Shown piece after piece: positions 1 to 64,000 of a stretch of 64,000 nucleotides of DNA (its first letter is position 1; every line of letters begins with the position of its first letter). Source of the DNA: Tetradesmus obliquus. Lineage: Eukaryota > Chlorophyta > Chlorophyceae > Sphaeropleales > Scenedesmaceae. A program made the position numbers and the translations under genes. The notes beneath the pieces are model-generated. The model searched no databases. It was not told the DNA's origin and was given only the letters and a program-made list of their open reading frames with translations. The stretch is from the NCBI GenBank assembly GCA_030272155.1, contig CP126193.1:4650001-4714000 (forward strand), in the 5' to 3' direction.

Positions 1-2550
1 GCATGCTGCAGTGTAGGATGTGGCACTTGTTGAGGTTGGCGTTATCTTAATCAAGGTCTGGGCCGACCGGCGTTTAAACAAAAGCAAATTTGCGCGTTGA
101 TTGGCGCCCGCCACGTACCACTACATGCAACATTACAGAGCAGCAGCGTCTTAAGCACCAACATAATCGCTGCCGCTGAATCGCACATATGAGGCAAACT
201 GCTTGCATTGCCATACACCGCTCAAGCTCACCAGGAAGTGCATCAGCCATGCCACGCTGCCGGACAGTCGGCCCCTGTGTCCCTACAGGGAAGGTCTGCG
301 CACCAACAGAGGTCTCAAGTCAATATATCGCACATGCGGTCTCCAAGCAGGCTGTCTGCTGCTGCACTAGATACAGTGGCGCCATGCTGACTGCAATCAA
401 GTAGGACCCATGCGCGCAGGGAGAAACAGCTGGATGGGTGGCGCGCACACCACATGGGGGGCATTGCGAGCAAGTATGGTGTGTGTGAAGTGCGTCGCAA
501 GCACGTTTCACATTATGCAACTGCTGGCCTGCTGGGCACGCTGTCTGCTGCGTGCGTATGTTCATGTGCGCGTTGCCAAGAATGATCACGACAAGCCCTA
601 CAGCAAGCCACATGCTCTTAATTGGGAGAGCTGTCACTTCACAGCAGCAGCAGCAGTAGCAGCAGCGGCAGCAGCTGTGACCTTCTACCTGTTTCTTATT
701 CTGACCTACCTGTGATGCTGGGAGATGGGCAACTGGCGGGAGCCTGCACACAGCAGCAGCAGCGCAGGTAACACACAACGCACCTGTGGACAGCCTGCAT
801 GCACCCAGCCTCTACAGCTGACATAGCACGGCTGATGCTGCTGCATCTGATACTGATCTTGATCTGGTGATGGTGTGATCATTCCTGCGGCAGTACTGCT
901 GCACTGCTGCAACTGTAGCTGCTGCTGCTGCTGTGAGCTGGGCGCCCTAGCAGCAGCAGGGCTGTTGCTGTCGTTACAGCCGCTGCTGATCTGGGTAAGA
1001 GTCGCTCACCATGTCATCAAAGTATCAAGATAAGCAGTAGCAGCTCCATGCGCTTTCTACAGCATTGATGTCCTGCAGGATCAACATTGCAGCTGCATAG
1101 TGCTTCAAGGACTGCTGCTGCTCAATGAGCAGGCATCTGCAGCCTGACAAAAGCTCAATAACCGCATTGATCTGTTGTTATTCAAGATCGCTTTCAGCGA
1201 TGGTCTCTGCCAGTGGGCACGCGCTCGCAGTCTGTTTCAGCCCCGTGCACCATATGCAACGCAGCTGCAGTGCGCGACACAGGTGCGATCGCTGTAATGT
1301 GTCAGCAGTGATCATTTGATCATCATTTGCAGCTGTATGCTTGCCAGTAGATGAACAGTTCACGGCGTATGCCATCTGGCCATTTTGTATTTTAACACAT
1401 GACATACCTTGCTGCATTACGCAATGGGGCTGTACGAGCCGTTAAACGTTTTTCATTTGATGTACACGATGGTTTTGGAAAGGCTGCTGCTTCGGCAGCG
1501 GGGAAGTGGTGCAATGCTATAGTGACATGCTGATCTTCGCCGTGAGGCACTGTCGTGCCATAAGACACCATAACTGTTGATTAATAGGAAGAGACTTTAC
1601 CATCTCGCACACTTTGGTGTGAATATCAAGCCGGTGCGGACGTGATATCGACAAACCCTACAGCAAGCCCATGGGCTGGCCAGCTGACGTGCTTGCTGTT
1701 CAGTGACACAGTATAAGCGGCATACATGCAATAACATCTACTTGCGGCGTTTCAGCCGGGTTTCGAGCGTACAATGCATCAGCAGCAGCACATGTCCAGT
1801 TGCAGGCAGACTGCCAGTCCAGTGACCTGCAACTGGACATGCAAACCCACCAACTGGACACGATTTGGTGCCATTGGACATGCCTGGACATGCAGCTGGA
1901 CATCTCGGTGACCATAGTGGAACTTATCCTGTAGCAGGTGTATTGAGGCTTTGTTTGATCCTCTCCGCACTCTAGGCATTTACTCAACCACTTGTTGAAA
2001 GTCTTTTTCAAACAAGCCCATTTCCTACAGCTTCTACAATTGTAGCAGCAGCTGCTGCTGGTCTACCACACCACACGACACTTGCGTTGCAACGCAGATT
2101 TTCAATTGCTCAGACAGCTGGTTCGGCCACAGCAGACAGTCGCAGCACGACATCAAGCGAGGGTTAATGCAAGCGTAATCCAAAACAGTGATTCCGCCCG
2201 TAACTGGCAATTTGTCTGCCCCAATATTAATGCAAGGTGCAAATCACAAGGTGTCTACGACCAACGTTGGTCAAGTTAACTCGCACCTCCCTGTACTTGC
2301 GTCTCTGGCTGCGACTGAGGCAGTCAGAACCATGACATTACATTTATTGATGCCCATTAGTACGTGAGTGAGAGTGCAGCAGCGGCCGACTGGCCGATGG
2401 AGAGGCACATTGCTGTTGCTGTAAATCCTCCTGTGGGTGCTGATGATCAGAGTTGGGGTGCAGATCGATACATTACTATAGGTTGCATATTTAAGTCACG
2501 TCGCGCATAAGACGGAAGCAGTTAACATCACGTGGTCCGAGGGTCGAACA
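1..2550. other. Region without a recognised gene
   Basis: No reading frame here gives a recognisable domain, and open frames are short and overlap on both strands. The stretch holds short CAG/CTG runs (for example 642-680 and 918-935) and a strong hairpin at 1791-1841. A roughly 20-base phrase around 'acaagccctacagcaagcc' occurs near 590-611 and again, slightly altered, near 1650-1670. The last part is presumably the promoter of the gene starting at 2643. Distal exons of a gene lying left of the window cannot be excluded. Confidence 0.5.
1791..1841. repeat. Perfect inverted repeat (hairpin), 16-bp arms
   Basis: The left arm CATGTCCAGTTGCAGG (1791-1806) and the right arm CCTGCAACTGGACATG (1826-1841) are exact reverse complements, separated by 19 bases. 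The following 70 bases carry further copies of the word 'ctggacat', so the hairpin sits in a GGACAT-rich patch running to about 1905. No flanking gene or transposon protein was seen. Confidence 0.85.
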
Positions 2551-2556
2551 GGGCAG

Positions 2557-2566
2557 TATATATATT
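2557..2566 (+). promoter_or_regulatory. Possible TATA box of the copper monooxygenase gene
   Basis: TATATATATT stands alone in GC-rich sequence 77 bases before the chosen start codon at 2643. Position and composition fit a TATA element, but no transcription start can be seen from sequence alone. Confidence 0.4.
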
Positions 2567-2642
2567 GGACATGTGCGTGCACAGCCGCCAAAGCGTGCGA
2601 GCAGCCATCGCTGCTGTGCGATCAAACCGTCACATAGTTAAA

Positions 2643-3493
2643 ATGTCATCGCTTGTCAACTTCTTTGTAGCCCTGGCAGTCCTTACCAGTGGACTGCTGC
2701 TAGCACCGGCGAATGCCTACCCTGAGTACATTGCAGAGCTCCCAACTCATCCTAAACATGCCCGTGGTGTTGGACACGTTTCAGCCGAGGGCGGGGGCTT
2801 GAGAAACAAGTTCGGGCAGGTAAGCGTTTGGTCGCACTGAACAGGCCTAGGCCGCACCGTTTCCCTTGACGCATTGCCCTGGGCAAGATCTTTTAGGGCA
2901 TGTACGGCAGAAGGTTGTAATTAAGTTGTCTGATAGCGGCAGATGGGCGTGAGTACGGTGCCACTACTGCTGCTCGGGCAGACTGACAGATCTTGCATGC
3001 ATCTCAGATGCAACAAAGTCTGCTTCATATTCATCTGCCTACCACGGCTCGTCGTAAGCACCTTGTTGGTGCTCTGTTGTCACTGCACACAGACTGTTTG
3101 CTGCCCTGATGCGGCGCAGTTACTCAAGGCTGCTGTGCTGCTGTGTCTTGAACCATGCATGCTTACAGCTGGTCCGCGTGCGCATCATTGTGTAATTGCC
3201 GCTGCTGTTGCTGCAGGACTTTGCGGCAGCAGGCCACACCTGGACAAAGGAGCTCTGTCAGGCTGATTCAGATGGTGACGGCTACAGCAATGGGGAAGAG
3301 CTGGGCGACCCAAACTGCACAGTAAGTGGAAGTTGACTCCCAAACAGCAGCAGCCTGAGGTGGTTGAGCAGAGTGTGCACGCCATCTGTGCTAGCTGCTG
3401 CAGCCAATCTTGCTTGAACGATCAGCAAGCATGCACTTTAGTCTTGCTTCTGGTCTGCCCACACACGGAGCGCACTTCTGTGTGCTGATGTTC

Positions 3494-3541
<48 letters not shown>

Positions 3542-5969
3542 CAGTGGAAGAAAGGACAGCCGCTGCCAGCATCAAGCGGCAGCAGCATCTCCCACCCTGG
3601 CCTGAAGAGCTCTGTGCCTAGGCCTCTCCCTAAGGCCAGCAGCGCAGCAGCAGCAGCAGCAGCAGCTGGGGTACCAGCAACAGCAGCAGCAGCAGCAGCA
3701 TCAGCAGCAACAGCAGCAGCAGATGAGGCCTGGGTGGGTGAGCCCAGTGCCGACATGCCCGTCCCGCAGGGCTCTGAGAGAAACATGCAGGGCCACCAAC
3801 CGCAGAGGTGGTGTGAAGCACGCGACAAGGCAGAGCACGGCAGCAGCAGCAGCAGCGATGCTGGTGACACGCTGCCTGGCAGAGACCGGCAGTGGCTCAA
3901 CTTCACACTGCCAGAGATGACAGTGCTGGTGAGCAGGCACAGCAGCAGCGGCGGCAGCAGCAGACGGCGTTTACTGCCGTCCACAGAGGTTGGGTTGTGT
4001 TGGTTGCATTGGAGAGGCTGCCAGGCATTGCCAGCCCTGTACAACTGCTGACTGCATGTGCGCGCAACGTCCAGCGCCGCATGTACTGCTAGCAGCGTCA
4101 GTGTGGCAGGCATAGTATCTGAAATGGTGCAGTGGATAACGGGCTAGTATACTACTGGCTGCTGCGCAGCAGCTGCACAACAAAATTGTTATGTGTTTTT
4201 TTTTTGGAAACAAAGGTACAGCTGCCATCTTCCTCTGCAGCTGCTGCCAGCAGTGCGGCACTGCCCTCAGTGAAGGGTGCTGGCAGCTGCGCTGTCATGT
4301 GGGTGTGCTGTCAGACACAAGGCATAACGCATGCTCTGCTGCTGCCCTGCAGGGCTCCCCCGACCTGTACTCCTGCCACCCGTACGCCATCCCTGCCAGC
4401 GTGCCTGATGAGCGCGAGTTTGTGGGCGTGCGGGTGGGCCTGGACGGCGCCTCACACCTGCACCACATACTGCTCATGGAGTGCCCCGGTGAGCTGATGG
4501 TATGTTTGCAGCAGCCTGCCAAAATGAGCAGCGACAGCTGCCAAGCAAAAGTGCAGCTGCAGATCACCTGACATGGCTCCTGTCAATCATCAAAAGAGCC
4601 ATAAGCTTTGTTCAGGCGGCTCCCTTGAGGAGCCTGGCACAATCACCTGGATGAGGGTGCTGCTGTGCTTGCAGGTGCCCGCCAGAGCACTGGACTGCCC
4701 AAAATACACTGAAGCTTGGGCAAACGTGGCGTTTGCTGTGGTACAGTCACACATCTTGCACAGTTGAGGCCGTGCTCAGCTTCAGTTTGAGCTATTGCTG
4801 CATCTTCTGTTGCTGCTGCTGCTGCCAGGTGACCTGTGGTTCCTGAAGGACATCACGCGCAACAGCGAGATGTGCACCACGCACTCCGGCTCCATGTTCA
4901 GCGCCTGCAACAGATGGTGAGCACGCGGGCAGCTGTGGCCAGCACAATACTGGCTGTGTAGTATAAGTGCGCAGCGCTGTTGCAGCAGCAAACATGTGAA
5001 CTCTTGAGGCTGCCAGGCACGTGAGGAGATCAGGGGCGCTATGCAATCAGGTTCCATATTCAAGTCCAATGATCACCTGCAGCACTATCTATGCGAGCAG
5101 TGTTCAGCTGCATTCCCGCACTGCGCCACCTCCCTGTGTTGCCCTGTTTGCAGCTCTGCAAGCATGTGCGTGAGAATGCGGGCTGCTGCATGCTGTGCTG
5201 CCGCCCCTATTCTGCATTTGCAAGCTGCCATTCGAACGATGTTACTGTCCCTGCTGTCGAGCCACTAGCGCAGCCGCCTGGCAAGGTGATAGCGCATGCA
5301 GCAGGCAAAGCACACTGACTGAGCCTCATCACAAACGCATCCGCGTCCGCATGGTGCTGCGGTCATGCCTTTCGCAGGTGGATCGCCACTGAGGCCAACA
5401 ACGACTACCGCATGTGCACGCCACCCGGCCTGATCTACGCAAAAGCTGGAGAGATGCGCAAAAACAACAAAGTGCTGGTGCTGCAGGTGGGCAGGCAGGC
5501 TCCTGCCAGCCGCGGCAGCTGCAGCCGCACTCGTGAGGCAGCAGCTACTGTGCCGGCTGCAGAGGACAGCAACTGCTGCGCTGCTGCCGAACTTGGTTTG
5601 TTCACTGTGCTGTGTAGTTGCTCATCAGCCTTCTATGCCCTGCTGCTGCTGCTGCAGGTGCACTGGGTGTTTGGCAGCAAGCTGCAGAACCATAGCGTGA
5701 CTCTCACCAATGCCAGTCTGGAGCTGCAGCACGAGGCGCCACCACCCGGTGTGTAGTCAATCAAGCAACCTGATGTGTGCATGCTGCTACGCCGCAGTGC
5801 ACTTGACGGGCGGTGCATGGCGGTGATGCTAACCAGCTGTTTAGACAAGTCGAGTTGCAGGCACATGTATGTACAGGGTCGCAGGCGCTGTTGTGCAGCG
5901 GATGCAGCAGCAGTTTGCATGCAGGAGCTGAACTGAATCACCTCACGCCGTTCACTGTCTGCCGTGCCG

Positions 5970-6004
<35 letters not shown>

Positions 6005-7576
6005 GTTGCTTTGTTGCCAAGCAGAGCGCGACAGCCAGGTCATGGAGACGATTGAGGGCACAGCCATCTACCCGCCCAGCGTGATGCAGCACGTGAACGG
6101 CCTGGTCATCCCTGGCGGTGAAGCAGCCTACACCTCCAGCTACAAGTGCGGCCGGCGCTGCACGTATGTGCCGCTGGGCCGGCTGTCCCCGCAGCCCGTC
6201 ACAATAGCCGGCTACACCTTCCACGGCCACCACTTCATGACAGGTGCGTGCTAGGCCTTGTTTTTCCCTTAGTTTTCACGGTGCAAGCGGTGGCACTTCA
6301 GTGCTGCAGTCCTTGCAGCAGATGCAACATATGGTGCTCACTCTCCTTTTCTGGTCTCAGACCTTGTGTTCAACCTGTTGTGGCGCATACCATCTAAGAT
6401 GCCAGGATTCACATGCACCTATCCGCTCTCATATGTATCGAGCACTGCTTAGCACAGGCAGGTTGCACGCGGCAGCATACCTGATGGATTGATTGAGTAG
6501 CTTTGCATTAGGCAGTAAACGTGCAGCCAGGTTGTTATGCCGTCATGCAACATCGTTCGAAACGGCGTGTGTTGCAGGTGCCCTTTCACACAAAGGCGGG
6601 CCCTGTGCTCAGCAACATGAGGCAGTAAAAACAACAAGGGCTTGACCAAGGGCATGCGGCTGTGCGGTTGTGCTTGCTGCACGCCTTTACGCTGCTGCCT
6701 GCAGGCATGCGCATGTCCATCAAGCGCTGCCCGCTGACCAGGCTGCCTGATGTGAGCTGGGAGGTCAGGGACTGGCAGCAGTCAGTGGTGCACCCGACAT
6801 ACGACATCACAGGTGGGCAGGCACGCAGGGCAGCCAGGCTTGCAATTGGTGCTGCTAGCTGGAGCAGTGCTGTCGTCTGGGACTGCCTCTTCTGAAAAGT
6901 ACATGGTGGCACAGCACTTGAAGTGCACACCAGTGGACAGCTTTCAATAACGGCACTTGGCACACTGACCATTGCTGAAGGTGCTTTCACTATGACAACT
7001 GTAAACATGGCTAGCTGATACAATGTGTCAGCTGGCATAGCCAGCATCTGGCTAGCAGCTGACGCTGCTAAATGATTTAGAATATCATACTCAGCATCAT
7101 ACTGCAAGCTAGAAAAGGAGTTGAAGTGATCCGGCCCGGGGGCCACTTTGCTCTCACGCGGCCCGGCAGGAGAAGCCGACCCATGGGGCAATCTGCCCGC
7201 ATGCGGCCTGGCAGGAGCAGCCGACCCCCGGGGCAGCCTGTTGCCAGGGGGCCTGGCGTAGGAGTCCATTTGCAGCTTATCTCAGGGCTTCGTGTGTCAA
7301 CGCGTAGTAGAATGGGAATCAGTTCTTACGATAGAGCTCTCAGGCCCAGGCCTGTGCTTGTCCTTCTCTGATTTACGCACAGAAGAGCATAGGCTCAAGC
7401 AGGCTTGCCTGCTTCTGATGCGTAGGACTTGTGACTTGTAAAAGTTGAAGGGATGGACGGCAGCTTACCAACTTCCTTCTGGTCGTCAGAACAATTGTGT
7501 CGAAGCAGCTGGCACCCTGTGCACAGGCTGTTGCCTTTACATTCTAACGCATGCAAGCACACGCTTTTGCTGCTGT

Positions 7577-7631
<55 letters not shown>

Positions 7632-9472
7632 GCTATTTGTGCTGCTGCAGGGGAGCCGGTGCAGCTGTGGCCTGGTGATGAGCTGTCATGGAGCTGCACC
7701 TTCAACACCTTAACAACAAACAGGACCATCCTAGGTACCCCTTGCGAGAGTGCGAGCCTGATTATGTAATGCACAGCACAGCACAGCACAGCACGGCAAC
7801 ATGCGGCTCAGCTGGCATGACAGGTCACTGACTTGCTGCAGTATTGTTGGCGGCTGTCCCAACCCCGCTCACTTACACTGCCGTCTGCTTTTGTGTGGCT
7901 GCAGGCGGCTACGCAGGCTATAGTGAGGAGATGTGCATCATGCTGCTGCACTACTATCCGCGCAACGCGCTGCTGCGCGGCTGTATGGCTGTGACCGAGC
8001 AGCAGGGCAGCCACAGTATGTGCATGTATGAAGGAGCATCCATCCTCGCTTTCCAAAACTCAGAAGCCACCAGGGTGCCCATCAGGTGAGCAGGCAGAGC
8101 TCGCACTCTTCTAGTGTTGTAGTGTTAGTGTCTCTAATGTTAGTGTCTCTAGTGTTAGTGTCTCTAGTGTCTTTAGTGGTTATAATTCTGTGCCAGTGGC
8201 TGCCGGGGGAGGTGTCTTGGCGTCAAGCTACCATGGTGCTTGTTAAAGAGACACATTGCAAACTGTGACAGCAGTCTTAGTCTGATGTTAAAAGTCATTG
8301 CAAATGACAGTCAAGAGCAAGCCGCACACCTTATGAACCAGGTAAGGGGTATGGCATTGCAGCCCAGCCTGGGCAGCTCCAACGTTCCATGTGCTGCATC
8401 TCAGATTTGCATGCTGTGCCATAGTTGTATAGCTATGGGCTACCAGGCTTACACCAAGTGTTATGCTGTCATCACTTGCCCGCCATGCTGTAGGACTGTC
8501 TTCTCTCCCCGTACCGTGCCTCCTTTTGATGGAGCGTCACCCAACCTGTACTCCGGCTACAAGGCGTCCATACTGCTGTTCTGGGCGCTGCTGCTGACAG
8601 CTTTTCTGTGGAGCGTCTCTGCACTGCTGGGGCGTTGCCGCCGTTTAGGCCTGCTGCACACCGCATATGGCGCGCTGAGCCCGCAGAACAAGCGCAACAT
8701 GGTGGTCTACATCATGCACCTGTTCTTCGACACAGTCATGCTGTTGGTGTGGTTTGAGCCGTTGTTTGGGGGCTTCTGCGGCTGCACGGAAGCTGGCCCT
8801 TCTCATGGCTGGCTGCTAGGCGTGATTCTTATGTACATCGTGGTTGCGTATCTGCTGGAACTTGTCTGGCGTGCGCGCATTGATGTGATGCTTGCGCTGC
8901 ACCACGTTGTGACAATCCTGATCATTGCTGCAATGTTTGGCGAGGTGTCATCCGAGATCTACATGGTTGCTGATGCTGTGATCGTGCTGGGCCTGTTTGC
9001 TGTGCTGGAGCAGCCCACCTTTGTTGCGCTGCTGCTAAAGCGAGTGCTGCCTGCAGGCAGCGCGCATACTACTCGCGCCTGGGTGGTTGCCGTATGGACG
9101 TGGTTTGCCTCCAAGACGGCTTCTCTGATCCTGGCAACCTGGTTTATCATCCGTGACTGGCACATGATGCCACATTGGACACGCGGCACATACATTCTGC
9201 TGTGGGCCATCATCTACAGCATCCAGATCTGGAGCGGCTGCATCCAACTGTCAATTCTGAGGACTGTGCGGCGCGAGCAGCAGGGTCAAATGCGCCTGCT
9301 GCCTGCTATGCCTGCAAGCAGCAAGGCAGAGCAAAATGAAGTTGAGGATGAGTGCCTCATGGGGTCTGGGAGCAGCAGTGGATCTTTATCTGAACATGGC
9401 TTGGGGCTGAAAGACTGTGAGGTGCGGGTGGATGATGCATCTGCTGCTGGCGGTGTGAAGAAGGACTGCTGA
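2643..9472 (+). CDS. Temptin-like / copper type II monooxygenase / TLC-like membrane protein (12 exons, 886 aa)
   Basis: Exons 2643-2819, 3217-3321, 3545-3928, 4353-4488, 4829-4916, 5378-5486, 5658-5748, 6025-6243, 6705-6812, 7651-7734, 7905-8085 and 8494-9472 join in phase. Residues 1-25 look like a signal peptide. Residues 60-120 resemble temptin, with an acidic DSDGDGYSNGEELGDPNC loop and a later HPG. Residues 223-560 match the PHM/DBH copper monooxygenase fold: His259-His260 (HLHH), His335 (LQVHW), His430/His432 (FHGHH) and Met510 (EEMC) correspond to the six copper ligands, so an ascorbate-dependent hydroxylase is likely. Residues 585-800 form several membrane spans with a LHHVVT motif (His697-His698) like TLC/LAG1 domains. 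The start has good context and a TATA-like word upstream. Residues 125-222 are low-complexity, so exon 3 could be spliced differently. The substrate is unknown. The TLC call is an inference from topology and motif. Confidence 0.85.
3495..3540 (+). repeat. (CTG)n microsatellite at an intron end
   Basis: About 15 CTG units end at CTGCTTCAG, the 3' splice site of the third exon of the copper monooxygenase gene. The run replaces the usual pyrimidine tract. Confidence 0.9.
6346..6418 (+). repeat. Dispersed intronic repeat, copy A
   Basis: The sequence from 'tttctggtctcagacc' to 'catgcacct' is clearly related to 12141-12213 (same strand) and to the reverse complement of 29462-29526. It lies inside intron 8 of the copper monooxygenase gene (6244-6704). 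Shared blocks are 'ctggtctcag', 'ttgtggc' and 'ccagga..cacatg'. Read on the minus strand the unit ends in an A-rich run, as short retroposons do. The family is unknown. Confidence 0.65.
7570..7630 (+). repeat. (CTG)n microsatellite in an intron
   Basis: A nearly pure CTG run of about 20 units lies just before the CTGCAG acceptor at 7650 of exon 10 of the copper monooxygenase gene. It gives rise to artificial poly-Leu, poly-Cys and poly-Ala frames. Confidence 0.9.
8123..8167 (+). repeat. 15-bp tandem repeat, three copies
   Basis: The unit 'tgttagtgtctctag' occurs three times in a row with one difference, inside the last intron of the copper monooxygenase gene (8086-8493). Confidence 0.85.
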
Positions 9473-9511
9473 ACAGCGCAGATTTGCATGTTTCATGCTA
9501 GACCGTCCATT

Positions 9512-9517
9512 AATAAA
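9512..9517 (+). terminator. Possible poly(A) signal AATAAA
   Basis: AATAAA occurs 40 bases after the stop codon of the copper monooxygenase gene. No TGTAA, the usual green-algal signal, is seen nearby, so this is a weak candidate. Confidence 0.3.
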
Positions 9518-9529
9518 GTCAAACGGAGA

Positions 9530-10420
9530 CTTGGGTGCAGCCAGTGAGCAGCGTTGAGGTCGGCACGTGGTGAGTTGCTGAGCGTGCTGTTGACAGCTTG
9601 GTAAAAATGAAAAGGTGGTAGGCTACAAGCACTTGAAGTTGTTGGCTGTACTGCAGTGGGCTGAATGGGCGTACTGCAGTGAGCTGAGTGGGCGCACTGC
9701 AGTGAGCTGAATGGGCATGCTGCAGTGAACTGAGTGGGTGTGCTGATCAGTCAACTTGACTTTGTGTGCTGCGCTTTGCACTGCAGTGAGTTGATTGAGC
9801 GAGCCACGAGCATTCTTGTGTGGTTGCAATTGCCAATGTGAGCTTATTATGCGCATGGCGGGCCACACCACCGCCTGCAGTAAGTTCACTGGTCGTGAAT
9901 TGGGAGGCCTGCCCAGTCGCGACAGCTGCAGCTTCAAGGTGCATTTCGTTGATGGCAGCAGTGTCGGGGCTAGGCAGGTGCCATGCCTGCTAGTGACCCT
10001 GGCCAGCAAGTAACCCATGGCATACTTGAGTGTGTTTTGTTTTTTTATTGTCAAATACCTCAGAGATGTATTCCTCAAGGAGGCTCAAAGCAGCGCTTTA
10101 GCAAGCACTCAATTTGCGTCAGTGCTGAAAGTCGTAGCAGACCCTAGCCAACCAGACATGATGTGGGACCGAAACTGGATTTCAGCCTGCGAGAGTAAAC
10201 CCGCGACAGCTCTTCGTCAAGATGCCGCGTGCAGTGTGATCCAGGAAAGGAAGGCAGTGTCACGTGACGACGATCTCTTCGGACATCCTACTCCTAGCCC
10301 TACCCCCTGATGAGAGAACGACTGCCCGTACCGGCTATGCGTGCAGAAGTAGAAACCTTTGACAAAAAAGGCCTTGGGCGCTCTTCTTAAAATACTGGCT
10401 AAAACCGGCAAACTGCTGCG
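9530..10420. other. Intergenic region
   Basis: Between the copper monooxygenase stop and the ABCG start I see only the 23-bp minisatellite and unrecognised sequence. Short open frames such as 10017-10310 have no recognisable domain and probably lie in the ABCG promoter and leader. Confidence 0.5.
9647..9738 (+). repeat. 23-bp minisatellite, four copies
   Basis: Four head-to-tail units of 'ngtactgcagtgagctgagtggg' type start at 9647, 9670, 9693 and 9716 with a few substitutions each. A decayed fifth unit follows near 9780. It lies between the copper monooxygenase and ABCG genes. Confidence 0.9.
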
Positions 10421-13400
10421 ATGGCGAACAGCACATTCACTGCCCTTCCGGAACTTTGGGTGCCCGTAGTCGCCTTCGCACATATCTTTTGTGCGATTTG
10501 GCTCACCAGGACATGGGTGGTCAGCAGGATCAAGCCCCAGCTGGCAGGCAATGAAGCTGGAGGTGCCTGCACAAGTGGCAGCCTACGCAGCCACAGAGAT
10601 GCTGCAGAATGTGCAACCCTCATGCACCCAAGCAGTGACCTTGACATCTGCACTGCCAGCAATGCCACAGCCAGTACTGCAACCAGTGCACGCAGCTCCA
10701 AAGATGTTGAAGCAGCAGACGACACGCACCTGCACAGCAGCGGCAGCAGCAGCACTGCTCGCAAAGACCGGTCGTGTCGCAGCAGGCTGCTGCCGTGGAG
10801 CCGCAGAGCAGCTGGTGTCAGTGCTGCTGCTGCTGCTGCTGCTGCTGTGGGTGTCTCCAGCGATGAATTTGCCCAAAACACTATCCACATTGGCAAAGTG
10901 AAGTGGCAAGGCGTTTGTTGCAGCTACATGGCGCAAGGAGCCAACAAGGTTGTACTGCACGACGTGTGGGGCGTCGCAATGTCAAACGAAGTGCAGGTGA
11001 GCACATTGTGAGCAGGAGCACTGATGCACACTGCGCAAGCTGTGCAGCAAGCTGCAATGCTGCTGCTACGGGCAACGGAACCCATTATCCGCCAGCCAAT
11101 CGCCTTCGCCTGCTAACCGTAGAACGCATTGTTTGTGGACAGCACAGGCCCGCATGCAAACTGCAAGAGAGCGGCTCAAGTGTCAGCGCAAGCTGCTTGC
11201 GCACGACTGTCTGCCCGCTTGAGCCACTCATGATTGCACACTGGCATGTGCAGGCGTTGATGGGGCCCTCTGGAGCTGGCAAGTCCACATTGATGGACAT
11301 CCTGGCAATGAGGAAGAGCACAGGGCAGCTGGCAGGCGCTGTGCTGACTGATGGCCAGCCAGCCACTCGCACCTTCATCAGCCACACCTCGTACATCCCA
11401 CAGGCAAGTGCAAGCTTGAGCTGCGCAGGAGGCCAACTGCCACCGCAGCACAACAGCGACCTCTCGTACATCACTTGCAGTGCGCTCGACTGCTAGGATC
11501 CTGCAGCAGCTGAGTTGACAGCGGCGCGACTCCTGCAGGAGACGGTGCCGCATCCCTGGCAACTACAGCTGCAACCGTCCTCTGCACCAACAGCACCATT
11601 CAACAGCATGTTGTGTGGCAAAAGTAGGCGATTGTAGTACTGCACGCGCTGCTGCAGGAAGACAACTTCATCCCTGCCATGACTGCACGGGAGACGCTGG
11701 CTTTCTACGCTGACATCACCCTGCCATGTAAGAGCCGAGCAGCGCGCAGCTGCCGCGTGGAAGAGGTGCTATCTGCTGTTGGCTTGTCGGCAGCAGCCAA
11801 CACACTGGTAAGCCGCGTTGCAGCGCACAACCAAGTTGTGCAGTGCAGATGTTGGCCTGGCCATGGCATGCCAAGTGCAGCCTGATAGGCTCAGCATTGG
11901 TTGTAGTTGCTGCTTGAAGCCGGCTGGCTGTCAAGCCCTCAACCATCACCGTTGATGCTGCTGTGAGGTGTGGCACGCCCTTGGTGTATGGCAGCATGCT
12001 ACATCTATGTGTAAACAGGTTCCTTGTCAGCCTGTCTGCCTCGCGATGTGTACCAATCAATACTGCATAACAGTGGCTGCGAGAGCAAGGATTGCTGGCA
12101 CGTACATGCCATGCATGACTTTTATTTACCCTCTCTTGACTTTCTGGTCTCAGGCCCTGCGTTCGTTCTGTTGTGGCTCGAATCGTCTGAGATGGTGCCA
12201 GGACCCACATGCAACCACCCTCTTGCTTTTGACGCATACTTGCTGGCGCAGGTTGGCGGCTGCCTGGCGGGCGGCCTGATGCTGCGCGGCCTGTCAGGTG
12301 GTGAGCGCAGGCGGCTATCCATTGCAGCGGGCATCCTTGCTGCCCCAGCTGTGCTGTTTGTCGACGAACCCACCAGCGGCCTGGACAGCTTTGCTGCTCT
12401 GAGCATCATGGCACAGCTACAGCGCATTGCGCATTGTGGCCGCCGTGTGGTTATCTGCACCATCCACCAGCCACGCAGCGCGATCTGGGAGATGGTCGAC
12501 AGGGTGGGTGCCAGCTGCATATGGTGGCAACAAGCCAAGCATGTGCTTGTGGCAGGCATCTGGCTTCACTTCTTGTGGCTGTTGAAAGTGGCACAGTGTC
12601 AGATACTATTTTCCCCACAACTGAATGCAAGCTGCCAGAATGCATGATAAGGACAAGCCCGCAGCTTGCACACAGATTTGCGAAAAGGGTGCACAAGCAC
12701 ACAGTGACGCTTTTGTCTTATGTTGCAGAACTGTTGTGTGGCTGCAACTGCAGAGTATGTGCCATCGCTGCAAGCGTATGGCGTTGCGGCAATGTTGGTG
12801 CACAGCCACTCTTGAAGCCCTGCTTGCTAAGGTCATGTGCAGCAGTTTTTAAAACGAGCGTTGCAAATGGTGTGCACGCTGCATGCTGCAGGTGTCGCTG
12901 CTTGCGTGTGGCCGCCTGATGTACCATGGTGGCAGGGCTGGCATTGCTCCCTGGTTTGCGTCTTTGGGATACGAGCGGCAGCACGGCGATGAGAGTGATT
13001 GGCTGCTTGACCTGGTGGCAACTGGCTTTGACAAGCCGCGACAGCTGTACGGCAATGCACTCATGCAGGAGCAGGACATCAAACCAGCAGCGGAAGCCTT
13101 CACAGCATCGTATGTGCAGGTGACAGGGTGCCGGCAGCCATCAGTAGCACCACACGAGTGCCAGCAGGGCTTGAGTGACACCAATCACCAGTGTCACACA
13201 ACATTAGCATGCTGCACGTGTTTTTTGTGATCCAATATGCGCTCTTCATATCATGCTTTGAACTGCACTAAAATTTGCCAGCCCGCTAGCAGAATGAGCT
13301 GATAGATTCCAAAGCCCTATTGCCAGATACCTGCGTGACCGAAGTGTGCATTGCTGTTATGCATCAGCAGCCGTTGGGGTTGTAGCTTACTCAAAACCTT

Positions 13401-14355
13401 CAGATAACTGACCACTCGTTGCTGTCAGCCGTTGCGGCTGCTTGCTGCTGAGCCTAATCACTGGGGTGCTGCATGCAGGCTTTTGGTCGCCCCGGCCATC
13501 CTGGGAGCACGCGGCAGCTGAGCAGCAGCACCAGCACAGAGGGAGCGTCCAGGCCAGCATCTGCTACTCCTGGAGGACTCAGCCGCCTGGCGCGGTTGGG
13601 AGGTGAGGATGAACTTCTGCAGTCCAGTCAGCACCACCGCAACAGGCCGTCACAACTCTGCTAACTCGGCAGAGGCTCCTGCTAGCAATGTTGGATCTTC
13701 GCTGCATGCAGCGTTTGCTGTACGTACTGTGAAACACATCAGCAGACCATGCTTGCTGTCGCAAGCTCCCTGCACGACTTGCAGCCAGCGGGCTGGCAGT
13801 ACCCCACGGGCGCGGGCAGGCAGCTCGCATGCCTGCTGAGACGCAACCTGCTAGGCAGCACACGCAACCCCTTTGATGTGGCTGGCAGGTGCGGGCTGTG
13901 TGGGCAGCGTGTCACCCGGTGACTGCACTGTCGGGTACACTCTGGCTGTCAGCCGGATGCTGTGCGATGTTACCACCGGATGTGATGCCTCCATCAATGA
14001 CGCAGGCCTGAACCATGTTGGAATCTCAATTGCTGCTGATCACATGTGCCTCTATGCATGCTTCACACTACAAGTCTATGCATGCTACACACTGCAAGTC
14101 AATGCCAAGTTGGTACAGACGCGCGTGCATCATGCGGCGCGTCTCGGCTGCCATACAATCATGTGTTTCGTTAATGACAAGCAGTTTTAGTGGCATGCTT
14201 GAGATGCCTGTTCTTCACACGAGTCTTGCAGACAGCGTGCCAGCAGGGCTAACTGCACCGCCGCATGGACACCTTTCTGCCAAGCTGAACTGTCAAGTGC
14301 TGCCTGGGCTGTTTGGTAGCTCTGCCAGCTGAGACATGTGCATCGCTGCCGTGCG

Positions 14356-14411
<56 letters not shown>

Positions 14412-14911
14412 AGGATCCTCAGCTGCACCTACCTGGGCCTGGTTTTTGGCCTCGTCTTCACAACACGCCAGCAGACTCACTCAGCGGCCTGCGCACGCGC
14501 CTGAACGTGTGCTTTACCGCAACCTTCCTGATTGCGCTGGTGCCCTACATGACCATCAGCATCTACCCCAACGACAGGAAGGTGTACCTGGCAGACGCCA
14601 GCGCCAAGCTGTACCGGCCATGGACGTATTACTTGAGCAAGGCGAGCAACCCCACAGCATTCACATGGCGCGCACGCATATCTGTCCAGCTGCGCGCTGA
14701 CACTCTGTACTTGTATCAAATAATATGCGCCACCCCAGATTGTGGAACTGCGTCTAGGCACTTCTGCCACATCTCTGCAGCAACCCTCAGCCAGTGAAAG
14801 GTGCCACACCCTTGCAGTGCTGTGCAGCAGTCCGCATCACAGCTGCTATTTGCAGATCACAAGCTCTTACAGAAGTGCGCTGCCCACGTTTGTCCTGCTG
14901 CTGCTGCTGCT

Positions 14912-14946
<35 letters not shown>

Positions 14947-16750
14947 ATCTCGTGGCCTTGCCAGGTTCTTGCCAACTTCCCGTTCAGCATCATGGGCAGT
15001 TTGTGCACAGCCTGGACGCTGTATGGCATGGCTGGCCTGAGGCCGGGCTGGGGGCCCGTGCTGAAGGCAGGCACCCTGTCAAGCCTGCTGTACCTGGTGG
15101 CTCTGCAGGTGGGTGGGCGCACAGCCTGAGGCCTGCTGCACTGGTTGAGTGCCTGCAGTGCAAAGGTGGTTACAGCAGCGCGTGAGTCATGCATGTTACT
15201 GACAACAAGTAGTACTTGTTGTTGGATGCCAATGACTGTCTCAGTGCAAAACCACCATTGCAACCGTCGCACAGCACTCACTGATGCGACACGGGTTGAT
15301 CGATGTGTTGGCAGCATGTGCTTGGCTTTACTTGTGTTACTCATGTTCTGCAGTAGGCCCTACAGGGTCAGTAACGGCAGCCGCAATCACATAGCCAAGT
15401 CGAGCACTTGATGCAGATTCACTGCCTGCTTTGTCTGCCTGACACCATAACGTGCAGCCAGACAAATCACCTGGCAGCCTGATCACATGCTGCGTTCTTT
15501 GGGGTGCCTTGCTTGGCCGCACAGGTGTTGCACATGTGCTCTGTGATCTCGCCCAACCAGGACCTCACCTTTTGCCTCTCCATCATCTGGTGTGTCATCA
15601 ACTTTGCCCTGAGCTCCTTCTTTGTCAACTTCAACGAGGTCAGACGCAGAGCCAGCAGCACACATACGTACAATGAATGCAAGATGCGCAGTACCCAGTA
15701 CACAGCTGCTGTGACGTGACGGGATGCCAATCATCTGCACGGGTGGCAGCAGTGCTGCTAGCTTGATGGCCCCGCGGAGTGTGGTGTGACCCCATGCGGT
15801 GGATTGACGTACCTGCTGACGAATCAGGCAGGCACTGCGGGCATCACATGCTTCTGGTAGAGAGCTGGTTACACGTGGCCTCGCACCATCTCTGGGGTGC
15901 CAGCCACCGCAGCACCTACAACCTGTTTGCCAGTTGCGGGGGTTGGAGAGTGTGCAGTGAAACATCTTGATCTCTGCATCCATGCTATGTTTGCAGGTGA
16001 CCACGAATTCGTGGTTTGCGCAGCTGCGTTACATCTCGGCCATCTACTTCACACTGGAGGGCCTCATGGTCAACGAGTTCCAGGGCAGCACTGTTGACTG
16101 CAGCCCGGGTCTGGAAACTGGGCTTGCCAGCTTGGCTGAGTCAGCGATTGACAGCAGCTCAGGATTGTATCAGGCAGTGCTGCTGCAGCTGGTGCAGCCA
16201 CAACCTGGGTGAGTGCTGCATGCAATGCAGGATGCCACAGCCGGTGTCTATAGCTGACCTGGGTGCAGCATGTACAGGCACCGGCCGTGATCAACTGCTG
16301 CTTGTGTCTGTGCAGGAAACAAGCCAAAGTATTATTAAAACACCTACTGCAGAAAAGGGACAGCACAGCATGGCAGGCGCTGAGCTTGCCTACAAACAGC
16401 TGGGGTTGCTGCTCCTGCAGCTGTGTAGCAGCCTTGCGGTCCTGCTGGGCTAGAAGGTTAAGTTTTCCTCAAGTGACATGTTATTTATTCTGACGGCCGC
16501 ATCAAGCTGCTGGCAAGGTTCCAGGCACACCTAGAACTTCTCCCAAACAGAGGTTGTGCTGCTGCTGCACGCCCCTGCTCCTGCCACTGCATGCCGCAGC
16601 TGCATCGTGCACAATGATGCGCTGCTGAAGTACATGCAGTACAGCAGACCATTCGGCAGCAGCGTGGCCATCCTGGTGGGTTACCTGTGCGTGATCCATG
16701 GCCTGACCTTTGTGGGGATGCTGCTGCTGGCAAACAAGGAGGCGCGCTGA
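10421..16750 (+). CDS. ABCG-family half-transporter (ABC2-type, WBC)
   Basis: Secure exons are 10421-10996, 11254-11403, 11658-11807, 12252-12503, 12892-13119, 13479-13602, 14965-15108, 15525-15638, 15997-16208 and 16600-16750. Exons near 13760-13888 and 14414-14641 are certain in content but not in boundaries. The domain order is ABCG-like, nucleotide-binding then membrane. Walker A is GPSGAGKST, the signature LRGLSGGERRR, Walker B VLFVDEPTSGLDS, and the H-loop TIHQPR. The membrane part includes LLRRNLLGSTRNPFDVAGR, CTYLGLVFGLVF, VLANFPFSIMG and a NEFQG motif, ending ANKEAR. A hydrophobic N-terminal segment (residues 8-35) precedes a Ser/Ala-rich linker. Such proteins move lipids or hydrophobic compounds as dimers. 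Oddities are a GC donor at 11404 and an apparent reading-frame change near 14475. The product is probably functional, but the middle needs transcript evidence. Confidence 0.85.
12141..12213 (+). repeat. Dispersed intronic repeat, copy B
   Basis: This is the second copy of the repeat described at 6346, inside the ABCG intron 11808-12251. On the minus strand it contains GATTCGAGCC, faintly similar to a tRNA B-box, and ends 'gagaccagaaa'. This is weak support for a SINE-like origin. Confidence 0.65.
14359..14411 (+). repeat. (CTG)n microsatellite before an acceptor
   Basis: About 17 CTG units run directly into the CTGCAG acceptor of the ABCG exon that encodes ILSCTYLGLVFGLVF. Confidence 0.9.
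14897..14946 (+). repeat. (CTG)n microsatellite in an ABCG intron
   Basis: A CTG run with one TTCTGTTG interruption lies about 20 bases upstream of the CCAG acceptor at 14964. Confidence 0.85.
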
Positions 16751-18985
16751 GTGCGCTGGGTGCAGTGGAAGTCGAACCTGCCACCAACCAAACTTGCCAC
16801 AAGCAGGGACCCGTCAAGCTGTCAGTGACCAGGGCCGAGACGCGCGCTGTCGAACTGTCAGCGCACTGGGCACTACATCTGCTGTCTGTATGACTGGCTC
16901 GTCCACTGCCGCTGATCATGTGCCACATGCCACTCTTTGAGAGAGTTTGCATATGTTACATATGGCATGCAAGCATGTACTTCAGTGGTAAGCATCCTGA
17001 TCATACTCATCCGAATTGGGCGTCCTGTGCACGCTGCAGCAGCAGCTGCCTGGCAGCATAGTGTCGAGCGCTGTTTGTGCTGGCCACTCAGGTCGGCCTT
17101 GCTGGGCGGCAGTCTTTCGGAAGTGCTGAGATGTGCTACTACAGCAGCAGGGCGTCCAACTAATGATATTGATTTCACAACCATTGTGGCTGTGAGGTGT
17201 GGCCTGTCATTGTGGCGCAGCTTGACTGCTGATGGGCAGCTGTTGCTGGCTGTGCCGCGATGCATTTACCTTGAATTTTCGAAATTCAGGGCCGTATACT
17301 TCGTCATATTACAACAATTTCAAGTACCTGGTACCTCCAAGCATTCACCAGCAGGGCATGTGCAGGCCTTGCACACTTGAGCCAGGTTCTTCCTGCTGTT
17401 GCCAAAACGTGGGGTGGTTGCAGGCTGCAGGATGCCTGTTGCCTGAGGGCATGTGCGGCTGCAACCGCCGCCGGCTTGTTCTTGTTTGCACATTATTGTA
17501 CTTGTACAGGATCTATGGGGTACCAGGAGCCAGCCAGCATCCCAGGATGGGCATGGCCTTGCCATGCCGCAAGACATGGGACCAAAGGTTTATTACCGCG
17601 CAAGCAACCTACAGCCGTGGTGTCATCTGTGCTTGCGGGCAGCCACGTGTGGACAGCCGGATCTGCAGATATCATGCTGCCATAATAGCGTGGAAGCACA
17701 AGGGTGCACTACAGCTTGTTGCTGTTTATCCATTGTTTGTGTGGGCTCCTTTTTATGGTCTTCAGTAGTTTCTGTATGTTGTTTGTCACGCATCGTCAAG
17801 GTGACGTAAAGCAGGTGGTGCGGCCTGCGGCAGGACTCTTGGTCTGCTGGACTAAGACTCTGATTCCGCCGCGGCAGCATCACACTCAGCTGTGTGTGTC
17901 AGGCCACACTTTGCCCGTGAGCCATGTCTGCCTGGACAACACCTGTTGCTTATTAAATATCCATGAGTTGCTTCGTTCAGACCAAGGACTGCAGTAGAAT
18001 CCAACTTGTTTTGCCACAACAGGCTTGAACCAGTGGCATATGCATGTCAGTGCGTCTGTAAACCACACCTGGGCGAACACATGAGCAGGCACGTTTCGGA
18101 AGCAAAGCTAACGTTTTTAAACCTTTAATAGATTTTGATACATTGTTGCACGCCCAAGTTTAGACCTCGGTGTTCAGCTTGGTGTCCCAAAGCACCCACA
18201 AGCAGGCATCCTGCCCGTTACCAAAGCATTAAAAGTTCACAAAGAAGTTTGTACGGCGATGATCACTTGAATTGTTTGCTTATCCACGAAAAACCCCTGG
18301 CGTGCCCAACTTCTGCTCATTCTCGGACAGGCAGGCGACTCGACACACGACTGAACTAGTGAATTGCACTCGTTGGGCTCTGTTTTCCACTGTTTTCGCT
18401 GACAACTGGTCCAGCGCCAGGTGATTAACAGTGGCAGAACCAGGCAGATCTTTTAGAGTGTTGCTGGCTGCCGATAGCCTCCTGAATCTGCATGGCACAA
18501 CTCTAATCGCTGGCATGAACGCTGCAGGGTCTACCGTGCACAGCATGGACACCTCGGGGCGCCAGCAGGCATGAGCAACAGCAGCAGTGATGTCACAGGA
18601 GCGCAGGTTGCGGAAGCAGCACGCTGCTGCAATCAAGCAGCTAGGGGGGTGCTGCTCAGGCCCTTTGAGTGCAAGCAAGGGCGCATGGGCAGGACAGCCA
18701 CAGAAGGAGCCCACATGGGACTTCACACCTGTCAGGCTAGCACCTGGCAGAAGAAGACTTGCAGGACAGCCAGCCTGCCACACAGGAGCTAGGCTAGGTG
18801 AGCAGCAGAGAATCAATAGGCTAGGTGAGCAGCAGAGAACCAATGAATCAGTGTGTGTATGCAAGACTGCCCACTGCCGAAACGGTCTGCTGGCGGTCGA
18901 AGCAACACTGTAATGCAGTGGGTTGCTGCGCCTGGTGTAGCAGTTGCTGACATCATTGCACACACTTGCTGCTCCAGCTTCAATC
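16751..18985. other. Intergenic region without a recognised gene
   Basis: No frame yields a known domain. The region holds a 27-bp direct repeat at 18792-18845 and an AT-richer part around 17700-18130. A TGTAA word at 18058-18062 is too far from the ABCG stop to assign. First exons of the following kinase gene may lie in its right-hand end. Confidence 0.45.
18792..18845 (+). repeat. 27-bp direct tandem duplication
   Basis: 'ggctaggtgagcagcagaga' and its next seven bases occur at 18792-18818 and again at 18819-18845, with two mismatches in the tail. Confidence 0.85.
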
Positions 18986-19671
18986 ATGACCACAAATTTT
19001 CATGCATCCTGCTGCTCATCCGTTTTGTGTTTTGCTTCGTTTGCTTGTGCTCCAGGCCAGGCGGTGCTGCAGCTGCCGCTTGCAGGAAGTGATGTGGCAC
19101 TGCAGCTGCCACCTGCACTACAGCTGGCTGCCACAGCAGCAGGCAACCTGGACTGCCGGCTGCAGCTGTTTGGCATGACAGCTGACTGGCCAGCACAGCG
19201 GCAGCCAACACATGCAGGTGTGGATTGCGCACATGCAGCAGCTGTTACTAGCTGTTATCAGGATATTGTGGCAGCATGTGCAAAGGTTGCTGCCCAGCAC
19301 AACTGCATGCGGTGCGTTGTTGCATGCGCATGTGCATTCACGTATCCTGTGCAATCATCATCGCATACAGCAAACATCCAGTCGTCAACTCACTGGCTCT
19401 GCATGCCTTCATTGCCCTGCAGGTGACGGCAGCGACCAGCCGCGCCTGCTGCCAGCTAAGTCAGCGGCAGCTGGCTTTGCATGCCGCTCGGGCGCGCTGC
19501 TGCTGGCGCATGCGCTGTTCCCGGACCACACGCGCGGCCTACTGGGCTGGCTGGCAGTGCCTGTGGCTGTCGCAGATGGCCTGGAGGTGCTGCACTCTGC
19601 AGTGCCGCCGCCGGCTCGTGCAGCTGTAGCAGTGCGCGCAAGCAGGCTGAAGGGGCGGCTGCAAGGCAGGC

Positions 19672-19706
<35 letters not shown>

Positions 19707-22700
19707 GGTGGAGAAGAGGGCTGGGACAGTGGCGTCGGCTGGGTTGATGGCACGGGAGGGGTGGTGCAGGGGTCGCTGCATGCGCTGCGCTGCCTGTCAG
19801 GTGAGCAGCAGCATGATTCTGCAGCTGACAGCAGGCAGCTCAGGTGTTCAGGCAGCTTGGATGTTGCTACATAGTAGCTGTCTGAGCAGCCAGCGCCTGT
19901 GTAGCGTCTGCTCGCTCTGCTCGCACTGAAAGGTGGAATGGCATGCTGTTAGCAGTTAATGAAGCGTCGTAGCGAGCATGTCATGCTTTTGACCATCAAA
20001 TCCCTGATGTCACGGTTATCTGTGTCCGTGCGCTGCCGTTCCTGCAGGCCCTGTTGCTGCGCTGGCGAGTGCCGGCTGGCTGTGGAGCATGCTGCACCCC
20101 TCCAGCCACAGCCTGGCCAGCTGCCTCGTGGCACTGGCGGCAGTGGCGGCAGACTACGGCGCGCTCAGCAAAGACATCAGCAGAGGCCGCGTACAACCAG
20201 GTGTGCGGCAGCGGCAGCAGCAGCCCACCTTGGCTAGACACCGCAGCGCATATGAGTATCACATGTGTTGCAGACTGTGGTGTGTCTCTATGCTTGGTCG
20301 ACTATCAGCCGCAATCAATGCCTGCATGAGTTGCTGCAGATGTATCCGCCAACATACTCCTACTTCTGCTGCTTGGGATGCACATTTGCGCTTTACGGCT
20401 CAATAATGACTGATCTCCTGGCTGTGCCGCACATTGTCTGGTGTCTGATGTTCCTTGCAGGACAAGAGCTCGAGGCAGCCTGGCATGTGCGCCACAAGCG
20501 AGCAGCGCAGCGCCTGGCAGGCTACTGCAGAGACCTGCCAGCCGCGCCACCCCTGCAGCCGCTGCTGCATGCCGCGAGCTGCTGCAGCATTGCAGCTGGG
20601 CTAGCAGTGGATGGCCAGGCTCTGTCAGGGCTGCTAGCACCTGGCACAGCCGGCGGCTGGCTCGGCAGCAATAGCAGCAGCAGCAGTGGTACTCCGCAGC
20701 TGCTGCTCAGCTGTGCTGTGCATGAGCCTACAGATGGCAGCAGCAGTGCGGCTGCCAAGGTGCAGCAGCATGAGGCGGCTGGGCTTAGCAGGAAGCAGCT
20801 GCTGGAGCTGTTTACAGGCAGCGGGGATGAGGCAGCAGCACAAGCACCAGCAGCTGCAACAGCAGCTGCAACAGAAGCCGCACGTGATGTATCCACCATC
20901 AATGCGGCTGACCTAGCAGCAGGTGGCAAGGCAGCATGCAGGAGGAAGAACATCAGTGACAGCTCTGTGACTGTGGCCAGGTCAGCAGACATGACTGTGC
21001 ATGTGCTGGACGATGCACAAGGCCATGCAGAAGCAGCTGCTGCAGCCGCAGCGAGTGAGATGCAGCAGCAGATACAGCTGGCGGGTAGGCAAGCTAGCCT
21101 GCTGTCAGCGCCATCTGCTGCAGGCGATGTATTACATGTTGCTAGGTCTTGTGCTGCTGCTGGTGTTGGAGACCCGCTGTCATTCTTAGAAGGCTTGCCA
21201 TTGTACGGTCAGCAGGACCACGCGCAGCTGGCTGCTGCACTTTTGGATGGCAGCGGCAGCAGCAGCAAGCAGCAGCGGCGGCTGCAGCTGCTAGATACGC
21301 TACAGCTGTCACTGCGGGCAGTGTACCTGCTGCTGGTGTTTGCGCCGTTCATGCTGCTGGGGGTACCCATGCTGCTGCTGTCCTGGTACCTGCTGTCTCG
21401 CGCAGCAGCTGCTCAGCAGCATAGCGGCGCTGAGCAGCAGCCGAAGCAGCAGCAGCAAGGCACAACGCAGCTGGGAAGCAGCAATGGAGCAGCAGCTGTT
21501 ACTGTTATCAGCCCCTTGCCTGTTGACGACAGCAGCTGCAGCGACAGCCTCGGCGGCACCACCTCATGGCGTGCTGCAGTCAGCGGCGGCTGCTCTGCAG
21601 CCAAAGACGCGCTCAGCCATCCACGCGCGCTGCTCGCTGCGCTGCTGCGGCAGCTGCTGCTGCTGCTCACGCGCATTGCAGCGCTGCTGGATCTGCTGCT
21701 GGTGCTGCTGCTGGGTGGACACTGGGCTGCAGGCATTGGCGCGTGGGAGTCAGCGGGCCTGTTCCTGCGGCGGCGCGCGTGGCGGCTGCTGCTGTTCAGC
21801 AGCTCTGCGGCTGGCGCTGCATTCATCAAGTGGGGGCAGTGGAGCAGCGCGCGGCGTGACATCTTTCCGGAGGACTTCTGTGACACGCTGGCTGCGCTGC
21901 ATGACAAGTGAGTGGCTGGCTGGCTGCTGATAGGCCAGGCTGGGGGTTGGATATGGGTTTGTGCTGTGCTGTTGACATGGGTGTTGCATGTTGCTGTGTT
22001 GTGCAGCACTGATGAGTAGGTTACAAGTATGAGGCTCTGCCTGAGTTGCATGACCCTGCCGTGGACAGCAGCAGGAGTGTAAAGGTGGTTTGCAGGTTAT
22101 GATGAGATGCTGCGGCACGGCGTAGGGCACCTGCTTGTCCTGACAACAGTGCTGTCACTGCTGCCTGCGGCCCTGCCGTGTCCTTGCAGCGCGCCCGTGC
22201 ACAGCTTCCGCCACACGCGCCGGGCAGTGGAGGCGGCTTTTGGCAAGCCCCTGCGGGAGCTCTTCGAGTCCTTCGACCCAAAGCCCCTGGCCAGCGGCAG
22301 CATTGCACAGGTGCACCGCGCCACGCTGCGCAGACATGCTCCCACAGCAGCCAATCCTGCAGCGCAACAAGCAGCAGCAGCAGATGAAGACGAGCTCACG
22401 CAGGTGGTGGTCAAGGTGTGCCACCCGAATGTGCACCGCCACATCTGCCTGGACTTCCGGCTGCTGGCTGGGCTGAGCGCTGCTGCTGCGCGCGTGCCTG
22501 CGCTGCGCGGGCTGAGCCTGCGCGAGAGTGTGGCGCAGTTCAGCCACACTATGACCGCACAGACCGACCTGCGCGTGGAGGGCGTGCACGCGCTGCGCTT
22601 CTCCAACAACTTCTCAGGTGCGGCTGCGGCTGCTGCTTCTGCAGCTGTTGCGTGCGGCACAGTTTTGCACTGGGCCTGCTTGCTGATGGGCCTGCCTGCT

Positions 22701-24337
22701 GATGGCGGCGGTGTGTTTGTACAGCTTGGTTGATCTGCGGCTGCACCTGCGATGCTTTGGGAGCTGTGAACGCAGTGCATGTCCTCACTGTTTCATGGTG
22801 TCACCGCCAAGTGCTGTGTAACCCTCCCGCTGCCGCAGCACAAGTAATGTATCCGCTGTTTTGGAACTTCTCTGCATGTGGGTTGAACTCGCTCTCCAGC
22901 TTGCCGACAACTTGCTGTTCTTGTTTGTGTGTGTCCTCTGCAGGCGTCGCGTCTTCAGTGCAGATCCCGCGGCCCATCCCTGGCCTCATCTCGCAGCAGG
23001 TGCTGGTGGAGACGTATGAGCCAGGGCAGAGCGTGGCTCAATACATGAAGCGCCACACGCCCATCAATGCACACATTGTGGGCCTGGGCGTGGATGCCTT
23101 CCTCAAGATGCTGCTGGTAGACAACTTTGTGCACACAGACCTGCACCCAGGCAACATCCTGTTCCGCGCCGTGCCGCACAAGCATGCCGCGCAGCAGCAG
23201 CGCTGGGCGAGGCAGCAGCGGCAGCAGCAGCAGGATGCGGCGCAGGCGCAGCAGCAGGTGCAGCAGGGCGCTGGCCGCAGGCGGCGCTGGCAGTTCTGGC
23301 GCTCCCGCAGCAGCAGGGGTGCTGCAGCTGCTGATGGTGAGCAGGGCGCCGGCGCTGCTGCTGCTGCTGCTGCGCCAGAGCAGTGGGAGCTTGAGCTGCA
23401 GCAGATGATCGGGCAGCAGCAGCGCCGCTGGGCCAGCAAGCAGGCACAGCCTGGCGCAGATGGCAGCAGCGTCGCCAACGCACGCCTGGCAGCAGCAGCA
23501 GCGGCAGCAGCAGCCAACCCGGTTGTGGACGAGGCGGCGCAGCTGCTGGAGCAGCAGCTTGCCGGCGGCAGCAGCAGCAGCAGCAGCAATGGTCAGCCGG
23601 CGCTTGAGGCGCAGCTAGTGCTGCTGGACTTTGGCCTTGCGGAGCAGCTGACAGCTGAAGTGCGGCACCACTTCATAAGCTTCCTCAACGCCATTTCTGC
23701 TGGCGACGGCCTGTGTGCAGCGCGCCACCTGCTGCGCTGGTCACACACGCAAGCCTGCGAAGATCCGCGCGGCTTCACGTCCGATGTTATGGACCTGTTC
23801 TCAGATCGCTGCCGGATCGGCAGCGAGGCGGGCATCGATCTGGACGGCGTGATGAAGGCCGTGCTGGGGCTGGCGCGCAAGTGGGGCGTCAGCATTGACA
23901 GCTGCTACGCGAGCCTGGTGATCAGCGTGTGCGTGCTGGTGGGCTTTGCGCAGGCGCTGGACCCAGGGGTCAACATCATGGACGCGGTGAGTGCTGGAAC
24001 GGCGTCCAGGGTGCAGTGTGTTGTTGGTGTAGAGGTGTTGGTGTGGGCGCTTGCTGGATGCGGGTACGTACCTAGCTAGCTCAGGTGTGTGCATCTATGC
24101 TTGCATGGGTGATAATGCTGGCTCCTGTTGTGATGACTGTACAGGACAGATGTGTATTGTCCAGCACTTGGGCATTGGTGCAGCGACACTTCAGGTGCTT
24201 TGCATTCACTGCTTCAGCACCCAACACCAGCACTTATCTCACGCCGCCTGCTGGCGCTGCTGCTTCTGCTGCAGGCCACGCCTGCGCTGCTGGCATACAG
24301 CCTGACAGGCAAGGTGGTTGGGAGGCTGTACAGCTAG
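18986..24337 (+). CDS. ABC1/UbiB-family atypical kinase, ADCK2-like (about 1247 aa)
   Basis: Exons 18986-19217, 19423-19800, 20048-20200, 20461-21907, 22190-22617, 22944-23986 and 24275-24337 join in phase. Conserved kinase features, numbered from this start, are the KxGQ segment FIKWGQWSSARRDIFPEDFC (residues 709-728), LHDNAPVHSFRHTRRAVEAA, the ASGSIAQVH loop (about 771-779), a VVKV lysine (812), the catalytic HTDLHPGN (Asp945), and the metal-binding DFG (Asp1108). Family members act in mitochondria or plastids on quinone and lipid homeostasis. The roughly 700-residue N-terminal half is Ala/Gln/Ser-rich with hydrophobic helices, and about 150 low-complexity residues separate HTDLHPGN from DFG. 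Both are unusually long. The start is uncertain: a good acceptor at about 19054 suggests that upstream exons may exist. Resemblance is closest to ADCK2 because of the FIKWGQW and LHDNAPVHSF wording. Confidence 0.85.
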
Positions 24338-24379
24338 GCAGTACAGCTAGGCAGTACAGCTGACTGGTACAGCTAGCCA
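24328..24379 (+). repeat. 13-bp tandem repeat spanning the kinase stop codon
   Basis: Four 13-base units of 'gtacagctaggca' type begin at 24328, 24341, 24354 and 24367. The TAG stop of the ABC1 kinase (24335-24337) is inside the first unit. Confidence 0.85.
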
Positions 24380-27300
24380 GCCTTGGACGCCAGCAGGCTG
24401 CTATCGCTGCGGCCTAAGGCCGTGGCAAGGCCAAGGCTGCTGCTTGGGCTGCAGACAAGGCTGCAGCGCAAAGGCTGGGGACACATATGGTTGTGCTGAG
24501 GCAGGTGCTCTTGACGATGGGTGAGCGCACACAACGCGACTGGCCTAGATGGAACGAGCTGCTGTCCAAGGTTTGAATTAGCAGCTCATGCAGCAGAGGC
24601 TTCGAAAGGCTGGGGTGTTGGTTTGTGGTAGTGTCGGTTCTGTCATGCACTTGCAGCTGAAGCAGCAGCAGCAGTACTTGCAATGGGGGTTCCGATACCA
24701 TGTATGTTGTGGCATTGAGCTGGTGTTGGGGTAGAGAGGGTGTACATGGCGCTAGTGTCTCCAACACTGTTGTGCGGTGCGCGGGGGAGGGGCGGTGGTG
24801 CTGGCGCAACAGAACGCTGCACCTCAGGGTGTATTGATGTGATCCGCGAGATAAGGAGTGTGGCAGTGCTGGCAGTTGTTGAGTGGGAGCTTACCCCAGC
24901 GGTGCTGGAACAGCACACACACGAACGAAGCAGCAAACCGGCATGTTTGCATGCTGCCGCTTGACAGTGGGATGTTCAAGTGCTGCTCTATAGGAGCAAA
25001 CGCACCATCGCTTTTGCATGCAATGTTGCTTCCTGTTGTTGCTTTGATCTCCGTTAGTTGTTGCCAGGTGTGTTGTTTGATTTCATGTTTGTTGATCTGT
25101 AGGGACCACAGCGCGCATCAATGGACTACATCACATCGCAACATCCGGACTCGATGCACCTGCATGATTAGGAGCACTACCGCGTGCACACTGCTGTGCA
25201 TGTCTTCACTCTCGGATCTTCAGGCCTGTTTCGTAGACGCTGTGGAATGGTGCTTCCAGGCAATATGCCGGCACCAACTCAGGTGGCTGTTGCAATAGCA
25301 AGTTCCTGCGTGCACACACAACGTTACTCGACGTGCGTTCACTCACTCCCCTGCTGCGGCTGCTGGGAGTCGCAGCAGGCCTCGCTTTGTGCACGGCCGC
25401 CAGTGGCTGCGTTACTTACGTCCCCTGTCAATGGCAGCCGTAATGATGATTGATTGCCATGCTTTGCGGCTGGGTCACAGGTCGTCACCAGGCACAGCCT
25501 AAGTTAGTCCGGCAGGCTTCTGGCTGGCTGGTATTTGATGCATTAGGTGTTTGATGAGTCTAGATGTTGCATGTAAGGTGCAGCAGCTGTGCTGGATTGT
25601 TTGACGGTGCTCTGCGTATGTGTGCATGCAATCGCAAGATGCATGCTGGTGTAGGGTGCTGTTGAGGATGCAGCTGTGCCAGGCATGCATTTGCTTGTCT
25701 CGAGGCAAAGGATCTGCTGGCCGGTGCATTACTGGAGGCTAGCATAGCAGCAATTAATGCTGACAGTGCTGGGTATGAATACCCCCTGTGTTGGTGCCAT
25801 GCAGCGTTATCGGGCGTTCAACAACAGGATAGTAGCCAGGGCGCTCGTGTACTGCCTAGTTGTATCAGTGGTGCAAGCTGACTGTGCCTTTGATGTTCTG
25901 GCATCTCAGTTGTGGGAAGCTGCTAGCTTTGGCTGCTCCCCACCATCTCCATCTGCACAGCAACACGCACCCGCAGCAGTTCTCTTTCGCACCCAGGCGG
26001 GTCGTGTGATGCCGATGCTGCTGTGTATGCAATGCTGCCTGGTGTTTGTCGTGCGATGCCTGTCGCATGTTGCCCGCAATGTGCACGTGCCAGCATGGAA
26101 TGCGGCAATTCGGACCGAAATGTGTTGTCTGGTTGTGTGCAGCGTGCAGGCAGAGGATCTGCCGTACAGCGCTGCTAGCAGACACATGTTTCCTGGGCAG
26201 GGCGTACCATCCTAGAGCCTTGGACATCCATTGATTGCAGCTGTTTTGCCTGCATGCATCCAAATCTCTCCCCACTGTCAACATGCGCGTCAATTGAGCA
26301 GGTTGATGTTGTTCCTTGGGTGCAGGTGTGCAGGCAGGAATGCTCCCATGGGGCCCCAAAGGGACCCGTTGCAAAACAAATGCGTGTTGAGGCAGGGAAA
26401 TTTGCTGTCTATGCCTGTTGTGCTTTGGACGATTGTCCGCCTGCGGGCCTGACTGCTGCATGCAGGCTGTAGAGGTTGCTGTTACTGCAGGCTGCACATG
26501 TTTGTAGCCTGTACACCTGGAGGGTGAGTCAAAATTGTGTCGAGCTTGAAAATGTTGTGTGCGGGAACGGCACTGGAATGCAGATCACTGCGATTGCCCA
26601 CATGCTTCGACTGTAAGGGCTGGATAATGGCTTTTGGCGTGCTAAGTTCAGCACAGTACAGACGAGTCACTGCGTGCCATTTACCACGTGTGCGCAGAGG
26701 TCAAAGTTGCACAGGCTTGGCCACTTGTTGGCGAAGACGCTTTTGGGCTTGAGGTGTTGCGCGTCTGTGTGGCAGCCACATCTTTGCACAGGTGCTGATT
26801 TGCACCAGATGTTGCAGTGTTACGGCATGTGCAGAGCTGGGGCCACTTGCTCAAACATAGGACGATTCTAAGCATGGTAAAAGCATAACTGTTTGTGCTG
26901 GACTGCAGCAGGCCCTGCAGCCCAGGGTGCGCCAGAGACGGTGTACTGGCGCAGATTTGCGTCAACACACAAGTGCATGCAGTGATGGCGCCCGCTTGTG
27001 CACAGCTGTGCCGGCAGGGAGTTTCACTGCAGCTGCAGCTCCAGTTCCCTGCCGTCTATGTGTGGCATCAGCAAGATTCAAAGGTTGCAGCGCATGCGGA
27101 TAGGCAGTGGATCTTGTTGCTGAGCTGGCTGGTCCCCCAATGGCCAGTGCACATGGGGGTCGCAGCAGCTGGTGTGTTGATGGTTGCATCAGCCTGATGC
27201 ACCAGAGCCTGATGCATGAAGGTGATGATGTGTTGAGCAGTATGGCGGTGCTCGAGAGAGCTGGAAGCTGGCATATAAGCAAATTCAATACATCTGCTTT

Positions 27301-28034
27301 ATGCATCCTTTGGTCGGACAGCTGTTGAGGGCGTTGAGCAGCCTGTAATCAGCTGGGTATGTTTTTTCTGGAAGGCCGGGACCGGGTGGAACCATGGCGT
27401 TGAAACCATGCAAAGAAAACGCAACATTTTAGTTTGTCGTTGTCGGAATGACTCTGGAGTTGATGGCGCACCAAATCCAAGCGGCAGCTTCCAAGCAGCT
27501 CGTTATATTTCTGGCTGTCTGGGACCTGAGCAAGCCATGTTGCTGCGTTCGCTCCTTGCAGCCTGTTCTTTGATTGATCGTATTTTCATTGCTGGTTTGA
27601 AGCACCAGCTGTCTGTTTCGCCACGCCTGGTGCTGGTGTCACCCCGCACACACCTGCGAGTGAGAAAGTCCATCATTGCCAGGTGAGAATTCAGAAAATC
27701 TAGCAACCTGCATTAGGTTTAACTGAGACTGGTGATTGCGACAGGGAGTCTCCGGCAGCGCCCAACCTACATCTCAGACCAGCCTGACAGCCGTCAGAAG
27801 GCAGTCTCCAGTCATAAGGCAGCTGATCATTTTAATTGTCAGCAAAGTTAGACTTATCAGCTGTGGCGAGAGCCAACAGCATTGCCGGAGTGACCTGGCA
27901 CTAGTGTAGCCGGTTCAACGGTGAAGGCAACCGACCGCTTGAATTGTGCTGCCGCGCAGAACTCTACTTGCACGTTAAAAGGTGCAACGACGTGATCACG
28001 GCGGTGCCCGCCAGGAGGCCGCAACAGCAGCAGC
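24338..28034. other. 3.7-kb region without a recognised gene
   Basis: Both strands show only short, overlapping frames with no recognisable domain. It is less repeat-rich than the genic parts. Two TGTAA words (about 25571 and 26610) could not be tied to a gene. The last few hundred bases should include the P450 promoter. Confidence 0.45.
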
Positions 28035-31000
28035 ATGCAGGCCCTGACCAGTATTCAGCATGCTGTGGCAGCTGCTCCCACGGAGACAGCAATCGCTGTC
28101 AGCATTATAACTGTACTCCTAGGAGTATACTTCATGCTTACGAGGTGAGCACATGTCCTGCAGCAACGAGCACAACCCAGCCAGCCAGGTTACAATTCAA
28201 ACTGGCAGCAGGCAGGTGTGCAGCATGTTCGGCAAGTGAAACATGCGCGCGCAAGCAACACCAGCAGGACATGTTGCTGGCCCAATCTTGTACGTGCTAG
28301 CAGCAAGTTGCACAGCAACAAAGTTGTCGCCCGACTGGTGCGCCATTGAACTGGGTGTGTCTCAGCACATGCTGCGCTGGCTGCCTTGACCAAGGAATTT
28401 GCTGTACATGCCTTTGCCATTGTTCCCCAGGAAGCCACAGTATGACTTGGACAAGATGGATGGAGCTTGGAAAAGGGCTAATCCAGTGCTGGGCAATGTG
28501 CTGGAGCTGCTGACGCCAAACTTCCACCGGAAGTTCCTGCAGTGGTCAGACAAGTGAGTGGCACGCCAGCTGCTGCAGCAGCAGCAGCAGCAGTAGATTC
28601 TGAGCTGCTTGGGCTGCAGTCGCGTTGTATAAGGACTTGGCTTTATGGGCAACCAGCAGAGGCGCCAGCAATTGCGGGTGCTGCTGTAGGCAGCCGCGCA
28701 CACTCATTGCTTTGAAGTGCGCAGTGTCAGCGGCTGTATCGTCCCCGTGCCATGATGCCGTGCTGGTACTTGCTACAACAGACATAATCACACACTCAAG
28801 CCTGTCCGTCATACATTAGTTCCATTGCAAAACTCTCTACCCACTCTGCACCGCTTTTGTGTTTTCTGTTGTACCTCAGGTATGGCGGAATCAACCGCTT
28901 CAAGTTCCTGTGGCACGATGTGGTGCTTGTGACTGACCCAGCAGCGCTGGGCGTGATCATGGGCCGCGGCGAGGGCTCAGTGGATAAGGCCTTTGAGACC
29001 TACGCACCCATCAACAAGATGTGCGACCCACACGGCCAGCCCAACCTGCTCACTGCGCAGGGTAGGTTGACTGTAGCTGACCGGCGGCCGGCCAGCAGAT
29101 GTATGTGTAGCGCAGACTGAAGGGAGCGCCACTGCCAGATGGTTGGCTTTGTGTGTTTGATCGCTCGTCAACAAGCTGCAATAGATAAACCTTCGCTGCC
29201 GCAACTAGCAGCTGATTACTCATACCATTGTCCTTGCTCCTGCTGGTACCTGCTCGTCGTCAAACTTCCCGCTGCAGCCGACGAGCGCTGGAAGGCGATC
29301 CGCAAGGCCGTCGCGGTGAGCTTCAGCGCGCAGAACATCAAGCGCAAGTTCCCGATGATCCTGGAGCGCGTGAACGAGATTGTGGTGCGATCAGCAAAGC
29401 TGGGGCCCAAGGCCAGCATCGACGTGGTGAGTGCAGCAAGGACATTATTGTGAGGGCAGTTACATGTGGGTCCTGGCATCATCTTAGACGGTATGCGCCA
29501 CACATGGTCTGAGACCAGGAAAAAAATGCTTTGCAGCAGCCCTATTGAGCGGCAGCTGGTGCCGAGCAGCCAGTTTATGCACAATGCGCTGCCGATGCGG
29601 CTGGCGTTAGTGCTTTGGCTAGCTGCTGGGCATGGCTGGCTCAGCCTACGCATGTCAGCTGTGAGGGAGAGTGGGCGTGGTACTAGCAGGGCTGTGCAGC
29701 AGCCCCATTGCGCAGCAGCTGGTGCTGAGCAGCCACTTCCTGCAGATCGAGCTGCCGATGCGGCTGGCGTTGGTGCTTTGGCCGGCTGCTGGGCGTGGCT
29801 GGCTTGGCCGTCTGAGCATGACAGTGTGAGAACAAGTGCGTGTCGTGCTGGCAGGGCTGTGCATGCTGTGACTGAGCTGGGCACAGCGGGTACAGGGTGC
29901 GGGGACTATGCGGTGTGCAATGCGCAAGATGTGTTGAAACGCCAGTGAGGCTGCTGTGACTGTTGCCAGGTGAGCTTTAAGCCGCAGCCATGCACAGACA
30001 AGTAGGATGTGGATGCCTTCAAGACATGTGTTGAGACTGCTGGTGTGTGTCACTGCTGTTGCCTGCAGGATCAAACCGCGCTGCGCGTCACCCTGGACGT
30101 GATTGGCCTGGTGAGAGCATGACACCAGCAGCGGCAGCCGTGGCAGCGGCATGTGCGGCAGCAGGAGCAGGAGCAATAGCCATGTGTCCTGAACAGCAGC
30201 AAGCATGCAGCAGCTGCTGAGGACAGCAGCAAGCCATATGGCAGCTGCAGCAGGGCCCGCAGCATGGCACGCACTACAGCAGCTTGGCAACAGCGGCCTG
30301 CACTCGCAGCAGCTCCCTCTGTGTGCTTGGGACAGCACAGCTGGTCAGATCAACCCTCACCACAGCTCGCCCCTGCTTGCTATTTGCATTCCGCTTTGTT
30401 TTCTGTCGGCCTTATGCCTATATGTACGTGCTTCTGACGCTGGCGCTGGCGCTGCTGCTGTTGTGCACACCTCACCAGGCCGGCTTCAACCACGACTACG
30501 GCTGCGTGCACAAGGACGTGCCTGAGTACGAGCACCTCATCCGCGTGCTGCCGCGCTGCTTCACGGAGGTCATGCTGCGCGTGGCCAACCCGCTGCGGCC
30601 CATCTTCCCCAACTGGTTCAAGGGCGGCGACAAGGGTGAGCGGCAGCAGCAGCAGCAGCAGCAGCGGCAAGCCAGCAGTGCAGAGGCAGCAGAGTCAAGG
30701 GCGCGATTTGTGAAGCGGTGACAGCAGGCCCAGCTGGTACAAGTATGCAATAGAGCAGGTACGCCTGTTTGTTTATGCTTCTTAATGCTGATCAGCCCCA
30801 AGGTCTCGACAAGGCAGCTGTGCACATCCACTAGCAGCCATGTGTGCACACGTGCCCAGATGGGCTTGCGCAGCAGATTCATAGAACACTATGCGCTGCA
30901 GCGTGCCTTTGCCTCGCGTCCACTGACATGCCCGCGCTGCTGCCCGTGTCTCTCCCTTCGTATGCCCAACACAGGCGCCAAGGCGTTTGCCATGTTCCAG

Positions 31001-32610
31001 GGTGAGATGCGCACGCTGCTGAACGAGATGAAGGCGCGCGGCCCACCACCTGAGGAGGACCAGGACATTGCGGCGCAGCTGTACAGGGTGAGCTGACCTT
31101 GTGTCCTTGTGTCATCTTTGATTGGCTCACACTGTCTCCGAGTATTGCCCAGAACCCCACGTCACTGTTAATCTCTCATTGCAGCGCAGCTATGCAGGGT
31201 GGAACGGCTTGCTAACAACTTGATCTGACACATGTTACTTTTCTTGTTACGTATCTGTCACATAACAGGTGATGACACAGAACCCCAACATCTGCGAGGA
31301 CCGCATCCTGAGCGAGATCGGCATGCTCTTCGTGGAGGGCTTTGAGACCACCGGCCACACCACCAGCTGGGCGCTGTTCAACATCGCCAGCGTGCCAGGC
31401 GTGCAGGAAAAGATTGCAGAGGAGCTCGACAGCTTGGGGCTGCTGGCAAAGCCCGGCTGTGCACCGCCAAAGGAGCTGGAGCTGGATGATTTGAAGCGCG
31501 TGCCATACCTGGTGGCTGCCACAAAGGAGGCGATGCGCATGCTGCCGGTGGTGTCCATCATGGGCAGGTGTGTGGGGTGGGGCTGTGCAGAAGCGCGAGG
31601 AAAGTTCAGGTGCAGCTAGGTGTCCATCATGGTGCAGGTGTGTTCTCAGAATGATTGCATCTGGGTGTTTGCAAGCTGGCAAGGGTAGCAGTTGTGTGTG
31701 CTGCAGGGTGGCGCGGACGGGAAGTGAGGTACCAGGCCGCATGTGCAGTGTTAGTGTCGCCGTCTGCTCAGGGCATCGCTGATGGCAGGACACCTCTGTG
31801 AAGCTCTAGCACACCACCCATGTGTAGGCGCCCATCACTGTGCAGCCTATGCAGCACACCAACCAACACCGCCCTAACCTCCTCGACTGCTACCATCAAC
31901 CGCATCCTCATCCCACCTGCCATCCTGCAGGATGACCACCAAGACCACCAAGATCGGCCCCTACACAGTGCCCTCTGGCACCATCGTGGCAACGCCACTG
32001 TTTGCCATCCAAAACACGCTGCACAACTGGGACAAGCCAGAGGACTTTGTGCCTGAGCGCTGGCTGGACGTGCCTGTTGAGAGCTACGTGTATGACAGCA
32101 CCTCCAACACCAGCGGCGGCAAGCGCGGCATCACCTTCATGCCTTTCAGCGAGGGGCCGCGCAACTGCGTGGGGCAGGTGGGTGCTGCAGCAGCAGGCAG
32201 GCTGTGTAATGAATTATAGTTCATGCTGCTGTGGTGATGAACAGCACAAGATGTCCCTGGCATGTGCCTGTGCTCATCAGCTGGATGGCTCCATGCCATG
32301 CGGGGTTCATCTACAAGCATCCATTTTTAGAACTCGCTGGCCTCGCCCAGCAAAGCATCATCATGACCTGCTGCCGCTGCCGCCGCTGCTGCTGCTGCTG
32401 CAGTCCCTGGCCAAGATGGAGGTGCTGACGCTGCTGGCCAAGCTGCTGGGCAACTTCCGCATCGAGCTGGCTGCAGAGATGGGCGGCCGGCCAGGAGTGA
32501 TCAGCCGTGAGAGCACACACCTCACGCTGCAAACGGCAGGCACAAAAGGCATCCGCTGCCACCTGCACCCACGCAGCGAGAACGTAGCAGCCGGCCTGAT
32601 CACTGCTTGA
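28035..32610 (+). CDS. Cytochrome P450 (10 exons, 542 aa)
   Basis: Exons 28035-28144, 28431-28553, 28880-29061, 29278-29426, 30069-30110, 30479-30635, 30975-31087, 31269-31567, 31931-32177 and 32404-32610 join in phase. Residues 18-37 form a hydrophobic N-terminal anchor, so the enzyme is probably on the endoplasmic reticulum or a plastid membrane with its catalytic domain outside the lumen. The I-helix reads EGFETTGHTTSW (315-326), the K-helix E379-x-x-R382, the PERW motif is EDFVPERW, and the heme loop is FMPFSEGPRNCVGQ with Cys471 as thiolate ligand. Length is normal for the family. The wording around the heme resembles microsomal CYP4/CYP97-type enzymes, but the substrate and the CYP family number cannot be assigned from this. 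Confidence 0.93.
29462..29526 (-). repeat. Dispersed intronic repeat, copy C
   Basis: This is the third copy of the repeat at 6346 and 12141, inverted relative to them, in P450 intron 29427-30068. Read on the plus strand it ends 'gagaccagg' followed by seven A residues, which supports an A-tailed short retroposon. Confidence 0.65.
29533..29870 (+). repeat. About 163-bp tandem duplication in a P450 intron
   Basis: 29533-29666 and 29696-29830 are diverged copies sharing 'gccgatgcggctggcgtt' and 'gtgctttgg' blocks. The linker 'ggcagggctgtgca' starts a third, truncated unit after 29831. The copies create spurious parallel open frames. Confidence 0.8.
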
Positions 32611-34030
32611 TGCGGGTGGATGCGTGCGCGTCAATGTGTGGCGTGCTGGTTCTGTTGATGCAGGCCAAGTAATGCTGCTGTCCTGGGGCATGTGATGCAA
32701 TGGCTGGGAACGCATGCATATTCTGTGCAGATGCAGCTGGCTTTGGCGCAGCTGTTGGTGTTGTGGGAGAGCGTTAGGTTGAGGGTCTCATGGCTGCACT
32801 GCCAGCTGTACAGATGCGAAGAGAATACATAGGGAGGCTTAGGGCATGCTGCTCTTGCGCTGGCATGGTGCAGTGTGACATGCAACAGGAGGTTGCGTGC
32901 GGGCGGCAATGCAAGTTGTGCCGTGCTTGTGGGGTTGGCGGCAACGCTATTGACGTGTGTTGCAGCGTGAGTGCATGCTGCTGGTGGCTGGCAAGCAACT
33001 GAACGTAACGTGCAATGGACGGTGCCTGGTTTACTTGTTTTGGTTGTGTATTGCCGGCGCAGCCCAGCAAGCAGCGTTGCAGGTGACTGACAAATGAGTT
33101 CACATACTCACTGAAGTGGTCTGCAGGCACTATGTGTGCTGCTTCAACAGAACCTGCGCACTCATCAGCATTGTCATGAAGGGCCAACCACCTAGCTGTA
33201 TGCTGCAGCTAGGCAACAGGCATGCATGCATTGATACAACAAGCATACATATACATGCCTTGTGTTGTTTACTGCAGACTGATGGTACAAGGGGGGTGCA
33301 GATTGCCACGCATACAGCTTAATGTGATGCGTGTTGACCGACCAGCTTGTTGAAGGGGAGCAGCAGGCAGCGCCACTGCAGCAAAGTGGCGCATTACTTT
33401 CTGGATGGTTGTGGTTTGTGCAGCCTCATCCAGGCATGACAGGGGCTCAGGACTTTCATGCTTTGCTTGTTCAGCAGCACAGCACACACACACACAATCA
33501 CATCTGTTGATAAGCTGTGGGTGGCCTTGGTTGCGGCTAGCAGTCCTTGACAGTTTGAGCAGGCATCACATTGGTGCCGCGCAGGCATTTTTTACTGGTG
33601 AGTACAAGGCAGCAGGGACTGCTCAAAATGCTGCAGTTCACGGCAGTGCAGCGTGCAGGAACCTAGTTTGGGTCGTCTTTCTGCAGCCTGTGGCAAGTTG
33701 TCTGGTGTGTTGCTTTATCTGTTGCTGGCATGTCACTGCACCACGCTGCATCTCCTGCAGCAACTAAATCGTTTAAATCAACACTGACTGGTTGAGCGGC
33801 ATTTCAATCACACACACGGTCGTTGAGTGTTGCATCATGCGGTGCACCAATGATCAAGGTTGTCATCATCAATCATGATTCTCAGTCGGCCCCCATGTCC
33901 GATACTATCATGTGCTGGATGGTGGCACCAGAGGAATATCTGTTGAACAGCATTTTGAAAGCATGGTAGGCATCGATCTGCATGCTGTGCTGCCTTCACA
34001 GGCATTGAGCCAGGTGTCACACATTAGTAA
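32611..34030. other. Intergenic region between convergent genes
   Basis: This lies between the stop codons of the P450 (+) and the KIAA0930 homologue (-). No recognisable coding exon was found. It should contain both 3' untranslated regions. Confidence 0.5.
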
Positions 34031-34056
34031 TGTTACATCAATTAGTAATGTTACAC
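34023..34056 (-). terminator. Duplicated poly(A) signal candidates (TGTAA on minus strand)
   Basis: 'attagtaatgttaca' occurs twice, 18 bases apart, giving TGTAAC on the minus strand at 34033-34037 and 34051-34055. They lie 360-380 bases beyond the stop of the minus-strand KIAA0930 gene. TGTAA is the usual green-algal polyadenylation word. Confidence 0.5.
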
Positions 34057-34415
34057 AGGTGACTGTTGCAGGTACAACCCACGGTCACGTGCCCATGCAA
34101 GTTTATGAGGATGATCTGGATGAACTTGGCAACAGGCACCATGCTGCTGAGGCAGCTGCCCCATGCTGACACACGCGTGTACGTCAGCATAACTTGACAG
34201 CCCACGCCAACCATTCCTCTTAATATAGACAGGTTGCAGGAATTTCTGCAGTTCGAACTGCCGTATCAGCTGCACAGAGCCTGCTTGTGCTGGTGTGGAG
34301 GCTCAGCAGCACGTCAAGTGCGCTGCCAGCCACAACCAGTGTGTGCACCTGCCAGTTGCAGTGCAACTCGAGTTGAGCTCGTGTTTCATACAAGCAGTGC
34401 ACATGCCAGCTGCGC

Positions 34416-36830
34416 TCAGGCAGCATCCAGCAGCTCGCGGGCAAGGTACAACACAGGCAGCTTCAGCAGCATCAGCGCACAGTTCATGTTGCAGCCGCCA
34501 CCATGGCTGTTGATGTCTGATAGCACCTGCTGCATGCCGCCGGCTAGCATGCGCGCCCGCTGCAGCCCTCGCTGCAGCAAGCCCCGCTGTTGCTGCTGCT
34601 GCTGCTGCTGCTGTGGATGTGGTGCTGGCGCAGGAGCCTGCTGTTCGCCCAAGCTGCCGCCGCCGCTGCTGCCTAACGCCTGCTTGCTGGCACCTCCGCT
34701 GCTGCTGCCGTTGCTGTGGCTGCTGCCGGCCCGCGCTGCTGCACCTGCAGCGTCTGCTGCTGCGCTGCCTCCGTGGCTGCTGCCGCCTGCTGCCGAGAAG
34801 CTGCTGCTGCGGCTGCCCTGCTCCCTGCTGCTGTCCTGCACTTTCTTCACTGCTACCTCACAGCGCCCCACACCGCCAGGGCCAGTCATGACTACTTTGT
34901 CTTGCTGGCCTGCTTTTGAGCCCATCAGCGCATCCAGCAGCGTCCTGCTGCGTGCACTCGAGTCCATGAAATCCAGGATCTGAGCATACGACACGTACCC
35001 TGCAAACAGGGTACGCCGCTGTGTGCCAATCTGCCAGCCCAGCGGACTGCCTGCAGACGCACCTCCGCCAGAATTGTCTCTGCTGTTGGCTGCTGCTGCT
35101 GCTGCTGCGCCTTGGGGCCTGCCAGGTGACGCTGGCGCACCGCCTGCAGATGCCACAGCAGCAGCTGCAGCGGCTGCTGCAGAGTCTGCTGCGGCAGACG
35201 CTACCGCTGCCAGTGCTGCCGCATGGCCGCATGCAGCATTGTCCCGCTGGTGGTGTGGCTGCTGCAGCTGCTCACTGCTACCCGAGACGTCGATACTGCT
35301 GGCCTGCCTGCTGCTTGGTGCGTGTGCTGCTGATAGGTCTGGGTAGTGGTGGTCTGCTGCTTGCCCATAACTGTCCAGCACGGCATGCAGCACCACACAG
35401 TAGCACTTGTCCGCATCTTCCAGCACCTGTGCAGCATCGAATAATATGAGCTGGTGAGCAACAAACAATCACACTTGAGGGCCGCACATCTGCCAGAGCA
35501 CGGCGACAGAGCTAAGCATGCAGGATACACCACACACATAGGTTAGCAATTGCTGCTGTGGTCGCTTCAGCCCTTTTCTGAGCGCTGCCCCGGCTGCTGT
35601 CACCTTCCCACCCCTTCCCTGCCACTGTCATTCTGCTGCTGCTCAGCTGCAGCTGCCGCTGCTGTCCCCGCTCCTGCTGCTGGTGCTGCTCACCAGGTCT
35701 TGGAAGGCGTTGTCAAAGTTGTCGACTGCAAAGCATATGTCTGGGTAGCAGGGCTGCGGGTTGCTGGCCTCTGCCCTGCTGCTGTCCAGGTTGACTGCCG
35801 TAACAGTTGTTGACGCGTACACCGGCTTTGACACTGTGATCATGTTGGGGGACCAGGTGCGCCCCTCGGCAACAAAAGGCAGCGCTTCCCGCCTGCGCCA
35901 ATCCACGGATGGCATGTACAGGAGCAGCAAGTGAGTGCAGCAGCATCAGGGAAGGTTGAAGTGCAGTTGAAGGTTCATAACAGAACATGTGCAGCTGCCA
36001 TAGTTCATTTCATCATTGTGCAGCGTGCACTCAAGCCAAGCTAAGCTGGCAGTGGGCTACCCCTCAGTGAGCTTGCAGTTTCTGCCCAGGCAAACCCAGA
36101 GACATGCGACTCTCACAGCCTTGCCACCTTGCGGTGCACATCGTAGGCCCCAATCGTTAACGTTCACTGCGATTGCTAGCCTGATGAGCATCAGCGCCCT
36201 GTGCCTCACCCGCATGCCACCACTGTCAGCTGGTACTGGCTTTGCAGGACAATGTTGAGCAGCACTGTCTGCGCCCAGTCAACGTGGCCAAACTGGCTGC
36301 CGCTGAGCTGCAGCTCCTCTGGCAGCTGCTTTGCTTTGCGCCGCACAAAGAAGGGCGGGTTGTTGGCTGTAGGGTGACTGGGGGACTTGCTGAAGAATAA
36401 CAGGTCATCATGATGTGCGCTGTCTGGTGGTGGCAAATGGTTGATGAACTGTGATTGCAGGTACAAGATCAGCGCGAACGAGTCTGGCAGCATGACTGGT
36501 TTACGTGTGACGTAAATTGGTTTAACACGACTGCGGGTGTCAGCAGTCTGTGACTGCTGGATGCTTGGCACACAGCAGGCATACGTCCACAGCATAACTT
36601 GGACCTTCCAAGAAGCCAATTGCTGCAACCGGTGATGCTGTTGCTGCATGCAGCAGCATCTATAGACTGCATGGATGACACAGAGCACGCACCAGGAACT
36701 GAAAGCTCTCCCACCACTGCTGTGGCGTCCAAACTTGCAGGTAGGGTTGCTGTTGGGTATGGGTGCTGCTGTGCAGTAGCTTGGCCTGGTCCCTAATGGT
36801 GTGCAAGATGGATCGACGCGTGTCCGCCAT
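34416..36830 (-). CDS. KIAA0930 / DUF2045 homologue (4 exons, 528 aa)
   Basis: Minus-strand exons 36830-36693, 36448-36210, 35892-35694 and 35426-34416 join in phase. The product begins MADTRRSILHTIRDQAKLL. Conserved blocks in the order found in animal KIAA0930 are WWESFQFL, HHDDLLFF, PFFVRRK, VDWAQTVLLNIVLQSQYQL, CYPDICFAVDNFDNAFQDL, YVSYAQILDFMDS, MTGPGGVGRCEVAVKKVQ and a C-terminal ALMLLKLPVLYLARELL. The family is intracellular and its biochemical role is not established. Poly-Ala and Ser/Gly-rich inserts plus a nine-Gln run (from the plus-strand CTG run near 34590-34613) expand the second half. The start is the first ATG that connects to the conserved block. It is divergent from the SFI1-Kelch gene. 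Confidence 0.85.
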
Positions 36831-37343
36831 ACGTCAATGTGCCATTTCAAGCATCAACGACGGTTGAGATCTCTGATGTTCCGATCGTATGCTAGCAGTG
36901 GGTCGTGATGAGGGCTTCGTTTGTAAGGGTGGAACCGGGAGCTTCAATGCCCAGGTGAAATCACCATAGCTACATTAGCTGGCGTGACTGATGCGTGCAC
37001 ATACAGAGCTCGATGCTGCACAGTACAACAACAGTTGTCATACCACACACGTCAGCTTCGTGTGGTTTATGGAGCGATGCTCGGCACTGGCAGTAGGATA
37101 ACCCCAGAGCTAATGCACAAAGGCAGTGACCTGTTGTCTTTGTGATTGTAGTAGCGCCCATTGCTCGTGGCGCAGAAGCAGGTGCAGTTACCTGGTCAAG
37201 ATGGCAGACACATTTGACCCTGGCTGTCCTGCACGCAGCAGCATTGCAGAGCAGTAACTCGATGTACAACAGCGCCTACAAGGCAAGAAGTTGTCAGTGC
37301 AACTGCATACACCTTGACACACTGACAGCAGACACAGGGCACT
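36831..37343. promoter_or_regulatory. Shared divergent promoter region
   Basis: 513 bases separate the start codons of the minus-strand KIAA0930 homologue and the plus-strand SFI1-Kelch gene. Both 5' untranslated regions and promoters must fit here, so a bidirectional promoter is likely. No clear TATA box was seen. Confidence 0.5.
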
Positions 37344-40300
37344 ATGGCAGGCCATGCACAGTGGGAGCTGGACAAGGATGCAGCCATCATAGCACTGGAG
37401 CGCAGGCTTGCGCTGGTGCAGATCCCAGAGCCCAGCGCAAGTCAAAACAATGTAGCAGTCAATGCACCTGTTGGGGCTGCACCAGAACGAAGCTTGTTGC
37501 TAAGCTTGCAGGCACCCACAAAGCTGTACCCTGCAGATGCTAGCTACAGCAATGCAGCCAGCAGGACTGGCACCTTCAGAGAAAGCAATGTACCAAGCAT
37601 TACAGCAAGCTTAAAGTGGTCTGCGACAATGTTTCATCAGCAGGCAGCAGGAACCAGTAGCAGCCACACCAGCAAGCGTACCAGCACTGGTGACATAGGC
37701 AGCAGCAAATCAGCGCCTGTGTCGCATGCAGACTTTAGTGCTCGACAGCTGCCACCACCACAGCAAGCAGCTGCAGTCGCCTCCTGGAATCCACCAGCCA
37801 GGGACACAGCAGCTGGCTTGGGGGCAAGCTACACACCAGCCTCAACCAGCACTGCTGGCAGCAGGTCTATCTGCAGCCAACACAGCAGGCCACTGCAGCT
37901 GCACAAGCAGCAGGAGCAGGACCATAACAAGGGTGTGCTGCTAATGGAGCGGCGTCTGGCACAGCTCAGCCAGGCACTCGAAGAGGCACAGGCCTTGCAG
38001 GAGCAGTACGCGCAGCAGCTGGCAGATGCAAATGCCGCAAACAAGCAGCGTGTTGGCAACATAGAGGTACGTGGTGGAGGCTGCTGCATCAGCAGACCGC
38101 ATGACGCACCACACAGCAACACTTTGAGTACTCCAATCCACAGCACGGCAATGAACAGGAAAAACAGGAGAAATAGCAATAACCAGGCTTTTGTTACTTC
38201 ACCCCTCACTTAGCTGTTGGCTGTGCTGCTTCTGCAGGCGGCTGGGCAGGCACGGCTGCAAGCGCTGCAGCTACGTATGACAGAGCACCTCGAGCAAAGA
38301 GGCCAGCGGCAGCTGCTGGCGCGCTGCATGGCTGCCTGGCGTGCACGTGTCTGTTTATGCCGCGCTGCACAGCACCTGCGGCAGCAGGCGCAGCAACGGC
38401 AGTTGCAGTCGTGCTGTGGAGCTTGGGTGTTGCTGACACAGCAAAGCAGGTGCGTCTGGGGTGAGGCGACAGGGTTTGTCACAAGCTTCAGGAACCATGG
38501 AAAAAATGTACACCCGATCACAAGCGCTGTTGGGTCCCCACAATATGTACAGCAGGGGGAGGTTCAACCCAAGTAATGCCATAGAGTTGCGCCGGGGAAG
38601 CTTTCACGCATGTTCAACACAGAGGTGTTGCCCTGGCAGTGCCACTGTGACAGTGTCACGCTCTGTGTATGTAACATTACAACGTAGCATACAGCTACAC
38701 TGCACCATGCGAGCCGACATGGCAGGTGGTGCCTGCAACTGTACATGCGCACCCAACGAGCAGCATGCTGCCGTGTTCCAGGCGGAAACTGAGCCTGCAG
38801 TCAGCGATGTATAAGTGGTGTATAATCATTGTAAAGCGATGTCTTGACATCCATTCCGCGACATTCGGCGGACATCCGGTGGACATCACGACATGTGATG
38901 TCCGATGTTTCTTGACTTGTATCCACTGACCGGGGACATGTGTCGATGTCCATGGTTGTCAAAAATTGATGTAAACATCGCACTAGGTTTTGGGGACGGT
39001 CCTGACAGCTCAACATGCGACCGCATGTGCAAGGGTACCCTGCCAGCTACCCAAGCACTGGCATGCAGTAGGTGCGGCGGTACATGTCAGCGGGCGCTGG
39101 CTCAGTCTGTGACAACCTGTTGCCTTGTGACAGCCCTACACCATGAGCACCATGTCGTGTGCTGCAGGGCGCAAGCGCATGAGCAGGGGGCTCTTTGCCA
39201 GGCAGCACTGCAGCAGCAGCGGCAGGTTGTAGCAGCTTGGCAGACCCAGGCAGTGCAGCAGGTGCAGTGGCGCGCACGGCAGCTGGGCCATGCAGTGCAC
39301 TGGCACGGCCGCATGGTGCAGCATGCTGCCTTCAGCAGCTGGCACTGCATGTGCGAGATCAGGAGGGACCAGGCGCAGAGAGCACATGCTTTACGGCACA
39401 GGCGTTTGCTCAGCAGAGCAGTTGAGGTAGGCAGAGTGCTTGTGATATTGTGATTCCAGGCATGTTTTGCAGGACACCCAGCTGCGGCCCACGTCTGTAG
39501 AGCAGCCGTGCCAACACCTGCAACCCCCAGCCAGATTACTCATGCTCAGCAGCGTGCACGTAGCCCAGAACTACTTGTTGCTGCCATATTTTTTCTGTCC
39601 GGCAGGCCTGGGTAGAAGCAAGAGCGTTACACAGTGAGGACAGCAGCTGTGAGGGTTCAGCAGCTCTGCAGCTGCAGCAGCAGGCTTTCCATGCGTGGCA
39701 TGGGTGGCTCTTCCTGCAAGGGCAGCAGCGGCAGTTGCAGCGCCTGCACAAGCAGCATGTGCTGCGCTCTGCATGGCAGCTCTGGGTGCAGCATGGGCCC
39801 AAGATGCCGGCGCAGCATGCAGCAGCCTCAGCAGCCTTCACAGCACTGGGCAGCAAACTGATTGAGCAGTGGGGCTTGCGGGCATTTGTTGAGCAGCTGC
39901 AAGAGCAGCAGGCGCGCCAGCACCTGCAGCAGCAGAAGCTGGCGCTGCTGCTGGGCAGTTGGAAGCAGCTGGCTGCAGCAGCAGCCAGGAAAGAGAGGCT
40001 GTTGACAGCGCGTCAAGTGGCAAGGCTGCAGCGACAGCTGCATCGCTGCTTCATGTGTTGGTGGCACCAAACAGCAGCTGCTGGGAGACATGCGGTTGGG
40101 AAGCACGCTGCTGCATTGCTGGTGAGTGGTTCAGACATCCCTGACATGTCAACAACAAATGGTGACCATGTCACTTTCACAAACTGCAGGCGCAAGCTGT
40201 AAGTAGCAATTCAAACAAAAGCATGCAGCTTATCCAATGCACTACTACAATCATGTGACAATGAACCGCAGGAGTCCCTCCATGTGCAGCAGACAGCTCT

Positions 40301-43300
40301 GGACTGTGCACAGGCCCAGCAGGCTGCTGCTGCCGAGCAGCTCAGGCTTACAGCCTTGCACAACCAGCAGCTGCAGCAGCAAGCTGTTGATGCCTGCTCG
40401 GGGGCGCTGGCAGGTGAGCTGTGGAATGTCCTGCTATAGATATGGTACAGGCAGCAGTGCTTCTGCAGTGTTTTTATGCAATGTGATCCTCCCGGAGGGC
40501 GAGGGCTTGACCAGCATGGTGCTTGCACAACCCCCGGCAACACAGTTCTTCTGGCCTGGCACCCTGCAGGTATGCAGTTCTCGCCTGCACTTGCCTGGAG
40601 GTCGCTGCCCTTCAACCCAGGGCAGGCAGGCCTGCAGCCCCGTGCTCGACATGCAGTGTTTAGGCTGGATGCACCGCAGCCACCCCAGCATGGCCTGCAG
40701 CAACCTGATACCAGCTCACATACAGCCAGCAGCATGGGCCAGTCATGCTGCTCAGGCACAGTTAGCTCTGGTTGTCTGCTGGTGTTTGGCGGTGTGCGTG
40801 GCGGCAGCTGGCTCAGTGACCTGACATTGTTGGTGCTCGAAGAAGAGGCAGCAGGAGACATGAAGACCAGCAGCATTGCAGTTCCAGTGCAGCAAACAGC
40901 TGCTGATGATGCCGACAGCATTTGTTCTGCTGGTGATGCAGCAAGCCAGGCAATGCTGCCAGTGCGCGACTTTGCAGCATGCGCCTGTGGCCAGAACCAG
41001 TTTGTAGTGTCAGGAGGGTTTGGGTCAGACCTCGGTGCTTTTCACCTTCAGCTGTTTGAGCTGCACCGTGACAAAGAAGCAGCGGCCGCCGCCGCCGCAG
41101 CAGCTCAAAGCAGTAGCGGCAGCAGCAGCGGCTGGTACAGTGGCTGGTCAGCCAGCTGTTCCGTGCTGCAATCTCGCAGCCAGGCGCCAGGGCCGCCAGG
41201 CCGCTGCCACCACAGCATCTGCTGCTATGCTGCTGGCGCCAGCCTGGTGGTGTTTGGCGGCTGGGCTGACAGGCGCGGCTGCCTGAATGACGTGTGGTTG
41301 TTTCACATGCAGCACATGGAGTGGTGGCAGCCGGAGCTGGCAGGTGACGCAGGCCGTGTCTAGTTGCAAGCACCTGAAGCATGTGCATGTGTACACATGT
41401 CCGTCTGCATTGCAATCCATGCGAATCAGCAGGCAGCTTGGCATGGCATGCACTGTCCGAGCATCAGCTCAACTCAGCATAGTGTGCAGTGAGCAGTCCA
41501 TTGGGCGCCAGCCGCAGGCAGCCTGCAGTCATGCATCTGTCTCCTCACACCAAGTTTGGCAGGTGCGACTCGCACTCGATAGGATTGTGTCACCGCATTG
41601 TGCTGCGCTGCGCTGCACTGGCCTGCAGGCACGTGGCCACCTCACCGCCGCAGCCATGCAGCAGCGCTGATAGGGCACCAGCTGTTCGTGCATGGTGGCC
41701 TCAATGCTGACGGCTCCCACCTGGCAGACATGTGGTGCCTGGACCTGCAGACCTGGCAGTGGAGGCAGTGCTGCGCAGCACAGGTAGGGAGGGTGCAGCC
41801 AGGCATAGCACAACACGCGCATACACCAGCCTGCAGTTGTACATGGGGTTGCAGGTGCTGCTGATGCAACAGGCTTCACGACACTACAGGATGCCGTAGT
41901 TGCACAGCATGAGAGTGCAAGGACATTATCTGCCGGCGCCTGCTGCTGCTTTGGTGGCTGTTGTTGGCTGCTCTTGCAGGGCTGTGAAGCTGTCGTTTGC
42001 CCCTCTGCACGCCGTGCGCATACGCTCGAAGTGGTGGGCAATCGTTACTTGCTGCTTCATGGCGGCTATGATGGCACCACCTTGCTGGGTGACACCTGGG
42101 TGTTTGACACGCGCAGCAGCACGTGGCTGGCTGTGGATGTGCAAGGTGGGCTGCTCGCGCATTGTTAAACTGAGCAGCGCATTGCTCAGCCCAAACCTCA
42201 ACCTCCAGTGGCTTTGCAAGGTGCAACATTTACGTCTGCATCTCTGTCAGCTGTTGCATTCTGTCCATTGCTGTGTTTGTATTGGATGTATTGGGTGCAG
42301 TTGTAGCAACCACAGGCCCCGTTACACTGAGATGCTTCCTCTGTGTCCTCATCTCGCTGCCTGCAGCACCTGCATCTGAGATGCCGGTGCCTCGTGCGCT
42401 GCACACCCTCACCGGCATTGGCGAGCGCTTCGTGCTGCTGGGGGGCAAGGGCCCCTTGGGGGAGCTGGGTGATGTGAGCCTGCTGGAGTGCCCTGCAGTG
42501 CAGCAGGGGCGGCGGCTGCAGCAGCAGCAGCAGGCCAGCCAGGCGCAGCTGCTGCGCTGCCAGCAGCGTAGTGCTCAGCTGGATGCTGACCTGGCATGCA
42601 GCAGGGCAGAGCTGCGGGAAGCCAAGCGGCAGTTGCAGGTGGGGTGTGCAGGCTGTTGCAGCTGCAGCAGCGCATCAGTTGCCGCTGCCGCAGCTATAAC
42701 TGCCGTGCCCACTGAAGCACTTTCTTAACGCATGGTCAACTTGCATGTTGAGCATGACAACAAGCACGTGTAGCCCGTTGGCTCAGGGCATCTGGTTGCT
42801 GTTGTGCGCACTGCAGGCATCCCTTCAGCAGAACAGCCAGCTGGCTGCTGAAGCCGCAGCTTCAAGCAAGGCCCGCACTGCTCTGGAAAGTCAGCTGCAG
42901 GAGGCCAGGGGAGCAGCAGCCACAGCCCAGCAGGCATCGCAGCAGGCAGCAGCACAGGTGGAGGCATTGGAGCGGCGGCTGGTGCGTGCCAGGCAGGGCG
43001 GCAACAAGGCGGTGCAGGCAGCAGCTGACCTGACACAGCAGCTGCAGGCTGCAGGTAAGAATGGAGTGGTGCCAGTACCTTAAAGTATGGCCTGTGCAGT
43101 CACTGGCAAATAGTGCATCCTTGCTGCAACGTTGATGTTGCTCACAGTGGACAGCGTGACCTCACATGATGAAGCTTGCCCAGACTGCGGTGGTCGCAAT
43201 GCTCAAGAGCATCACTGCCTCTGCCGTCTGACGCCACTGAGTCAGTGATGCCGGCGACCACAGCCTGTTCTTTGCTGTTGTGTTTGACCACAGCCTGTAC

Positions 43301-45083
43301 TTTGCTGTTGTGTTTGTGCAGATGCCAAGGGCGACGGTCTCCGCCAGCAGCTGCAGCAAGCCCAGCAGCAGCTGCAGCAGCAGCATCTGCTGCTCTGTGA
43401 GCGTGCTGCTGAGCTGGCTGTGGTGCGCAGCGAGCTTGCGGAATGCCGGGCGCGTGCCAACACCGCAGCTGCTGCCAGCAGCAGTGCGCAGTCTGACTTC
43501 AGGGTGGCGCTGGCCAGGAGCAACAAGCTGTACAGCCAGGAGCTGCGCCACGTGCAGGGGCTGCTGCAGGTGGGGAATGTGGAGGCATGCAGCACAGACA
43601 GCAAGTTGGACACGTGGCACACATGCAAAGCAGGCAGTTGTAATGGCAACAGCTTATGCAGTTTGCAGATTACATATATAGTTTAAGCAGCAGAGCTGCG
43701 CAGGCTGCAACTTTGTAGTTGCCAGTGAGTGTCAATGTGAATCTGAAACAGAAAATGCGGTGTGTTACACTGCTGCCATGCTTCCGCCAGGCTGCCCGGA
43801 AGTCCCAGAAGCAACTGGCGCAGCAGGTGGCGCAGCTGCAGGCACAGCCGTCCCAGGCACCACACGTACAGCAGCCACCAGCACCAGCAGAGGCAACTGC
43901 TGCTGCTGCAGCAGCAGAAAACAGCCTACCAGCCCAGCAGCAGCAGCAGATGCAGCAGCAGCAGCAGACGCATAGTTCAGATGTGCTGCAAGGCATGCCT
44001 GTTGAGCATGCTGCTGCGCCAGAGGCAGTGCTGGCCAGCAGGCGCTGCCAGCTGCTGAGCAACTGCAGAAGTGCCAAGCGCAGTAGCAGCTCTGATGATG
44101 GCGGAAGTGGAATAGACGATGCATGGCAAGCTGACCCCTCACTTGCCGACTTGGGCAGCAGTGCTGGATGCCAGGTGCCTGGGCAGCTGCTGTGTGTGTC
44201 TGCTGAGCAGCTGGCCCTCATGTCAAGCAGGCAGGGCAGGGCACAGGCGCAGCTGGAGCTACTGCAGCAGCAGCTGCAGAAGCAGCAGGTGAGCCGCGCA
44301 GTGGTTGCTGCCAGCTGCGATGCAGTTGGTGCAAGTCAGGCACGTTGTGCACACTAGTATTGTGCACGTTACGCGCAGGCGGCCTGCAGTATCAACACTT
44401 TGCGCAGCCAAGGTTGGTACGCAAGCAGCTGCCGGCAGCATGATTTGACCAGCTGCTCTTCAGCACAAGCGGCAGGGACGCTACTGTCCAATTACGTACT
44501 TCAAAATTGTCCTCACAAGACATAGTGCTCACACATTGCCGCACGCATGCCGCAGGATGAGATTGTGGCGTTGAAGCAGCAGCTCAACACGGAGCGCCAG
44601 GCTGCAGCAGCTGCGCAGGAGTTACGTGCTGCTGCTGTGGAGCAGCTGCACCTGGCTGAGCAGCAGCACCAGCAGCAGCTGCTGCAGCTGGAGGAAAGCA
44701 TAAAAGGCTCCAAGTGGAAGCTGTGGGAGTTGGAGGCAGATGCTGCCAGGCGGTCAAACACAGGGATCAATGCGCAGCATCAACCACAGCAGCAGCAGTG
44801 CAAGGATGCGTGGAAGTTGGAGGCAGTATGGCCAAGCGACACGGAGCCGGATGTGATGGCTTCCATGGAAGATGATACCACAGGTGTTAAACCAGCTGCT
44901 GGTGTCACACCAAAAGCTGCTAGCACTGGCGAGACAGCGAGTGCTGGCTGGGCAGGCAGTGCTGGGTGTTTCTCTGTTGAGCTGGTGGCTCAACCAGGCC
45001 CTGCCGACCAGCTTGAGATGCTGCCAGAAGTTGTGAGGCTGTTTGAGTTGCACCGCAGCACGATGAGCAGGACGATACTGTGA
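37344..45083 (+). CDS. SFI1-like repeat / Kelch / coiled-coil protein (13 exons, 1576 aa)
   Basis: Exons 37344-38066, 38238-38449, 39168-39426, 39606-40121, 40272-40413, 40570-41343, 41629-41783, 41980-42145, 42367-42638, 42817-43054, 43322-43569, 43791-44288 and 44556-45083 join in phase. Residues 1-241 are Ser/Ala-rich with a short coiled coil. Residues 242-570 carry about ten helical repeats spaced roughly 30 residues with a conserved Trp (MAAW, CGAW, VAAW, FSSW, VEAW, FHAWHGW, SAWQLW, IEQWGLRAF, LGSWKQL, FMCWW), as in centrin-binding SFI1. Residues 618-1040 hold Kelch blades (LLVFGGVRGGSWLSDL, LVVFGGWADRRGCLNDVW, LFVHGGLNADGSHLADMW, LLLHGGYDGTTLLGDTWVF, FVLLGGKGPLGELGDV). Residues 1040-1460 are a Gln/Ala-rich coiled coil. 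A basal-body or centrosomal scaffold is my inference. I know no named protein with this order. Confidence 0.85.
38841..38958. repeat. GACAT/ATGTC-rich palindromic cluster
   Basis: In intron 2 of the SFI1-Kelch gene at least six GACAT and four ATGTC words fall within about 120 bases, several in opposite orientation, for example 'gacatcacgacatgtgatgtc'-like dyads. It resembles the GGACAT-rich patch at 1791-1905. Confidence 0.6.
43256..43315 (+). repeat. 30-bp tandem duplication at an intron end
   Basis: 'gaccacagcctgttctttgc' plus ten bases occurs at 43256-43285 and again at 43286-43315 with one mismatch, directly before the GTGCAG acceptor of exon 11 of the SFI1-Kelch gene. Confidence 0.85.
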
Positions 45084-45445
45084 AATCCTTGCCATACCAT
45101 GAGAAGTTGAACAGTCAACAGACTGCTGTTGCAGAAGAAGGTCAACGTTGAGGGGTGCAGGTGTTGCGGCTTCTCAGCTGCAGGTGTGACCTGCTACACA
45201 GAAAAGAAGACAATTTCAACGTCTCACGAACGGCTTCAAGTGCTTGTAGCGGCATCTGCGTGCGCCTGTGAGCATCGGTTCGTTCTCGCCGACAAGTGTC
45301 GGAAAGCCTTGCTGCACTGCTCCCACACCTCGTCAGTACACAACAAACAAACCATCGGAGTATACCCAAGTAGCTATAAGCTTTTACGCCGGGAAGAGCT
45401 GCAGCGGAGAGCAGCGGCAAGAGCTGCAGCAGGAGCAGCAGCAGC
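45084..45445. other. Short intergenic region
   Basis: Only 362 bases separate the SFI1-Kelch stop from the oxygenase start. They must hold the 3' untranslated region of one gene and the promoter of the next. No TGTAA or TATA word stands out. Confidence 0.5.
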
Positions 45446-47959
45446 ATGCTCAGCAGCAGCAGCACTCGTGTGCTAAGGCCACCAGCAACATGCCCGCATA
45501 ACTTGCTACCGGCCACATGCAAGCTGCCTCTTCGAAGGTTGCAGCCGCCAGCTGCAGTTGGCTTCTCCAGCAAGGCAGCTGCACAGAAACGCAAACGACA
45601 GCAGCAGCGGCAGCGCAAGCGGCAAGGTGAGCATGCCACATGCATGCTACAGCCTCCTCATACCAGGCAGCACCTAGCGTGGATCTCATCTGTATTGCAC
45701 TTGCAATGCTTCCAGCAGTATAGGAGACTACGGGCTGGTCTCTAACAGAGCTGCTGAGGTGCCCTATTCTTCTTACACCTATGTGTGCATGTGCTTGCAG
45801 GAAAAGCTGATGATGATGAAGATGATGCGGAGCTCACGGAGCTCAGCAAGGCTCAGCACGTCAGTGAGTGCCGCATCTGTGATGGTCACAACTGCGCCAT
45901 CGCCCATCCATCAACCCAGCAACACAGCGCAGATGCTGCCACACGCCGTGTGCTTCTAAACTTCCACAGCAGCTTGCAGTGTGTCAGTCAAATTGCAGCC
46001 GAGTAAGCTGACGCACAACCTGCCAGTGGAGTAATACATTAACAAGACTAACTGCACTGCTGCATTGTTGTGTGTGCAGTCACTGTGCCCGACTTCTCCC
46101 CTGTGAGCCAGCAGCTGCGCGATGTATTTGATGAGCGCTTTCAGGATCCCCGCCACACCACACAGGAGCGGTTCATGTGGGACTACTGGTAAGCTGCGGC
46201 TGGCCGCGTAGGCATCTCCTCCTGATTGACGGTAATGTTAGTAACAGCGCAGTGACAAGGCCTCCGCGTATGGTGACAGGATGCATGCATGTCTGCGTAC
46301 CATGGTGCGTGCTTGGGAGCATTGCGGCTGCGTCGTTTGATGCCTGCAGCTGCTGACAAAGATGTCACTGCTGCTGCTGCTGCTGCTGGTGCTGCTGCTG
46401 CTGCGCTCCAGGTATGTCAAGGACCAATACACGCTGCATCGCACGCAGGTAAGCGCCACCTGCTGCACCCTTCCTGAAATGCCCGTTGCTCACCTGTCTG
46501 TTAAGCGTGCTACGTGTTGACCTGCTGCAGTGCCAGCAATCATGGTCAAGTCTACCTGCACCACCCTGAATCTGCTGGGTGGCTGATGCTGCTATTGCTG
46601 CTGTCACAGGCGTCTGCGTACTTCCCGGAGCAGCTGCATACGCAGCTGGTGGATGCGCTGCTGGAGTATGGCGAGAAGCAGCTGGTGCGTTTCAACACAG
46701 CCGCAGCAGCAACAGCAGCAGCACCGGCTGCTGGGCAGCAGCAGCAGCACCATCACCACCACCAGCAGCAGCAGCGGGGGCAGTTCTGCAATCAGATGAG
46801 CAGGCAAAGTGCTTTGCAAAGGCTGCCTGTTGCGCCACATGTACTATACTCCATCCTTGCGTGCTGCAGGCGCAGCCAACGTGAAGCAAAGGCTAGAGGT
46901 TGACCCTGCTGGCACATGCACAGATTGGCAGGGGCATGCCAGCCCTTGGCGGCTAAAGCCCTCACCGCCTGTTGTCTTGAGCAACACGCGACTGGGTGCA
47001 TGTGGGTGCATGTGCATGTGCATGTGTGTGCCTGCAGGGCTGCCGCGCCATCAGCCCTGTGTGGATGAGCTACTACGTTGACGGCTGCGGCCAGGACCTG
47101 CACTGCGACAGCTTCCACGGGCCATTTGCCTACGTGCTGTCACTCACGCCATGGGAGGGCCGCGTTTTCACAGGTGCGGTGTAGCCAGAAGTGACATATT
47201 CAAGATGTCTGTGCGAGTTGTGAGCTGCTGTTTGGGTTGCACAATGCAGCATTGATAGCCTATATGCCCAAAACGGCTTGAAGCATGCATGTGCCTGCTC
47301 CTTCCCCAGTGCGGCGCAAGCGCCGTGCAGCTGCCGCTGTCTTCTGGGCAACCCGTAAGCAGGCACAGCCTTGCTGCTAATGACGCCACCTTATGTCGCC
47401 TGCTGCTGCTGCTGCTGCTGGCCACTGCAGGTGGTGAGACGCAGATCCTGCAGCCTCAACTGCTGGGCAGCTTCTGGCAGTCCTTCAGCCCCGGCAAGGG
47501 CCTGGAGCTGACTGATCTGGTCACACTGGTGGAGCCGCGCTTCAACCAGCTCACAGGTGCGGGCTGTTTGTATGTGAAGGCTGCTCTGCAGCGCATTCCG
47601 GCGCCCCTGCACCCCTGCAGAGCCGCTGCATGTGTAGAGAAGTATTTTGTTTCAGCCCGGCAGCGATGCCCTGCGGCGCAGCTGCGCGCAGTCAGCCTTT
47701 GACGGCAGCTGACCGCTGCTTATAAAATTAGCGCATGATGGGCCTGGCAAGCTTTCGTATGAGGTTGTCGCAGCATCATCCCATACACTCCAAAATGCAT
47801 TCTGCTGGCGGTTGCTTGCAGTTCACGTACGGTTAATGTCTCCATCCTGCTGTGCAGTATTTGACCCGCGCTTCCCTCACGGCGTGAGGCCTGTGGCAGG
47901 CACGCGCGACCCACAAAAGGGGCGCCTGGTGCTGCATGGTGAGTGCTGGTGGCACAGCA

Positions 47960-48002
<43 letters not shown>

Positions 48003-48603
48003 AATGCCCCTGTAGCAGCTGCTCCGCGTGCCAGATGCAAACTTTTGGTTAATCCTTGCCCAGCTGCAGCATCCTGCGCAGTCAAGCTGCTCGTTGTCTG
48101 ACTTATTGGCAGCTGGGTGCTTGCCCAACAGATGAAGATGTAGAGAGCGCCACACGTTGCAATGTGTTGACAGAGAGACGACACTGTCGAAGCAAAATAA
48201 CAAAATAACAACGAATGCACCTCAACCTGCAGGCTGGTTCACTGAGCCATCGCCCTTCTTTGACGGCCCCTTGCCGGAGGAGGAAGCGCTGCAGCACCTC
48301 AACGCAGCGCTGTTTCCGATGTTTGATCAGCTGCAGGCGCTGCCGCAGGTGACAGGCACCATCAGCATGCAGCTGCGCGTGTCTGGCGAGACTGGGGCAG
48401 TTACAGATGTGAAATTCCTTGCAGACACATTGGTGGCGCTGCCTGCTGCTGCTGCGGACTTGGGTCTTGGCAGTGGGCTGTTAGACAGCGGGACCATCAG
48501 GGGAGCTGTGCAGCATGTCATTCGCGACAGCTTAATGGCAGCAGAGTTCCCTGAGAGCGAAGAGGGAGACACGGTGATCACCCTGCCGCTGGTGTTTGAG
48601 TGA
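45446..48603 (+). CDS. 2-oxoglutarate/Fe(II)-dependent oxygenase, organelle-targeted? (9 exons, 392 aa)
   Basis: Exons 45446-45626, 45801-45863, 46080-46188, 46412-46448, 46610-46684, 47038-47173, 47431-47556, 47858-47938 and 48233-48603 join in phase. The first 60 residues are rich in Ser, Arg and Ala with no acidic residue, which fits a plastid or mitochondrial transit peptide. The oxygenase core has the proximal iron ligands His177 and Asp179 (DLHCDSFHGPF), the SLTPWEGRVFTGGET strand, the distal His250 (FDPRFPHGVRPV) and Arg259 to bind 2-oxoglutarate. The family hydroxylates an unknown substrate. The wording closely follows an uncharacterised plant and algal group as I recall it. About 120 C-terminal residues form an additional domain with GTISMQLRVSGETGAV. 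Substrate unknown. Confidence 0.9.
47961..47998 (+). repeat. (AGC)n microsatellite in an intron
   Basis: About 12 AGC units lie just after the donor at 47939 of the oxygenase gene, so the sense strand here is CAG rather than CTG. Confidence 0.9.
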
Positions 48604-48909
48604 TGGGTGGCTCAAGCCCAGGTGCAACTTGCATTGAATGCAGCGCAGGTGCGCTGCAGCCTGCCACAACTGGCAGTGCTGTGTGATGGTATGTTGTGCC
48701 ATTCGCTGCTTGTGTGAGGCAACTTATGATTTGAATCTCCACGTTGTAACTAATTGTAAGTGGAATTCTGAAGGCTGCAGAGGCTCAGGAAGGACAAGGG
48801 AAGCATGCAGGTAATTCAAGTGACGGGACCACAATCCCTGTCGTACCAGCTACTGCCAGAATGTGCACATTTAGGGGCCCAAGCTTGCGTTCTCACCGAA
48901 CTCGATACG
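48604..48909. other. Intergenic region
   Basis: 306 bases between the oxygenase stop and the chosen peptidase start. They include two poly(A) signal candidates and an alternative in-frame ATG at 48805. Confidence 0.5.
48745..48759 (+). terminator. Two TGTAA poly(A) signals
   Basis: TGTAA occurs at 48745-48749 and 48755-48759, about 145 bases after the oxygenase stop codon. This is the typical green-algal polyadenylation word and distance. Confidence 0.65.
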
Positions 48910-50182
48910 ATGATCAGAAAGATGCTGGTTGCAATCGCTGGCGCTCTCGCCACACCGCTCAAGCTTCGACGAAAGCAGAAGCACCGTCATCAGAAGTCTA
49001 CTTGGAACGATAAACGTAGCAAGCCAGCTAAGCTGCGCGTACACAACGACTGCAACTTCCAGATCAGTGTGTACTGGTCAGTGACGACAGCCACGTTTGA
49101 ACACGCAGCAGCAGCAGCTGCTGCAGCAGTAGCAGCAGCAACTGCTGCAGAGGTACCCCGGCGAGCACAGTAACTTACGCAGCTGCCGCAATGCAGGGTC
49201 AACTATGAAGGGACGCTGCAGCAGTTTGGCACTGTTAGGCCCGGAAGAGTGCACGTGCTCAGTGAGTGAGGTCACACAGCAACAGTATTCGGCTTGCAGC
49301 TGAGCCCGCTGCTCTCCTAGCTTGCTCGGCTCTTCCAAGAGATTCATCCTTCTAATAGTGTTTGGTGTTGACGTCTGCAGGCACCTTCAGCACGCATCCA
49401 TGGCAGTTCAAGCCCTCTGATGGCTCAGCTAAGCCGGTGTGGAGCTACATGGGTGAGCAGCATCAGCCGCAGCAGCATCACCCCAGTGTTGATCCAGACA
49501 CAGAAGCCACGCATCAACCTGCTGCAGTTGTCTTTGGAACGCCCGCTGAAGCTGAAGCTGGGGCATGCTGGCCCAGTTGCTGTCCTTGCCTTGGGCATGT
49601 GATGATAAGCATGCAAGATGCAGTGCACTCATGCGCAGCTGTGATCGCTGCTGCTGCTGCTGCTGCTGCCTGCAGGGCCCTCTGCAGTGCTTTGGCTGCA
49701 GCCAGGCGGCAAGCTGCAGGTCAAGCGGCTGGCAGCAGCAGCAGAGCATCAGCAGCAGGCGGAGGAAGATGATAGCAGCTGGGCGAAGCCGGAGTGGGGC
49801 CAGTACAGGCAGCGTGGAAGTGTGGCTGGCATGCCAATCATGGTAGGCCACCTGCTCCGACAGTTGTTCGTTTCAAACCAATCAGCCGCTGGCACCTAAC
49901 GGGCTGTGTCAGGCATGCGGCAATGGTGCTGGTGGTGGTACAGCATGTGTGCATGTGCAGCCCTCTTTAGCTGTGCTCAGGCAGCAATGCGCTGCAGGGG
50001 CGCGGCACGCCTTGCACTGCCACACCTTACAGCTGGTCAGCCTCTCCTTGTGTAGAGAAGTTGTAGCAAAGTGGCCTGACACGAAGTGAAGCCCACTACC
50101 TGCCCGCCTGCTCGCCTGCCTGCCTGCCTGGCTGCCTGCCTGGCTGCCTGGCTGCCTGCCTGCCTGCCCGCCTGCTTGCCCA

Positions 50183-50214
<32 letters not shown>

Positions 50215-50401
50215 GCCGCCTGGCCGCCTGCCTGCCGTCCTGCCTGCCAGGCGTACGACTGCGTGTGTGATGAGGCTGTGTCAGCGCTGGCCTGCGGCAT
50301 CACCCACATGACAGCCTGCACCCGTCCCGACATCATGCAGCGCCTCGTGGCAGCAGGCTGCAGGCTGGCCATCATCGGCAAGTGCCAGGTGGGGCAGGCA
50401 A

Positions 50402-50449
<48 letters not shown>

Positions 50450-53073
50450 GACGCTTCTTGCCTCGATAATGCAGTTTGTGGTGACAGCCGGCTGCATGTT
50501 GCATGTGCATGCTTGGCTGCAGTTGGTGGCAGCGGGTTAGTTTAGGCTCGTCATTCGGCAGCCGCCAGGTCATGGAGCTGTGCTCCTGCTGCTGCTGCTG
50601 CTGTTCCTGCTGCCATCTTACGAGGTGAGCCACATGCCTCCTGCCTTTTCTTGTTACTGGCAGCAGTGCTCATTGCTCACAGCACTCACAACAAACAACC
50701 TAATCCACTGCTGCTGCTGCTTGCTGCTTGCTGCTGCCAGGTGACCAGTGACATCCCATGCCACCGCTTCTTGCGCTTCCAGGCAGAGGAGGGCGGCAGG
50801 GACATTGATGCCACCACGCGCGGGATGGGCGCCACGTGTGCAGTGCCCACGGCATCATGCGGGGAGGAGAACCTTACCATGACGGGCGACAAGTGAGCTG
50901 CTGCCTCGATTGGTTGCATACCGTTTTGGTGCATCTGGCGTGCTGCAGTTGCTAGCCGTGTGCCACATGTTGAATGTGTGGAAGGTGCACTATGGTACGT
51001 TGATGCTGCTGCCTATTGAAAAGCAATGCATTGCAAAGCAGTGCACGCACTGCATGCTTGGTGCGTTGCTGAACACCTGCTGGGCAACACCTTGGTGGTC
51101 TGATGGTGTCGCCATGCTGCCTCGACCTTGTTGCTGTCTTCCTTGCAGCCGCTACGCTGGCGAGAGCATCCTGGTGCATGAGTTTGCGCACTGGTGAGGT
51201 CCTGAGGGTGGCAGGAGCAATGAAGCTAGCACAGTCTGGGTCAATTGCTGCACAGTGCTCGCGTGCCTGCTGCAATGTTAAATCGCTTTGTTTGCCGCCA
51301 AACTTGTCAGATGCGACCTGCGTTTGCTGGTGGAGCCACCCGGGTCCTTGCAGGGCCTGAACAGCCGGCATGCGCAAATGCGGTGCAAGGAGCTGCAGAC
51401 ATGAGAGCACTCGGGCGTGGGGCATCATCCTTGGCACTGCATGCAGCACCCAGCACTGCCCAAAGCATCCGTCACTACAGTGGCAGCTCCACATGCTGCC
51501 GCATCCCAGTGCTGTTTGCTACAAAACGCAGCACTTGCTGTGGCTCAGACTCAATACTTGCTGCCATGGTGGTGCTGTGCAGTGTGATGAACCTGGGCTT
51601 CTCTGCAGAAGACACGGCTGCAGTGCACAGCCTGTTCGAGCAGGCGCAGCACCAGAAGCTGTACGACTCAGGTACGGACCACTGCTGCCGCCGCTGCTGC
51701 TGCTGCTGCTGCCGTGTTTTCAGCTGCCTATGCCTTGCTATTGTAGAATCACTGCATGCATGCTGTGGTGCAGTGGAGTGCTGCTGCCTGCATACCCTCC
51801 TCTCTTTGTGAGCATGTGTCAATGGTGCTGTACCTGCGCACGGTGATTCCAGTTGTTGCTGAAGTCACTTGTGCTGTGTACAATGCTGCTACTGCTGCTG
51901 CTGCTGCTGCTGCTGTGCATGCAGAATGCTACATGATGGACAACGCTGACGAGTACTTTGCTGAGGCCAGCCAAGCCTGGTTTGGCGCTACTGTGCGGTG
52001 AGGCTGCCGCACACTGCATAGATCTTTTTACGCCCACTTCGTCCGACTACTTTCATCTGCTTCACATGCTAAAAACTCTGCAAAATCGATGTTAACTGCA
52101 TGGCAGGTGACTGCAGAGGCGCCAGCTGTGATGTCACCGTGACAGCAGTGATTGCTGAGGATGCATACAGTCTTTGGTGCTCAGGGCTGTTAGCCTCTCT
52201 GACAGCATCCACACCATACAACACACAGCATACTCATGTCAGCAGCGCCCCATGGATTGGAATAGCCTAGGCCTGCACACATTTTCAGGCCCTTGTTTCA
52301 TTTGATACATTGGCAGGCAAAGGGTTAAGGCCCCAAGAAATGGGTTATTCCTGCAGCAAAAACAGGCTTCAGCTAAAACTTCAGGCACACCATGCTGACA
52401 CTCCCTGTGCCCGTGTTTGGTGTGGCGTGGTGTGACAACAGGTGTGACGTCAACAGCGGCATCAACACGCGGCAGAAGCTGCAGCAGCACGACCCAGGGC
52501 TGGCCGAGCTGCTACTCAAGGTGGGGTGCACGGTTTGTTTGTGTAAGCCACAATGGCACCACAATTCAGGCCACAAGGCCAACTGAGGCAAATTGTTTCA
52601 ATATAGGCGACAATTGCACCACATGCATCTTTATTGCGCCTGGCATTGGTGTAGACTGGGCGCTTACGGACAAATTGAAGATAGTAAGGCCAAATCAAGT
52701 TGGATTCGGGTTGCATAGTCATCAAGCACTACGGCAGAGGTTTCCTGCTGCTTGTGGAAGAGCTTGTACTCGTGTCTGCTGAACAAATGTATACATGTGA
52801 ACCTGTCCCCAGAACTGCCGCCTGTGCATTGCTTGAGCCGTACCTTGTGTGCACATGCAGGTGTATGGCGACAACTGTTGGTGCTACACAGACACTAGCC
52901 CAGGAGTCTTCACAGGCCAGCCGCCACGCGCTGCTGCTGCTAGCAGTGACAGCAGCAGCACGCCGCAACAGCAGCTGGAGGGCTCTGCTGCTGCTGCGCT
53001 TCAGCCTGCGGCTGGTGGCGCGCTGCCACGTGCCATGTTGGGCCACGGCAGCCGTCACGCTGTTCTCAACTAG
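48910..53073 (+). CDS. VHL-beta-like domain fused to an HEFAH zinc metallopeptidase (11 exons, 419 aa)
   Basis: Exons 48910-49076, 49197-49261, 49381-49452, 49676-49842, 50251-50388, 50741-50892, 51149-51193, 51583-51671, 51925-51997, 52442-52520 and 52861-53073 join in phase. Residues 38-100 match the VHL beta domain: RVHNDCNFQISVYWVNYEG, a PG turn, then FSTHPWQFK. Residues 158-349 resemble fungal and bacterial peptidases of the anthrax lethal factor-like type: RPDIMQRLVAAGCRLAIIG, TSDIPCHRF, YAGESILVHEFAHCVMNLGF with HEFAH at 264-268 as zinc site, and MMDNADEYFAEASQAWFG (Glu308 a likely third ligand). NSGINTR and VYGD follow. The protein ends in a Ser/Ala-rich tail. Whether it is secreted is unclear. 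ATG codons at 48805, 48910 and 48922 are in frame; 48910 was chosen because 48805 is only about 45 bases past the upstream poly(A) words. Confidence 0.85.
50098..50250 (+). repeat. CCTG-type tetranucleotide tract forming an intron end
   Basis: About 150 bases of CCTG/CTGC units with scattered substitutions (ggctg, cccg, ccgt) run up to the TGCCAG acceptor at 50250 of the metallopeptidase gene. It gives matching poly-cysteine/leucine/proline frames on one strand and poly-glycine/arginine/glutamine frames on the other, which are not genes. Confidence 0.9.
50404..50448 (+). repeat. (CTG)n microsatellite
   Basis: A run of about 15 CTG units lies 15 bases after the donor at 50389 of the metallopeptidase gene. 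Confidence 0.9.
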
Positions 53074-53109
53074 GCTCATCATCATTGTTCTCAACTAGGC
53101 TGTAGTGTT

Positions 53110-53114
53110 TGTAA
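53110..53114 (+). terminator. TGTAA poly(A) signal of the metallopeptidase gene
   Basis: TGTAA stands 37 bases after the stop codon at 53071-53073. Confidence 0.5.
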
Positions 53115-56078
53115 AAGCTATAGCTGCGGCGACGTGCTGCGGCTGCCAAAGCACGTGTTATGATCTATGCATTCCAGCAGCGAGGGGGCGGATATTCCTT
53201 CTTGTCCAAAATACCGTGTCCAGTGCAGCATACGTCTTCCTGTACACTATTAGGAGTTGCTGTACAATGTTGAGCGGTGTCAGCCCGACGTTTCCAGCGT
53301 CTGGATAGATGGTGTTTGCTGTTGCAACAGCGGCATTTGCACGGAGTTGTTGCAGCACTGTGCCGTACTTCTCTGTCGCAAATGGGGCAAGCTGAGTCTC
53401 AAAACCCTGATTACTTGTGACGTCAACCCTTCAGGTGTGACAGGGCAAACACTGTTACACCATGCTGCTGGTCAAATCTGACAGCTCTTGATTGGTACCT
53501 CTGACTGGAGCTCACAAATCCAGTCATCATTGAACAATATATTGTCAGTACATACTGCAACCGCGCAGCAGCAGCAGCCTGAGGCATTCTGCGTAGCTAC
53601 AAGGCTGAGCCACATGCAAAAGCTAGCTAGCATAGCCAGCTTCAACAGCAGCTAAGCCGTCGCATGGTGGTTGCCTCAAGTCAGGAGCCAACATCTGTCG
53701 GCCCCATGCATGGACATGCACAACAGCACTGCTTCCAAGATATGAACCGCAGCTGGGCTGTGATAGCTAGCCAAGCCAGGGGATGCTACCTGAACAGTAC
53801 AACACGCAGCTACTCGTCCGATCATGCACTGCAGCTGGACAGCCGCCGCGCTGTACTGTTCCTGTTGCGAGACACAGCAATGCACAGCAGCCACTACCAC
53901 AGCAGCCGCCCCACCTACGCAAGCACAAGCATGCTAGCACTTGTTGCGACAGCTAAAAACGTATATGCGCCCCGGCAGCTGGATTCTGTTGTTGAAGCCA
54001 ACACAATGCTGTCCTGTTGTGCAGCAGTGAGGCAATCACGCGGCACCAACGCCGCAGCCACTCACTAAGGAACAAGGGCACACTTGCGCTGCGCATCCGC
54101 CCAGCTCACATGCCAATCAGGCCATCAACAATCCTGCCTTGCCAAGTGCAAGCCATACCTTTTGGCATCCCTACTGGCACTGCCTTGCGGCCCTCATGGG
54201 GCCACTCATGCTGCTGTGAGGCCCTGTGGCAACAAAACAAAACACCTGGTAACAAACCAGGCTATCGCAAGCACTCCATCATGTCCTCCAAAGCTGGAAG
54301 CAGAACACTATGGAAGGACAGCTGCAAGCAACCTAGGTGGAACCACAGCTGCACAGCATGCAGAGGACCTCTCACACCCTGCTCACAACATCACTCAGCC
54401 GCCGCTGCTACAGCCACATCACCACGGCTTGCACAGCAGCGGGGGGCGCCAGGAACACAGCCGTTGCTTCTACAGCAGTGCCTAACAGTAGGCGGGGAGC
54501 TCCGACACAAAGGTTCAGGGGGCACTGCTGTCACAGGCCGGTTGCACACTCCTACTAGGTTTGAGCCCACATTTGCCCTTTGCCTCAGGGCCTGCTTCCA
54601 CCTCCAAACAGTTTGTATGGTCAGCAGTCAGGGCATGGCAACACGGGCTAGGCAAGTCCGCAGACAAGCAAAAAAGCACAATGTGGCAAGTGCAGCCTCC
54701 CGCAATGTCACCCACCATAGCCCGACAATAGGTCAAGTAAGGCATGGAAGCAAGCAAGCCTAGAAGTACATAATAGGTCAGACAACTGCAGAGTCAGCTG
54801 TGGGTCAGTAACCTGAGTGTCAGCAAGGCTCAACAGTCGCACAATGGCTGCTTGTATGCCACGGTGACCGAATAGAGCTGGTGAGCACCTGAGGAGTCAT
54901 GCAATGGTAATAACAACCTGCGACAGGCGTACAGCACGCCAGAAGATGTCAATAGGCAGCATACCGCACTGCGGCCAACCTCCACAGCCAGGCGAAAGCC
55001 GGCCCCTGCCCTTGCATACTGTACAGAGCCGCAGCCAACTAACCAGCTGCCACCGGCACAAGTCCCGCAGCAGGCAGCCAAGTCGCTGCGTGCCGCAAAT
55101 ATGCCAGCCCACAGCAATCCTGTGCCTATCAAGCAACACAACCCAACGCCTGATACCGTGTGCCAGGAGCCTGTTATGCAGAAGCTCACTTTGAGGCCGT
55201 GCAGCAGCCCCCATGCTAGGCGCGGGCACCCTTGGCAGTGCAAACTTGGCCAGCACCTGTGCGGCCACAGCACTGCTAAGAACCCCGCACAATCTAAAGC
55301 AAATCAAACAGCTACCCTCCTGCAATTCATCCCGCCCTTGGGCATGCAAAGCAAAGCATAACAAACGCAGCCCCAGCCCTGCAACGCACGCGGCATCCGT
55401 TTTACGGCGGCAGCTTGCCGACAGCGGCAGCAAGCCACATAACAAGGCCTCGGTGCAGCAGACTCACACATGTACATCTTGCCACATGGCCCTACTGCTC
55501 CTGCGTCTGAACCCTGCACATGCACAGTTGATAAATGGGCACCAACCAGGCGTGCCAGTCCCACAGGAGCCTGGCAACAGCAAAAACACAGCGCGCACAA
55601 GCAGCAATAGGTACAAGCATATCTACGCCACGCATGCACACACCAGCACAGGCTGGTGGAAGATGGCACAGCACACAAATCAATAGTAGCAGCACACTCC
55701 TGCTGTGCTACGCCTGCTAACAATGCAACAAGGCTCGCCACTCCAGAAACAGACTATTGCCGCAGTGTGTTATCACCAAGCCTGGCACACCAACATACAA
55801 CACAGAGCGCGTCCTTTGCAGATTGCTGCGCACACAGGCAGCATCTGCTGAATGCAAGTGACAGCCAACGTGTGCAGCAAACAGCATGTGAACAACACGC
55901 AGCTCTGCTGCGTGCCGGGCTGTGCTGCGTGCAGCGAGGGATGCTGATGGCCAATCCTCGCTGCTGCATCACCAGCACACACATACACCAATACTACACC
56001 GCAGCCCCACAGCCCTGCAGGAACAGCAAACCAAACACTCGTGCCAGCCAGCAAACATACCAGATGGTTGCAGGACCC
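53115..56078. other. 3-kb region between convergent genes, no recognised gene
   Basis: It contains open frames up to about 248 codons on the plus strand (54017-54763), but they have no recognisable domain and no splice logic. The part nearest 56078 should be the 3' untranslated region of the diacylglycerol kinase gene on the minus strand. Confidence 0.45.
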
Positions 56079-56143
56079 TCAGCATATTGACAGGCCTTCC
56101 AAGGATGAGAAGCCCCTCGGCGCACCATCCCTGCTGCCAACAA

Positions 56144-56175
<32 letters not shown>

Positions 56176-59100
56176 CCAGTGGCTCCTGCAGCAGACGGCA
56201 GCTTCAGCCCACCGCCCTCCAGCTGCTGCATCGCCAGCGCGGGCGCGCCGCCCACCATCTCAATCACCGCCACAGCCGCCGGCGCGCCGCCGCTGCTGTA
56301 GCTGCCCTGCCTTTCTGCAAGCAGCCTTGCAGGAGAGCTCAGCGCTGACGCACCCTGGCAGTTGTACTCGTACGAGTCGCCTTCTGTATCACACGCTGCA
56401 TCCTCGCTGCCCGATCCAGCCGTCTGCACAGCCAAGGAGCGCCGGCCAGCCCCCATACGGCTGGCAGCAGCAGCACCACCATTATGTGACGGCCCAACCC
56501 CAGGGTCGCTGCAGGAGCTGCCAGCCGGCAGCTCGTGCGCGTGTGCATTTGGCAGCACACCGCCGTATGACACTGCCCTCACGCGCTGCGGCATCAGAGG
56601 GAAAGCCCCGTGCTGCTGCTGCTGCACGTGTTGTTGTGCTGCTGCGTGCTGCTCGTATGCGGAAGAGGCTGCGGATGAGCTGCAGCATTCCTCAGACCCG
56701 TGCAGCAGCTGCAGCTGCCGGGGATCCCGCAGCTCCGACAGCTGCACCAGCTGCTGCTGCTGTGCGTCGCTGTACATACTGCTCTCCATGCCGCCCGCGG
56801 GTGCTGCGACGTATGCTGCTGCCTGCTGCTTGTTGAGCATCTTCGTCATCTTCTTCTCTGGGTGAGAGCTGGGCTCGCTGCTGTTGGCCAGCAGCTTGCT
56901 CACGCCAGCATGCACCACTTCCAGCTGCAGCAGCAGAACAATAAAGACGGCAGCAGCAATGCAGGAAAAAGTCAGGTGAGGGAAGCTGGGCCGAGTATGG
57001 CAGCAACCGCGATCAATGCAGACGCACTAAACAGGCAAGCACAGCAATGCACACACACAAGCTCCAGCACACACCATCGACTAAGATCTGCAGCGCACCA
57101 CCGATCCCCGAGCCGCAGCACACCAAACAGCTTAGCTCCTTCTCACAGCCCACCAGCAGCCCACCGCCCGCCAGGCACTCACCACCACGCGCTGCTGCGA
57201 GGCCCCTGCAGGCACCGGCTGCTCCCAAGGCTCCCCATCCAGCTGCATGAACAGCTTCGCGCGACCGCCGTCAGGCTGTGCAGCAGGGCTGTGCAGGGCC
57301 AGCCGCACCCCGGCCACCTGCGCCAGGCGGCGACCGCGGGCCAGCTTGGCTCCGCTGGCCATGACTGCCATTGCATGATAGCCGTGGCTGAAGCCTACCA
57401 CCTGCGGGCGTGACACAAAACTTCCAGTAAGCCAACAGCCAGTACGCCAGTGTGTGAGGTGCATGCAAGCCGCATGTCTTGCAGGGTCGTGCGAAAGCCG
57501 CTGCTGACGTGTCAGACCACCCTGGACAGCGGCAGCCTCATCCTGCAGCTTCACAATGATGATTATCATCACCCTGCACCCACACACACTTCTTGCTACC
57601 CTGCTTGCATGCTTCCAAATGCACCCCCTTTCTCATATAATTAAAAATAAACACTTTACACGCCCACTGTAGCTGCACCCGCGCACCTCAATGAGCCCGT
57701 CAGACACGCTTGGCGGCCGCCAGCTTCTGGTTTTGCTCTCGCTCTCGCCCCAGATGTTGCGGCCGCCTCCATACGACTGCAGGTTGACCAGCACCAGCGC
57801 CTTGATGCTGCTGGGGATGGCCAGCTGCTGCCACTCGCTGCTGCCAGGCTGCAGCACCTGCAGCCCTGTGAAGGTGCTGACAGAGGGCACAGTGCCGCAG
57901 AACCAGCCTGCAAGGAAATAGAATAAGAGCACAGTGGCGCAAAAAGCAATGCGGATGAGGCTCAGCCTGGGCCCTCTGTTGCTTGTGGATGTGCAGCGCG
58001 CATGCAGTGTGTGCAGACACCTGAATCAAACTAAGCGCAATGCAAGTGGCGTACTACTACACACTACGTAAGGGATGCAGTGTTGCTGGCCATGTGCATG
58101 AACAATAGCTGCCAAACTGTTTTGCCTGCCTGCCAGCCACTTGGTGCGCCCCTCTCACCTGAGGTGCAGCTGAACGCGCTGTACCAGAACTGGTTAGCAA
58201 CGCGGTTGGGCGCCAGCATGGGGTGCTGGTCCCGCAGGTGGTGGAAGTTGTACGCGGCCTGAGCATCAGCGCCTATGCTGAAGTAGTTCCAAAACATGCC
58301 CTGCATGACTACCGGCGCGCTGCTGCTGCTCTTGCCGGTTAGGCCAGCGATGCGCTGCTGCTGCTGCGGGCCTGCTTCCTCGATCGCATATGTGTGGGCT
58401 GGCTTGTAGCTGCCATCCGGCAGCAGCAGCCGCAGCTGCCAGAAGTCGAGGTCTGTGGTTGGAGCATCAGCAACCTGCAGCAACAGCAGCAGCAGCCAGG
58501 TCACAACAGGCTAGTGCGATGCGGTTGCTGTGCAAAGGCGATTGCAGAGCAGAAACGACGGGATGCCGATTGGGCAGCTAGTGCCATCTGCTGGCATGTT
58601 ACAGCTGCTGCCATGGTGCAGCTGCTGAGATGTTAGCAGCTCCTGCTCTCAGCTGCCCAAGCACGCTGCAAACCCCCGACCAGTGGAGGTGACTACCTCT
58701 CTACACAGCTGCTGCCGCAGCTGCTGCTGTTGCTGCCGCTGCTGCTGCTGCTGCTGCTGCTGCTGCGCTTTGCCATGCCTGTCAACCCACCCGCTTGAGT
58801 GTGCTGTACACGCTGGCATGGCCCTTGATCCAGCGCCAGTCAAACTCTGCACCCCACTTGAACGACCGCGACAGGTCGTTGCCTGCAGGGCAGCCACAAT
58901 ACCCAGGCATGAAAGGTATCAGCACACCGCCAGGGAGCACGATTGCAGACCATGAAACACCGCATGCAGCATCTTGCAGCAAGTACCCTAACCGCAGCAC
59001 AGCGCACCCCTTACATCAAAGTAGGCATGCACCTTGCCACCTCACCCACCTGTGCCTAGCGGCATGATGGCCACAGCAGCCTGCGGCTGCAGATCCAGCT

Positions 59101-60269
59101 GCGCAATGACCTTCAGGATCCAAGCCACGGTGCCGTCACCACCACAGGCCAGAATGCGCAGCCGCCGCCGCACTGCTGATGCGCGCGGGTTGCCGCGCTG
59201 CTGCTGCTGCTCAAAGTTGGCCCAGATCTGCCGCAGCACGACGTCTGGCCGGTGCTCGCTCACGTCAAACACCTGCGGCGCAGCGCGGCGACAGCGAAGA
59301 TGCTTGGTGCTTTGATTGCAAAGGTGAGCGCCTGCATTGCTGCTAGCAGGCATGGACGCGCTGGACGAGGAGGGTGAGTGCAGGTGTGCAGTCCTGGTAT
59401 GCGTGCTGTGCAACACCCGCCAAAATCTTGTTCGGGGTTGCAGCTACGTCATCTGTTGCATGTGTTGAACGCAACTGGGCAACCACAGACATCAGGTGCG
59501 ACAAAGACGCGAGCAACTGCATCCAGCTTGCTAGTCATTGCATATATGTATGTGTAGAGTTGCTGTGACCCACCTGTGACCGCCCCAGCGCACGCGCCAG
59601 CACGCCTGCAAGCTCCGGCCCTACCCTGCCTCCGGAGCGCGCATTGATAAACACAATCAGGGGTGCCTCATCTGCGTCGTATACTGCGTCCTGCTTTGTA
59701 TGCTGCAGGAACTCAGGCGCGACCCTGCATTGAAGCAGGGAGAGTGGGAGCAGAGGCAAAAGGCATTGCAGGAGAGTAGGTCAGGGGCCGCAGGAGAGCA
59801 GCGGGAGAAAGCAGGAACAGGAACCAGCCAGCACCTGCATGACAATGCATGCCTGCAAGCAAATGCACTTGCTGGAAGAGGGTGCATGGTATGGTTCTGC
59901 AGTATGGAGCTTCTGACGGTGGAGCCAGTATGGAGCTTCTGACGGTGGAGCCAGGCCCTCACAATGCACTCCATGCAATGCTGCTGCTGGTGGTGGGACC
60001 AGCCTTTGCTTCTGACTGCCTAGCGTGAGCTTAGCTGCCTGCTCCCTCCTGTATCATACCTGTATGGTGCCCGCAAGTCCGTGGCTGCGCGCCATGCCAC
60101 ATAGTGCTCATCCTTCACCGGAGGATGCTGCACCTGCTCTCGAGACCCAGTGGCAGATGGAAGCAACAGCGATCAGAACAAAAGGAGCCACTTTAACAGC
60201 ATACTATGGTACTCAACAAACATACAGCTTCCTCACCTCTTCGGGCGGTATGCTGAGCTGTGGAGCCAT
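56079..60269 (-). CDS. Diacylglycerol kinase (9 exons, 724 aa)
   Basis: Minus-strand exons 60269-60237, 60133-60060, 59724-59574, 59272-59050, 58882-58791, 58474-58159, 57907-57687, 57401-57183 and 56924-56079 join in phase. The enzyme phosphorylates diacylglycerol to phosphatidic acid. The catalytic domain has [13 protein letters not shown] (about 54-66), [13 protein letters not shown] with the nucleotide-binding GGDGT at 130-134, and [15 protein letters not shown]. The accessory domain has [37 protein letters not shown] and [12 protein letters not shown]. The overall order is like small plant kinases without C1 zinc fingers, so membrane recruitment must use another route. The last 280 residues (one exon) are a low-complexity tail rich in Ala, Ser and Gln not seen in typical members. 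The start [11 protein letters not shown] links in phase to the conserved region. Confidence 0.9.
58723..58768 (-). repeat. CTG-rich run in an intron
   Basis: A plus-strand CTG run lies inside kinase intron 58475-58790, close to its donor. On the sense (minus) strand it reads CAG, unlike most intronic runs in this window. Confidence 0.8.
59901..59952 (+). repeat. 26-bp direct tandem duplication
   Basis: 'agtatggagcttctgacggt' plus six bases occurs at 59901-59926 and 59927-59952 without mismatch, inside a diacylglycerol kinase intron. Confidence 0.9.
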
Positions 60270-60725
60270 TCACTGTTTCGGCAGCAATTGTGCTACCAGC
60301 GAGCAGCAGCTGCCCCTAAAAGGCAGCTAGATTATTGAACTTGCTAAGCCAATCGACAAATGCAGCTGATCAATCGTATTGATAAATGGTTGTCTGCGAA
60401 GCCTGGAAGCAGGCAGCTTAAAGGTCTGCTCCCTCGAGGCTGCTAAATAATGATCAATGTCGCCGTTGATTGATGGGCGATCGAGGGCCAGCTGCCCTCT
60501 GACTGAGCAAAAACTGACTGTGCACAGTGTGTGTCTTGTGCATGACAAACACCGCAACTGTAGCGATCAAGAGCTGAACAGTCGGCGGTAGTTGCTGATA
60601 TAATGGTTACTGGATGACAGTAATATAGCCGGCCCAGGGTATTTGATTTGCTAATCAACACCAGGTCAGGGTGGGGACCAAAGCATTGCAGATCCGCTGC
60701 GTCGACAGCCCTCCGACTACTGCCA
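60270..60725. promoter_or_regulatory. Divergent promoter region
   Basis: 456 bases separate the diacylglycerol kinase start (-) from the next gene's start (+). The stretch is AT-richer than its surroundings, with several 'atcaat'/'attgat' words (60370-60490) that could be binding sites. No specific element is identifiable. Confidence 0.45.
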
Positions 60726-61999
60726 ATGTTGTTGTGCCCAAGGGTTGGCCTGACAAGCAAGCACAACAGCAGCTTGGGTCTCAACGGGAGCCTGCTGCAG
60801 GTGAGTGACATGTGTGATGCAGGAGGTTTGCTTGCACAAGTCTTCCTCCCTTCTTGCTTGCACCGTCGGCATTGGATGCTTGATGACTCAGCCATACATG
60901 CTGTAGCCTTCTTACCGTGGTGTTAAGCTACATTTGCTTGACGGCTGCATCTGTGCCGCTTCCCCAACACGTGCATGTCGCCCCTCCATGCTGCTGCACT
61001 TGCCGAACCTCTACTACAGGTTGTCAAGGCTCAGCGTGCAGCGGCAGCAGGCCAAGGTCTTAGCAGCAGCAGCAAAGCAGCCGAACAAGTGCAATACTTT
61101 GATGTTGTTGAGTATGCACCGCCACAGCAGCCGCAGGCTGGGCCTACGCGGCTAGGTGTAGTGCAGGAGGTACGTACCATATACGTTGTCTGGGGATCAT
61201 CCAGTTCAACTCACCATTCACATTCAAGTCCGTGCTACAAAATGACACATTCAATGACTCCACTGTCACTGCTGCCAGCTGGCATCCACTGTGCGAGTCC
61301 GACCGTGCGGTTGACAGCACACTCATCAAGTGGTGGCAATCACGCGTGGTTGCATGTCGCAGCTGCTGACCAGCAAGCCAGCCATCCAATGCAGCAGCAG
61401 CCATGTCAAGTGATGCGTGCCTTGCCATTGTGCTGGTGTGCATGCCACTGCAGGTAGCAGGTGGCAGCGTGCTGGTGGCACCCTTGGTAGAAGAGGTGGG
61501 TCAAGTGCACGCACGCCCAACTGGTCCTGCTTAGTGTCTGAATGTGTTCAGGGGGCAGTTGCGGCTAGCAGCAGCACTTGCTTGCTGGAATGGCGTTGTC
61601 AGCCCCACGCCTCTGGACAGCTGCTTTGCGTGGCTGGCAGCTGCAGCTGCAGGTATGCTGAGGCCCAGGTATTGTGCGGCAGTGCTTACTAAGCACCTTG
61701 CAGCACCAAGCAGCAGCCTGTGGTGTGCAATGCATGGCAAACCTGGTGTGCGGCTGCACGTTGACACTGACCTGTCTTGTGGCACACACCTGTGGGTACT
61801 GCTGCAGGTTGCCAATCCTGGGATTTGGGTGGCTGATGATGCTGCAGAAGAGCAGGAGGTTCCTGCAGGCAATGTGCTGCAAATAGTGGAGCACGTGTTC
61901 AGCCAGATGCAGGACACAGAACACAACCCACATGGGGAGCACGCACACGATGTATGGCAAGTGATTGGGCCGCTGCCGGCCAGGGTGTTCAAGGGCTGA
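60726..61999 (+). CDS. Short hypothetical protein, possibly organelle-targeted (about 152 aa, 4 exons)
   Basis: Exons 60726-60800, 61020-61169, 61454-61495 and 61808-61999 join in phase with canonical donors and CAG acceptors. The first 25 residues (MLLCPRVGLTSKHNSSLGLN) lack acidic residues, as transit peptides do. The rest reads QYFDVVEYAPPQ, TRLGVVQEVAGGSVLVAPLV, then NPGIWVADDAAEEQEVPAGN and EHVFSQMQDTEHNPHGEHAH. The central part looks like a small beta-barrel of the kind found at the start of RNA-binding or ribonuclease proteins, but I do not recognise the family. The true gene may continue by splicing near 61960-61990 into the open stretch at 62150. An alternative first exon is possible. 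Confidence 0.5.
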
Positions 62000-62097
62000 G
62001 TGGGCAGGCAGGTGGTGTTGGGTAAGCAGCAGAGTGAAGGTGGCGAAATCACACTGCGCCCCAAGACGATCTGTTTGTGTTGTTCACAGAGAGTTTG

Positions 62098-62120
62098 CAT
62101 ATATATATATATATATATGT
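62098..62120. repeat. (TA)n microsatellite
   Basis: About ten TA units in a GC-rich setting, between the two coding-like stretches. Confidence 0.95.
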
Positions 62121-62149
62121 GTATGTGGCGCTGCCCCAGCTGACACCTG

Positions 62150-62837
62150 CAGTGCAGGTGACAGCAGCAGCGGCGGCGGCTTGTTTGACGGCAGCAGCAG
62201 GACGGTGTTCATCACTGCACCAGCAGCAGACAGCGGCACAGCTACAGAAGCATCACAGCAGCCAAAAACAAAATCCCGCAGCAGCAGTGACAGCGCAGAT
62301 CTGCTGTGTTCGCTGCAGCTACAAGAGCTTGCCGCCGATGCAGCACGCCACATCAGCATCCAAGGCAGTGTGCCAGAAGAGCTGCTCAGCATAAACCGGG
62401 TGCTGCTATCTGGCCTGGCCCTCAGAGGCACACTGCCTGACTGGGCATTTGAGCTGCCTGAGATGCTTACATACTCGATGCAAAGTGAGGGATATGATGA
62501 TGGTTTGGGCCGCGCAGCGGCAGCAGCAGCAGCAGGAGCACAAGATCAAGATGATGATGTGCTGGCGGGGGATGGCAGCCAGCAACAGCAGCAGCAGCAA
62601 GTGAGGCGTGTGAGGCGGCCACTGGAGTGGCAGATGCTACGCAACAGCGGCCTGCGGGCAATGCAGCCGCCGTCTCAAGACGGTGCTAATGCAGCAGCAG
62701 CAGCAGCAGCAGCACGGCAAGCTCGCAGCAGATCTGGAAGCAGGCAACAGCCTTACAGCAGCAGCAGCAGGTCACCAAGAGGCGGATCAGCGGGCAGGAG
62801 CAGCAGCAGTTCATATGGCCCCTCACGCCAAAACAAC
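62150..62837 (+). CDS. Coding-like open stretch, boundaries unknown
   Basis: The plus frame read here stays open from before 62100 to 62963. Between 62150 and 62700 it has a plausible protein composition, including LLCSLQLQELAADAARHISI, LLSGLALRGTLPDWAFELPE and VRRVRRPLEWQMLRNSGLRA, plus poly-Gln, poly-Ala and Ser/Arg-rich segments. A CTGCAG acceptor near 62150 supports an exon. It may be the final part of the gene starting at 60726 or a separate gene. No domain was recognised. The frame runs on into the (TA)n repeat, which probably is not translated. Confidence 0.35.
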
Positions 62838-62838
62838 C

Positions 62839-62880
<42 letters not shown>

Positions 62881-62905
62881 TATATATATATATATATATA
62901 TATAA
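62838..62905. repeat. (TA)n microsatellite, about 68 bp
   Basis: Nearly uninterrupted TA repeats with one GCA interruption at 62878-62880. They produce Ile-Tyr repeats in open frames on both strands. Confidence 0.95.
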
Positions 62906-62969
62906 CACATATATGTTGTCTGATTGCATTCCGAATGGTGCGGACAGGGATGCACTTGAGTAACACGCT

Positions 62970-64000
62970 TCCAGCGTAGAACATCATGGCATCAACATAT
63001 GATGCAAGCAGCAGGCTGCTTGTGTCAGATATGCTGCTCAACATCTATTGTTTGGCCGTCATCAATGGCGCAATGCATGCAGCGGCACTGGAGTGGTTGT
63101 CGCCAGCACCTCAGTGAGGTGCAAGCCATATCAGGCTCTTTGAGCATCATGAATTTGCTGCCAATGTGCCATGTTTGATTACTGCTATCATTCACCACCA
63201 GTTGGCTGCCCTTTGCGGGCGCTACATCTGCATGCATGTGTGCACTTATCTGGCGAACAACAGCACATGCACCCAACCGTATGCCAGCACCTCCTGTCTG
63301 GTAGCAGGGCCTGCCGATTTGGGTCATGGCAATACCAAACACCATAGGTATGCTGCAAATCTGTAGCATTTGTTGCCATGGCCTCGCTGCATGACGGGGC
63401 CAGTCAGTCGGGTATGCCGTTGTACAGCCATGATGGGTGGTTGTTGCACACCCTGAGCTCCCTGCGGTTGCAGGTTGTTTCAGGTGCCACACAGCGGTCG
63501 TGGTCAATGCAGGGAGCGCATTATTGAGAAATTGCAAGCGAAGGTGACAGCACATGCACGCGCTCCACGGCACGCGTTGCACCCAAACCTTTTGACCTTC
63601 ACGTTGTGTATGTCCTTGACAGCAGGCAAGCTCACTTGAGCTGTCATGTGCCATGCATCATCACGCATCGTATCATGCTTGCAGCTGTAGCTATAGCCGC
63701 TACAGAATATTCTGTGGCAGAACAATCTGCAGGGTTTCTGCTACAGCAGCACTGCTGGCAGGTTGTGTAACAGGAACACACGTGTGGCGTCTGCTGTAAC
63801 AGCATTTGCATAGTGATATACACTGCCAATTGGTTGGCACCAAGACAGTTTGCAGTCTAGGGCAGCGAGTTGCGTCAGATTGCAAGTCAAGCATGCTGCA
63901 TGCTTGCTGTTTCCAGGCATGTGAAACATGTCCTGACGATCCACAGTCCTGACCGAGTTGTGGTAGGCAACACTGCTCCAGATACATGTCCACCCGCCGC
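62970..64000. other. Window end without a recognised gene
   Basis: Open frames occur on the minus strand (63025-63654 and 63700-63993) but none has a recognisable domain or convincing splice sites. Confidence 0.45.

Follow-up and report, generated by a model that had tools for sequence, protein, structure and literature searches.

A plus-strand gene at positions 37344–45083 of the window, by which we mean the entire 64,000-nucleotide stretch of Tetradesmus obliquus DNA analyzed here, encodes a protein in which ten tryptophan repeats resembling those of Sfi1 are followed by a six-bladed Kelch propeller and a coiled coil. We infer, with a probability of roughly 0.55, that this is a green-algal Sfi1-repeat protein whose rod would bind centrin, be docked by the propeller and be oligomerized by the coiled coil, building or anchoring a centrin fiber, most likely in the basal-body/centriole region. 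The first-pass annotation had read the locus as an SFI1-repeat, Kelch and centrin-scaffold protein, and this overall reading is partly supported.

Gene model and domain layout

The gene is confirmed as real. Its 13 exons are separated by 12 introns, all of the GT-AG type, and the spliced product is one open frame of 1,576 codons plus a stop, which starts exactly at 37344 and stops exactly at 45083. A Pfam scan of the whole protein at E ≤ 1 returned no domain other than the Kelch type, and an Rfam scan of the window gave zero matches. The assignments are collected in Table 1.

Table 1. Segments of the window gene and the basis on which each was assigned
Segment	Residues	Positions in window	Strand	Basis
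Exon 1; N-terminus, mostly low-complexity	1–241	37344–38066	+	Splice model
Exons 2–4; ten Sfi1-like Trp repeats	242–570	38238–38449, 39168–39426, 39606–40121	+	PF08457, Trp comb, hydrophobic triad
Exon 5; linker between repeats and Kelch	571–617	40272–40413	+	Splice model; contiguous in P0001
Exons 6–8 and first part of exon 9; six-bladed Kelch	~622–1026	40570–41343, 41629–41783, 41980–42145, 42367–~42500	+	PF24681, Gly-Gly pairs
Rest of exon 9, exons 10–11, start of exon 12; first coiled-coil segment	~1027–1245	42500–43820	+	Heptad periodicity
Exon 12; Gln/Ala/Pro low-complexity linker	~1246–1386	43820–44244	+	Heptad signal absent over most
End of exon 12 and exon 13 (44556–45083); second short coiled coil and C-terminal tail	~1387–1470 (coiled coil)	44244–45083	+	Heptad periodicity, alignment

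Protein P0001 is 40% identical to the window protein through the repeats, the Kelch domain and the start of the coiled coil. It is named "GHRR01016635.1.p1 ORF type:complete" in EukProt, a format that we take to be that of a transcript assembly. Residues ~195 to 240, ahead of the repeats, also align with P0001 and are helical, at low confidence, in its predicted structure. A tandem repeat lies at 43872–43968, in the region of the exon 12 linker, and the end of the C-terminal tail (residues 1540 to 1569) is 57% identical to protein P0002 from Scenedesmus sp. PABB004.

The first-pass annotation held that 13 in-phase exons make one gene rather than two, and the span of P0001 from the repeats to the start of the coiled coil bears this out. 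Gene merging does occur in such annotations, as in P0002, where this protein is run together with the following gene, but it is very improbable that the window protein is two adjacent genes joined by a wrong splice model. P0001 continues unbroken from a point ahead of the repeats as far as the coiled coil, with exon junctions 4/5 to 8/9 lying in ungapped or nearly ungapped alignment, and repeats and Kelch are likewise joined in P0004, P0006, P0007 and P0008. On the strength of the P0001 alignment, which reaches the start of the coiled coil, we reject a merged-gene artifact.

Repeats, propeller and coiled coil

The Sfi1 repeat motif given in the available text of two papers is Ax7LLx3F/Lx2WK/R with a 33-residue periodicity (PMC9406199, PMC5112337). 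About ten SFI1-like Trp repeats had been proposed for residues 242 to 570, and this stretch indeed matches the Pfam Sfi1 family (PF08457) scoring 27.5 bits where the cut-off is 22 (E = 1.6e-6), although only when scanned alone; PF08457 is absent at E ≤ 1 from the scan of the whole protein. None of six shuffled or reversed controls of the stretch gave PF08457 at E ≤ 10. Among the relatives described below, P0001 (6.0 bits), P0007 (19.8 bits) and P0008 (11.4 bits) fell below the cut-off, and PF08457 was absent from the matches for P0002 and for P0018, the latter scanned whole.

The repeat stretch holds 15 Trp, and the longest chain with spacings of 28 to 35 residues contains 10 of them, at positions 275, 304, 336, 370, 400, 429, 458, 487, 517 and 550 (spacing 29 to 34). 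Random placement of 15 Trp gave a mean chain of 2.8 and never a chain of 10 in 20,000 trials. The residue three before Trp is hydrophobic in 11 of the 15 cases, compared to 4.9 expected, a count matched by none of 5,000 permutations. At the position seven before Trp the excess, 6 versus 3.4 expected, is not significant alone (p = 0.10), and both positions are hydrophobic in 5 cases versus 1.1 expected (p = 0.0024). Pooling the 116 Trp of eight proteins gave hydrophobic residues in 75% at −3, 41% at −7 and 40% at −8, with enrichment at −7 reaching p < 0.05 in just three of the eight. P0004, P0006, P0007 and P0008 share eleven invariant Trp with spacings of 33, 26, 37, 33, 30, 33, 33, 33, 29 and 33; in P0002 and P0018 the comb falls short of significance.

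In the window protein, no scan window over the repeats shows heptad periodicity (p ≥ 0.08 in each), and Pro is scarce there. The predicted structure of P0001 has helices at 126–348 and 356–553 across the repeats, at a mean pLDDT of only 55 and thus low confidence, and the repeats of P0008 are modeled as helical, but with a mean pLDDT of 48. When the PDB was searched by sequence (E ≤ 10) with the window protein's repeats or with those of Chloropicon primus, no chain was returned, Sfi1 included. Because the repeats match no solved Sfi1 chain, we file the protein as an Sfi1-repeat protein and not as Sfi1 itself.

Could the Trp repeats form a helical rod without any binding to centrin, in a cytoskeletal or polarity scaffold acting mainly through Kelch and coiled coil? 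The models for such a protein would be fungal Kelch proteins, which we take to be of the Tea1/Kel type; these are long proteins that, like the window protein, combine Kelch with a coiled coil, presumably in that order. The matches do include fungal Kelch proteins about as long as this one (P0014 carries the UniRef label "Tip elongation aberrant protein"), and the Sfi1 scores are modest, with the cut-off reached in three of eight family members (the window protein, P0004 and P0006). However, the triad and comb far exceed their permutation controls, and the fungal proteins, unlike the window protein, have no significant match in the Trp region (the best, P0013, gave E = 0.72 and 1.7 in two profiles). 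On the family Kelch profile, none of their scoring stretches begins before position 105 and most begin past 160, whereas that of P0018 begins at position 4. We regard a rod without centrin binding as a doubtful explanation.

The propeller had been put at five or more Kelch blades; one more than that minimum was found. In the whole-protein scan PF24681 scores 161.7 bits against a cut-off of 50 (E = 2.1e-47), and the six Gly-Gly blade pairs, at 691, 766, 847, 898, 955 and 1008, are invariant in a six-protein alignment. The P0001 model gave Foldseek matches to the Kelch domains of KLHDC2 and LZTR1 (8ebn, 6do5, 9mf0). PF24681 and these matches place the window propeller in the same fold as those of the KLHDC2/KLHDC3/LZTR1 type, which by their titles belong to ubiquitin-ligase or RAS-binding proteins; unlike them, it is flanked by a Trp-repeat rod and a coiled coil. 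Kelch domains of Chlamydomonas axonemes (8glv, dynein heavy chains) are flagellar and similar in sequence and fold, with the best matching stretch restricted to the Kelch blades.

The coiled coil is shorter than the more than 400 residues claimed for it, and it is interrupted. With 400 shuffles per 84-residue window and uncorrected p values, heptad periodicity was found in six windows jointly spanning 1009–1302 (p = 0.000 to 0.018) and in 1387–1470 (p = 0.028). Windows from 1261 to 1428 showed no such signal (p = 0.25 to 0.94), which rules out a single coiled coil of that length and leaves segments of ~220 and ~85 residues.

Relatives and origin of the fusion

Orthologs were sought in other chlorophytes, and repeats and Kelch occur together in Scenedesmus sp. 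PABB004 (P0002) and in P0006 from C. primus, as well as in P0004, P0007 and P0008; the layout is thus not unique to the window genome. These two organisms are the only ones to which relatives are named among the matches listed. P0018 is a further member: it carries Trp repeats and aligns collinearly with positions 4 to 212 of the Kelch profile built for the family. Like P0008 it is truncated, being predicted from an ENA contig no longer than ~5 kb, and taken alone it shows neither a significant triad (counted as both positions hydrophobic) nor a significant comb. P0003, P0005, P0009–P0017, P0019 and P0020 were rejected as members; their positive-scoring stretches are limited to portions of the family's Kelch profile at position 105 and beyond, and none has a significant repeat match. 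The Micractinium match, P0003, is a different Kelch protein. The search with alignment A2 used E ≤ 1e-10 and may have drawn its words mainly from the Ala-rich first row; a viral-contig scan with alignment A3 gave 58 pattern matches, none confirmed.

Common ancestry of the Chloropicon-type proteins and the Scenedesmus-type ones, to which the window protein belongs, is likely from their sequences, though not proven. Between the groups the Kelch domains are in register, and the repeats match as a motif only. That an Sfi1 rod and Kelch were fused separately in each group, in place of one ancestral family, is an unlikely alternative. The best Chloropicon-type match to the Scenedesmus-type repeat profile was P0007 (E = 0.14), behind the generic Kelch protein P0020 (E = 0.095) and with P0018 absent, and the Chloropicon-type repeat profile had no family member among its matches. 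Total Kelch scores between the groups are also no better than generic (P0006, 103 bits; P0003, 104 bits). Against this, the order of parts is identical in both groups, and alignment A1 lines up eight of the repeat Trp across all six of its proteins. The best single in-register Kelch stretch scored 84.8 to 88.7 bits in the three full-length Chloropicon-type proteins versus at most 73.7 in 13 generic proteins (truncated P0008, 41.9). In the reverse test, which did not have the window protein among its targets, P0001 scored 73.6 versus at most 56.5 for generic proteins, with P0002 at only 51.5 and truncated P0018 at 14.2.

We tentatively suggest a chlorophyte family predating the split between Chloropicophyceae and core chlorophytes, in which an Sfi1 rod was permanently fused to Kelch and an oligomerizing coiled coil. 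Such a one-chain module might fix a contractile centrin fiber to a specific partner, for example as a scaffold of the green-algal rhizoplast or of a basal-body connecting fiber.

A putative centrin-fiber scaffold

Tandem Trp repeats of ~30 to 33 residues with the triad L-x3-hydrophobic-x2-W are common to the window protein and to yeast and human Sfi1, Tetrahymena Sfr1-13, the Paramecium infraciliary-lattice protein and Toxoplasma TgSFI1, and Sfi1 and Sfi1-repeat proteins also share with it the PF08457 match; predicted long helices may be a further common point, at the low confidence of the P0001 model. The window protein has ten repeats, compared to 21 in yeast Sfi1 (available text of PMC9406199 and PMC5112337), and it has a Kelch propeller, none being mentioned for Sfi1 or Sfi1-repeat proteins in the available text of PMC9406199, PMC5112337, PMC8622359, PMC6070942 and PMC5483020. 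By analogy with yeast and human Sfi1, the ten repeats would form a long helix on which each repeat may hold one centrin or related EF-hand protein through its L/V-x3-hydrophobic-x2-W triad. The propeller would attach this rod to a partner protein, while dimers or oligomers would form through the coiled coil. The assembly could build or anchor a centrin fiber, either a connecting fiber or a rhizoplast-like link between nucleus and basal body.

Instead of serving flagella, an Sfi1-type centrin-binding scaffold might act at the spindle pole, the nuclear envelope or the division apparatus, where centrin fibers are likewise present. Yeast Sfi1 acts at the spindle pole body, according to the available text of PMC5112337 and PMC9406199, and the gene is kept in Chloropicon, whose cells are without flagella in the vegetative state. 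Yet Chloropicon retains a near-complete flagellar gene set, as the available text of PMC6731263 describes for both points; therefore, the distribution does not favor a non-ciliary role, and the gene set fits the basal-body/centrin-fiber idea without proving it. The protein searches, whose reach was restricted by words, by length and by the number of candidates, also listed no Ostreococcus- or Chlorella-type relative, which argues against a role away from flagella, and we judge such a role to be improbable. Those searches likewise listed no Chlamydomonas or Volvox relative, which, limited as they were, sits uneasily with a general basal-body component.

Centrin was first isolated from green-algal rhizoplasts, and Sfi1p is often involved in centrin-fiber assembly (available text of PMC6070942). 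The literature joining Sfi1 or centrin with Kelch, in the titles and abstract openings listed (for one listing, 10 of 36 papers), yielded no published Sfi1-Kelch protein, in line with the first-pass annotation's statement that no named protein is known to have this order of repeats, Kelch and coiled coil; nor was a named green-algal Sfi1-type scaffold found in the available text of the literature consulted. Because the same layout is found in green-algal relatives, the basal-body/centrin-fiber protein proposed here may be an undescribed centrin-fiber scaffold. A conserved Sfi1-Kelch-coiled-coil protein is a concrete, testable candidate for a green-algal Sfi1-type scaffold. In Chloropicon, where an unseen flagellate stage is suspected (available text of PMC12301720), the presence of the protein could mark that stage.

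Gene model and relatives in green algae

Rebuilt from the raw window sequence, the gene contains 12 introns, all GT-AG (12/12), and its spliced product reads as 1576 codons followed by one stop, which bears out the span and exon count of the first-pass annotation.

Features of the window (coordinates in nucleotides)
Feature	Position	Strand	Remark
Exon 1 of Sfi1-Kelch gene	37344-38066	+	
Exon 2	38238-38449	+	
Exon 3	39168-39426	+	
Exon 4	39606-40121	+	
Exon 5	40272-40413	+	
Exon 6	40570-41343	+	
Exon 7	41629-41783	+	
Exon 8	41980-42145	+	
Exon 9	42367-42638	+	
Exon 10	42817-43054	+	
Intron 10 repeat	43256-43316		30-base unit x2, copies 96% alike, directly 5' of exon 11
Exon 11	43322-43569	+	
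Exon 12	43791-44288	+	
Exon 13	44556-45083	+	
Downstream neighbour gene	~45446-52000	+	Pieces matching P0002; start judged by eye
ORF	22703-24076	+	ABC1 atypical-kinase match, PF03109, 60.3 bits
ORF	34419-35468	-	DUF2045 match, PF09741, 39.2 bits

Protein searches scored about 8,000 candidates each. Residues 242-1030 retrieved five proteins: the relatives P0001, P0002 (Scenedesmus sp. PABB004, Sphaeropleales) and P0004, and two other Kelch proteins, P0003 and P0005. P0001, named 'GHRR01016635.1.p1 ORF type:complete' in EukProt and presumably transcript-derived, judging by that name format, is 40% identical to the window protein over residues 137-1152, across repeats, Kelch and first coiled coil. 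Its ORF end (C-terminus from residue 1109) coincides with the exon 10/11 junction, pointing to intron retention or to a shorter isoform that lacks the later coiled coil. Residues 100-860 of P0004 retrieved 13 proteins, query included. Three more carry repeats and Kelch: P0006 (Chloropicon primus; 53% identical to P0004), P0007, and P0008, which breaks off inside the Kelch part. The remaining nine are other Kelch proteins. For P0004, P0007 and P0008, "Chloropicon-type" denotes similarity only. A further query alignment, A2, retrieved four proteins at E ≤ 1e-10: P0002, P0018 (repeats and first blades), and the other Kelch proteins P0019 and P0020. Relatives in other green algae include those of Scenedesmus sp. 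PABB004 and Chloropicon primus. None from Chlamydomonas, Volvox, Mamiellophyceae or land plants was among the matches listed, which cannot be taken as evidence of absence, since the reach of each search depended on shared words, protein length and the number of candidates scored.

P0002 residues 1302-1901, which include a 2OG-Fe(II) oxygenase domain (1391-1499), match window 46082-51998 piecewise, downstream of the Sfi1-Kelch gene. The P0002 record therefore appears to join two adjacent genes, and by these matches their order is conserved with Scenedesmus sp. PABB004. The public label of P0002, 'GPA3', is unsupported by Pfam (above cut-off, Kelch families and 2OG-oxygenase; VHL below it), as is 'RING finger protein' for P0006, whose precomputed Pfam list holds Kelch-type families only.

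Sfi1-type repeats

Ala (270) and Gln (213) abound in the window protein, which made composition controls necessary. A Pfam scan of the entire protein gave no Sfi1 (PF08457) match at E ≤ 1. Scanned separately, residues 242-570, described earlier as SFI1-like, scored 27.5 bits (E 1.6e-6; gathering score 22), and PF08457 was found at E ≤ 10 in none of six controls (four shuffles and the reversal of 242-570, one shuffle of the C. primus stretch). P0004 (25.4 bits) and P0006 (26.1 bits) also reached the gathering score, making three of eight family proteins; P0007 (19.8), P0008 (11.4) and P0001 (6.0) fell below it, and no match was listed for P0002 or P0018.

The centrin-binding consensus is Ax7LLx3F/Lx2WK/R with a periodicity of 33 residues, its triad positions 1, 4 and 8 being Trp, Trp-3 and Trp-7 (PMC9406199, PMC5112337, PMC8622359). 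We counted F/L/W/V/I/M at the latter two against permutations. In the window protein, Trp-3 was hydrophobic for 11 of 15 Trp (expected 4.9; 0/5000 permutations), Trp-7 for six (expected 3.4, p 0.10) and both for five (expected 1.1, p 0.0024). Enrichment of both (p < 0.05) held in seven of eight family proteins, the exception being P0018 (p 0.31), and that of Trp-7 alone in three. Trp at 28-35 spacing formed a chain of ten in the window protein (random mean 2.8; 0/20,000 trials), ten in P0001 and eight in each Chloropicon-type protein (P0004, P0006, P0007 and P0008; p ≤ 0.0006); chains had four members in P0002 (p 0.16) and three in P0018 (p 0.28). Eleven repeat Trp are common to the Chloropicon-type proteins, spaced 33, 26, 37, 33, 30, 33, 33, 33, 29 and 33. 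No heptad periodicity shows in the repeat region of the window protein, where every window gave p ≥ 0.08; this is how an Sfi1-type rod should behave. Profile, motif and period together identify these repeats as Sfi1-type, and we infer that they bind centrin.

Kelch propeller, coiled coil and probable common ancestry

The Kelch part noted earlier scored 161.7 bits with PF24681 (E 2.1e-47), and six Gly-Gly pairs, invariant across the six proteins of alignment A1, lead us to read a six-bladed propeller. A Foldseek search of the PDB with the P0001 model, of low overall confidence (mean pLDDT 55; Kelch blocks reach 88), gave 120 matches at E ≤ 0.001 (best E 2.7e-18), among them the Kelch domains of KLHDC2 and LZTR1. 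Of the coiled coil proposed in the first-pass annotation, heptad segments stood, in windows spanning 1009-1302 and 1387-1470 (400 shuffles per window, p values uncorrected); one run of over 400 residues did not. Windows from 1261 to 1428 lack periodicity, which argues for two segments flanking a low-complexity linker.

With a Kelch profile built from the Scenedesmus-type proteins (the window protein, P0001 and P0002), the longest in-register stretches were those of the three full-length Chloropicon-type proteins (84.8-88.7 bits, versus 73.7 for the best of 13 generic Kelch proteins and 41.9 for truncated P0008); by total score the Chloropicon-type proteins were not separable from generic Kelch proteins (P0006, 103 bits; P0003, 104). 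The reverse, Chloropicon-type profile, run against targets other than the window protein, set P0001 apart (73.6 versus 56.5) and did not set apart P0002 (51.5) or truncated P0018 (14.2). Between repeat regions, the Scenedesmus-type profile did not reach the Chloropicon-type proteins (P0007, E 0.14, after generic P0020, E 0.095), and the Chloropicon-type profile matched no Scenedesmus-type family protein. Eight repeat Trp and linker Trp 627 are invariant in A1. The two types likely descend from a common ancestor, at odds of roughly three to one.

Putative function

Chloropicon vegetative cells lack flagella and retain an almost full flagellar gene complement (PMC6731263, PMC12301720). Rhizoplasts were the first source of isolated centrin, and Sfi1p often takes part in centrin-fibre assembly (PMC6070942). 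Among the titles and abstract starts searched, we found no description of Sfi1/centrin repeats and Kelch in one protein. On the simplest reading of the sequence, the window protein would be a scaffold in which the Trp repeats form a centrin rod, the Kelch propeller anchors it and the coiled coil multimerises it, whichever cellular structure it may serve.
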